This document shows positions 1 through 41,561 of a DNA stretch of 41,561 nt, piece after piece. Numbering within the stretch: position 1 is the stretch's first letter; every line of letters starts with the position of its first letter. Position numbers and translations under genes: made by a program. Below the pieces are notes generated by a model. It was given only the letters and a program-made list of their open reading frames with translations, was not told the DNA's origin and searched no databases. The DNA is from an uncultured Anaerolineae bacterium. Its GTDB lineage: Bacteria > Chloroflexota > Anaerolineae > Anaerolineales > Villigracilaceae. The DNA is taken from the NCBI GenBank assembly GCA_903822545.1, contig CAIJPN010000131.1, positions 1 to 41,561 on the forward strand, in the 5' to 3' direction.

Positions 1-1587
1 GGTGTTGGCAGCTTGCAGGGTATTGGCAGCAATGCCGGGGGTGGTGACATTCGTGGGCTGCTGTAAGCGGCCATCTACAGAAAGCACAACCTGGCCAAAG
101 CGCCCGAGCTGGAAGTGCTCGGTAACATACATGGTCTGCGGTAGCCGCACGAGCATACCTTCATAACGCTCGAGGAAACCTGTCGAAGCGACAGGGAAAG
201 TGACATCCGTGGGGGTCACAGTTCCTGTACCGCATTTGACAATGGTGCCAACCGAAATCTGCGACTGTCCCTGGTTTTCACCGGCTGTGCCTGTCACACG
301 TACGATGTCACCCAGGCTGACAGTGTTGGCATTGCTGCTTTCAAAAACAAAAATCCCATCCGATGTGGCGGGATCGCCATCACCAACCGGATCCTGGATG
401 AAAAATCCGCGCAAGGCCGGGGATGCGCCTTCATGATCACCAACCACCACGCCCTGGGTGGTGCGCGTGCCCGCTAAGGCCACAGTTGCGCCACTGCCCT
501 GGATGGAGGGAATGCTGGTGTAGGGCAGGGAACAAACATCCTCGATTACCGTGAAACCGAAGGAATAATCTACAGCCAGGGTGTCTGGCGGGTCATTTGC
601 ATCCTGGTCAGTCACCTGGGCAGAAGCAATGGTCACTGTGCAGGTTTCGCCGAAGGCAAAATCTGTTGTTGGATCGATCGTGAAGCTGGTGGGGCCACCT
701 GTCACTGCTGTGTCAGCTACATTGATAGTTCCACTGCTGGAGCAGTCAATCTGGAACCAATTCCCGGTGACAGTCACAGCTTCATTGAAGTTGATGGTGA
801 TGTTGCTGTTGCGGGCAATATCTATGGCGGCATCGGTGGGCGTTGTGCCAGAAACAGAGGGGGCCGTATCTACGAGCAGATCTGTGCCGGTGATGGAGAT
901 ATTGTCAATCCCAACCCATTCATCATTCCCGGTGGCATTGGTTGTCATGATACGCAACTGGAGTTGCGCCTGGTTGTTTGCCGCGGCCGGGAGGGTGACA
1001 CTGACCGGCGTTACCAGGGTTGCCAGGCTTGGGCCGGAAGTTGCATCAACGATGTAGGCTGCTGCAACATTCGTGAACTCACCTGTTGTGCCAACCCGGT
1101 ATTGCAACGCCACCTGTTGAGCAGCATTATCGATGGAACCATCCATATCGCGTACATCATAGGCGACAGTGATGTCAGTTTTCCCACTGGTGTTGAGATA
1201 GATCTGCAGGTAGGGGGCATCTGCCGTGCTAGAGCCTTGCATGGCAACCACCGGATCGGTCAGGTGGAATTCAGTTACGCCACCGGTTGTATATGCATTG
1301 GGAGCCATCTGGTTGGCGTTTACATCCGGGACACCGGGCGTATCATCAGCAATCACGGTTCGCGCATCGACATCGTTGACGGCTGTCAGGTTATCACCTC
1401 GAAAACCCGTAATGCCAGGGACACTGGCCCAACTGTCGCTAACGGCCAAAAGTGTAGTATCTGTCCAATTTTGCGAGAACGGTAAGGTTTGGTAGACAGC
1501 ATCGGCCTGGGCTTGCATCGTGGGCAGGATAGAAGTCAGTGCAAGTATTACGATAATCCCCCCGGTAAACAACTTACGAGCATTCAT
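1..1587 (-). CDS. Secreted ExeM/NucH-like extracellular nuclease, N-terminal part (partial)
   Basis: The frame is open from the ATG at 1585-1587 to the window edge (529 codons), so the C-terminus is missing. A GGAGG lies seven bases before the start. Residues 1-28 form a signal peptide ending AQA. Residues about 29-235 are a beta-rich domain with DEWVGIDNISI near its end, as in adhesion/lectin-like modules. From about residue 240, TAPSVSGTTPTDAA starts a Big_5/SbsA-type Ig-like domain. From about 350 to 470 comes an OB-like domain with GVVVGD, FFIQDP, GDGDPATSDGIFVF and GDIVRVTG, the pattern found ahead of the endonuclease/exonuclease/phosphatase domain in ExeM/NucH nucleases. The catalytic domain itself would lie outside the window, so nuclease activity is inferred from this N-terminal architecture. 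Likely role: extracellular DNA degradation for nutrients. Confidence 0.75.
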   Translation of the reverse strand, partial: MNARKLFTGGIIVILALTSILPTMQAQADAVYQTLPFSQNWTDTTLLAVSDSWASVPGITGFRGDNLTAVNDVDARTVIADDTPGVPDVNANQMAPNAYTTGGVTEFHLTDPVVAMQGSSTADAPYLQIYLNTSGKTDITVAYDVRDMDGSIDNAAQQVALQYRVGTTGEFTNVAAAYIVDATSGPSLATLVTPVSVTLPAAANNQAQLQLRIMTTNATGNDEWVGIDNISITGTDLLVDTAPSVSGTTPTDAAIDIARNSNITINFNEAVTVTGNWFQIDCSSSGTINVADTAVTGGPTSFTIDPTTDFAFGETCTVTIASAQVTDQDANDPPDTLAVDYSFGFTVIEDVCSLPYTSIPSIQGSGATVALAGTRTTQGVVVGDHEGASPALRGFFIQDPVGDGDPATSDGIFVFESSNANTVSLGDIVRVTGTAGENQGQSQISVGTIVKCGTGTVTPTDVTFPVASTGFLERYEGMLVRLPQTMYVTEHFQLGRFGQVVLSVDGRLQQPTNVTTPGIAANTLQAANT

Positions 1588-1955
1588 TTCGCCTCCAAAA
1601 TCAAGAATTTTAACAATGGATATTGTAGACTAGACTGGGGATATTGCCAAATAATAATGACAACGAGTTTGACTATAATCCTTTAAACTTCGGTTAGCGC
1701 ACTGTACAGGCAGAGCGGCAATCTGTAAAAAGGGTGAAGCCGAAACGCAATTGCAAAAGGTAGCCATTTGAGTTCATCTTTGTATCAGTTCAGCGGATTA
1801 GGGGCTCGTCAAAGAGTAAACCCGCATTTTGAACTGTGTAATTAGACTCCTTCGCCACCCGTCAGGGGCACACCAGGTAATTGATAAAAAAACAGCATCA
1901 ACTCACTCCTGCTGAAAACGGCCGTTTTTTTTGGATAGCCTTTTTTCAAGGGAAT
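1588..1955. other. Gene-free spacer between two minus-strand genes
   Basis: No convincing reading frame is seen. The part next to 1587 is the upstream region of the nuclease gene and is A/T-rich (1600-1690), so it probably holds the promoter, but I cannot pick one -10/-35 pair. A perfect 14-bp palindrome AAAACGGCCGTTTT lies at 1915-1928, followed by more T; it has no loop and is not a normal terminator. Confidence 0.5.
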
Positions 1956-4900
1956 TCAAGCCAGTGCAAACTGCACGACTTCATCCAGGGGCAGCTCGCT
2001 GCCGGCTTTCCAGGCAACATCAAAAGTCGATGCGGGCAATTTTTGCCTGGTTTCTGCCAGGGTTTTGTCAAAAGGTTCCTGGAGTTCTGGCTCCATCTTG
2101 AAACCAATCGCCGCAGCAGCGGTTGATGATGCAGCCAGGAGTTTCGCCGCATTTTCCAGCCCGCCGATAGCCAGGTGGAAGCAGGCCAGCCCGACCAGGT
2201 TGTAAATAATGTACGATTTCATACGGCTCTGGTGCGCGATCATCAGGCCTTCCACAAAAAAAGCGCGGGCAGAATCCACCTGGTCTTTGGCGAGCGCCAA
2301 AAGTCCCAGGTAACAATTCATCAGCGCCAGGCCCACCTTGTCGCCCATTTCGCGATTCAGCAGCATGGATTCACGGTAGAACAGGTCTGCCTGGATGAAA
2401 TGCCCCTGCCGGAATACAGTGATGCCCAGCGAGCACAGGGCGAGGGCTTTCAGGTATTTATCGTCCGATTCGCGCCCAAGAATGAGTGCTTCCTGGTAAC
2501 ACTTGCTGGCTGTGTCGAAATCATTCTTCATGTAATAGAGATTACCCAGGTTGTTGAGCAAAATGGCCGTCCCGCGCTTGTCACCAATCTCGCGGACCGC
2601 CGTCAGCCCTTCTTCCACCAGTTGCTGGGCGCGCTCATAGTTGCCTTCGTAATAGTAGGTATTGGCATAGTTGGTGAGCGCGCCAGAAATGCGACGTTTG
2701 TCGTTCACTTCGCGGGCAATTGCGAGAGCGTCTTCAAATAACTGGTGGCTTTTGGCAAGATCACCCACCTGGGCAAAAATCTGCGCCAGGACAGAGAGCA
2801 CATAGGTTTCCTTTTTCCTATCCCCAATCTGGCGGGCGAGGATAAGGCTCTGTTCCAGGTACTGACGGGCAGTCTCATAATTGGACAGCCGCCAGTGAAC
2901 AATACCAAATTCGCCAAGCGCATCGCAAATGCCATCCAATTTATTGGCCTGAGTGGCATGGGCATGCGCTTTTTCGAGCCATTCCAGGGCCTGGGCATAG
3001 TCTGTTCGTAAAGTCCAGGCGTTGCTGAGTTTGATTTCACATTCCACCAGGCGATGCGCCCACTGATGGTTTGTGGCAATTTCATAAGCCTGCAAGTAAT
3101 GGTTTCGGGCATGCTCCCGATCACCCATCAGTTGGTAAACTGTGCCCGAATTGAGATGCAACGTGATCTTCTCATCATCATCCGGGGAAAGCGCCAGGGC
3201 TTGTTTGAAATAATCCAGGGCGGTGGTGTTGGAAAAAGCCGCCTGGGCCGCTTCACCCGATTTGCGCAGGTATTCCCGTCTTTTGTCTTGATTCTCGCTG
3301 TGGCTGTAGTGAAATGCCAGGGTTTCGAGTGGCAGCTTATCAGGATAGGTCTGTTCGAGGTAACGAGCCAGCAGCTCGTGAAGCTGGGCGCGGGTGGCAT
3401 ACGATAAGCTCCCGTAGGCCACTTCCTGGGTGATGATGTGCTTGAAAAGGTAAGCCAGCTCGGGTTCGGGTGTATCGAGCGGGGTTAAGTCAATGTGAGA
3501 GAGTTCCATCAGGTTTGCTTTGAGCGCATCGTCATTGCCCAACTCGGGGTAGTAGCCACGCAGCCATGCCACAGGGAAAACGCGCCCGATAACACTGGCA
3601 ACCTTCAGGGTTACCTTTTGCGGCTCGGTAAGCTGGTCGATGCGACTCAGGATGAGGGTCTGGAGGCTGGCTGGCAGGTCCAGGCGATCAAGAATGTGCG
3701 CATCATAAGGATTCAGGCCGCGATCGTGCAGGTAGTTAAGCAATTCCTCGATAAAGAATGGATTCCCCTGGGCTTTGCGCGCCAGTTCGGTCAGGAGAGC
3801 CTGGGGCAGCTTCCCGGTTCGTTCGGGGAACAATTGGGCCAATTTGGCGCGAATCAACTGCCGGGTTTCGCCATCCAGCAGGTTTTTCAGCTCCAGTTTG
3901 GTAAAGTTAGGCGCTTTTTCTATACGCGGTGTCTGGTAGCGCACCCCATCTGGAAGCCGGTAAGCCAGCACAAAACAAATGGGCATGCCCGCGCCGATAC
4001 GGACGAGTGTATCGAGCAATTCCAGCGAGAGCGGATCGATCCAGTGCAGGTCTTCCAACACGATCAAAAGCGGTGTTTCCTGGGCAGCAGACTTCAGGCA
4101 GGCTTCCAGCAGTGCTTCAAGCGCAATTTTGCGATCCTGGGGGTCTAGCGCCCGGGTAAAATCGTTTTCGGGCAGCGGTTGGCCGATCACCAGCCCCAGC
4201 AGCGGAAGAGCATCCACGCGTTCGGGGGCGCGATCATCAATTTCGCCTTCCAGCATGCGCAGTTGTTTGCGCAAAGACATTTCCGGGTCCAGGTCAAAAA
4301 AAGCCTGCCAGATGGATTGCCAGACCAGGTAGGGCGTACTCGTCCCTGAAGACTGGCATGTACCGCCGTAGCCCGCAAAACCTTTTTTGCGCGCATTATG
4401 GATCACTTCGGCCACCAGCCGCGACTTTCCCATGCCAGCCTCGGCAACAATCCCAATCACCTGACCCTGCGATTGCAGCGCCAGGTCTAGCTTCTCTTTG
4501 ATGAGTTGTAATTCTTCCTGGCGGCCCACCATCGGGAGTGCATACACCGGCTCCTGCAAACGGATGGCGCGTTTCTGCAATTCACCAATAACTGCATAAG
4601 GGGTCATCGGCTCGGCTTTGCCCTTCAAAAACAGGGGCTGGCGAGGTTCAAGGATAAAATCGGTTGCCAGGCTCTTCTGGATCCGATCGCTGATGAGAAT
4701 CTCATTCTCACCGGCAATCTGCATCAGACGCGCCGCAAGGTTGACATCATCGCCCAGCGCGCCATAGGTATGGCGCATCTGCCCGCCATATGCGCCCACG
4801 CGCATCACGCCCTGGGTGATGCCCATTTGCAGTTCCAAATTCGAGAGCCGTTTCAGTTCGAGAGCGGCCCGAACAGCGCGATAAGGATCATCTTCATGGA

Positions 4901-5849
4901 CACTCAGCGCGCCAAAATTGACATACACATAGCTGCCTTTATCACCAATCGTCAACTGTAAAAGCGCGCCGCCAAAACGGGCGGCAACTGCCTGCAATTG
5001 CTGGATAAATACATCCAGGTGGTCACGGGCGACATCAGCATCGTAATCGATACCCATGAATCGCACAAACAACACGGCACACGGTCTGAATTCAGTGAGA
5101 AAAAACCCCTGTCCCGCAAGTTCGCGTTCATAAACAGCCGGGAGAATGTACGGCCGCAGCAATTCAACTGCGGGGGGCAGTTTGGGGGCGGTGGATAAGC
5201 TTTGTCGCACCGGGAAGCTTCCATCCGTTATGGAAAATCCATCCACCACTGCAAAGCGGTCACCTGTGACCGAATCCGCCCGCCACTCCCGAAGGGTAAG
5301 CCCAGCCCCAAGCAGGGTGGTGGTAGCTTCGTCTGCCAACACTTCGCCCTTCTCGGCCAGGTGCTCGCCGGTGGAGGTGCGCGCCACGGTAGCGCCAGCC
5401 AGCGCATCCAGGTAATGGATTTCAGGATTCCCGATCAGGAAACGCCGCGCCGGGCCAGTTGCCACCGCGACTTTGAGCGCCAGCCTGGGGAAAGCGCGCA
5501 TGGCCGATTGCATCTCCAGCGCCGCAAAAATTGCCGCGAACGATGATTGCGGGGCGGGGCCAAGTTCATGCTTATCAAACCAGCAGGTGATCGAATCCCC
5601 GGCAAAACCGATGACACTGCCACCGTGCTGTTCGATGCAGTTAACCAGGGCGTCATAAACAGTATTGATCTGCCGGGTCAGCTCTTCCATGCCAGCGCGC
5701 ACGCCGAGTTCCTGGGTCAGGGACTCGGTCAGCTGGGTGAAGCCTGAAATATCGGCAAAAAGCGCGGCCCCGTTGGTGCGATCTGGCAGGGTCTGGTTAT
5801 TGACCAGGGCGCGCAATCGATCCTGTGGCAGATAGGTGTGCAGAGTCAT
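1956..5849 (-). CDS. Tandem class III cyclase / AAA ATPase / TPR signalling protein
   Basis: This 1297-residue cytoplasmic protein has an N-terminal class III nucleotide cyclase domain (about 25-210) with FADISGFT (Asp33) and GFAGDS (Asp85), matching the two metal-binding Asp positions. A second cyclase-like domain (about 245-400) is degenerate: the first Asp position reads FVRFMG, while GDKG and GALGDDVNLAARL remain. An AAA_16/STAND-type ATPase follows, with a VGR box, Walker A (EAGMGKSR, about residue 470) and Walker B (LLIVLEDLHWID, about 596). From about 880 to 1250 there are TPR units (SNYETARQYLEQSLILARQIGD and similar). The architecture is known for large bacterial cyclase/ATPase regulators; the ligand is unknown. 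Only a weak AGGA precedes the ATG, but the conserved N-terminus supports this start. It is monocistronic. Confidence 0.85.
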   Translation of the reverse strand: MTLHTYLPQDRLRALVNNQTLPDRTNGAALFADISGFTQLTESLTQELGVRAGMEELTRQINTVYDALVNCIEQHGGSVIGFAGDSITCWFDKHELGPAPQSSFAAIFAALEMQSAMRAFPRLALKVAVATGPARRFLIGNPEIHYLDALAGATVARTSTGEHLAEKGEVLADEATTTLLGAGLTLREWRADSVTGDRFAVVDGFSITDGSFPVRQSLSTAPKLPPAVELLRPYILPAVYERELAGQGFFLTEFRPCAVLFVRFMGIDYDADVARDHLDVFIQQLQAVAARFGGALLQLTIGDKGSYVYVNFGALSVHEDDPYRAVRAALELKRLSNLELQMGITQGVMRVGAYGGQMRHTYGALGDDVNLAARLMQIAGENEILISDRIQKSLATDFILEPRQPLFLKGKAEPMTPYAVIGELQKRAIRLQEPVYALPMVGRQEELQLIKEKLDLALQSQGQVIGIVAEAGMGKSRLVAEVIHNARKKGFAGYGGTCQSSGTSTPYLVWQSIWQAFFDLDPEMSLRKQLRMLEGEIDDRAPERVDALPLLGLVIGQPLPENDFTRALDPQDRKIALEALLEACLKSAAQETPLLIVLEDLHWIDPLSLELLDTLVRIGAGMPICFVLAYRLPDGVRYQTPRIEKAPNFTKLELKNLLDGETRQLIRAKLAQLFPERTGKLPQALLTELARKAQGNPFFIEELLNYLHDRGLNPYDAHILDRLDLPASLQTLILSRIDQLTEPQKVTLKVASVIGRVFPVAWLRGYYPELGNDDALKANLMELSHIDLTPLDTPEPELAYLFKHIITQEVAYGSLSYATRAQLHELLARYLEQTYPDKLPLETLAFHYSHSENQDKRREYLRKSGEAAQAAFSNTTALDYFKQALALSPDDDEKITLHLNSGTVYQLMGDREHARNHYLQAYEIATNHQWAHRLVECEIKLSNAWTLRTDYAQALEWLEKAHAHATQANKLDGICDALGEFGIVHWRLSNYETARQYLEQSLILARQIGDRKKETYVLSVLAQIFAQVGDLAKSHQLFEDALAIAREVNDKRRISGALTNYANTYYYEGNYERAQQLVEEGLTAVREIGDKRGTAILLNNLGNLYYMKNDFDTASKCYQEALILGRESDDKYLKALALCSLGITVFRQGHFIQADLFYRESMLLNREMGDKVGLALMNCYLGLLALAKDQVDSARAFFVEGLMIAHQSRMKSYIIYNLVGLACFHLAIGGLENAAKLLAASSTAAAAIGFKMEPELQEPFDKTLAETRQKLPASTFDVAWKAGSELPLDEVVQFALA

Positions 5850-6297
5850 GAGAGTCTCAATCCTGGATTGGCACGGTTAATTCATGTAAATATGAGTTGG
5901 GGTTCTTTAATTGGAAATATCAAAGCTATTTGGTGCAGCCGGTCTTGCCCGCACTGTATCGCAGGCACATATGGCAAACTGGGTCGGGGGGGATGCCGAG
6001 ACTTTTAACATTTCCGCAGGAAACAGGCTGTTTCTTTGCCAATTTTGTGCCTTTTTATCTCTGCGCGCTCCACATTCCCAGCGGTAATGGTTTCTTCTGT
6101 GAACCCCGGATTGAATTTTGATAAAAACGGGCTTTCACTGATAAAAACTGGATGCAATCCAAAACTTTTCCAGCGATGACCCACGAAAAACAGAATACGG
6201 CATATAGATGGAAAAGTCAAGTCAGTAAAAATAACGTTTGTGGATGTATCAGTAAATCAAAAATTAGCATCTTCTCAAAATTTCGGGGCGCTGCTTA

Positions 6298-6535
6298 ACG
6301 CAAAGTGGCTGAGACGCAAAGATTTGCTGGCCGCAAAACCGGTCTGGAAAACCCAGCAAACCACTGGGGCACGGAACCACGAAGTTTTTAAGGTTTTTCT
6401 CCGTGGTGAACTGCAAAAAGCATAAAACCACGGAGTCACCGAGTTCACGGAGAGAAAAACGCCAGTTTGTTGTCAAAAACGCGAATTTTTCGCCAGGAAA
6501 AACTCAAAAACTCCGTGTCTCTGTGTCTTTGTGGT
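6298..6535. repeat. Cluster of degenerate CCACGGAG / ACGCAAAG inverted repeats
   Basis: Direct reading shows ACGCAAAG at about 6299 and 6314, CCACGAAG at 6377-6384 facing CTCCGTGG at 6399-6406, then a unit of three octamer-like steps (CCACGGAG, TCACCGAG, TTCACGGAG) at 6428-6452 facing its inverted version at 6511-6534. Each arm is built of roughly 8-9-bp steps. A relative of this repeat is found at 17426-17487. It has no coding frame. Confidence 0.7.
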
Positions 6536-6647
6536 GAAAATAACCTTTTTGCAGTGAAGTCACTTCCTGTAGGGCAAAATTCACCCGTTTTTGCGAGAAG
6601 ACACGATTTTAACGGATTGTAGGAATCCGCCTAAAGGCGACTTTTTC

Positions 6648-6690
6648 CCTTCGGGAAAACCCAAAAACGGGGAGAGGGGATCGGTGAGAA
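6648..6690. repeat. Palindromic intergenic element with GAGAGGGG...GGTGAG tail
   Basis: A hairpin TTTTCCC-TTC-GGGAAAA (about 6648-6664) is followed by GGGGAGAGGGGATCGGTGAG (6670-6689). The tail resembles the element inside the deacetylase gene at 9606-9647 read on the opposite strand (GAGAGGGCAGGGGGTGAG). It sits just beyond the stop of the lipoprotein gene at 6697 and might also help end its transcript. Confidence 0.45.
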
Positions 6691-6696
6691 GTATTT

Positions 6697-7509
6697 TTAC
6701 GGCAGCGGCCATGCAATGGTGACCGGCGATGTATAGCCGTGCTTTTCCACCGCATAGAGCTGTCCGCCCGAGAAGGCTGGACAGCCTTTTTCATCTTTGA
6801 CCGTGTAACTGGTGGTGAACTGGTCGGGGTAGGAGAATGTCCACCAGATGTAGTTGCCATCCTGGCAGACGAACAACTCAAGGAAGTAGCCCCGGTCATC
6901 ATCGGATGTCATTTTGACTTGATCCCAGGTGATGGTGACTTTGCTGCCGTTGCGCGTAGCGACTACGTTTTGGGGCGGTTTGTAGAGTACGCTCGGGCCG
7001 GGCAGGTGGACTTCGGCGTAGTTGATCAGGCTGATGTCGCCGGTGACGGTGACAACATTGGATGCGACCCAGCAGAAGTAGTTGAGTTTGTCGAATTTGA
7101 TGTAGAGCCACTGACTGTACTGGAATCGTCCACGCACGGTGCCAGTATCGCCGGGGTACAAATCTGCGGCGTGCAGGTGCGATTTGGCCGGGCCGTAGCG
7201 GCAGTGCGCCTGTTGGTTGACCACCACCTGCGGGAACGCGTAGGTGGGCGTGGCCGAAGGCTCGGGCGTCAGGGTTTCTGTGAAGGTGGCGCTCGGCGCG
7301 GGGGTGTCGGTGTTGGTTGGGGTGGGGGTGAAAGTCTCGGTGGGGGCCAATGTCGAGGTAGCGCTGGCGGTCAGGGTGGCGGTGGGCACTTCCAGCGTGG
7401 GGACGATGGCTTCAACGGTGGCTGGCGGCAGGGCGGCCGATCCGCCGGGCAGGTTGCAGGAGGCCAGGAGCAGGCTGATGGTCAGGGTCAAAAATCGGAG
7501 TGTTTTCAT
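6697..7509 (-). CDS. Lipoprotein with Thr/Pro-rich linker and SH3-like domain
   Basis: This 270-residue protein starts with a lipoprotein signal (LLLASC, Cys18). Residues about 25-92 are a Thr/Pro/Ala-rich linker of the kind that spans the cell wall. A bacterial SH3-like segment follows (about 100-150: CRYGPAK, LYPGDTGTVRGR, WLYIKF, FCWVASNVV). The C-terminal part (about 175-270) begins PPQNVVATRNGSKVTITWDQ, like a fibronectin type III strand pattern, and ends in a small Trp-rich beta domain. Function is unknown; it is probably an exported, membrane-anchored wall-binding protein. No Shine-Dalgarno precedes the ATG; a TATAAA lies 8 bases upstream, so the mRNA may be leaderless. It is divergent from the nitroreductase gene. 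Confidence 0.8.
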   Translation of the reverse strand: MKTLRFLTLTISLLLASCNLPGGSAALPPATVEAIVPTLEVPTATLTASATSTLAPTETFTPTPTNTDTPAPSATFTETLTPEPSATPTYAFPQVVVNQQAHCRYGPAKSHLHAADLYPGDTGTVRGRFQYSQWLYIKFDKLNYFCWVASNVVTVTGDISLINYAEVHLPGPSVLYKPPQNVVATRNGSKVTITWDQVKMTSDDDRGYFLELFVCQDGNYIWWTFSYPDQFTTSYTVKDEKGCPAFSGGQLYAVEKHGYTSPVTIAWPLP

Positions 7510-7517
7510 ACACTTAT

Positions 7518-7523
7518 TTTATA
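7518..7523 (-). promoter_or_regulatory. Candidate -10 element of the lipoprotein gene
   Basis: On the minus strand TATAAA is followed by 8 bases and then the ATG at 7509. There is no ribosome site in between, which fits a transcript starting at or next to the start codon. No clear -35 box is seen. Confidence 0.35.
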
Positions 7524-7575
7524 TCTATATGCTAGACTTGGCCCGATGTTTCAAAATATGCGAAGGAGAGTTTTT

Positions 7576-8133
7576 ATGGATGCTTTTGAACTGATTCACG
7601 GGCGCTCGGCGACGGGCAGGGTGAAAGCTGACCCGCTTCCGCGCGCCGTTATTGAGAAGTTGTTGGCGGCTGGGGCGCAGGCTCCCAATCATTATAAAGT
7701 TCGCCCGTGGCGTTTTGTGGTGCTGACGGGCGCTGCTCTGGGCCGCCTGGGGGATGTCATGGCGGCTTCGCTTAAGGCTAAATTCCCTGAGCTGGCCGAG
7801 GAAAACCTTGCGAAGGAACGCGCCAAGGCACTGCGCGCGCCGCTGATTATTGCGGTGGCGGCAGATTTGCCCGCTGAACCCAAGGTTGACCGGATGGAGA
7901 ATATTACTGCGGCTGCGGCGGCCTGCCAGAATATCCTGCTGGCGGCGCATGCTGAGGGGCTGGGCGCTATCTGGCGCACGGGCGATACGGCCCGCGACCC
8001 GGAAATTAAGCGCTTTTTGGGTTTTGCGCCCGAGCAAGAGCTGCTGGCGTTTATTTACATTGGTTACCCCGATGCGCCTGTGGAAAAGAAAGAGCGGCCT
8101 TCGTTTGAAGACCGCACTGTTTGGATGGAGTAG
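7576..8133 (+). CDS. Nitroreductase family protein (YdjA-like)
   Basis: This 185-residue protein begins at the ATG at 7576, preceded by GGAG at 7565-7568. The frame is open far upstream to 6739, but that extension is antisense to the lipoprotein gene and is not coding. Family marks are the N-terminal HGRSATGRV (FMN phosphate-binding Arg/Ser region), APNHYKVRPWRFVVL, the central PLIIAVAA strand, ITAAAAACQNILLAAHAEGLGAIWRTG, and the C-terminal LLAFIYIGYP. The length fits small FMN-dependent NfnB/YdjA-type oxidoreductases. The substrate is not predictable. Its stop lies two bases from the stop of the convergent GDPD gene. Confidence 0.88.
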   Translation: MDAFELIHGRSATGRVKADPLPRAVIEKLLAAGAQAPNHYKVRPWRFVVLTGAALGRLGDVMAASLKAKFPELAEENLAKERAKALRAPLIIAVAADLPAEPKVDRMENITAAAAACQNILLAAHAEGLGAIWRTGDTARDPEIKRFLGFAPEQELLAFIYIGYPDAPVEKKERPSFEDRTVWME

Positions 8134-8135
8134 TC

Positions 8136-9032
8136 TTACCTTCCCAATATTTCCATCATCAAATCTGGCCGGTCGGTGATGATGCCATCAACGCCCCAGG
8201 AGATGTAGAGTTTCATCAGTTCGGGGTCATTCACCGTCCAGGGTTCGATGGCGATGTTTTTGGCGTGGGCTTCCCTGATGAAGCGTTCGGTCATAACCGG
8301 GATGCCGTATGACTCGGATGTTTCGTAGGGCACTTGCAGCGCCTGGAATTGTGGGGAAATGATCCCGCTCAGGAAGATTTTGCCAAGAATGACGAAACTG
8401 GTCACTTCAGTCCGCGCGCCCGATGTTGCCACTTCGGGGCATTCTTCGCGGAAACTGGTGATGGATTCATCGTTGAAGGACGCCACCAGCACCTTATCCT
8501 GCATATTGTATTTGCGGATCAATTCGCAAAATGGCTTTTGGATGGGGTTGGTGGTTTTTTTGATCTCGATGGTGAAGCGCATCTGCGGGAATTTTTGGAA
8601 AAGCTCTTCCAGCGTCGGTACCGTTACGCCCTGTCCTCGGTAGGGAAAAGTCTGTCCGCCGTCATTGCTCCAGTCGTAAGCTGCATCCAGTTTTTTCAAC
8701 TCGTCCAGGGTCAGGTCTTCGATCAATCCGCTGCCATCGGTTGTGCGATCTACTTTGGCATCGTGCATTAGCACAATCACGCCATCTTTGGTGATGTGGG
8801 CATCCATCTCGAGCACATCCACACCCAGGGCGGCGGCTTTTTCAAAGGCGAAGAGCGTGTCACCGGGCCAGACGCCATCCCCGCCCTGGTGGGCGATGAC
8901 CATAGTGGCCGGGCGCGGGTTGGTGTAATAGGGGCGTTTGGCGGCAGGGGTGGATGATTGAATCAGGCCGAGCAGCAAGATCAACGCGGCGGCGAGCAAT
9001 CCAAGGAAGATGCGGGGGAGTTTCTTCTTCAT
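8136..9032 (-). CDS. Membrane-anchored glycerophosphodiester phosphodiesterase-like protein
   Basis: This 298-residue protein has one N-terminal membrane segment (residues 5-25) and a GDPD TIM-barrel domain. Motifs: VIAHQGG (His48), VDVLEMDAHITKDG (Glu75, Asp77), LMHD (His90), FTIEIKK, WTVNDPE and DGIITDRPDLM. Both catalytic His and the Glu/Asp metal ligands of strand two are present, but the usual HRG reads HQG and the usual PENT reads PGDT, so a metal-ligand Glu is missing. It probably cleaves a phosphodiester outside the membrane, releasing an alcohol and glycerol phosphate; the natural substrate may differ from glycerophosphodiesters. Its ATG overlaps the deacetylase stop by four bases, so translation is likely coupled. 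Confidence 0.88.
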   Translation of the reverse strand: MKKKLPRIFLGLLAAALILLLGLIQSSTPAAKRPYYTNPRPATMVIAHQGGDGVWPGDTLFAFEKAAALGVDVLEMDAHITKDGVIVLMHDAKVDRTTDGSGLIEDLTLDELKKLDAAYDWSNDGGQTFPYRGQGVTVPTLEELFQKFPQMRFTIEIKKTTNPIQKPFCELIRKYNMQDKVLVASFNDESITSFREECPEVATSGARTEVTSFVILGKIFLSGIISPQFQALQVPYETSESYGIPVMTERFIREAHAKNIAIEPWTVNDPELMKLYISWGVDGIITDRPDLMMEILGR

Positions 9033-10084
9033 AAAAATGCTCCTAAAAAGTTAACGACATTGGTTCCGAGCGCATCATTATTGTAGCCGCCTTCCATCAC
9101 AACCAGCGTGGGCAGGCCCAGCGCGGCGATTTTTGCGCCGATTTGCTCGATTCCGCTGGCGGTGACGCGAATTTTGCCCAGCGGGTCTTCGCCGTAGATG
9201 TCCATCCCGGCAGAGATCACCAGGAATTTTGGGGCAAAGTTTTGGATGAGTTCAAGCGCCTGGTCGAGCGCTTTCTGGTAGACGGAATCATCTGCGCCGA
9301 GGGGCAGGGGGAAGTTGCGATGGAAACCCGCCCCGGCGCCTGCTCCCGTTTCGTCGGCGTATCCAGCGAAGTAAGGGTACTCGAAATCGGGATCAGCGTG
9401 GATGGAGATGCTCAATACATCGGCGCGTTCGTAGAAAATATCCTGGGTACCATTTCCAGCGTGATAGTCAATATCGAGCAGCGCCACTTTTCCGTGCGCT
9501 GAAAGCCAGTTGGCGGCAACCGCGGCGTTGTTGATGTAGCAGTATCCGCCACAGTTGGCGCGCCCGGCATGGTGACCGGGAGGCCGGCACAGGGCAAAAG
9601 CGGATGGCACCCTCACCCCCTGCCCTCTCGCGGTGGGAGAGGATGCCAAAATTTGTTTTGCGCCACTGATGGCGCAATTGGCTGCGCCCAGCGCGGCAGG
9701 ATATGTTCCGGCGGTGATGGGCGCAGCCAAATCCATGACGTAGTATCCGGCTTTGCCGAGCAGCCCCCTGGGTTTGCGTCTCCATCCGCCGGGTGGGAAG
9801 GTGGCCGGAATCAGGGCGGTTTTGGCGTAGTCGGTGGGTTCGGTCTGCCACTCATCGAAGGCGCTGCGCAGGAAGTCGAGATAATCTGCATCATGGATGG
9901 CCAGGATGGGGGCCAGGCCGAAATCTTCGGGCGGGTGGATGCTGAAGCGTGGATCCGCTTTTAGCGCGGCGAGGATCCTTTCAGCGCGCTCGGGCACTTC
10001 AAAAGTAGGGATTTTCTCGCCGCCGTCGAAAATCTCAAAGGGTGGGGCGTGCAGGAGATGGGAGTCGGAGTAGTAGATGTTCAT
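9029..10084 (-). CDS. Histone-deacetylase-family amidohydrolase (acetylpolyamine-type)
   Basis: This 351-residue zinc hydrolase shows the class II HDAC/acetylpolyamine amidohydrolase signature: an N-terminal YYSDSHLLHAP, ERAERILAAL, LCRPPGHHAG with the His pair at 171-172, CYINNAAVAANWL, LLDIDYHAGNGTQDIFY with the zinc-binding Asp/His, SIHADP, and a C-terminal VVMEGGYN. It most likely removes acetyl groups from polyamines or other small acetyl-amines in the cytoplasm. Between AKQILA and FALCRPPG it has about 14 extra residues (SSPTARGQGVRVP), encoded by a palindromic repeat at 9606-9647. No strong ribosome site precedes the ATG; the next gene upstream ends 34 bases away. It overlaps the GDPD gene by four bases. 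Confidence 0.9.
   Translation of the reverse strand: MNIYYSDSHLLHAPPFEIFDGGEKIPTFEVPERAERILAALKADPRFSIHPPEDFGLAPILAIHDADYLDFLRSAFDEWQTEPTDYAKTALIPATFPPGGWRRKPRGLLGKAGYYVMDLAAPITAGTYPAALGAANCAISGAKQILASSPTARGQGVRVPSAFALCRPPGHHAGRANCGGYCYINNAAVAANWLSAHGKVALLDIDYHAGNGTQDIFYERADVLSISIHADPDFEYPYFAGYADETGAGAGAGFHRNFPLPLGADDSVYQKALDQALELIQNFAPKFLVISAGMDIYGEDPLGKIRVTASGIEQIGAKIAALGLPTLVVMEGGYNNDALGTNVVNFLGAFL
9606..9647 (-). repeat. Dispersed palindromic repeat inside the deacetylase coding sequence
   Basis: The 42-bp segment holds CCTCTC (9624-9629) facing GAGAGG (9637-9642), next to CCCTCACCCCCTG, and is bounded by GGCA/TGCC. The composition differs from the flanking gene, and a related tail is seen at 6670-6689. 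Its length is 14 codons, so the reading frame is kept. Confidence 0.55.
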
Positions 10085-10118
10085 TTTGATTTAACGGCAG
10101 CACCAGTCAGGGTGGAGG

Positions 10119-10643
10119 TTACTTTTCAAAGGTGCCCGAGATAATGTTGTTCGCGAATGTCAAAGTCAAGGTGTATCTTTGAACGAGTTTTAAGGGAAAT
10201 GCCTCGCCATTTTTTACATAGAAAGCATTTTGACCTTCTTTTTGTTGGATTGCCCGACATTCAGTATCTACCACCGATAGGATTTCAAACCGGTCATTGG
10301 CGGTTTCGTATGCAAATTTGAGCTTTCCAATTTCGCCAGTTTCATCATCCAGCACAATAATGCGCACATTTTCTAGAGATGTATTTGAGCTGATCTCAAA
10401 GAGGGTTTGGTTTTCTTTCCCCAGATGGAGTGCGCTGTTGAGAAAGTTATCCATGTATTCTGAGCAGTTCCCGGCTGGTGGGGGGAACCATTCGGGCCAC
10501 TTGGCAGCGATGCCCATGATCGCGCCAATCAGCCCGCTGATGGCCAGAATCAGTGTTGTGATGGCAGTCAGTATCCCAGGCAGGGTGGTCCACCAGGAGG
10601 TTTGCTCCTTGGCACTCGTCTTGCTTTTACTGGATTTTGTCAT
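10119..10643 (-). CDS. Hypothetical protein with one N-terminal membrane segment
   Basis: This 174-residue protein begins with a short Ser/Lys-rich stretch and one hydrophobic segment (about residues 20-47: LPGILTAITTLILAISGLIG...), then a soluble domain of about 120 residues rich in beta strands with several acidic clusters (VLDDETGEIGKL, RFEILSVVDTECRAIQ). I do not recognise a family. An AGGA lies about eight bases upstream of the ATG. It ends 34 bases before the deacetylase and starts 13 bases after the upstream gene, so these genes probably share a transcript. The soluble part would be extracellular if the N-terminus is inside. Confidence 0.7.
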   Translation of the reverse strand: MTKSSKSKTSAKEQTSWWTTLPGILTAITTLILAISGLIGAIMGIAAKWPEWFPPPAGNCSEYMDNFLNSALHLGKENQTLFEISSNTSLENVRIIVLDDETGEIGKLKFAYETANDRFEILSVVDTECRAIQQKEGQNAFYVKNGEAFPLKLVQRYTLTLTFANNIISGTFEK

Positions 10644-10656
10644 AGCTCATCCTGTT

Positions 10657-11061
10657 TTATTGGAGGAAGATTTGGATTCCTTCGATACCCTGGCCTTGTT
10701 TGGTGGAAGATCCGTTCTTTTTTTCTAACCCCCAAACTCCTTGCGTTTGGACTTTATAAACAATGTTCAGCGAGGCTATGAATCCGGGTGGGCGGTTGCT
10801 GATGTCAATGCAGAGGGAATCCAGGTAATCATTGGGGTTGATGGTGTTTCCTGCCAGGTTGTCGCCAGAGACAGATCCCAGCCAACCTGCCTTAATGGAG
10901 TGTACATCATAGGTGATCACTGCGAACGGCCACGGGTTGACCAGCCTGACCTGGATGGCTTGTAGGAAACTACCAGGCATAGAAATTGATGATCCGTTGG
11001 ACTGCCAACCTGTACCTCCAATGCCTCGAAAAAAAGCCTGAAACTCAATACTTGATGCCAT
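10657..11061 (-). CDS. Small protein with two ChW-like segments (hypothetical)
   Basis: This 134-residue protein starts at the ATG at 11059-11061, with GGAGG five bases upstream; the frame continues upstream without a ribosome site. Two segments resemble clostridial hydrophobic-W (ChW) repeats: residues about 5-35 (IEFQAFFRGIGGTGW...FLQAIQVRL) and about 100-134 (YKVQTQGVWG...GQGIEGIQIFLQ), both with the GW core and the closing pattern of alternating hydrophobics. The middle contains a beta-rich region. No signal peptide is seen, which is odd because ChW proteins are usually extracellular. Function is unknown. It is the first gene of the minus-strand run 8136-11061. Confidence 0.7.
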   Translation of the reverse strand: MASSIEFQAFFRGIGGTGWQSNGSSISMPGSFLQAIQVRLVNPWPFAVITYDVHSIKAGWLGSVSGDNLAGNTINPNDYLDSLCIDISNRPPGFIASLNIVYKVQTQGVWGLEKKNGSSTKQGQGIEGIQIFLQ

Positions 11062-11076
11062 TTTTCCTCCGTGATT

Positions 11077-11104
11077 AAAAAACAAAATCGAGTTTTAGAA
11101 CTCG
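11077..11104 (-). terminator. Possible leader terminator (attenuator) before the ChW-like gene
   Basis: On the minus strand CGAGTT-CTAA-AACTCG (11104-11089) is followed by ATTTTGTTTTTT and then the ribosome site of the gene at 11061. The stem is only six base pairs, so it is a weak candidate. Confidence 0.35.
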
Positions 11105-11140
11105 TCTTCTTCGTATACACATATACTATAACAGTTTGAT

Positions 11141-11173
11141 AAAAAAACAAGCCCTTGTGGGCGCAAGGGCTTG
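11141..11173 (-). terminator. Intrinsic terminator of the carboxypeptidase gene
   Basis: On the minus strand CAAGCCCTTG, loop CGCCCA, CAAGGGCTTG, then seven T. The 10-bp stem is perfect. It lies 31 bases beyond the stop at 11205. Confidence 0.9.
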
Positions 11174-11204
11174 TAAATGGGTTTGGATTTGAGTTCAAGC
11201 AGCT

Positions 11205-12680
11205 TTATTTCGACTTTTCGATAAACGCTGCCAGGTCTTTCTTCAACTGCTCCAGTGCGGGCATGTGGATGTACATCATATGGCCGGCTTCGTAGTAACC
11301 CATGCTGACGTTGCTGCGCAGGCTTTCATCCAGCCCCAGGTGGCTGAAAACATATTCGGTGGCAAAGAAGGGCGTGGCCAGGTCATAATAGCCGTTGGCA
11401 ATGAAAACTTTGAGATGCGGGTTGATTGTCATGGCCTCGCGCAGGGTTTCGGCCACGTAAACGTGCTGGTTTTCATGCTCGGCATAGCTCCATGGCCAGA
11501 CTCCGCCATTGAGGATATTGTAGGGGATGTCTTTCTCGAAGTTCAGCTCACGGCGGATGTAATCGTAGAACCCGGCTGTGTAAGGGCCCATGATGTTGGT
11601 GTAAGACGGGTCGTTGTAGCTGCCCTCGCCGAGAGTATCTTTATCGATTCCCAGGAAGCGGCTGTCGAGGCGGCCCACCACGCGTCCGCGTGAGCGCAGC
11701 AGCTCTTTGAAAAAGCGGAAATCAGGAACGCGCAGGTTCGAACGCTCGAGATATTCGGCTGAAAGCCCGGTGTAGCGTACCAGTTTTTCGATGATGGCGG
11801 CGCGTTCGCGTTTGGTCAGGGCATCACCTTTCATCAGGGCCGGGGCATATTCCTTGATGGCAAATTCGCGCACTTCGTCCACCAGCTTTTGCAGTGGGCG
11901 GCGGATGCGCAGGGCGCGGTGATACCAGGCAGTGGCAGCGTAAGTCGGCAGGAAGAGCACATAGGGTAGTTCGTTGCCAGGGGTGAAGTCGATCGTGCCA
12001 AAGTTTAGCACCGTCGAAACCAGCATGATACCGTTCAGGTACAACCCGTGTGTATTTTGCAGATACCCCGAAAGCCCGCTGGCGCGGGTGGTGCCGTAGC
12101 TTTCGCCAATCAGGAATTTGGGTGAAAGCCAGCGATTGTAACGGGTAGTGTACAGGCGGATAAAATCGCCAACGCTTTCAATATCTTTCTTGATGCCGTG
12201 AAACTGTTTGGCCTTTTCACCGGCTACCGGGCGGCTGTAGCCGGTGCTGACCGGGTCGATGAACACCAGGTCGGTTTTATCGAGCAGTGAAAACTCGTTG
12301 TCGGTGAGTTTATAGGGCGGTTTGGGCAGGTCACCCTCAAAAGTCATCACCACACGGCGCGGGCCGAGCACCCCCAGGTGCAGCCACACCGAAGATGACC
12401 CTGGGCCGCCGTTGAACGAAAACGTTAACGCGCGCGTGGCCGGGTCAGTCACGCCATCTTTGCTATAAGCGATAAAGAAAAACTCAGCTTTGGGTTTTTC
12501 GCCTTCAAAATCTTTCTCACGGTCGGCGGTTTCTTCCTTGAGCACAATCGTGCCAGTGGTGACGGTGTACGCAAGCTCCTCGCCGCCAATCATGATTTTA
12601 TGCTGGCTCACCACCAGGTTATCTTTCGGTTCCGGTTTTTTCTCATCTTTGGTTTCAGCAGGTTTGGTTTCTTCAGTCAT
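11205..12680 (-). CDS. Peptidase S10 family serine carboxypeptidase
   Basis: This 491-residue protein is an alpha/beta hydrolase of the S10 family. It has the oxyanion-region motif FSFNGGPGSSS, the nucleophile in IGESYGT (Ser194), the Asp in NGYYDLATP (Asp433) and the His in YEAGHMMY (His467). S10 enzymes remove C-terminal residues at acid pH. The start is uncertain: GTG and two ATG codons are consecutive (12686, 12683, 12680); the last has the best distance to GAGGAG. The N-terminus is charged (Glu/Lys/Pro-rich, about 25 residues) with no signal peptide, unlike most S10 enzymes, so it may act in the cytoplasm or leave by another route. It is followed by a strong terminator. Confidence 0.92.
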   Translation of the reverse strand: MTEETKPAETKDEKKPEPKDNLVVSQHKIMIGGEELAYTVTTGTIVLKEETADREKDFEGEKPKAEFFFIAYSKDGVTDPATRALTFSFNGGPGSSSVWLHLGVLGPRRVVMTFEGDLPKPPYKLTDNEFSLLDKTDLVFIDPVSTGYSRPVAGEKAKQFHGIKKDIESVGDFIRLYTTRYNRWLSPKFLIGESYGTTRASGLSGYLQNTHGLYLNGIMLVSTVLNFGTIDFTPGNELPYVLFLPTYAATAWYHRALRIRRPLQKLVDEVREFAIKEYAPALMKGDALTKRERAAIIEKLVRYTGLSAEYLERSNLRVPDFRFFKELLRSRGRVVGRLDSRFLGIDKDTLGEGSYNDPSYTNIMGPYTAGFYDYIRRELNFEKDIPYNILNGGVWPWSYAEHENQHVYVAETLREAMTINPHLKVFIANGYYDLATPFFATEYVFSHLGLDESLRSNVSMGYYEAGHMMYIHMPALEQLKKDLAAFIEKSK

Positions 12681-12756
12681 CATCACTCCTCAAATGTGGC
12701 GCAGGGTATTATCCTGCAACGCGAATACCGGGCGAATTCGCAATTCGCCCCACGGG

Positions 12757-13437
12757 TTATTTTTTGGCTTTCGGCTTGGATGGTTCGGGCCGCAGCTTAT
12801 CGATATTCATCACGCAAAAATCCACAAACGCCTGGCGCGGAACCACCAGCCGCACCGCAGTGGGCAGGAACTCATAGATACTACCTACGGTCATCGAGAT
12901 AGCGGTTGGGCTTGTCAGGGTTGCCAGCACACCTGGGCCGATTTTGTCGGATAAAAGCTGGCGGATCGCCGGGAGATTCTTCTCCAAAAGGGCCTGGTAA
13001 CCATCTTGTAGAAACCCGCCCTGCGGCTCTGGCTCCGTTGGTTTGCTTTTGCTGGCCCTGGCAAATTTATGCCCCGCCGCTCCCAGGGCCTCTTTGGCCG
13101 CTTTGAGCTTTTCCCGTTTAACCAAGATGTAATCCGTCTCAAAAGTGGATACCGCAAAAATGCTGATTTCCGCTGCTGCCAGAGTGGATGCAATCCCGGC
13201 CAAAATGCCAGTTTCGCTGAAATCCAGCGGGCCAATCACCTTTAAGACAGCCCAGCCAGGCTCACTTTTTCCATTTTCGATCAAAATATTCTCATTCGCA
13301 ACGATGGAAAGCTCATCTTCGGTGCCTGTGATGCTGAAAAATGGGCTTTTATACACACTTTTAGGGATATTTGCGCCCATTTGCAGGCGATGAACAGTAA
13401 AATTACCATCCAGGATCGAGAATTTTAAGGATTTCAT
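12757..13437 (-). CDS. ACT-domain (CASTOR-like) protein with extra C-terminal domain
   Basis: The 226-residue protein begins at the ATG at 13435-13437, with GGAG ten bases upstream. Residues 1-125 match the double-ACT pattern of small bacterial regulators: KFSILDGNFTVHRL, FFSITGTEDELSIVAN, GWAVLKVIGPLDFSETGILAGIASTLAAAEISIFAVSTFETDYILV. Such domains bind amino acids. A Lys/Pro linker (about 130-145) leads to a 70-residue helical C-terminal segment that I do not recognise. The same frame extends upstream to 13551 without a ribosome site and is not taken. It is divergent from the CoA-binding protein gene. Confidence 0.82.
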   Translation of the reverse strand: MKSLKFSILDGNFTVHRLQMGANIPKSVYKSPFFSITGTEDELSIVANENILIENGKSEPGWAVLKVIGPLDFSETGILAGIASTLAAAEISIFAVSTFETDYILVKREKLKAAKEALGAAGHKFARASKSKPTEPEPQGGFLQDGYQALLEKNLPAIRQLLSDKIGPGVLATLTSPTAISMTVGSIYEFLPTAVRLVVPRQAFVDFCVMNIDKLRPEPSKPKAKK

Positions 13438-13569
13438 ACCAGGTTTTCTCCAAGATTTGGTAATCTTATCACATATCCTTGTATGGACTTGTCTGGGCAT
13501 GTTGGGCGGGCCAAAACAATCTGATTGGAGCATAAATTGAATTACAATCAATACAAAGGATAAAACATT

Positions 13570-14058
13570 ATGTCAGAAATCGATTCTCTTGTCAAAACCT
13601 TTCTCGCACAGAAGAAAATTGCCGTTGTCGGTGTCTCTGACCAGCGCGATACCGGCTGCAACCTGGCGTATGACAGGTTCAAATCTGCCGGGTATACAGT
13701 TTTTCCTGTCAACCCCCGCATCAGCCAGTTCAAAGGTGAGCCATGCTACCCCGACTTGAAATCCATGCCCGAAAAGCCGGAGGCGGTCTTCATCCTGGCT
13801 GGCCCCAAAGTGACCGATCTCATCGTCCAGCAGTGTGTGGAACTGGGCATTAAGCATGTCTGGATGCACTGCATGATGGGCACCAAGCCCGGGCTGATGC
13901 CGACCGCTACCAGCGTCTCAGCGGAAGCTGTCAGGGTGTGCCGCGCAAACAACATCAGCGTCATCCCCGGCAGCTGCCCGAACCAGTTCCTGAACCCGGA
14001 TTTCGGTCACGGGTTGATGCGTGGGCTTTGGGGGCTGCTGGGAAACTTGAAGGTTTGA
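13570..14058 (+). CDS. CoA-binding domain protein (YccU-like)
   Basis: This 162-residue protein is a stand-alone Rossmann-fold CoA_binding_2 domain: KKIAVVGVSDQRDTGCNLAYDRFKSAGYTVFPVNP, CYPDLKSMPEKPEAVFIL, VTDLIVQQCVELGIKHVWMHCMMG, and a C-terminal VIPGSCPNQFL. The family is related to the CoA-binding half of succinyl-CoA synthetase but lacks the ligase part; its role in cells is unclear. AAGGA precedes the ATG by about ten bases. The C-terminus is slightly longer than in typical members. It ends at a bidirectional terminator shared with the convergent solenoid gene. Confidence 0.9.
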   Translation: MSEIDSLVKTFLAQKKIAVVGVSDQRDTGCNLAYDRFKSAGYTVFPVNPRISQFKGEPCYPDLKSMPEKPEAVFILAGPKVTDLIVQQCVELGIKHVWMHCMMGTKPGLMPTATSVSAEAVRVCRANNISVIPGSCPNQFLNPDFGHGLMRGLWGLLGNLKV

Positions 14059-14075
14059 TTCGGCCCACTTAACGG

Positions 14076-14119
14076 AAAACGGCCCCGCTTCCGAAGTTTG
14101 GATGCGGGGCCGTTTTGTT
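14076..14119. terminator. Bidirectional intrinsic terminator between convergent genes
   Basis: AAAACGGCCCCGC (14076-14088) pairs perfectly with GCGGGGCCGTTTT (14104-14116) across a 15-base loop. The A and T tracts make it usable in both directions, for the CoA-binding gene (+) and the solenoid gene (-). Confidence 0.92.
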
Positions 14120-14122
14120 TGG

Positions 14123-15490
14123 TTACTTGCGCTCAATTTTCAGCCCGGCAGCGCGCAGTTCGTCCAGCACATCCGCGTCGATACCGTGAATGCGCATTTC
14201 GATAAGCTGCTCCAGGGCCAGGTCTTCACCGAATTTCTGGCGCATTTCGCGGATGAAGCGCGGGGTGACGTGGTGAACGGTGATCTCGACCAGTTCGTCC
14301 ACATCCAGGTCGGTGAAACCCATTTCACGCAGTTCGCGGATGGTGCGCGGCTGGACGTTGGCAACACGCAGCTCGATGATTTCATCAGGGTCGAGCGAAT
14401 CGATCCCGGCTTCGCGCATCTCGTTCAGGTAGCGTGGGCTGATGTTGTGGTTCACCATTTCAACTACATCGTCGGCGTCCAGGTCGTCCAGGCCGAAATC
14501 GCGCAGAGATTTAATGAATTCCGGGGTTACATCGTGGCTGGCGAGTTCGACCAGTTCATCCACGTCCAGGTTTTGCATACCCAGATCGCGCAGCGCGGCG
14601 ATGAATTGCGGTGAGATATCGTGGTTGCCCAACTCAACCAGGTCATCCACATCAAAATCGTTCAGCCCCAACTGGTGCAACTCGTTGACAAATTTGGGCG
14701 AGATGCTGTGATCGCTCAATTCGATCAGGTCATCCACGTCCAGGTCTTTCAGCCCCAACTGGCGCATCTCTGAGACAAAGCGCGGCGAGACATCGTGGTC
14801 GCTCAATTCCACCAGGTCATCCACGCTCAGGTCGTCGAACCCCAGGCCGCGCAGTTCGGCAATCATTTTGGGCGAGACATCGTGGTTGGCAAGTTCCACC
14901 AGGTCATCCACATCCAGGTCTTTTAAGTTTTGCTCGGCCAGCTCCGAGATATAGCGCGGTGAAACATCGTGGTTGGCCAGTTCGATCAACTCGTCCACAT
15001 CCAGTTCATTCAGCCCGGCGGCGCGCAAATCGGTGATGAAGCGCGAGGAAATGTTATGCTGGCTGAGTTCAGCCAGTTCATCCACATCCAGGTCGCGGAT
15101 GCCCAGTTCGCGTAGTTCGCGCACATACATGGGGGTGACTTTCAGGATGCGCAGGTGAATCCATTCGCCCAGGCCGTCAGGCTCTACGCCAAGCGCGCGC
15201 ATTTCACGGATATATTCAGGCGTGACATTATGTACCTGCAACTCTTGCACATCGCTCAAGGTCAGGTGGCCGATCCCGGCTTCTTTTAGGGCTGCGGCCA
15301 AATCGCCAAATGATTTGGCCGCGCGCTTTTCTGATTGTGACTCCGGCATGGGGGCTGGCGCGGCTTCTGGTGTTTCTTCCGGGCTGTAGCTGGCATCCAG
15401 CGCCTTGAGCAGTTGTTCGGCATCTGCCGCCGTGATTTTGCCATTGGAAACCATATCCAGGATCATTAAACGGGCTTTATTTAGTTCCAT
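14123..15490 (-). CDS. Repeat solenoid protein with 13 units of 29 residues
   Basis: The 455-residue protein starts at the ATG at 15488-15490, with AAGGAG seven bases upstream. Residues about 4-30 (ARLMILDMVSNGKITAADAE...) are a short two-helix SHOCT-like module also seen at the end of the upstream protein. A Pro/Glu-rich linker follows (about 35-55). From about residue 75 to the end there are about 13 copies of a 29-residue unit with the pattern LVELxxHDVSPRFIxELRxLGLxDLDVDD. The units are acidic, helix-forming and have no signal peptide or membrane segment, so this is probably a cytoplasmic scaffold. Similar units occur in unannotated proteins of other phyla. It is the second gene of an operon, 44 bases after the DUF2089 gene. 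Confidence 0.85.
   Translation of the reverse strand: MELNKARLMILDMVSNGKITAADAEQLLKALDASYSPEETPEAAPAPMPESQSEKRAAKSFGDLAAALKEAGIGHLTLSDVQELQVHNVTPEYIREMRALGVEPDGLGEWIHLRILKVTPMYVRELRELGIRDLDVDELAELSQHNISSRFITDLRAAGLNELDVDELIELANHDVSPRYISELAEQNLKDLDVDDLVELANHDVSPKMIAELRGLGFDDLSVDDLVELSDHDVSPRFVSEMRQLGLKDLDVDDLIELSDHSISPKFVNELHQLGLNDFDVDDLVELGNHDISPQFIAALRDLGMQNLDVDELVELASHDVTPEFIKSLRDFGLDDLDADDVVEMVNHNISPRYLNEMREAGIDSLDPDEIIELRVANVQPRTIRELREMGFTDLDVDELVEITVHHVTPRFIREMRQKFGEDLALEQLIEMRIHGIDADVLDELRAAGLKIERK
14140..15270 (-). repeat. 87-bp coding tandem repeat
   Basis: The 29-residue units above are encoded by 87-bp repeats. The central copies (about 14590-15000) are the most alike at DNA level, for example a recurring CTGGACGTGGATGACCTG-like block, which suggests recent duplication or gene conversion there; the end copies are diverged. 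Confidence 0.8.
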
Positions 15491-15534
15491 CAGATTTCTC
15501 CTTAAAACTTTGAAGTGAAACTCCTGCAAAAATA

Positions 15535-15915
15535 TTACTTCCGCTTGCCCAATTCCGTCAGCAGGCGGGTGGCTTCGGGCACATCGATTTCGCCGCTGCC
15601 CAGCTTTTCCAAGATTTCCTGGCGCGTCAGCGCGGGCGGCTCGGCGCGGGCTGGCTCGAAGCCCATCTCGGCGATAACTTCATCTACCCGGCGGCGGATG
15701 GCCCAATACGATTCGCCGGTTTCGCGCTCCATCTCTTTCACATTGCCGCGATTGCGCACGAACACCTCCAGGAAGCGCAGGCTGTCACTGGAAAGCCGCG
15801 CAAAAGGGGAGAGCTCAAAACGGCCTACCACGCCTGTGCCGCAGGCCGAACAGGTCAACTGCGTCACCATCAGCGGGGCCGAACAACTGGGACAGGTTTG
15901 TGGGATAGATGGCAT
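15535..15915 (-). CDS. DUF2089 family zinc-ribbon / HTH protein
   Basis: The 126-residue protein has a four-Cys zinc ribbon (Cys8, Cys11, Cys22, Cys25), then the DUF2089 core: FELSPFARLSSDSLRFLEVFVRNRGNVKEMERETGESYWAIRRRVDEVIAEMGF. The GNVKEMERETGESYWAIRRRVDEV part reads as a helix-turn-helix, so DNA binding is likely. The last 30 residues (RQEILEKLGSGEIDVPEATRLLTEL) form the same helical module found at the N-terminus of the downstream solenoid protein. AAGGAG lies close to the ATG (spacer of three). The gene is driven by a good promoter at 15976-16004 overlapped by direct repeats, so autoregulation is a reasonable guess. The family has no known function that I can name. Confidence 0.9.
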   Translation of the reverse strand: MPSIPQTCPSCSAPLMVTQLTCSACGTGVVGRFELSPFARLSSDSLRFLEVFVRNRGNVKEMERETGESYWAIRRRVDEVIAEMGFEPARAEPPALTRQEILEKLGSGEIDVPEATRLLTELGKRK

Positions 15916-15975
15916 AGGCTCCTTTTACCAGCGTACCGGAGTCGAATATCTCTGGAGTCCGGGGCCGCTGCAAAT

Positions 15976-16004
15976 ATCTTAGCATTATTTTGATATTAAG
16001 TCAA
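15976..16004 (-). promoter_or_regulatory. Sigma-70-type promoter of the DUF2089 operon
   Basis: On the minus strand the -35 box TTGACT (16004-15999) and -10 box TAAGAT (15981-15976) are separated by exactly 17 bases. The predicted start leaves a leader of about 50 bases before the ATG at 15915. Confidence 0.7.
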
Positions 16005-16044
16005 TAAATTTGATGAAAAGTCAAAATATTTGATAAAGCTGCAA
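15989..16044. promoter_or_regulatory. Three 20-bp-phased direct repeats (candidate operator)
   Basis: Read on the plus strand: TTTGATATTAAGTCAA at 15989, TTTGATGAAAAGTCAA at 16009 and a weaker TTTGATAAAGCTGCAA at 16029. Each 16-base unit is followed by an A/T-rich spacer of four, giving an exact period of 20 bases, close to two helical turns. The first unit overlaps the -35 box of the operon promoter. Protein binding is inferred. Confidence 0.65.
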
Positions 16045-16132
16045 TATTACAAAAATATCCAGTCCTGCCGGGCGATAAAGCTGTTCTGTGGTATTAATTG
16101 GGGGCTTTTCACCCCGCCCCAAGGCTTTGCTT

Positions 16133-16753
16133 ATGCTCACATCCCTGTTCCTGCGCGGTCTCATCCTCGGTTTTTCCATCGCTGCCCCGGTTGGCCCCAT
16201 CGGCGTGCTCTGCATCCGACGCACCCTGGCGGAGGGTCGCCTGCGCGGCCTGCTCAGCGGCCTGGGCGCCGCCACCGCCGATGCCATCTACGGCAGCATC
16301 GCCGCTTTCGGGCTGGCGGCCATTTCCAGCCTGCTCATCCAGCAGCAAATGTGGATGCGCCTGCTCGGCGGCCTTTTCCTGCTCTATTTGGGAATCCAGA
16401 CCTTACGCTCACGCCCCGCCCAGACAGCAACAGAGACCCGCCCTGTGGGCCTTTTTGCCGCGTACCTGAGCACTTTCTTCCTGACAATGACCAACCCCAT
16501 GACCATTATTTCCTTCACCGCGGCCTTTGCCGGGTTAGGCCTGGCCCAGACTAGCGGGGACTTCGTCGGTGCGGCCAGCATGGTTGGCGGCGTTTTTCTC
16601 GGCTCCGCCGCCTGGTGGCTGATCTTGAGTCAGGGAGTGGGTCTATTCCGCGAGCAATTCACCCTGGCCGCCATGACCTGGGTCAACCGCATCTCCGGCG
16701 GCATCATCGTCATCTTTGGGCTGTTTGCCCTGGTATCCATTTTTACGAAATGA
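16133..16753 (+). CDS. LysE family amino-acid exporter
   Basis: The 206-residue inner-membrane protein has six hydrophobic segments. It carries the family marks LRGLILGFSIAAPVGPIGVLCIRRTLAEGR at the N-terminus and FFLTMTNPMTIISFTAAFAGLG in the middle. LysE/RhtB proteins export amino acids or related metabolites in exchange for protons; the substrate cannot be predicted. The ATG at 16133 is chosen because the first helix begins there and the length is usual; a GTG at 16088 would add 15 unsupported residues. The only ribosome signal is a weak AAGG. It is followed by a 94-bp inverted repeat. Confidence 0.9.
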   Translation: MLTSLFLRGLILGFSIAAPVGPIGVLCIRRTLAEGRLRGLLSGLGAATADAIYGSIAAFGLAAISSLLIQQQMWMRLLGGLFLLYLGIQTLRSRPAQTATETRPVGLFAAYLSTFFLTMTNPMTIISFTAAFAGLGLAQTSGDFVGAASMVGGVFLGSAAWWLILSQGVGLFREQFTLAAMTWVNRISGGIIVIFGLFALVSIFTK

Positions 16754-16781
16754 AGCGCTGCTGTTTTTGGTTTGAAACCCT

Positions 16782-16875
16782 GTAGGGGTGACCCGCCAGG
16801 GCATAACCAGGTGCGTTTTTGCAAGAAACCCTGGCATAAAAGAACAATTTCTTACTCACAACGGGTCGCCCCTAC
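16782..16875. repeat. Inverted-repeat element, GTAGGGGTGACCCG / CGGGTCGCCCCTAC
   Basis: The 14-base ends at 16782-16795 and 16862-16875 are complementary at 13 of 14 positions. Inside, CCAGGG (from 16796) faces CCCTGG (about 16829). The element lies between the LysE and thioesterase genes, has no coding frame, and has the look of a small non-autonomous or folded dispersed repeat. Confidence 0.65.
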
Positions 16876-16917
16876 CTTGTTTGTTACTAAAAAGATGAGA
16901 AACGAGACAAAACTGAT

Positions 16918-17397
16918 ATGACCACACACAACCCCCAGCCAAACTCCCGAATGTGCTTCATCTGCGGTCTGGAAAATCCCGTCGGGCTGAAACTGCGCAT
17001 CTATGAGATTGAACCCGGCGTTATCGAAACCACCTACACCGCCCCCGAGCATTTCCAGGGTTTCCCAGGCGTGCTCCACGGCGGGATCGTAGCCACCATC
17101 CTCGATGAAATCAGCGGGCGCGCCCACATGGGCCCGGCAGATAATCCGCGTTTCATGTTCACCGCCAAGCTGGAAGTCAAATATCGCAAAAACGTGCCGA
17201 TTGGCAAGCCGTTGCGCATTGTCGGTAAAGCCGGACGTTCCAAAAGTCGCAGCGCCGAAGGCTGGGCCGGGATTTACGATGCCGCAACCAATGAATTGCT
17301 GGCTGAAGCCAATGCCCTGCTCATCAATATTCCCCAAGAAACGCTGGATGTGGCACAACTGGGTAACCTGGGCTGGAAGGTTTACCCGGAAGAATAA
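16918..17397 (+). CDS. PaaI-type hotdog thioesterase
   Basis: The 159-residue cytoplasmic protein shows the PaaI/4-hydroxybenzoyl-CoA thioesterase fold: an N-terminal CFICGLENPVGLKLRIYE, the active-site helix FPGVLHGGIVATILDEISGRA, the strands FTAKLEVKYRKNVPIGKPLRIVG, and a closing DAATNELLAEANALLINIP. The conserved HGG and the Asp/Glu in LDE belong to the catalytic helix. It should hydrolyse an acyl-CoA, but the acyl group is not known. The N-terminal CxxC with an Asn/Pro motif is common in this subgroup. The start is an ATG following a weak purine-rich stretch. Confidence 0.88.
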   Translation: MTTHNPQPNSRMCFICGLENPVGLKLRIYEIEPGVIETTYTAPEHFQGFPGVLHGGIVATILDEISGRAHMGPADNPRFMFTAKLEVKYRKNVPIGKPLRIVGKAGRSKSRSAEGWAGIYDAATNELLAEANALLINIPQETLDVAQLGNLGWKVYPEE

Positions 17398-17416
17398 AAA
17401 AAGCCCCCAAAGGGGC
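17393..17416 (-). terminator. Intrinsic terminator beyond nnr
   Basis: On the minus strand GCCCC-TTTG-GGGGC is followed by a run of about eight T. It lies 85 bases past the nnr stop and directly against the thioesterase stop. Confidence 0.7.
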
Positions 17417-17425
17417 ATAAGCATC

Positions 17426-17487
17426 AGCCACAGAGCCGTTGAGAACGAGGCGAAAGAAAAAACCGCGTTCTTTGTGTCTCTGTGGCT
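17426..17487. repeat. Inverted repeat related to the CACGGAG-type cluster
   Basis: AGCCACAGAG (17426-17435) faces CTCTGTGGCT (17478-17487) perfectly, and inside it AGAACG (17442-17447) faces CGTTCT (17466-17471). The CTTTGTGTCTCTGTGG arm closely matches the arm at 6515-6534. A short T-rich stretch follows, so it might end plus-strand transcripts of the thioesterase gene too. Confidence 0.65.
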
Positions 17488-17501
17488 GTTTTGTTGATCG
17501 C

Positions 17502-19133
17502 CTAGAATCCGCTCAAAATATCCGGAATGGCGTTCAGCACATCACCGGCCAGCACGGAAGCTTCGCTGCCGAGCTTTTCGGATGCCACCAGCCCGGCCTG
17601 GGCGTGGATCCAGGCCCCGGCTACGGCGGCTTCGTAGGCGCTGACGCCCTGGGCGCGCAGGCCAGTGATCAGCCCGGCCAGCACATCGCCGGTTCCGGCG
17701 CGCGCCAGGGCGGGTGTTGCCACCGCGACGATGGCGGCCTGTCCATCCGGCGAGGCGATGACGGTGAACGCGCCTTTCAGCACCACCACATGCCCCCATT
17801 CGGCGGCGTATTTTAGGGCCAGGTTGAGCCGGTCTTTCTGGATTTCATCTTTCTCCAGGCCGGTCAGGACGGCCATTTCACCGGGATGCGGCGTCAGGAT
17901 GGCTTCGGCGGGCAGCAGTTTGGCCCAATCTTCGATTTTGGTGAGCAATTTTAGCCCGTCGGCATCGATGACCAGCGCGGGAAAAGTCGCAGCTTTTGAG
18001 TCTGCTTTGGCGGCGGGTTCGCCGCGCACAAAGCCGATGGATGTGCTGGTTTTCTTGGAAGTCGATTTACCTTTGAGCAGGTTTTCGATAAATTTCCGGG
18101 TGGTGTCTTCTGTTCCCATGCCGGGGCCCAGCAGCAGGGCGGTGGCGCGCTCGAAGTTCTTCGCCAGCACATCGCTGGCAGATTCGGCGACAAATCCGCC
18201 TTCATGCGGCAGCATGATCCACGTGGCTTCGGGGAAGTGCCCGGCCAGGGCGGTGTGCAGCACGCCGGGAACAGCCATCTGCACCAATCCCGCGCCAACC
18301 CGATAAGCAGATTTGCCCGCCAGCAGGGCAGCGCCGGTGTAGTTGATGGAACCAGCAGCGATCAGCGCGGTGCCAAAAGTGCCTTTGTGGGCATCGCCGG
18401 GACGGTCGGGCAGGATATCGGCCACAATTTCATCATCCACAACGGTATGTTTGATTTCCTGCCAGGCCTTTTCATCGCTCAGGCCAATATCGGCCACGCG
18501 CAGTTCGCCAACCAGTTCGAAGGCCGGGAATTTGAGCAGTCCCTGTTTCACCGCTGCCATGCTGACGGTCAACGAGGCTGGGATGACTTCCGGGGCGGCT
18601 TCGCCGGTGTCGCAGTCAATACCAGAAGGGCAATCTACGGCCACCACGTAGGGCGGCCAGGCCAGGTTGGCGATAGCCTGGTTGACAGCATCCATCACGC
18701 TGGCAATTTCGGGCTTGAGCGGTAGTTTGAATCCGGTACCGAGCAGCCCATCCACTACCACATCGGCTGTGCCGATGAAAGCTTCCAGCGACTCGAAATC
18801 TTTGTCATCGCCAGCATTCAGCACTTCGGAATTTTCTTCTTTGAGCAGGCGTTCCACCAGCAGGTCATCTTTTGCCGGGCGGCGGACGAGGTAAGCGCGT
18901 GCGCGCCAGCCTTCGGCAGCCAGGTGCGCCAGCGCTACCAGCGCATCGCCACCATTATTGCCGGGGCCGACCAGCGCGAAGACCTCACGCTCTTCATCCA
19001 CACTATAAGCCAACGCTTCGATCTCATCAGCCAGGCCCTTGCCGGCATTTTCCATCATTTTGGCATACGTCAGGCCATTCGCATCAGCTTCCTGTTCAAT
19101 GGCGCGCATTTCGTTTACGGTAACAAGTTTCAT
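17502..19133 (-). CDS. nnr: Bifunctional NAD(P)HX epimerase / ADP-dependent NAD(P)HX dehydratase
   Basis: The 543-residue enzyme repairs hydrated NADH and NADPH. The N-terminal YjeF_N epimerase domain (1-220) has MMENAGKGLADEI, VGPGNNGGDALVALAHL, VDGLLGTGF and AVDCPSGIDCDTG. The C-terminal ribokinase-like dehydratase domain (about 240-540) has AHKGTFGTALIAAGS, RVGAGLVQMAVP, LLLGPGMGTED, VIDADGL, ILTPHPGEMAVLTG, VVLKGAFTVIASPDG and ARAGTGDVLAGLI. The ATG at 19131-19133 has GGAGG upstream; the frame extends further but without support. An insertion of about 25 residues before FPALVIDADGL (around 17985-18075) is not expected for the family and contains a GC-rich palindrome. Confidence 0.95.
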   Translation of the reverse strand: MKLVTVNEMRAIEQEADANGLTYAKMMENAGKGLADEIEALAYSVDEEREVFALVGPGNNGGDALVALAHLAAEGWRARAYLVRRPAKDDLLVERLLKEENSEVLNAGDDKDFESLEAFIGTADVVVDGLLGTGFKLPLKPEIASVMDAVNQAIANLAWPPYVVAVDCPSGIDCDTGEAAPEVIPASLTVSMAAVKQGLLKFPAFELVGELRVADIGLSDEKAWQEIKHTVVDDEIVADILPDRPGDAHKGTFGTALIAAGSINYTGAALLAGKSAYRVGAGLVQMAVPGVLHTALAGHFPEATWIMLPHEGGFVAESASDVLAKNFERATALLLGPGMGTEDTTRKFIENLLKGKSTSKKTSTSIGFVRGEPAAKADSKAATFPALVIDADGLKLLTKIEDWAKLLPAEAILTPHPGEMAVLTGLEKDEIQKDRLNLALKYAAEWGHVVVLKGAFTVIASPDGQAAIVAVATPALARAGTGDVLAGLITGLRAQGVSAYEAAVAGAWIHAQAGLVASEKLGSEASVLAGDVLNAIPDILSGF

Positions 19134-19176
19134 CGGGTTCCTCCGGGGATATAACCAGCATTTTATCCCACTTAAC

Positions 19177-19202
19177 AAAAAGGACGCAGGCTGGCTGCGT
19201 CC
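19177..19202 (-). terminator. Intrinsic terminator between AOR operon and nnr
   Basis: On the minus strand GGACGCAG-CCAGC-CTGCGTCC is followed by TTTTTG. The 8-bp stem is perfect. It separates the SCP2-AOR transcript from nnr, which starts at 19133. Confidence 0.85.
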
Positions 19203-19232
19203 ATACAACAAAACTCATATACTTGTATTAAA

Positions 19233-19344
19233 AGCCCCACCCTGCCGTCCGAACGAGGGCTGCCGCAGGGGGTGTGGCTCTTCTCGTTTGACACGGGCAG
19301 GGTAGGAAACTTGCCAATGTAAATGGGGACACTTTTGTGCCCCC
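19233..19344. repeat. Nested palindromic segment beyond the AOR gene
   Basis: AGCCCCACCCTGCCG (from 19233) faces CGCAGGGGGTGTGGCT (ending 19279), and a second overlapping pairing joins CCCTGCCGTCCGAACGAG to CTCGTTTGACACGGGCAGGG (ending about 19302), so two alternative folds are possible. A separate hairpin GGGGACAC-TTTT-GTGCCCC lies at 19325-19343. No coding frame is present. Confidence 0.5.
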
Positions 19345-19360
19345 ACATCTAGATATTATA

Positions 19361-21217
19361 TTACAACCCTGCTTCTTGCGCCAGACCCAAAATGCCCAAT
19401 TCTGACAGTTTGTTGGAATTTGGTTTGCCGCTATTGGCATCCCAGTTGCGGGCGGTGTAGTAGGCGGCCATCATTTTATCGAACGGGATAACATAGCCAG
19501 CTGCGCCGCCATCTTCCAGGGTGCGCAGCAGCGGCGCGGGCAGTGTGTCACCGGCGCGGGTCAGGCCCAGCTTCAGGTTGATCAGCCGTTTCAGGTTCCA
19601 GGCGCGTTCGCCGCAGCGCAAGAAATCTTCTAGCGTCAGGTCGTAGCCGCAGGCGGCATTGACCAGTTCCAGCATGGTTTCCGGCGGCACATTGGCAAAT
19701 ACACACAGCACCAGCGCATTATTCACGGTGCGGAAATCCTGGTGTTTTGCCACATTCGCGGCTTTTTCGGCCCCGGCGTGGCGGTCGAAGAACTCCAGAC
19801 CCAGGCTGGCATCCACCTGGCCAATGTCGGCCAGGAAATAGTCAGACTGGTTGTGGCACCCGCCGCGCGGCGAGGTGGCGTAAACAATCGCCATGCCCGA
19901 AGCACCGCGTGGGTCGTGGTATGCCAACTCCAGCCCATTGACCTGGATGGCTTCACCCGGCGCGCCGAAATGTTCGGCCAGGGCTTTTGCGCCTTTGGAA
20001 AGGATTTGGCCGAAGCCTTCGCGTTTTAGCGCCAGGTGGATGCAGGATTCGGCGGCTGCGGCATTTCCCCACGACAAATCCAGCCCACCCGTATCCTTTG
20101 TTCCGATAAACCCAAGTTCATACAACCTGAAAGCCAGCCCAATCGTGCCACTCATCGAGATGACATCCACACCGTAGCGGTCGCACAGCTCGCCCAGGCG
20201 GGTGGCGGTGACGGGGTCGGTCAACCCAAGGTTGGGGCCAAAACCCACCAGCGTTTCGTATTCTGGCCCTTTGCGTTTTGCGCCATCATCGAGCCGCACC
20301 ACGCGCCCGCAGGCGATGACGCAGCTGTGACAGGCCGTTTTGCCCACCAGGATTGTCTCGGCTATGCTCGCCCCGGAGATTTTATCGGCATCCTCGAGAG
20401 TTCCGGCGCTGAAATATTTCTTGGGCTGTTCGCCAAGATAGTTGAAATAATCAGCTGCGCCCGCTGAACCGAGCGAACTCATTACGCTGGTCATCGGGTC
20501 GCTTTTGAGGGCCAGGTTGGCGGCAGAACGGAGCGGGGCGTAGGCCGCCGGGTCAAACACCGGGACTTTGCCTGTGCCCCTGACCGCCACCGCTTTGACG
20601 TTTTTGCTGCCCATTACCGCGCCGAGACCGGTGCGCCCGGCTACGCGGCCATGATCGCACAACAGCAGGGCGTAGGGGATTTGGGCTTCGCCAGCCGGGC
20701 CGATGCCGAGAACCCGTATGCCGGTTTTTCGGTTTTCCGGTTGACCGGTCTCTTGCTCTTCCTGCCTCTTTATCTCATCATTGATGGCGTCTTGTAGCTG
20801 GTAGGTGTCCAGTCCCCAGAGTGATTCTGCAGGGCGTATTTCGATATTTCTGTCGTGTATCCATAAATATACGGGCTTGTCGGCTTTGCCGGTCAGCCAG
20901 ATGCCGTCGTAGCCGGCCTGGCGCAGTTCGGGGCCGAAGAAGCCTCCGCAGTTGGATTCGGCCCATAGCCCGGTGGCGGGACTCTTGCCACAGACGACGA
21001 AGCGGCCCACGGTTGGGCCAGCAGTGCCGGAGAGTGGGCCGTTAAGGATCAGCAGGGGGGCTGCCGCTGAAAGGGGATCCAGCGACAGGGCGAGCGTGTC
21101 CCACAGGATGCGAGCTGCCAGCGAGGATCCACCCAAATAGTCTCGTTCCCACGCTGGGGGGATGGTGAAAGTCTCGATTTCCCTTGAAGAAAGGTTAATT
21201 TTGAGAATGGGCTGCAT
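19361..21217 (-). CDS. Aldehyde:ferredoxin oxidoreductase (tungsten/molybdopterin)
   Basis: The 618-residue enzyme oxidises aldehydes to acids with ferredoxin and a bis-pterin tungsten (or molybdenum) cofactor. Marks: the N-terminal LKINLSSREIETFTIP, YLGGSSLAARILWD, NGPLSGTAGPTVGRFVVCGKSPATGLWAESNCGGFFG (pterin binding), GRTGLGAVMGSKNVKAVAV, the Fe-S motif CHSCVIAC, GPEYETLVGFGPNLG, DPRGASGMAIVYATSPRGGCHN, and ALVLCVF, which supplies the fourth Cys. NWDANSGKP near the end is also typical. A non-family insertion EEQETGQPENRKTGIRV (about 20716-20766) is encoded by CCGG-rich repeats. Its ATG directly follows the TAA of the SCP2-like gene with no gap, and no ribosome site of its own is clear, so translation should be coupled. 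Confidence 0.95.
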   Translation of the reverse strand: MQPILKINLSSREIETFTIPPAWERDYLGGSSLAARILWDTLALSLDPLSAAAPLLILNGPLSGTAGPTVGRFVVCGKSPATGLWAESNCGGFFGPELRQAGYDGIWLTGKADKPVYLWIHDRNIEIRPAESLWGLDTYQLQDAINDEIKRQEEQETGQPENRKTGIRVLGIGPAGEAQIPYALLLCDHGRVAGRTGLGAVMGSKNVKAVAVRGTGKVPVFDPAAYAPLRSAANLALKSDPMTSVMSSLGSAGAADYFNYLGEQPKKYFSAGTLEDADKISGASIAETILVGKTACHSCVIACGRVVRLDDGAKRKGPEYETLVGFGPNLGLTDPVTATRLGELCDRYGVDVISMSGTIGLAFRLYELGFIGTKDTGGLDLSWGNAAAAESCIHLALKREGFGQILSKGAKALAEHFGAPGEAIQVNGLELAYHDPRGASGMAIVYATSPRGGCHNQSDYFLADIGQVDASLGLEFFDRHAGAEKAANVAKHQDFRTVNNALVLCVFANVPPETMLELVNAACGYDLTLEDFLRCGERAWNLKRLINLKLGLTRAGDTLPAPLLRTLEDGGAAGYVIPFDKMMAAYYTARNWDANSGKPNSNKLSELGILGLAQEAGL

Positions 21218-21625
21218 TTAGAGGGTTTCGGTGGTGATTTCGCGGGCGCAGCGCACAAAATCGAGTACGGTGGGGACATTGCGCATCATAACGGCCATGT
21301 TGCCTTTGACATCCAGTTTGCGGGTGAGCATGGCTTGCATGGGGTCAAGTTCACCTTTGAGTACGCGGGCGAAGTTGACGTATCCGGCTTTGAGGGTGAA
21401 GGCCGGGTTGTGGCTGGTGATGTCGGCCACGATTTCTGAGCCGCGGCATTTGCCGTGCCATAGGTCAAGATACATGACCGTTTGCGATTTGAGATTGCCT
21501 TCGGGTTCGATGATGAAGTACATATCACCTTCCCATTTGCTGGCGATTTGCCCGTAACGCTCATCGGTATTCAGTTTTTGTTCGAATGCTTGTAGCCAGT
21601 CGGCACCTGGAAATATTGCGCTCAT
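21218..21625 (-). CDS. SCP2 sterol-binding domain protein
   Basis: The 135-residue protein starts at the ATG at 21623-21625, with GGAG nine bases upstream. It matches the SCP2 lipid-carrier fold: GDMYFIIEPEGNLKSQTVMYLDLWHGKC, ADITSHNPAFTLKAGYVNFARVLKGELDPMQAMLTRKLDVKGNMAVMMR. SCP2 domains enclose hydrophobic ligands such as fatty acyl chains. It lies directly upstream of the AOR gene with stop and start codons abutting, so the two proteins are probably made together; delivering a long-chain aldehyde or accepting the acid product is an attractive but unproven role. Confidence 0.88.
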   Translation of the reverse strand: MSAIFPGADWLQAFEQKLNTDERYGQIASKWEGDMYFIIEPEGNLKSQTVMYLDLWHGKCRGSEIVADITSHNPAFTLKAGYVNFARVLKGELDPMQAMLTRKLDVKGNMAVMMRNVPTVLDFVRCAREITTETL

Positions 21626-21657
21626 TTGCTGATTCTCCTGTGGGAATGATGGTTTGG

Positions 21658-21686
21658 ATTCTACCATCCTTCGCTTCTGCCATGAA
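21658..21686 (-). promoter_or_regulatory. Candidate promoter of the SCP2-AOR operon
   Basis: On the minus strand TTCATG (21686-21681) and TAGAAT (21663-21658) are 17 bases apart; a start near 21651 would give a leader of about 25 bases. The -35 box is weak. Confidence 0.35.
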
Positions 21687-21834
21687 TTTTGGGGAGTTTC
21701 TGCCTCGATGTCTCAGCCTGGGCGGTTGCAAAGCCCAAGGTATTGCGCATCCAGGTTTGCGCGGGAGGTCTTCAAGAGCTGGTATTCTTCGATAAAGAAC
21801 GTATAAAAAGATGATAGGAATGAGACTTTTTCCC

Positions 21835-21863
21835 TTGCAGAAAAGCGGGAGTTGGTCTATTCT
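21835..21863 (+). promoter_or_regulatory. Candidate promoter of the amino-acid ABC genes
   Basis: TTGCAG (21835-21840) and TATTCT (21858-21863) are separated by 17 bases. The leader to the ATG at 21928 would be about 58 bases and contains AAAGGAG. Confidence 0.4.
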
Positions 21864-21927
21864 TATTGCTGAGGTTTCGGCCTTTCAGAAACGGTTAATC
21901 TATTTACCAAAAAGGAGAAGAAGAGAA

Positions 21928-22728
21928 ATGAAGAAGCTGTTTTCGCTGCTTAGTCTCATGATGATTGCCTCACTGTTGTTGACGGCTTGTGGTGGTGGTG
22001 CTGCTGCTACCGAGGCCAGTGGGCAGTCTGGCGCTGGGCTTCCTGATCTGGGCGGAAAGAAAATTACTGTGGCTGTTGAAAATGCTTACCCGCCTTTCAA
22101 TAGTATTGACGAAGCTACCGGCAAGGGTGTCGGCTGGGATTATGAAGCTGTTACAGAAATCTGCAAACGGGTTAATTGCGTGCCTGAATTTACCCAGGCT
22201 GCATGGGATGGCATTTTCCCCGCCATGCAATCGGGCGAGTTTGATGTTCTCGCCGATGGCGTGACTTTTACTGAAGAACGCGCCAAAATTGTGGATTTCT
22301 CGACCCCTTACGTGCAGGTTGGGCAGGTTTTGCTCGTCCGCGCTGATGAGTCCCGCGACCTGGCCGGTTTCAAGTCTGATGCGAACGCCCGCGTCGGCAC
22401 GCAGATCGGCACCACCAATGAAATCGTAGCCAAAGAAACTTTCACCGATCGTGAAGTGCAGTCCTTTGAAGACTTCGGCGGGGCTGTGCTGGCCCTGCTG
22501 GCTGGCGATATCGATACTGTTGTGGTCGATAATGTCACCGCTTCTGGTTTTATGGGTGAAAACGAAGGCAAATTGAAGATTGCCGGACAAATCACTTCTG
22601 ACGAAAAACTGGCGTTTGTGTTCCCGCCCAAATCTGAGTTGAAAGCTGCTTTTGATGCTGCGCTGGCTGCCATGAAAGCCGATGGCACGCTGGATGCCCT
22701 GAACAAAAAATGGGGCCTGAGCCAGTAA
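21928..22728 (+). CDS. Amino-acid ABC transporter substrate-binding lipoprotein
   Basis: The 266-residue lipoprotein has the signal LLTAC (Cys21) and a Gly/Ala/Ser-rich linker. The family 3 solute-binding domain follows: ITVAVENAYPPFNSIDEATGKGVGWDYEAVTEICKRVN, WDGIFPAMQSGEFDVLADGVTFTEERAKIVDFSTPY, ARVGTQIGTTNEI, and a closing LDALNKKWGLSQ. These proteins capture polar amino acids outside the cell. AAAGGAG lies 11 bases before the chosen ATG; the longer frame from 21811 is ignored because the signal peptide begins here. A strong hairpin terminator separates it from its permease gene. Confidence 0.94.
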   Translation: MKKLFSLLSLMMIASLLLTACGGGAAATEASGQSGAGLPDLGGKKITVAVENAYPPFNSIDEATGKGVGWDYEAVTEICKRVNCVPEFTQAAWDGIFPAMQSGEFDVLADGVTFTEERAKIVDFSTPYVQVGQVLLVRADESRDLAGFKSDANARVGTQIGTTNEIVAKETFTDREVQSFEDFGGAVLALLAGDIDTVVVDNVTASGFMGENEGKLKIAGQITSDEKLAFVFPPKSELKAAFDAALAAMKADGTLDALNKKWGLSQ

Positions 22729-22754
22729 CTCATTAATACCGTTTCTGTCAAACC

Positions 22755-22792
22755 GCCGGGTGAGACCCAGCCCGTCTCACCCGGCCTTTTTT
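22755..22792 (+). terminator. Intrinsic terminator between binding protein and permease genes
   Basis: GCCGGGTGAGAC (22755-22766) pairs perfectly with GTCTCACCCGGC (22774-22785) and is followed by CTTTTTT. It lies inside the operon, 8 bases before the permease ribosome site, so it probably limits permease expression relative to the binding protein. Confidence 0.9.
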
Positions 22793-22806
22793 ATGGAGGA
22801 GCAACC

Positions 22807-23616
22807 ATGGAATCGCCCATAGAAATGCCCAAACGCCCTAGCCTGATCCCTGGCGTCGATCTTTCGAAAATGCCCTGGTGGGGCATCCTTTTGATTTTTG
22901 CAGGTCTTTCAATTTCTCTACTGATCCTGACCGATCAGAACTACAACGAAACTTTCATTTTCCTTAAAGATGGCGTTGTTACCACCCTGCGCATTACTTT
23001 TTTTGCCTATATTGCTGCCACCATCTTGGGGCTGTTTACCGGGCTGGCGCGTGTTTCAAAAAACCCATTCTTATTCAACATTTCCACGCTTTATGTTGAA
23101 ACTGTGCGCGGCATTCCCCTGGTTGTGTTATTGCTCTACATTGCTTTTGCGCTTGTGCCGCTTTTCATCGAAGGTGTGCTCAGTCTTGGTATCGACGTTT
23201 CCATCCGCGATGTGCCGATGGAATTGCGCGCCATCATCGCCCTGGCTGTAGGCTACGGCGCGTATGAAGGTGAAGTGTTCCGGGCTGGCATCCAGTCCAT
23301 TGGCAAAGGTCAGATGGAAGCTGCCCGTGCACTTGGACTGAGCTATTTTCAGGCCATGCGATATGTCATCCTGCCCCAGGCTATTCGCCGTGTGCTGCCG
23401 CCACTCGGCAACGATTTCATCGCCTTGCTCAAAGACTCATCCCTTGCCACTGTGCTTGCTGTTAATGAATTGACCCAACTGGGCCGTCTGCGCCGCGCCA
23501 GCACCTTCCGCGTGTTGGAAACCTTCAACATCATGGCTTTTCTCTACCTTGCCATGACGTTGTTCCTTTCAGCTGTTGTGCGTTGGTTGGAAGAGAAAAT
23601 GCGTATTGTCGAATAA
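22807..23616 (+). CDS. Amino-acid ABC transporter permease (HisM family)
   Basis: The 269-residue membrane protein has a first hydrophobic segment at about 23-42 and then the binding-protein-dependent permease domain: FLKDGVVTTLRITFFAYIAATILGLFTGLARVS, YVETVRGIPLVVLLLYIAFALVPLF, GYGAYEGEVFRAGIQSIGKGQMEAARALGLSYFQAMRYVILPQAIRRVLPPLGNDFIALLKDSSL. The EAA loop that touches the ATPase is intact. GGAGG lies nine bases before the ATG. No ATP-binding subunit follows; a terminator ends the transcript, so the ATPase must be encoded elsewhere or be shared. Confidence 0.94.
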   Translation: MESPIEMPKRPSLIPGVDLSKMPWWGILLIFAGLSISLLILTDQNYNETFIFLKDGVVTTLRITFFAYIAATILGLFTGLARVSKNPFLFNISTLYVETVRGIPLVVLLLYIAFALVPLFIEGVLSLGIDVSIRDVPMELRAIIALAVGYGAYEGEVFRAGIQSIGKGQMEAARALGLSYFQAMRYVILPQAIRRVLPPLGNDFIALLKDSSLATVLAVNELTQLGRLRRASTFRVLETFNIMAFLYLAMTLFLSAVVRWLEEKMRIVE

Positions 23617-23631
23617 AGCCACTCCCCAGAC

Positions 23632-23662
23632 AAAAAAAACGTCGCCCCAGCGGCGTTTTTTT
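23632..23662. terminator. Intrinsic terminator after the permease gene
   Basis: ACGTCGC-CCCA-GCGGCGT with one G-T pair, flanked by eight A on the left and seven T on the right. Confidence 0.88.
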
Positions 23663-23713
23663 GATTCATAGCAGCCCATCCTGTGATATAAAGCCAGGAT
23701 GAAAGGAAGACTT

Positions 23714-24799
23714 ATGAAAAAGACCCCCATCCTGTTGCTGGCAGTCGCCAGTCTGATGATTACCATGGCCTGCGTCACCTTCGAACGTATCATCTTTGGC
23801 GCACCAGAACCCGCCCCCGTTACACAAGCTGCCCCCACCCCTGAGCCTCCCACCCCGCAGCCAGAAGCGACAGAAACGCCCATCAGCCTCCCAACTGAAA
23901 GCGCGAGCTGCCCTAATGGTGACTGTATTACCGCCTGCGTTGCCGACCTGGGCTCCATCATCAATCGTAGCGCAACCAACACCCTGCGCCAGAAATTTAA
24001 TGCTGCCAGCCAGGATGAAGAAATCACTCTCGCCACCTACACCATCAGCGGCGACCAGATCATCGACCCGGTTTTCGAAGAGAATATCCCGCAAAAATTG
24101 AAGAAAATGCGCGACAATACCAGCGCCCACCAGAACATCTGGCGTTATTTTGCCGCGCTCATTCCCAACGACCAGCGCACCATCCTGGAACAATTCGTCA
24201 TCAGCACCGATGGCCGGGACGAGATCCTCGCATCCGTCTACCAGTCAGACGAGTCCCCCGAAAAATGGAATCTACAGGTGGATATCGCCGACTCCGACAA
24301 CCCTCAAGATTTGACCTTCACCCTGATCCACGAATTTGCTCACCTGCTGACCCTCAACCCAGACCAGATCGAACCCAACCTGGCCATCTTCAACGCTCCG
24401 GACGATCCTGATGTTTATTACGAAGAAAGCCTGTCGAGCGATACCTACTTCACCTATGAAGGCTGCACCCTGCCTGGCGCATACCTGAACCTGTTCGTCG
24501 AACAATACTGGATCGATCTTTACAATGAATGGCTGGAAATCGACTCCATCGAAGACGAAGATGAATATTATGTGCAGCTCGACGAATTTTATGCCCGCTA
24601 CCACGATCAGTTCGTCAGCGATTATGCCGTTACCAGCCCCGAAGAAGATATCGCCGAAAGCTTTGCTATCTTTATCCTTGAAGAAAGGCCCACTGTGCAG
24701 GACACCGCCAGTCAAAAGGTCCGGTTCTTTTATCAGTTTCCCGAGCTGGTAAAACTCCGCAGGCAAATTGCCCTCGGGTTGTGCTCACAGGCAAAGTGA
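23714..24799 (+). CDS. Lipoprotein with HExxH metalloprotease motif
   Basis: The 361-residue protein starts at the ATG at 23714 (AAAGGAAG upstream) and has a lipoprotein signal (ITMAC, Cys20) and a Pro/Thr/Glu-rich linker (about 30-65). The mature part contains LIHEFAHLL (His206, Glu207, His210), a zinc-protease signature, and SPEEDIAESFAIF, where Glu315 is a likely third ligand. Other features are paired Cys around residues 70-80 (CPNGDCITAC) and a tail with one more Cys. I cannot name the family; it resembles uncharacterised peptidases in which the third ligand is far from HExxH. The enzyme would be anchored outside the membrane. An ATG at 23699 would only add five residues. Confidence 0.85.
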   Translation: MKKTPILLLAVASLMITMACVTFERIIFGAPEPAPVTQAAPTPEPPTPQPEATETPISLPTESASCPNGDCITACVADLGSIINRSATNTLRQKFNAASQDEEITLATYTISGDQIIDPVFEENIPQKLKKMRDNTSAHQNIWRYFAALIPNDQRTILEQFVISTDGRDEILASVYQSDESPEKWNLQVDIADSDNPQDLTFTLIHEFAHLLTLNPDQIEPNLAIFNAPDDPDVYYEESLSSDTYFTYEGCTLPGAYLNLFVEQYWIDLYNEWLEIDSIEDEDEYYVQLDEFYARYHDQFVSDYAVTSPEEDIAESFAIFILEERPTVQDTASQKVRFFYQFPELVKLRRQIALGLCSQAK

Positions 24800-24883
24800 A
24801 CTGCTTTCTCGCCAAACAGTTAACAATCGTTCAGAATTTTCTTAATCGCGTCCGTATAATAAAAATCAAGCATTCTCATCAAA

Positions 24884-24930
24884 CAAGCCGCCAGGAATTG
24901 GGCCATCCCACAGGCGGCTTGGGATTTTAA
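24884..24930 (+). terminator. Likely terminator after the metalloprotease gene
   Basis: CAAGCCGCC (24884-24892) pairs with GGCGGCTTG (24913-24921) over a 20-base loop and is followed by GGATTTTAAAGGGTCTTTT. The T-run is interrupted, so termination may be partial. Confidence 0.6.
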
Positions 24931-25009
24931 AGGGTCTTTTGCGATTTTCTGATATTTTATTAAGAGTGGGCAGGTAGAATCGATACATTCTATCCAAACT
25001 GGAGCAAGC

Positions 25010-25849
25010 ATGACAAGCACAATCCTGGCTGTACTGGCCCACCCCGATGACGAATCCTTTGGCATGGGTGGCACTCTCGCGCTCTGCGCCCAAAAAGGCT
25101 GCAACGTTTACCTGGTCTGTGCCACACGCGGCGAAGTGGGCACCGTTGATCCCGAACACATGCAAGGTTTCGCCAGCATCGCCGAACTGCGCGAGAGCGA
25201 ACTGCGCTGCGCCGCCGGTCATCTTGGCCTGAAAGGCGTCTACTTCCTCGATTACCGTGACTCTGGGATGCCTGGCAGCCCAGACAATAACCATCCCGAT
25301 GCCCAGGTTTCTCATCCGGTGGAAGAAGTAGCCGGGAAAGTGGTTAAATATATCCGAGATCTCAAACCAGATGTGGTGCTGACCTTCGACCCGATTGGCG
25401 GATACCGTCACCCCGATCATATTCACATCCACAAAGCAACAGTCCTGGCCTTTAAGCATGCCTCCGACCCCGCTTTCCGCCCTGAACTTGGGTCGCCGTT
25501 TACTCCTGCTCGACTCTACTTCCACACCATCCCGCGCAGATTTCTCAAATTTGGCGTCGGGTTGATCAAGCTCTTTGGAAAAGACCCCAAAAAATGGGGC
25601 CGTAACGGCGATATCGACCTCGAATCCCTCGCCAACGTGGATTTTCCCCAGCATGTTCGCATTGACTATCGCACTGTCAGCGAACAAAAAAACCGCGCCA
25701 GTTTTTGTCACGCATCCCAGGGCGGGATGCAAATGCGTACTGGTTTTATTGGCTGGGTCTTCCGCCTGCTCGGCGAAACAGATACCTTCATACAGGCGTA
25801 TCCACAGCCTGAGACTGACGGGAAAGTGAAGACGGATTTGCTGGTATAA
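25010..25849 (+). CDS. PIG-L family deacetylase
   Basis: The 279-residue zinc-dependent deacetylase has the metal motif AHPDDE (residues 10-15) and the second motif HPDH (134-137), with CATRGEVGT, RESELRCAAGHLGLKGVYFLDYRDSGM and VVLTFDPIGGYRHPDHIHIHKA between and around them. Relatives (MshB, Mca, BshB) remove acetyl groups from N-acetylglucosamine conjugates in low-molecular-weight thiol pathways; others act on glycolipids. The substrate is not clear, and no thiol-biosynthesis partners lie nearby. It carries an extended C-terminus (about residues 175-279). GGAG precedes the ATG by seven bases. Confidence 0.92.
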   Translation: MTSTILAVLAHPDDESFGMGGTLALCAQKGCNVYLVCATRGEVGTVDPEHMQGFASIAELRESELRCAAGHLGLKGVYFLDYRDSGMPGSPDNNHPDAQVSHPVEEVAGKVVKYIRDLKPDVVLTFDPIGGYRHPDHIHIHKATVLAFKHASDPAFRPELGSPFTPARLYFHTIPRRFLKFGVGLIKLFGKDPKKWGRNGDIDLESLANVDFPQHVRIDYRTVSEQKNRASFCHASQGGMQMRTGFIGWVFRLLGETDTFIQAYPQPETDGKVKTDLLV

Positions 25850-25896
25850 CATCGCAGCCCTGAGCCTGCATAGCAACCTTAATTTTGAATGTTGCT

Positions 25897-25928
25897 AAAA
25901 CTACTGGCATTTTTTGCTGGTAGTTTTT
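25897..25928 (+). terminator. Terminator after the PIG-L gene
   Basis: AAAACTACTGGCA, loop TTTTT, TGCTGGTAGTTTTT: a stem of about 12 base pairs with one mismatched position, ending in a T-run. Confidence 0.75.
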
Positions 25929-26035
25929 ATTTCCGGGAACATTTACCGTTCTCTATTCGTCCATATCTCATATGGGTGCATCCCCTACTATGCACGGGTA
26001 AATTTATGGCACATCCCATGAGAAAGATATATTTT

Positions 26036-26075
26036 CTGGGATGAGCCTATTTCATATTTTCTCAACTCATCCCAG
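26036..26075. promoter_or_regulatory. Inverted repeat upstream of the Yip1-ABC operon
   Basis: CTGGGATGAG (26036-26045) and CTCATCCCAG (26066-26075) are perfect inverted copies 20 bases apart, immediately upstream of the candidate -10 box. Shorter related copies (GTGCAT/ATGCAC and TCTCATATGGGTG/CACATCCCATGAGA) lie at about 25966-26026. It could be an operator or an RNA fold. Confidence 0.5.
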
Positions 26076-26079
26076 ATGA

Positions 26080-26085
26080 TAGAAT
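26080..26085 (+). promoter_or_regulatory. Candidate -10 box of the Yip1-ABC operon
   Basis: TAGAAT ends 9 bases before the ATG at 26095. There is no Shine-Dalgarno, so a leaderless start is plausible. The -35 region is unclear. Confidence 0.4.
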
Positions 26086-26094
26086 TATTGATAT

Positions 26095-26856
26095 ATGACC
26101 GAATCCCCCACCTCCCAACCCCAATCCGTATCACCCATCAAACGTATTTTTGATGTTTTGTTTCGCCCGGGCAGGGCTTTTGCCAGCCTGGCCGAGTTGA
26201 ACACTGCGAGTTGGCGCACGCCGTTACTGGTGCTGAGCCTGACAGTGCTGGTGCGTATTATCGTGGCCGGGTATTTACAGGCCCAGGCAGCGGCCATGGG
26301 TGAGGTGCAGCTTCCACCTGATTGGCAGTGGTGGACGCCTGAGATGCAGCAAAACTATATGCAGGCTGCCCAGGCTACACAAGGCCCCACGTTTGTTTAC
26401 ATCATCCCGGCGGTGGGGGCCTTGAGCAGCCTGTGGATGGGATGGGCCATCGTCAGTGGGCTGTTGCATCTTGTCTCTACTTTGCTGGGTGGGCGCGGGA
26501 CGATGACTACCGCGTTGAATGTGGTGGGCTGGGGCAGTCTGCCTTTTGCGCTGCGGGATATTTTGCGGGTGGTGTATATGTTGGTTGTCCAGCATACCAT
26601 TACCAGCCAGGGTTTGTCGGGGTTTGTGACCGGCACGGAGGGCAGCGATGTTTTCTTCGCGCAGGTGCTTTCCAATAGCGATATCTTCCTGCTGTGGCAT
26701 GTGATTTTGGTGATCGTGGGTGTGCGGGTCAGTGACAGCCTCTCGCGCAGCAAGGCAATTGCGGTGGCAGTTGGGGTGTTGTTGACTGCCCTGGCAGCGC
26801 AGGCCGGGCTTGGGATGCTGGCATCCAAGATCGGGGGGATGATCATCTCCCAATGA
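26095..26856 (+). CDS. Yip1-domain membrane protein
   Basis: The 253-residue protein begins with a short Ser/Pro-rich tail, then IKRIFDVLFRPGRAFASLAE, the amphipathic start typical of bacterial Yip1 proteins. Hydrophobic segments follow at about 43-62, 100-130, 145-175, 195-210 and 225-250, with HLVSTLLGGRGTMTTALNVVGWGSLPFALRDILRVVY in the middle. Function is unknown. Its stop overlaps the ATPase start by four bases (ATGA), so it belongs to the exporter operon and may be an accessory membrane subunit. Confidence 0.85.
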   Translation: MTESPTSQPQSVSPIKRIFDVLFRPGRAFASLAELNTASWRTPLLVLSLTVLVRIIVAGYLQAQAAAMGEVQLPPDWQWWTPEMQQNYMQAAQATQGPTFVYIIPAVGALSSLWMGWAIVSGLLHLVSTLLGGRGTMTTALNVVGWGSLPFALRDILRVVYMLVVQHTITSQGLSGFVTGTEGSDVFFAQVLSNSDIFLLWHVILVIVGVRVSDSLSRSKAIAVAVGVLLTALAAQAGLGMLASKIGGMIISQ

Positions 26857-27605
26857 GTGCAGCTTTTATTCGCATTGTCGGGCTTAAAAAGCATTTCCAG
26901 ATGGGCGGAACAACTGTTCGCGCGTTGGATGGTCTTGACCTGGAAATTGTGCAGAATAGTTTTACAGTGGTGATGGGGCCTTCTGGCTCTGGCAAAAGTA
27001 CCCTGCTGTACCTGCTTGGCGGGCTGGATCGGCCATCGGCGGGGCAGATTGATGTGGCCGGTCAGCGGCTGGATCAGATGGATGAAAATCAACTGGCGAT
27101 TTTTCGGCGCAAGAGTGTGGGGTTTATCTTTCAGTCGTTTAACCTGATCCAGAGCATGAATGCGCTGGAAAATGTCACTTTCCCGATGCAATTTGCCGGG
27201 GTGGCCCCAAAAGAACGCAATAGCCGCGCGACTGAGCTGCTTAAACGGGTGGGGCTGGCGGACCGGATGCACCACAAGCCCAATGAGCTTTCTGGCGGGC
27301 AGCAGCAGCGTGTGGCAATTGCCCGGGCGTTGGTTAACAACCCGATCATGATCCTGGCTGATGAGCCTACCGGCAACCTGGATTCTGGCAGCGGCATCAG
27401 TGTCATGCAGATGCTGGCCGAACTCCATAAGAACGGGCGCACTGTGCTGGTGGTGACGCACGACCCGCGCATGAAACATTTCGCCACCCATAAAATCCAC
27501 CTGCTCGATGGAAAAGTTGTCAGCGAGGACGAATACGAACGCGCGTCACTGGATGCGCTGAAATTTACTGAACAGGCCGCAAATCTTGGAGAAGCTCATG
27601 AATAA
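26853..27605 (+). CDS. ABC transporter ATP-binding protein (MacB/LolD type)
   Basis: The 250-residue ATPase has Walker A (GPSGSGKST, residues 42-50), a Q-loop (FIFQSFNLI), the signature [15 protein letters not shown] (from residue 146), Walker B with the catalytic Glu ([11 protein letters not shown], Asp170/Glu171) and the H-loop VVTHDP. The sequence [21 protein letters not shown] is typical of the MacB/LolD group, which powers lipoprotein or peptide transport without moving the substrate through the membrane in the classical way. It overlaps the Yip1 gene by four bases and the next gene by eight. Confidence 0.95.
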
Positions 27606-29367
27606 GCGCATTTTTATTTCAGCAGTTGTTATGGTTGTGATTTCGTTGGGGATGTTGGCCCCGCTTTCGGCGTTGGCGCTGGGCATTACATCTGTTACAC
27701 CTCGACAGGTGGTTAACTCTGTTGACAATACCATTACCATCTCCGGGGCAGATTTTGCTGCGGATGCCCAGGTTTCGCTCAGCACCTATGGCAACATCCA
27801 AACCACTTTTGTAGATGCTGCCACGCTGACGGCCAAAGTTCCCACGGGGCTGCCGCCTGGCATCTATACCGTAACAGTACTCAGCGGTGGAACCAGTGTC
27901 TCATTGAACAACTCGCTCGTAATTGTGGTTCCTACTGCCACACCTATCACACCCGAACCAACCACGCCCCCAGAGCCAACCTCCACTCCCCAGGTGTTTG
28001 GTCGCCCCCAGCTTGCCCTCAGTACCTACCGTATCAGCGGCGATTACATCCGCTATGGGGTTGATTTTAACCTGGTGGTGCGGCTGCAAAATGCCGGTCA
28101 AAAGACGGCTTACAACGTGCAGGTTGTTTTTACATCATCCAATCTCACTCCGCTCAAAAACGGCGGCGTGGATGTAGTTGGCACAATTGGCAGTGATAAT
28201 CGCGCCGAAGCCTCGCAGCAGATGCGCCTGACAGAGCCGCTCTATGGACAAAATTCCATCACTGCTGATGCAGCGGTGACCTATTACGATGAGTCCGGGA
28301 CCGCCTATTCTGAAAAATTCACACTCACCCTGCCAGTTGAATCCAGTGGTGGCTATGTGGCAGCTTCTACCGCCACGCCCACTGCCATGAAAAATTCCCA
28401 ATTGGTTGTAACGCAGTACAGCACCAGCATCGATCCGCTCCAGCCCGGGCTGCAATTTGGGCTGAATATCGTGGTTAAAAACATGGGCAATACCACCGCC
28501 CAGCGCGTCATCATGATCATTGGCGGGGGTGGGGGGGGTGGCAGCAGCGGAGGCACACCCCAGCCAGGCGGAGTCTCTGGTGGCAGCGGCCAATTCGATA
28601 AATTTGCCCCGCTGGGCTCATCCAACGTACAATCGCTCGGTGACCTGGCCGCGGGCGCAACCCTGCAAGTGACCCAAAACCTGATCGTCAACGTTTCCAC
28701 CGAACCGGGCGCGTATTCCATGCCGATCACCTTCCTGCATTTTGATGCAGAAGGCAACTCCATTTCAGATGAACAGGTGATTACCCTGCTGGTTTACAAC
28801 CTGCCCAAAGTCGATATTAACTTTTACACCCAGCTTGGCCCGATCTACCCCGGCCAGCCCAACCCGCTGCCGCTCCAGGTACTCAACACCGGCAAGCGGA
28901 TGGCTGTTTTGGCCAACTTGCGCATCGAAACCATCGGCGGTTTGGTGGAGAATGGCACCCTGCTGGTAGGTTCCCTCGAAGCAGGCGGATACACCACCCT
29001 CGATGCCACCATCAACCCCAACGCCCCGGGGCCGCTTGATCTGAACGTGATCATCGACTACACCGACGATTTCGGCCAGGCGCGCCAGGTAACCAAAACC
29101 ATTACCCTGGATGTGCTGGAGATGCCTGTCGAGCCGACCTACGATCCCAATATCCCCACCGATGGCGGCCAGTCTGGGGGCGGTGAATTCATCCCCACCG
29201 AAGAAACGTTCGTGCAAAAAGCCTGGCGCTTCATCCTGGGTCTGTTTGGGCTGGATAGTGGCATTTCCAACCCGGTGTTGCCCACCCTACCCGAAGAAGG
29301 CGCCCCGGTTGAACCCGTTCCGGGTGGCGGCGGTGGTGGTGGAGTCATCATCGGGCCAAAGGGATAA
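27598..29367 (+). CDS. Secreted IPT/CARDB-like protein of the ABC operon
   Basis: The 589-residue protein starts at the ATG at 27598 (GGAG upstream), overlapping the ATPase stop by eight bases. It has a signal peptide (residues 1-28). Residues about 30-110 are an IPT/TIG-like domain (ITSVTPRQVVNSVDNTITISGADFAADAQVSL). A Thr/Pro linker leads to repeated CARDB-like beta domains (FNLVVRLQNAGQKTAYNVQVVF, FGLNIVVKNMGNTTAQRVIMII, PLPLQVLNTGKRMAVLANLRIE), as in COG1361-type surface proteins. Two Gly-rich stretches occur: one inside the second CARDB-like unit, where an 8-G run lies at 28531-28538, and one at the C-terminus. A hydrophobic patch WRFILGLFGL is near residue 545. Position suggests it plays the adaptor role for the exporter; that is inference. 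Confidence 0.88.
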   Translation: MNKRIFISAVVMVVISLGMLAPLSALALGITSVTPRQVVNSVDNTITISGADFAADAQVSLSTYGNIQTTFVDAATLTAKVPTGLPPGIYTVTVLSGGTSVSLNNSLVIVVPTATPITPEPTTPPEPTSTPQVFGRPQLALSTYRISGDYIRYGVDFNLVVRLQNAGQKTAYNVQVVFTSSNLTPLKNGGVDVVGTIGSDNRAEASQQMRLTEPLYGQNSITADAAVTYYDESGTAYSEKFTLTLPVESSGGYVAASTATPTAMKNSQLVVTQYSTSIDPLQPGLQFGLNIVVKNMGNTTAQRVIMIIGGGGGGGSSGGTPQPGGVSGGSGQFDKFAPLGSSNVQSLGDLAAGATLQVTQNLIVNVSTEPGAYSMPITFLHFDAEGNSISDEQVITLLVYNLPKVDINFYTQLGPIYPGQPNPLPLQVLNTGKRMAVLANLRIETIGGLVENGTLLVGSLEAGGYTTLDATINPNAPGPLDLNVIIDYTDDFGQARQVTKTITLDVLEMPVEPTYDPNIPTDGGQSGGGEFIPTEETFVQKAWRFILGLFGLDSGISNPVLPTLPEEGAPVEPVPGGGGGGGVIIGPKG

Positions 29368-29369
29368 GC

Positions 29370-30671
29370 ATGAAATTCCTGGATTTGCTCAAACTGATTG
29401 CTGGCAACCTTAGCCGCCGCAAAGGCCGTGTGGCCCTGACCGCCATTGGCGTGGTCATTGGCACAGCAGCGGTGGTCATCCTGGTATCCCTGGCAATTGG
29501 TTTGCAAGAAAATGCCAACCAGCAGCTTTATGGCATCGGCGACCTGACCCAGATCAGCGTTTCACCGACCTACCCCGAAGGCGGCGGTGAAAAAGGCGGG
29601 CAGCCATCCCAGCCCAAGCTGCTCACCAACCAGGCCATCGAAGAAATCCGCGCCATCCCTGGTGTTGTAGCCATCATCCCGCATGAATACATGAACGCCG
29701 GCATGATGGCCTACTACGACAAACTGGAAGGCGGTTTTGGCGCCACTGGCGTTGGCACCAGCGAACTGGCCGAACTGGGTTTATCAGCCACCCAGGGTTC
29801 CACCACACTCCAAAAAGGTGAAATCATCATCGGCTCGATGATCCCCTCCAACTTCTACAACCCGCGCCTGCGCCCCGGCCAGGATCCACCTCCGCCGCCC
29901 GATCTGTATGATAAAAAAATCAAAATTGTCTTCATCAAGTGGGATCCCAGCGGCGCAGAGATCAAAAAGACCATCACCTTTCGCGTAGCGGGCGTGCTCA
30001 AAGAAACCCGCAGTGGCCCCGATTGGTCGGTGTATATGCGGTTGGAAGATGTCAAAGCCATCAACGAATGGGCTACCGGCCAGCGCATTAACTACAACAA
30101 AAATGGCTACAGCATGGTGATCGTCAAAGTGGATGATGTCAACCACGTGCTCGACGCCACTGACAAAATCACCGAACTTGGGTTCCAGGCCTTCTCGCCC
30201 CAATCATTTGTGGAGGGCATCAACAACTTCTACCTGATCTTGCAGGTGATTTTCGGTGGGGTGGGAGCCATCGCCCTGCTGGTAGCCGCTATTGGCATTG
30301 CCAACACCATGGCAATGGCCATCCTAGAGCGCACCCGCGAAATCGGACTGATGAAAGCCATCGGCGCAACCAACCGGGATGTGCTGGCGATTTTCCTGGG
30401 AGAAGCGGCGGGTATTGGTTTTGTCGGCGGCCTGGGCGGAGTCATCATCGGCTGGCTGGCCGGGCAGGGGCTTAATGTTGTGGCGATTGTTTACTTAGCA
30501 GGGCAAACCGCCACCCAGGGCGGGATGCCGCCAAGTGTAGCGGTTTCCACCCCACTCTGGCTGCCCATTTTCGCCCTGGTATTTGCTACCATTATCGGGC
30601 TGATCTCTGGCCTGTACCCGGCCCTGCGCGCGGCCACCATGATCCCCGTGCTGGCCCTGAAATACGAATAA
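29370..30671 (+). CDS. ABC transporter permease, FtsX/MacB family
   Basis: The 433-residue membrane protein has an N-terminal membrane segment (about 22-45, GRVALTAIGVVIGTAAVVILVSL), a large extracellular MacB periplasmic-core domain (about 50-275), and three C-terminal segments with the FtsX signature IGIANTMAMAILERTREIGLMKAIGATNRDVLAIFLGEA. The layout matches MacB-type permeases that work as mechanotransmitters. It starts 2 bases after the stop of the CARDB-like gene and is the last gene of the operon. No MacA-type (HlyD) adaptor gene is present. Confidence 0.93.
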   Translation: MKFLDLLKLIAGNLSRRKGRVALTAIGVVIGTAAVVILVSLAIGLQENANQQLYGIGDLTQISVSPTYPEGGGEKGGQPSQPKLLTNQAIEEIRAIPGVVAIIPHEYMNAGMMAYYDKLEGGFGATGVGTSELAELGLSATQGSTTLQKGEIIIGSMIPSNFYNPRLRPGQDPPPPPDLYDKKIKIVFIKWDPSGAEIKKTITFRVAGVLKETRSGPDWSVYMRLEDVKAINEWATGQRINYNKNGYSMVIVKVDDVNHVLDATDKITELGFQAFSPQSFVEGINNFYLILQVIFGGVGAIALLVAAIGIANTMAMAILERTREIGLMKAIGATNRDVLAIFLGEAAGIGFVGGLGGVIIGWLAGQGLNVVAIVYLAGQTATQGGMPPSVAVSTPLWLPIFALVFATIIGLISGLYPALRAATMIPVLALKYE

Positions 30672-30691
30672 CCCCGTACATTTCCCCAACA

Positions 30692-30724
30692 AAAAGCCGC
30701 GAACGCAAAACTTCGCGGCTTTTG
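30692..30724. terminator. Bidirectional terminator between exporter operon and mtaB
   Basis: AAAAGCCGCGAA, loop CGCAAAAC, TTCGCGGCTTTT: a perfect stem with A/T tracts on both sides between convergent genes. Confidence 0.93.
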
Positions 30725-30742
30725 ATCTGTATCAGATCGGTG

Positions 30743-32026
30743 CTATTCCAACCCGAGAATTTCACCTGCCAGCCCATCATCACTCAACCCATTGATGCGC
30801 ACCTCATCCACCTGATTCCAGCGCGGCGACGGGGCAGTGGCTTTTACGCGGATGTAATTTCCCGATAACCCTTCCATCTGCCAGCCGCGCTCATTCAACT
30901 CGCTGCTCGATTCCCATAAAATGGAGACAACCTGCCCGATGAATTTTGCGCGATACCACGCACTCATCTGGCTGAAAGCTGCGCGCAACCGGGTACTGCG
31001 CGCTTTTTTGACATCTGCCGCCACCTGGGCTTTGATGCGTGATGCTGGTGTGCCCGGCCGGGCCGAATAACTGAAAACATGCCCGCCCGCAAAGTCGATT
31101 TCGTTAATGAATGCCAGGGTTTCGGCAAACTCTTCATCCGTTTCGCCAGGGAACCCGGCAATTACATCGGTGGTGATTGCCACGCCGGGGATGGCTGAGC
31201 GGGCAGCTGCTACCAGTTCACGAAACGAGTCGGGGCTGGTTTTGCGCAGCATCCGTTTCAGGGTGGCGGCACTGCCAGATTGAAGTGGAAGGTGCAGGTG
31301 CGGCAGCAGCCTGGCATCCTGCCAGAGCGAGAAAAAGCTCGCATCCAGATCCCAGGGTTCCAGCGAAGAAAGCCGCAGTCGTGGCGTATCGGTTTTATCC
31401 AAAATGCTTTGGATCAGTTCGCGCAGGTGGCGCGGACTGGAAAACTCCTGGCCCCAAGAGCCAAGATGCACGCCGGTCAGGATGATTTCGCGCGTGCCGC
31501 CCGCCAGCGCGGCGCGGATATCTGCCAGGATTTCATCCACCGGGCGCGAGCGCCCTGCGCCGCGCGCCACGCTGGTGATGCAAAAGGTGCAGTGGTTGTC
31601 GCAGCCATCCTGGACCTTTATGAAGGCCCGTGTGCGGTGGCGCAGGCCCGGCAGGATTTCGCGGGCCAGTGGTTCCAACTCGAAATATTCCTCGGGCAGC
31701 CCCAAAAGATCGGTCACCAATTGATCTTTATGCGGGTTGGTGACGATGCGCCGCACGGCTGGCAGTGCCAGGGCTTGTTCGGGTGCCAGTGTCGCCCAGC
31801 AGCCGGTGGGGATGATCTCCCCGGCCCCGGCCCGGGCCGCCTGGCGGATTTTCTGACGCGAATCGGCGGCGGCTTCGGTGGTGACTGCGCAGGTGTTGAT
31901 CACCACCAGGTCGGCTCCGGCAGCTTCGGCAATAATGGTATGCCCCTCCGCGCGAAACTGGCGGGCCATTTGTTCGATCTCTGCCTGGTTTAACCGGCAG
32001 CCAATGGTATCAAGGTAGATGTTCAT
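30743..32026 (-). CDS. mtaB: tRNA t6A37 methylthiotransferase
   Basis: The 427-residue radical-SAM enzyme adds a methylthio group to N6-threonylcarbamoyladenosine at tRNA position 37. It has the three N-terminal cluster Cys (Cys10 in IGCRLNQ, Cys46 in INTCAVT, Cys76 in PTGCWA) and the radical-SAM motif CDNHCTFC (Cys142, 146, 149). RGAGRSRP, EIILTGVHLGSWG, LSSLEPWDLD, HLHLPLQSGS and TDVIAGFPGETDEEF match the MtaB/YqeV branch rather than MiaB. The C-terminus holds a short TRAM-like part (about 365-427). No ribosome site precedes the ATG. The leader carries a hairpin at 32055-32090. Confidence 0.93.
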   Translation of the reverse strand: MNIYLDTIGCRLNQAEIEQMARQFRAEGHTIIAEAAGADLVVINTCAVTTEAAADSRQKIRQAARAGAGEIIPTGCWATLAPEQALALPAVRRIVTNPHKDQLVTDLLGLPEEYFELEPLAREILPGLRHRTRAFIKVQDGCDNHCTFCITSVARGAGRSRPVDEILADIRAALAGGTREIILTGVHLGSWGQEFSSPRHLRELIQSILDKTDTPRLRLSSLEPWDLDASFFSLWQDARLLPHLHLPLQSGSAATLKRMLRKTSPDSFRELVAAARSAIPGVAITTDVIAGFPGETDEEFAETLAFINEIDFAGGHVFSYSARPGTPASRIKAQVAADVKKARSTRLRAAFSQMSAWYRAKFIGQVVSILWESSSELNERGWQMEGLSGNYIRVKATAPSPRWNQVDEVRINGLSDDGLAGEILGLE

Positions 32027-32054
32027 ATCGATAAATTTGTCTGGTTTGCACTGT

Positions 32055-32090
32055 CTTCGCCAAAAACCTTCCTGGCAGGTTGGGGCGAAG
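32055..32090. repeat. Hairpin in the mtaB leader
   Basis: CTTCGCC (32055-32061) faces GGCGAAG (32084-32090), and inside it AACCT faces AGGTT across TCCTGGC. It could be a dispersed palindrome or a leader structure. The remaining spacer to 32203 holds no gene. Confidence 0.5.
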
Positions 32091-32203
32091 GTGAATTCAA
32101 AGCCATTATGCCACAGAGAACGGGGTGCGCAGCGTATAAAAATGCATTTTGTGGTGGTTCTTGCAAATTGTTCATCGCCTGTGATGAGGCGCTGCGCCTT
32201 TTC

Positions 32204-33613
32204 TTATGGGAAGTAGCGCTCCAAAATGCGCCTGGCCCGCTCGCCGATCTGCCCAGAGGGGTCGAGGTGCAGCGTAGTGCGCAATTCAAGCTCAGAATCG
32301 GGTAGTTTGCCAAGATGCAGGTAGAGTAGCCCCAGGTGAAAGTGTGGCGAAGCATCGTCCGGCGCGGTGGCGATGGCTTTTTTGAATAAGATCTCGGCTT
32401 CGCTGAACTTTTCCAGCCCCATGTTGGCCTGTCCCAGCAGATCTAAAGAGAGCGGGTTGCCAGGGTCAAGCTCAAGGGCCTTTTTTGCGGCGGGGAAGGC
32501 AAGCTCCTCGATGAAAATATCGCGGCTCAGGCAAAACAGCGCCAGTGCGCGCCATGTTTGTGGGTCAGCGGGCGCGCTTTCGGTGGCTGTTTGATAAGCC
32601 AGCAGCGCCCCATTCAGGTTGCCGATGCGATCATAGACATCGCCCAACGCCATTTGCCAGATGATATTTTGCGGGTCGGCGGCCACTGCCAGCTGGTAAT
32701 CAGCCAGCGCGCGCGGGTAATCACCATGCTGCTGGTAATACAAGCCACGCATTGAAAGCGCACCCGGGTCGGTAGGAGTCAGGCGCAGGGCCTGGTTGAG
32801 CGCTTCCAGCGCGCCGGGTGTGCCGGTTTGCTGGCGTGCCTGGCCCAGCCAGGTCCAGGCTGGGGCGTAGCGCGGGTTGGCGCGGGCGGCATTCTCAAAA
32901 GCGCGCTGCGCCAGCGGCCAGTCGCCATCTTCGGCCAGTGCTTGCCCGCTGGTGGTGAGCTGGTAGGCCAGGTTATCTGTGCGCAGGGCGCTCGTCAGCG
33001 TAAACATAAAGCTGGTTAAACGGGAGGCCGCTGCCGGGTCGAGCGCAGCGGCATGTTCGAGCGCGGGGATGGCGTCTGTGGGTGAAGTGCTCATCAGCAG
33101 GATGGCGTAACGGGTGTTCAAATCTGCATTTAAAGGCTGGATGACCAACCCCTGGGTGATGGCCGTTAACTCATCTTCATATGCGCCCTGCTGATGGTAC
33201 GCGCGCGCCAGGCTGGAAAAAACCCGCCCCGCAGGCTGGCTGCCGTTTGCAAGCGTTTGCCACTCTGAAACAGCCTGTTCCAGCTCGCCAAGCTGCCAGT
33301 ACGCATCGCCCAACGCCAGGCTGCCATCCCTTGAAAGGGAGCCGCTGGCGCGCGCCTGGGTGTAAAGCTCGATGGCGCGGGTGGGCTGCCCGGCCTGGAG
33401 CATATAGTTCCCGGCCTGTTCGTACAATTCCACTCGCCACGGGAAGTATTCCAGCGCTTGCAGGCTGGCTTCGGCGGCCTGCATCGGCGATTGGTGCGCC
33501 AAAATTTCGGCCTGGAGCAATGGCTGCATCCCGACAAGTGTATAGAGCGCCGTGCCCAATGCCAGGGCCAGGATGGTGAGCATGATGCGAGTGAAGAGCA
33601 CTTTTCGTTCCAT
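32204..33613 (-). CDS. Membrane-anchored TPR protein
   Basis: The 469-residue protein has one N-terminal hydrophobic segment (about residues 8-30) and then TPR units almost to the end (for example AGQPTRAIELYTQARASGSL, WPLAQRAFENAARANPRYAPAWTWLGQA, DYPRALADYQLAVAADPQNIIWQMALGDVYDRIG, LEKFSEAEILFKKAIATAPDDASPHFHLGLLYLHLGK). TPR arrays bind partner proteins; the partner is unknown. The -10 box TATAAT lies 12 bases before the ATG with no ribosome site between. It is divergent from the kinase-like gene, suggesting a possible shared context. Confidence 0.88.
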   Translation of the reverse strand: MERKVLFTRIMLTILALALGTALYTLVGMQPLLQAEILAHQSPMQAAEASLQALEYFPWRVELYEQAGNYMLQAGQPTRAIELYTQARASGSLSRDGSLALGDAYWQLGELEQAVSEWQTLANGSQPAGRVFSSLARAYHQQGAYEDELTAITQGLVIQPLNADLNTRYAILLMSTSPTDAIPALEHAAALDPAAASRLTSFMFTLTSALRTDNLAYQLTTSGQALAEDGDWPLAQRAFENAARANPRYAPAWTWLGQARQQTGTPGALEALNQALRLTPTDPGALSMRGLYYQQHGDYPRALADYQLAVAADPQNIIWQMALGDVYDRIGNLNGALLAYQTATESAPADPQTWRALALFCLSRDIFIEELAFPAAKKALELDPGNPLSLDLLGQANMGLEKFSEAEILFKKAIATAPDDASPHFHLGLLYLHLGKLPDSELELRTTLHLDPSGQIGERARRILERYFP

Positions 33614-33625
33614 TTTCGTGACGAT

Positions 33626-33631
33626 ATTATA
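33626..33631 (-). promoter_or_regulatory. Candidate -10 box of the TPR gene
   Basis: TATAAT on the minus strand, 12 bases upstream of the ATG at 33613. A start 6-7 bases downstream would leave a leader of only about six bases. No Shine-Dalgarno is seen. Confidence 0.5.
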
Positions 33632-33671
33632 CGACCTGCCGGATTATTCATCGTCAGCCTGTAAGCCATGC

Positions 33672-33677
33672 TATAAT
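33672..33677 (+). promoter_or_regulatory. Candidate -10 box of the kinase-LysM-LCP genes
   Basis: A consensus TATAAT, divergent from the TPR promoter 41 bases away. The -35 region is not clear. The leader to 33748 would be about 64 bases. Confidence 0.5.
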
Positions 33678-33747
33678 CGAAAGAAATCGCCATTCCAGGC
33701 ATATTTTTGTTTTGGGACATTGCGGGACGATCTCCTGCTTTTATGAT

Positions 33748-36117
33748 ATGACCTTCTTTGATCAAATTTTCACTCTGCTGACTACTTCACCGGGCAACCT
33801 GATCTATCATCTTGCCTTGATGTTTTCGATTACCGGTACGTTGTACATGGCAATCGCGCAATGGCGTTCAACCGGCTATCCACAGGTTCGGCGCATGTTG
33901 AACGGGCTGCTGTTGCTGTTGGCCGGGCAGATTGTCTTGTTTATTGCCAGCGCGCTGGTCTGGCAGAGATTGGTCGATGCTGAAGTGCTGCTGCCCCCGC
34001 TTGACCGGGCGATCATGTTTTTCAGCCTGGTGTGGGTGGTGTGGGTCTGGGCTTACCCGGAACCTTCCAAATCTGGCGATATGGCCGCCATGATTGCCAG
34101 CCTGTTGACGCTCACCGGGCTTATTTTGGGGGTGGTCTCGCGCAGCAGCGATGCGAACCTGGTGGCATATAACAATAGTGTTCAGTACATTATCTGGGAA
34201 GTGCTGGGCATTGCCATCCTGACTGCGGGCGGGGTTTTCCTGTTCACACGCAAGCCGCAGGGCTGGGCCAATGGCATGTCGATGGTGATCATCTTGTTCG
34301 TGGGGCATGTTCTCGAATTGATCATCCCCAGTGGGGATAGTGACTATTCGGGCATGGTGCGGCTGATCAGCATGGCAGCTTACCCGATCTTGCTCACGCT
34401 CCCGGCGCGCTTTCCCACCCCGTCAGACAGCCCCAAAACCCGCACGGTGGAAGTTTACAAAGAAAACGTTTCAGAGCACATGAAAAGCCCTGATTACAGC
34501 AGCCCGGTGCGTGAGCGCCGTCGCTACAGCACGGACCCAAAAACCCTGCAAACGCTGCTGACCCTGGCCGCCGAGGTGGATGCGGAAAAGATAAACCAGC
34601 ATATTTCACGCGCTGTGGCCCAGGCCATGCTTTCTGACCTGTGTTTCCTGATCTTTATCGGCGAAGATCGCAACTCGCTTTTAATGGCCAGCGGCTATGA
34701 CCTGATCCGCGAGGAAAGCCTGGAGGGCGGCCAACTTACTAAAGATAGCATGCCAATGCTGTCTGGGGCGATTTTACGCGGACGCCCGCTGCGGCTGCCG
34801 GCCAGCACCACTTCTTCTGACCTGCAAGGTTTGGGCGATATGCTTGGGTTGAGCAACCCTGGCAACCTGCTGAATGTACCGATCACATCTGATAAGGGCA
34901 CAATTGGCAGTGTTTTGCTGCTTTCGCCATATTCCAACCGCTTGTGGAATGCCGACGACCAGACTTTTCTCTCCAGCATTGCCATTAACTTCACCCCCAT
35001 CATTGAGCGCGGACGAAAGATTGCCGAGTTTGAGCATGCCCGCAACCAGGCCACACTTGCAGCCGAAGATGCCCGCTCATCATTGGCGCGGGTACAGTCT
35101 ATTAACGCTGAGACTATTCGCCAGATGAATGAAATGAAGCTCGAAGCTGAAAAAGTGGCCGATGTGGCCAAACACCAGCGCGAGATGATTGAACAGATCG
35201 AAACGCTTACCCAGGAAAACGAAAAGCTGGGCGAAAAACTGGCCGGGCTGAAAGACGCCAAGAGCAGCGATGCCAATTACCAGTACCTTGAAAATGAACT
35301 GCGTTTGACACTGCAAGAAGTGGCCTACCTGCAAAACTCGCTGGCTGAAGCCAACATTCGCATCCTTGAACTGAAAAAACGCCCCACCACCGGCAATTTG
35401 AGCAGCGAAAAAACCGACGTGGTTGCTTCTCTTGCCCAGGAATTGCGCCAACCCATGTCATCGATTGTCGGCTACACAGACCTGCTTTTGGGCGAATCGG
35501 TAGGTATTTTGGGTTCTTTGCAGCGCAAGTTTGTTGAGCGCATCAAAACATCCACCGAACGCATCGGGCATCTCATCGATGACCTGATCCAGATCACAAC
35601 CATGGAAGTTGGCTTGAAATCGCTCAAGTCTGAAGATGTTGATTTGAACATGATCATTGATAATGCCATGGCATACACCAGCAGCCAACTACGCGAGAAA
35701 AACATTGCCTTGCGCATTGACCTGCCAGAAACCATCCAGCCAATCCAGGCTGACCGTGAATCCATCCAGCAGATTTTGATCCACCTGCTGCAAAACGCTG
35801 GGGCCGTCTCTCCTGCCGATGGAACTGTTTCCATGCGGGTGCGCACGCGCCGCGAAGAAGGCCAGGATTACGTTGTTTTGCAGGTTACAGACAGCGGCGG
35901 CGGCATCAAATCGGAAGACCTGCCGGAAGTCTTTGCTCGTCGTTACCGGGCCGAAAATTCCCTCCTCCAGGGTGTTGGCGATACCGGTGTCGGGTTGTCC
36001 ATTGCCAGGTCGTTGTGCGAGGCCCAGGGTGGGCGCATCCATGTCGATACAGAAATGGGCTTCGGCTCGACTTTCAGCGTCATCCTGCCATTCAAGCAGC
36101 CTGTCGCTGAGTCTTAA
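33748..36117 (+). CDS. Histidine-kinase-like membrane protein with Gln in place of the phospho-accepting His
   Basis: The 789-residue protein has several hydrophobic segments (about 1-235, roughly seven helices), a GAF-like domain (about 270-420), a coiled coil (about 425-550), a dimerisation region and a C-terminal HATPase_c domain. In the H-box the sequence is SLAQELRQPMSSIVGYTDLLLG: the position of the conserved His is Gln564. The ATP-binding boxes look intact (LLQNAGAVSP, DSGGGIKSEDLPEVF with Asp715, GDTGVGLSIARSLCEAQGGRI, GFGSTFSVILPF). It may thus bind ATP but not autophosphorylate in the usual way. The ATG is chosen by the hydrophobic start; no ribosome site is clear. No response regulator lies nearby; LysM and LCP genes follow. 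Confidence 0.88.
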   Translation: MTFFDQIFTLLTTSPGNLIYHLALMFSITGTLYMAIAQWRSTGYPQVRRMLNGLLLLLAGQIVLFIASALVWQRLVDAEVLLPPLDRAIMFFSLVWVVWVWAYPEPSKSGDMAAMIASLLTLTGLILGVVSRSSDANLVAYNNSVQYIIWEVLGIAILTAGGVFLFTRKPQGWANGMSMVIILFVGHVLELIIPSGDSDYSGMVRLISMAAYPILLTLPARFPTPSDSPKTRTVEVYKENVSEHMKSPDYSSPVRERRRYSTDPKTLQTLLTLAAEVDAEKINQHISRAVAQAMLSDLCFLIFIGEDRNSLLMASGYDLIREESLEGGQLTKDSMPMLSGAILRGRPLRLPASTTSSDLQGLGDMLGLSNPGNLLNVPITSDKGTIGSVLLLSPYSNRLWNADDQTFLSSIAINFTPIIERGRKIAEFEHARNQATLAAEDARSSLARVQSINAETIRQMNEMKLEAEKVADVAKHQREMIEQIETLTQENEKLGEKLAGLKDAKSSDANYQYLENELRLTLQEVAYLQNSLAEANIRILELKKRPTTGNLSSEKTDVVASLAQELRQPMSSIVGYTDLLLGESVGILGSLQRKFVERIKTSTERIGHLIDDLIQITTMEVGLKSLKSEDVDLNMIIDNAMAYTSSQLREKNIALRIDLPETIQPIQADRESIQQILIHLLQNAGAVSPADGTVSMRVRTRREEGQDYVVLQVTDSGGGIKSEDLPEVFARRYRAENSLLQGVGDTGVGLSIARSLCEAQGGRIHVDTEMGFGSTFSVILPFKQPVAES

Positions 36118-36129
36118 TACGAGGCAGAT

Positions 36130-36948
36130 ATGCAATCCCTGCGTCAAATAGGCGGCGGTTTACTCCTGGGGATATTTTCAATCGTCACCGTGGTCGGCGC
36201 TATCTCATTATCGCTGGCCGAGGGGAAGGCTCTCCCAACCCTGCTCCCAACCGCCACACAAACAGCTATCGAAGTCACTTTCCCGCCGACCAATGTGCCG
36301 GTTGTAACCCTGCCGCTTGATACCGAAACCCCGGCAGCTTCACCCACCCCAACACAGACTTTCACCCCGCCGCCACCACCAACAGCTTGCCCCCCGCCCA
36401 CAGGCTGGGTTTCGTACTACATCCAACCAGGCGATACGCTTGAAACACTGGTCACAACCTTCCACATCAACTCAGTGGATGAACTCAAGAACGCCAACTG
36501 CCTGGTGAGCAATGAAATTGTCCCGGGAACGTATCTTTACGTACCGCCAAACCCCACCGCCACAGCCATTCCATGCGGCCCATATCCAGGCTGGATCAAC
36601 TACTACGTCCAACCTGGTGACACCCTCACCCAAATTGGCTACCGTTATCGTGTCTCTGTGACGCAACTCATGCTTGCCAACTGCCTGACTACTACCAACA
36701 TCAAAGTTGGCCAAGTGCTCAAAGTGCCGAATGTGCCCACCCTGACTCCCTGGCCGAGTGCTACCTACCCGCCCACCTTCACCAACACGGCGACCCTCGA
36801 GCCTACCAGCACGGATACAGGCACCCCCGAGCCTGTTACGGAAACACCCACCTCAACCAATGAAGTGCCAACCACCGAAGTTCCATCGCCTACCACTGAA
36901 ACGCCACCCACGGAAACCCCGGTTCCTCCCACTGTGGCCACACCATAA
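36130..36948 (+). CDS. Membrane-anchored protein with two LysM domains
   Basis: The 272-residue protein has an N-terminal membrane segment (about 8-30), a Thr/Pro-rich linker, two LysM domains (about 94-140 YYIQPGDTLETLVTTFHI... and about 157-200 YYVQPGDTLTQIGYRYRV...), and a long Thr/Pro/Glu-rich tail. LysM binds peptidoglycan or other GlcNAc polymers. Each LysM has a Cys in ANC, possibly forming a disulphide with the preceding Cys (ACPPP and PCGP). It starts 12 bases after the kinase-like gene, so the two are in one operon; the protein probably tethers the envelope complex to the wall. Confidence 0.9.
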   Translation: MQSLRQIGGGLLLGIFSIVTVVGAISLSLAEGKALPTLLPTATQTAIEVTFPPTNVPVVTLPLDTETPAASPTPTQTFTPPPPPTACPPPTGWVSYYIQPGDTLETLVTTFHINSVDELKNANCLVSNEIVPGTYLYVPPNPTATAIPCGPYPGWINYYVQPGDTLTQIGYRYRVSVTQLMLANCLTTTNIKVGQVLKVPNVPTLTPWPSATYPPTFTNTATLEPTSTDTGTPEPVTETPTSTNEVPTTEVPSPTTETPPTETPVPPTVATP

Positions 36949-36972
36949 CCCTGCACCCCAACAGCCCGCCTT

Positions 36973-37000
36973 CGTAGTGACGACGAAAGTCGTCACTACG
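36973..37000. repeat. Perfect 12-bp hairpin with GAAA loop
   Basis: CGTAGTGACGAC (36973-36984), loop GAAA, GTCGTCACTACG (36989-37000). It lies 7 bases before the ATG of the LCP gene, where a ribosome site would be expected. No T-run follows. Confidence 0.75.
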
Positions 37001-37007
37001 CTTGTTT

Positions 37008-38396
37008 ATGAAGAAAGCCGCTTATCTCCTCTTGCTCATTACCTTTTTACTGGAAGGCTGCCTGGATTCACCAGCCCCGGCAGCCCTGCCGTACATCTTC
37101 GTTACCGCCCCTCCTCACCCCACCCTGACCCCTTTCCAACCATCACGAGCGCAGCCCAGCCCCACACTGCCGCCCATACCGGCCACCGTCACCCCACAGC
37201 TCCCCCCGCCGACCATTGAACCGGCAGTTGCCATTGCCGCCCAACCCCAGCCGGTCATTGAATCAACCGACAGCACCACCTTTCTGCTGCTTGGCTCCGA
37301 CTTGCGTTCGGGCAGCTCCTTCCGCACCGACAGCATCCTGATCGCCGTCGTCCGGCCCAAAGACGGGCAGGTTGCGCTCCTCTCCGTCCCGCGCGACCTG
37401 TGGGTCAACATTCCCACCGTTGGGATGCAGCGCATCAACACCGCTTACCAGTTTGGGGAACTCAATGCTTACCCCGGCGGGGGTGCCGGCCTGCTCAAAG
37501 ACACATTACTCTACAACCTCGGGATTCAGATTAACCATACCGCCCTGGTAGATTTCGATGGATTCCGACGCATCGTTGACACCCTGGGTGGCGTAGACAT
37601 ACCCGTTGCCTGCCCCTACACCGACTGGCATTTAATCTCCCCTGAGCTTGATCCCGAAAACGAAAACAACTGGGAACTTTACACCGCAGGCCCGGGCCTG
37701 ATCCACATGGATGGCGACCTGGCGCTCTGGTACGCTCGCTCGCGCAAAAAATCGAGTGATTTTGATCGTGGACGCCGCCAACAGGAAGTTATCCGCGCCA
37801 TCTACGCCCAGGCCCTGCGCACTGATTCGATAGGCCGCATCCCCCAGCTTTACAACGATTTTAGCTCTACCATCATCACCGATCTGGGGCTGGATGCCAT
37901 CCTGGGGCTTTCACCGCTGGCCCTGCACTTGAGCAATGCCGATATTCGCGGCTATTACATCGCCGGTGACCTGGTGACACCCTGGACCACTCCTGGCGGC
38001 GCGTATGTGCTCCTGCCAAACCACCAGGCCATCCGGGCCATGTTGACCGAAGCTCACAACCCATCCCCGCGCCAGGCGGAACGTCAATCGTTCAAAATCG
38101 AAATCCAGAATGGCTCATTCATCGATGGGTGGGATGCCCTGGCGGCCGAACGCCTGAATTATGCCGGATATGAAACATCGTATGCCGATGCTGATAACCG
38201 CCAGCACGCCCAAACCCTGCTCTACGACCTGACCCCTGACCAGGATCGCACCCGCACAGCCTCCATGCTGGCTGTGCTCGGCCTGCCCGATAGTGCCTTA
38301 GTCTCGGTGCCAGACGTGAAGGCCCAGGTGCAGTATGTTCTCATTGTGGGGGCTGATTACCAGCCGTGTTTCAAACCGTCAGAGTTGACCCCATAA
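37008..38396 (+). CDS. LCP (LytR-CpsA-Psr) family lipoprotein with LytR_C domain
   Basis: The 462-residue protein begins at the ATG at 37008, shown by the lipoprotein signal (LLEGC, Cys18). A Pro/Thr-rich linker (about 20-85) follows, then the LCP domain: FLLLGSDLRSGSSFRTDSILIAVVRPKDGQVALLSVPRDLWVNIP, MQRINTAYQFGE, VDFDGFRRIVDTLGGVDIPV, LALWYARSRKKSSDFDRGRRQQEVI. The conserved Arg/Asp of the pyrophosphate pocket are present. LCP enzymes move glycopolymers from lipid carriers to the wall. The C-terminal LytR_C domain (about 360-450, FKIEIQNGSFIDGWDALAAERL) is also present. A hairpin sits where the ribosome site should be. It is unusual for LCP proteins to be lipoproteins rather than single-TM proteins. 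Confidence 0.93.
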   Translation: MKKAAYLLLLITFLLEGCLDSPAPAALPYIFVTAPPHPTLTPFQPSRAQPSPTLPPIPATVTPQLPPPTIEPAVAIAAQPQPVIESTDSTTFLLLGSDLRSGSSFRTDSILIAVVRPKDGQVALLSVPRDLWVNIPTVGMQRINTAYQFGELNAYPGGGAGLLKDTLLYNLGIQINHTALVDFDGFRRIVDTLGGVDIPVACPYTDWHLISPELDPENENNWELYTAGPGLIHMDGDLALWYARSRKKSSDFDRGRRQQEVIRAIYAQALRTDSIGRIPQLYNDFSSTIITDLGLDAILGLSPLALHLSNADIRGYYIAGDLVTPWTTPGGAYVLLPNHQAIRAMLTEAHNPSPRQAERQSFKIEIQNGSFIDGWDALAAERLNYAGYETSYADADNRQHAQTLLYDLTPDQDRTRTASMLAVLGLPDSALVSVPDVKAQVQYVLIVGADYQPCFKPSELTP

Positions 38397-38426
38397 ACTT
38401 GTTTTTTGTGATGGTAACAGGGGTTT

Positions 38427-40367
38427 TCAGTATTTCCACGAGGGAGCCAGCCACCACCAATCCAGCGGCAGGCCGGGGGCTGAGAGTTTGCGCTGCTCAA
38501 GTGTGGATAAATTAACCACGAACAGGTGCCGTCCAATCGAATCATCGTCTTGCACCAGCAGGTAATTGCCATCTGGCGAAAATTGGATGCTGATGATGTT
38601 GCCATAAACGCTGTGCCTCACCTTTTGCAAGTCTTCGCCGGTGCGGCTGAGCAGGTAAATAGCCTGGCCGCCGCTTAAATCGCTGTTGCCCTGGCCGAAG
38701 ACGATGCGCAGGCTATCTGGAGACCAGATGATGGGGTAAATGTTGCTGTTGGAAAATGATGCCAGTTCACGTTGGGCGGAGCCATCGGGGGTGGTGGTTT
38801 TGAGTGTGGATTTCTTGCCGTTGGTTTCAATGTATGCCAGTAGCGCGCCGTTGGGCGCCGGGTACAGGTCTGAAGCTTCAGCCGGGAGGTTTTTAAGGAT
38901 TTGGCGCACGTCGCCGGTGGTCAGGTTATACAGGTAGAAACCGGTTCCTACGCCGCGCGCGTGCAGCAGGACGGAACCGCCCAGCCAGCCGTTGATGGTA
39001 TAGGGGCGCGAGGTTGCTGGCAGGCCAGAATCTGCGGTCAGATTGGTCAGGCTGCTGCCATCGGTGCGGATGGCGTGGATTTCTTCGCCGCCGTTGCCAT
39101 CTTGCACGCGGAAGGCCAGCCATTTCCCGTCAGGAGACCAGGATGGCGGGTCGATGATGGTGTATTCTGTCAGTTTTTTTGCGAGAAAGGGGCCGGGATC
39201 GAGCAGGTATAGGCCAATGTTGGCTGCCTCGGGGCCGGTGGGGGCGACAAAGGCAGCGGATTTCCCATCGGGTGCCCAGAATAGTTCCAGTACCTCGGGC
39301 GGGGATGTGATGGGGTAGGGCATTATTTCAAAGGTGGGGCAGCTTACCAGCCCGGCGACGCATGACCCGGGCAGGCGTGCCAGTTTGTAGGTTTCTTGTC
39401 CATATTTGTGGTCGGTGATGGTGAAGTAGACTGCCCCGAGCGGGTCGTCTGCGCTTGGGGGGGGGGCCGGGGAGGCTGTTGGAGCCGGGGAAATGCCTGT
39501 GATAACGGTGTACTGCGGCAGGGCGGGGATGTTCAGGTTGAAAATATCGTCAGTGGTAGCTGAATCATATTCCACGTAGGAAATTTTATATTCGTTTTGT
39601 AAAATCTCGCCCGGGTTTTCAAAATTCTGATATTTCAGGATGATGCCGGTGTGGAGGTCAACCCAAAATCGTGATAGGCGTGGCAGGTCGGGACGGGTGA
39701 AGTCGGTGATGAGGCATTCACGACCGGCGATGTATTCAATGCCCACGGGTTTGAAGGTGCCCTCGGTTTGGGCAAAGCCTGATGAGAAGATGATCTCACT
39801 GAGTGGTGAGCCGATGGTGCCGCTCAGCGGGTGCGGGTTGATGGTGTCGCTGATGGTGGCTGAGGGGGCGTAAGTGCTGGTGTTTTGGGCGAATTCGGGC
39901 AGTGGGCGTGATTCGGTCAGGCCATTGGTCAGGTCCATTTGCAGGATGTTTTTGCCATCGCTGAGGCTGAAGTATTGGGCTGGCGCATCCGCCGGGCCGC
40001 CGATGCGCTGGAAGGCCGGGATGGTTTGGTCGATGCGCAATTGTTCGTGGATGGTCTGGCTGGGCTGGCTTCCGGTTTGGGGGATGTTCCAGGTGACTGA
40101 GCCATCGACAAAGATGTTGCGCCAGAAGGTGTGGCTGTAAAGCAGTTTCATGCGGATGACTTCAGAGGGGGAATCGAGGTTGAGCGAGAGATTGGCCGGG
40201 TCGAGGGCGGCCACGGTGGCTGCAAGCTGGATGTTCTGTTGCTCGAGGGCTGCCAGGGTGGCCTGTGGGGCGGCATCGGGTGTGGGGGTCTGGTAAATGG
40301 ATATTTCGAGGGTGCCGCAAGCGGCCAGGAGCAGGCAGGTGATCAGGATGGGAAGGCGTTTGAGCAT
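38427..40367 (-). CDS. Lipoprotein with LolA/RseB-like N-domain and beta-propeller
   Basis: The 646-residue lipoprotein (LLAAC, Cys17) has an N-terminal domain (about 60-290) whose pattern resembles LolA/RseB-type folds (RFWVDLHTGIILKYQNFENPGEILQNEYKISYVEYDSATTDDIFNLNIP). A Pro/Ala/Ser linker containing a run of 10 G on the plus strand (39457-39466) leads to a TolB/WD40-like PD40 propeller (ELFWAPDGKSAAFV, PSWSPDGKWLAFRVQD, PIIWSPDSLRIVFGQG, IQFSPDGNYLLVQDD). Three Cys lie near GSCVAGLVSCPTFE. Function is unknown; binding of a lipid or peptide near the membrane is possible. It lies three bases after its paralogue and shares its transcript. Confidence 0.85.
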   Translation of the reverse strand: MLKRLPILITCLLLAACGTLEISIYQTPTPDAAPQATLAALEQQNIQLAATVAALDPANLSLNLDSPSEVIRMKLLYSHTFWRNIFVDGSVTWNIPQTGSQPSQTIHEQLRIDQTIPAFQRIGGPADAPAQYFSLSDGKNILQMDLTNGLTESRPLPEFAQNTSTYAPSATISDTINPHPLSGTIGSPLSEIIFSSGFAQTEGTFKPVGIEYIAGRECLITDFTRPDLPRLSRFWVDLHTGIILKYQNFENPGEILQNEYKISYVEYDSATTDDIFNLNIPALPQYTVITGISPAPTASPAPPPSADDPLGAVYFTITDHKYGQETYKLARLPGSCVAGLVSCPTFEIMPYPITSPPEVLELFWAPDGKSAAFVAPTGPEAANIGLYLLDPGPFLAKKLTEYTIIDPPSWSPDGKWLAFRVQDGNGGEEIHAIRTDGSSLTNLTADSGLPATSRPYTINGWLGGSVLLHARGVGTGFYLYNLTTGDVRQILKNLPAEASDLYPAPNGALLAYIETNGKKSTLKTTTPDGSAQRELASFSNSNIYPIIWSPDSLRIVFGQGNSDLSGGQAIYLLSRTGEDLQKVRHSVYGNIISIQFSPDGNYLLVQDDDSIGRHLFVVNLSTLEQRKLSAPGLPLDWWWLAPSWKY

Positions 40368-40370
40368 GGG

Positions 40371-41561
40371 TTATTTCCAGGATGGTTGGCGCAACCAGTC
40401 GTTGAGATTCAGGTTGGGAGCCTGGAGCAGGTGTGATTCGAGCGTAGTCAGGTTGATGGCGAAGATGCGATTCTGGCCGCCATCTTCCACCAGCAATGTC
40501 TGGGCATCTGGCGAGAAGGCCAGGTTGCTGATGGCATCGCCAGTGTAAACCTGCATGAAGCCGCGCCCATCACGGGTCATAACGTAGACGGTGGCGGCTG
40601 ATGTTATGCCGCTGTTGACGGGTGATTCGCCGTAGACGGCGAAGGCCAGGGTGAAGTTGTCGGCAGCCCATACGACCGGGTAGATGGTGGTGCGGAAGGT
40701 GGCCAGGTCACGCAGGCCAGAGCCATCGGGGGCGATGATGCGCAGGGTGTGGAGTGGATTGTCGTAATTGTACTCGTCGAAGGCCAGCAGTGAGCCATCG
40801 GGTGAAGGGTAGAAGGTGGCTTTGGTGGTGAATGTGTCAAACAGCGGTTTGACACGGCCATCATCGACGCGCAACAGGTAAACGTTGGATTCGGAGCCGG
40901 GCCTTGCCGAGCGCACGATGATGTTGTTGGTGATCCAGCCATCCACAATGAAGGGCCGGTCTTTGTCAAAAAGCTGGGCCGAAGCGGTGACATTTTTCAG
41001 CCCGGAGCCATCGGGTTGGACAACGAAATAGTCGTCGCGCCCGTCACCGGTTTGGGCGCGAAAGAGAATCCATTTTCCATCGGCAGACCAGGAGGGCAGG
41101 TCGATGAAAGGCAGGTTGTAGTTGCCAAAATCGACGATCAGGTTGAATTTTTCGGTGGATGGGTCAAAGATGAACATTTTCATGGGTGCATCTACCTGGG
41201 CGAGGTAGGCGGCGTGGCTGTCATCGGGTGACCAGGCGAGTGCGGGCCCGTTGTTGGAGAAGGTGCGGGCGGGTAGGGCAATCTCATGCGGGTTGGGGCA
41301 GGCTGATGCGCCGGTGACACAGGAGGCGGGCAGGCGCAGCAGGCGCGCTCCGCCAGGGTTGTTGGCATCCAGCGCGAAGAAGTAGATTTGTCCGAGTGGG
41401 TCAGCATCTACAGCGGCGGTTGGCCCGGCCAGGACGGGCGAATAGGGCTGGCCATAAGCGTCGCTGAATTGTGGCAGGTTGGCCGGGTTAATGTTGAACA
41501 TTTCGGCGGGTATGGCAGGCTCGAAAATGATCTGGTTGATGGTGTATTCGTAGCGGATAAC
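40371..41561 (-). CDS. Paralogous LolA/propeller lipoprotein, C-terminal part (partial)
   Basis: The frame is open to the window edge, so the N-terminus (signal and most of the N-domain) is missing. The first visible residues VIRYEYTINQIIFEPAIPAEMFNINPANLPQFS align with NEYKISYVEYDSATTDDIFNLNIPALPQYT of the neighbour, and the propeller follows the same plan (LPSWSADGKWILFRAQTGDGRDD, IVDGWITNNIIVRSARPGSESNVYLL, PSPDGSLLAFDEY, LAFSPDAQTLLVEDG). The paired Cys (ASCVTGASACPNP) match too. The two genes are therefore a tandem duplication. An internal ATG at 41501 is not the true start. It ends 3 bases before the next gene. Confidence 0.85.
   Translation of the reverse strand, partial: VIRYEYTINQIIFEPAIPAEMFNINPANLPQFSDAYGQPYSPVLAGPTAAVDADPLGQIYFFALDANNPGGARLLRLPASCVTGASACPNPHEIALPARTFSNNGPALAWSPDDSHAAYLAQVDAPMKMFIFDPSTEKFNLIVDFGNYNLPFIDLPSWSADGKWILFRAQTGDGRDDYFVVQPDGSGLKNVTASAQLFDKDRPFIVDGWITNNIIVRSARPGSESNVYLLRVDDGRVKPLFDTFTTKATFYPSPDGSLLAFDEYNYDNPLHTLRIIAPDGSGLRDLATFRTTIYPVVWAADNFTLAFAVYGESPVNSGITSAATVYVMTRDGRGFMQVYTGDAISNLAFSPDAQTLLVEDGGQNRIFAINLTTLESHLLQAPNLNLNDWLRQPSWK

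Follow-up and report, generated by a model that had tools for sequence, protein, structure and literature searches.

The window, a 41,561-nucleotide contig of an uncultured Anaerolineae bacterium, carries on its minus strand a two-gene operon whose first gene encodes a DUF2089 protein (Pfam family PF09862, PF22747). The original prediction described this product as a zinc-ribbon/HTH protein, and both profiles indeed score above their curated Pfam cut-offs in the window protein (zinc ribbon, 44.8 bits against 27.6; HTH, 59.2 bits against 33.4). A C-terminal match to the SHOCT-like profile PF22746 reaches 15.7 bits, under the cut-off of 27, and helices are predicted there at residues 98 to 107 and 112 to 124. 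The second gene, for which an open reading frame was listed from a TTG at 15529, was given the ATG start in Table 1; its repeats follow a pattern like SPxFIxELRxLGLxDLDVDDLVEL. A single promoter was called within positions 15850 to 16200, on the minus strand, with a 17-bp spacer and a TG before the -10, and both the -35 and the extended -10 are near consensus. The leader that follows it (15916 to 15969) is about 53 nt long, compared with 10 to 16 nt in most close orthologues, where the -10 lies immediately upstream of the start codon.

TABLE 1 Features of the DUF2089 operon and its upstream region (window coordinates)
Feature	Position	Strand	Remarks
Second gene, SHOCT-like domain and ~30-residue repeats	14123..15490	-	Start taken at ATG 15490
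DUF2089 gene, 126 aa	15535..15915	-	Zinc ribbon and HTH profile matches; gene served by the called promoter
-10 hexamer TAAGAT, preceded by TG	15976..15981	-	
Degraded proximal copy CAAAATAATGC, left half-site	15982..15992	-	In the -35/-10 spacer; aligned copy in orthologues
-35 hexamer TTGACT	15999..16004	-	
Middle palindrome CAAATTTATTG	16002..16012	-	Centre ~-37 from predicted start; overlaps -35
Distal palindrome CAAATATTTTG	16022..16032	-	Centre ~-57 from predicted start
Possible trace of a fourth copy TTGTAATATTG	16042..16052	-	20 bp further upstream; weak, read by eye

Upstream of the DUF2089 gene, TTTGATNNNNAGTCAA occurs exactly at 15989 to 16004 and again at 16009 to 16024, a step of 20 bp, and a third copy with three mismatches follows at 16029 to 16044. 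Direct repeats at this period had been predicted, with the first copy over the -35 box, and both claims hold: the minus-strand TTGACT (16004 to 15999) lies inside the first copy, and these two are the only exact copies (12 fixed bases) in the 5,526,637-base genome, which has 23 matches at one mismatch or fewer. At up to three mismatches the window holds 29 matches against a shuffled mean of 28.45, so the third copy by itself carries no weight, and it is the two exact copies and their step that count.

A whole-genome search located the DUF2089 protein family in 141 of 152 same-family genomes. Twenty-three places, the window's included, are orthologues (65 to 100% identical), and the next best match, at 48%, belongs to a paralogue family. 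We rejected the idea that the 16-mer is itself the conserved unit because none of the 22 other orthologues has an exact copy upstream, the window alone doing so; the best match has one mismatch in 4 of them, two in 2, three in 13 and four in 3. What is repeated upstream of these 22 orthologues, at steps of about 20 bp, is a palindrome with the best form CAAAATATTTTG. Judged from these alignments, the conserved unit is thus CAAA-N3/4-TTTG. The motif TTTGAT-N4-AGTCAA does repeat, as first proposed, but its register was off: it spans the half-sites of two adjacent palindromes, and the expectation of finding it upstream of orthologues succeeds only when it is re-framed as CAAA-N3/4-TTTG.

The spacing of the half-sites points the same way. 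The gap from CAA to TTG peaks at 5 and then at 6, with 37 occurrences at 5 (2.2 expected) across the 23 orthologues and 41 (3.3 expected) in a second clade, whose 23 named loci include Caldilineaceae and an Ardenticatenaceae. For the linker from TTG to CAA, the peaks are at 8 to 9 among the orthologues and at 7, 9 and 10 among the second-clade loci; both sets show an extra peak at 1. These counts make the palindrome the tighter unit and the original motif a linker flanked by half-sites. At one mismatch or fewer, CAAA-N3-5-TTTG occurs 66 times upstream of the 22 orthologues (shuffled, 12.0; sd, 3.4) and 62 times in the second clade (shuffled, 17.2; sd, 3.6), figures that, like those for phasing below, are non-independent draws since the loci inside each clade are related. 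Attention was first drawn to the motif by the orthologues, and its final form was fixed after both clades had been viewed. Enrichment and step counts leave out L053, L054, L105 and L052 plus L055 to L075, the last group being identical to L023 to L044 in protein and in 150 bp of upstream sequence.

A step of 19 to 21 bp is present in 18 of the 22 orthologues (shuffled mean, 0.09; maximum, 2) and in 17 of the 23 second-clade loci. The majority of orthologues in Anaerolineae and Caldilineaceae have between two and four palindromes, spaced by whole helical turns of about 20, 31, 41 and 51 bp; in the second clade, successive spacings of 30 to 32, 41 to 43 and 48 to 52 bp are also seen, alongside a few of 12 bp and a single one of 56 bp. 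For a period of 10 to 11 bp, phase coherence is 0.85 in the orthologues and 0.79 in the second clade, and in each clade none of 2000 random placements was as high. What weighs most is that the spacing varies but keeps to whole turns. Comparison between genomes therefore bears out the phased array predicted over the DUF2089 promoter, both in its step and in its 10- to 11-bp period, as a repeated operator-like element set at whole helical turns.

These palindromes overlap DUF2089's own promoter, and the overlap is conserved in orthologues. Positions were measured from a promoter of the form TTGAC-16/18-xAxxxT, which could be called at 53 of the 54 loci; a looser earlier rule had misplaced the promoters of L023 and L024 at another A/T stretch, and the counts given next use the stricter one. 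Across the 53 loci, palindromes pile up near -19, -38/-40, -57/-60 and -77. A palindrome covers the -35 in 39 of 53 loci (200 shifted controls: mean, 7.7; maximum, 14) and 30 of the 53 have one between the -35 and the -10 (mean of 6.8 and maximum of 13 in the same number of shifted controls). In L080 to L088, which form part of the second clade, the -35 is placed differently relative to the palindromes, whose mutual spacing is kept. At three Caldilineaceae loci (L095, L098 and L101), palindromes lie near -19, -38, -50 and -70; one pair is separated by just 12 bp, a distance at which both probably cannot be filled at once.

A region that is AT-rich within a GC-rich genome, and phased at whole turns, could also be read as a set of A/T tracts that bend the DNA, or serve as an UP element, and have no protein dedicated to them. 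We regard this as very unlikely, since the CAA and TTG ends of the palindrome are, with the -35, among the near-invariant columns in an alignment of 30 upstream regions, so that C and G positions rank with the best conserved; the CAA-N5-TTG spacing is sharply preferred; and a strict form of the array is confined to one gene.

This strict array pattern, allowing up to three mismatches, was run on the same 152 genomes and gave 19 matches in 17 genomes, with none in a backward-read control. It was found at the orthologue promoter in 16 of the 23 orthologue-bearing genomes, compared with a match in 1 of the 129 others. Sixteen of the 19 matches are at orthologue promoters and another reads one of those in reverse; a second match in G092 falls at a contig end that shares 90% identity with the promoter contig over 323 bp, and the match in G129, which lacks an orthologue, falls within an ORF. 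The seven misses include the window's own genome, because its copies deviate from the strict pattern. With a looser double-array pattern, this promoter alone matches exactly in that genome and one other place (C5) matches with one mismatch; at up to two mismatches there are 69 strand matches against 44 in the backward control, mostly chance. The 19- to 21-bp step was absent from the 8 paralogues examined and from 17 distant DUF2089 loci. Given that the strict array is confined to the DUF2089 promoter save for the one ORF-internal match, we rejected a multi-promoter regulon. The window's own genome also encodes a DUF2089 paralogue (L022; G000:C76:2604-2957), 42% identical and without the array, and the ORF directly after it is one that we take to be Toastrack-like.

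Comparative genomics cannot name the binder, and the conservation of an array at a gene's own promoter is compatible with recognition by a different factor. The own genome in all likelihood has further HTH proteins, one of which might act on the array as an unlinked regulator with DUF2089 merely its target. We think this unlikely: across 152 genomes the strict array stands at the orthologue promoter and, in one case, inside an ORF, and a factor dedicated to a single promoter is most simply encoded there. Three genomes with an SYP recognition helix, discussed below, further argue against it, since their only copy of a different palindrome, at one mismatch or fewer, stands at the DUF2089 promoter.

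The genes around the array also bear on its target. A divergent LysE-type gene starts at about 16133, and the array, lying between it and the DUF2089 gene, might serve the LysE-type gene. The chance of this appears negligible: tblastn with the window LysE protein matched in 0 of 70 named loci and 0 of 8 paralogue loci, and the sole called promoter points at DUF2089. We therefore rejected the LysE-type gene as the target. The second gene of the operon was matched in 53 of the 70 named loci, a count that takes any match at E 1e-4 within the locus and is to be read beside weak matches in 2 of the 8 paralogue loci; all three second genes scanned have the SHOCT-like domain. With the second gene kept and LysE absent, the array goes with the DUF2089 operon.

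Sequence comparison gives good support to an array that is conserved, in helical phase, placed over the promoter and linked to the DUF2089 gene. We consider it probable that the 20-bp-phased repeats are operators of the first gene in the operon, which encodes its HTH protein, and that DUF2089 dimers bind them cooperatively on one face of the helix and repress their own operon. A DUF2089 dimer, with its zinc ribbon, HTH and SHOCT-like tail, would occupy each CAAA-N3/4-TTTG palindrome. Because the centres lie whole turns apart, adjacent dimers would be on one DNA face and able to touch, so that cooperative binding is to be expected. The -35 and spacer sites, a layout that would be expected for repression by occlusion, would then block RNA polymerase and produce negative autoregulation of both genes. 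The second protein may relieve this repression, a role suggested by the SHOCT-like domain common to both products. From this arrangement we infer which protein binds, that it represses, that its binding is cooperative and what the second gene does. The window itself has two good palindromes (near -57 and -37), a spacer half-site whose copy, CAAAATAATGC, has two mismatches to CAAAN4TTG, and no more than a hint of a fourth; repression here may therefore depend on the first two.

The main rival to this reading keeps DUF2089 as the binder and makes it an activator, with upstream dimers contacting RNA polymerase in positive autoregulation. Sites near -57/-60 and -77 recur and could work from upstream, and 23 of the 53 loci have no spacer site at one mismatch or fewer. 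We nevertheless give it a rather small chance, as the -35 and spacer sites stand where they would obstruct polymerase, and an activator seems unneeded at a promoter whose -35 and extended -10 are near consensus.

The proposed autorepression by phased dimers can be set beside several known systems. An AlphaFold model of the window DUF2089 protein, built with 52 sequences taken from the window and 60 usable proteins (mean pLDDT, 86.1), places helices at residues 43 to 54, 59 to 66 and 70 to 83, the last beginning at Y70-W71. Structure comparison found the HTH similar to DosR, VraR, LiaR and sigma region 4 at Z 6 to 7, which may be only a common HTH arrangement; the best Foldseek E value was 0.59, and the best for solved structures searched by sequence was 0.47. 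NarL/LuxR-type regulators such as DosR, VraR and LiaR bind palindromes as dimers. In the best rows the predicted HTH resembles theirs at Z 6.5 to 7.0 over 49 to 53 residues, a middling fold match with 8 to 16% identity, but DUF2089 has no receiver domain. MraZ offers a further comparison: it is encoded by the first gene of its operon and regulates its own promoter through an array of phased repeats, with a fold and a repeat unit unrelated to those described here.

The closest mechanistic parallel is NrdR, a zinc-ribbon repressor that needs paired neighbouring boxes in helical phase: spacers of 14 to 17 and 24 to 27 bp bind, and others do so about two orders of magnitude worse (PMC12051234). 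NrdR, however, targets ribonucleotide reductase genes and has an ATP-cone, whereas here the proposed target of an HTH protein is its own operon. The flanking genes (DUF2089 with a SHOCT-like gene, and LysE) and the domains, which include no ATP-cone match in Pfam, led us to set the NrdR system aside. The accessible part of a PSP/Toastrack survey describes DUF2089 proteins with the same zinc ribbon, HTH and SHOCT-like architecture, proposes that their operons pass membrane signals to transcription, and gives no operator for them (PMC11237479); the second gene of the window's operon encodes a SHOCT-like repeat protein. The literature searched for DUF2089 yielded no published operator. The array gives a predicted DNA target, at base-level detail, to a domain of unknown function present in 141 of 152 family genomes, and its role becomes directly testable. 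The natural series of promoters, with the same operators about 20, 31, 41 and 51 bp apart, is a ready-made test of helix-phase dependence.

The array may also be linked to residue W71 of the recognition helix. Among loci with W71, 42 of 54 were scored as carrying the array, against 0 of 21 without it (19 SYP rows and 2 with other letters); 12 of the 54 lack it, including L109, which has no site at all. L105, for which only 66 bp of upstream sequence was available, was scored as lacking the array. This count leaves out 22 copies (L052 and L055 to L075), L113 and L118 (truncated or without a start), and L117 and L119 (frame longer than 170 aa). The tree has at least four changes of W, with one usable independent pair on well-supported branches, too few to make the correlation more than suggestive.

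In one small class with an SYP recognition helix, L112, L115 and L117 share a perfect 17-bp palindrome, CTTTACAAATTGTAAAG, 20 to 60 bp upstream of DUF2089, and in each of these three genomes it is single at one mismatch or fewer. It was absent at L116, L155 and L164 and about half present at L119. More tentatively, DUF2089 could be a family of one-component autoregulators whose target depends on the recognition helix: proteins with W71 would recognise phased arrays of CAAA-N3/4-TTTG, those with SYP would recognise different palindromes, CTTTACAAATTGTAAAG serving one small class, and a co-transcribed SHOCT-like partner would relieve repression. If true, this specificity switch and partner relief would amount to a sensing circuit without a two-component system. 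Within one orthologue clade, L038 to L044, CAATATATTTG replaces CAAAATATTTTG in most members, and W71 is followed by V or I.
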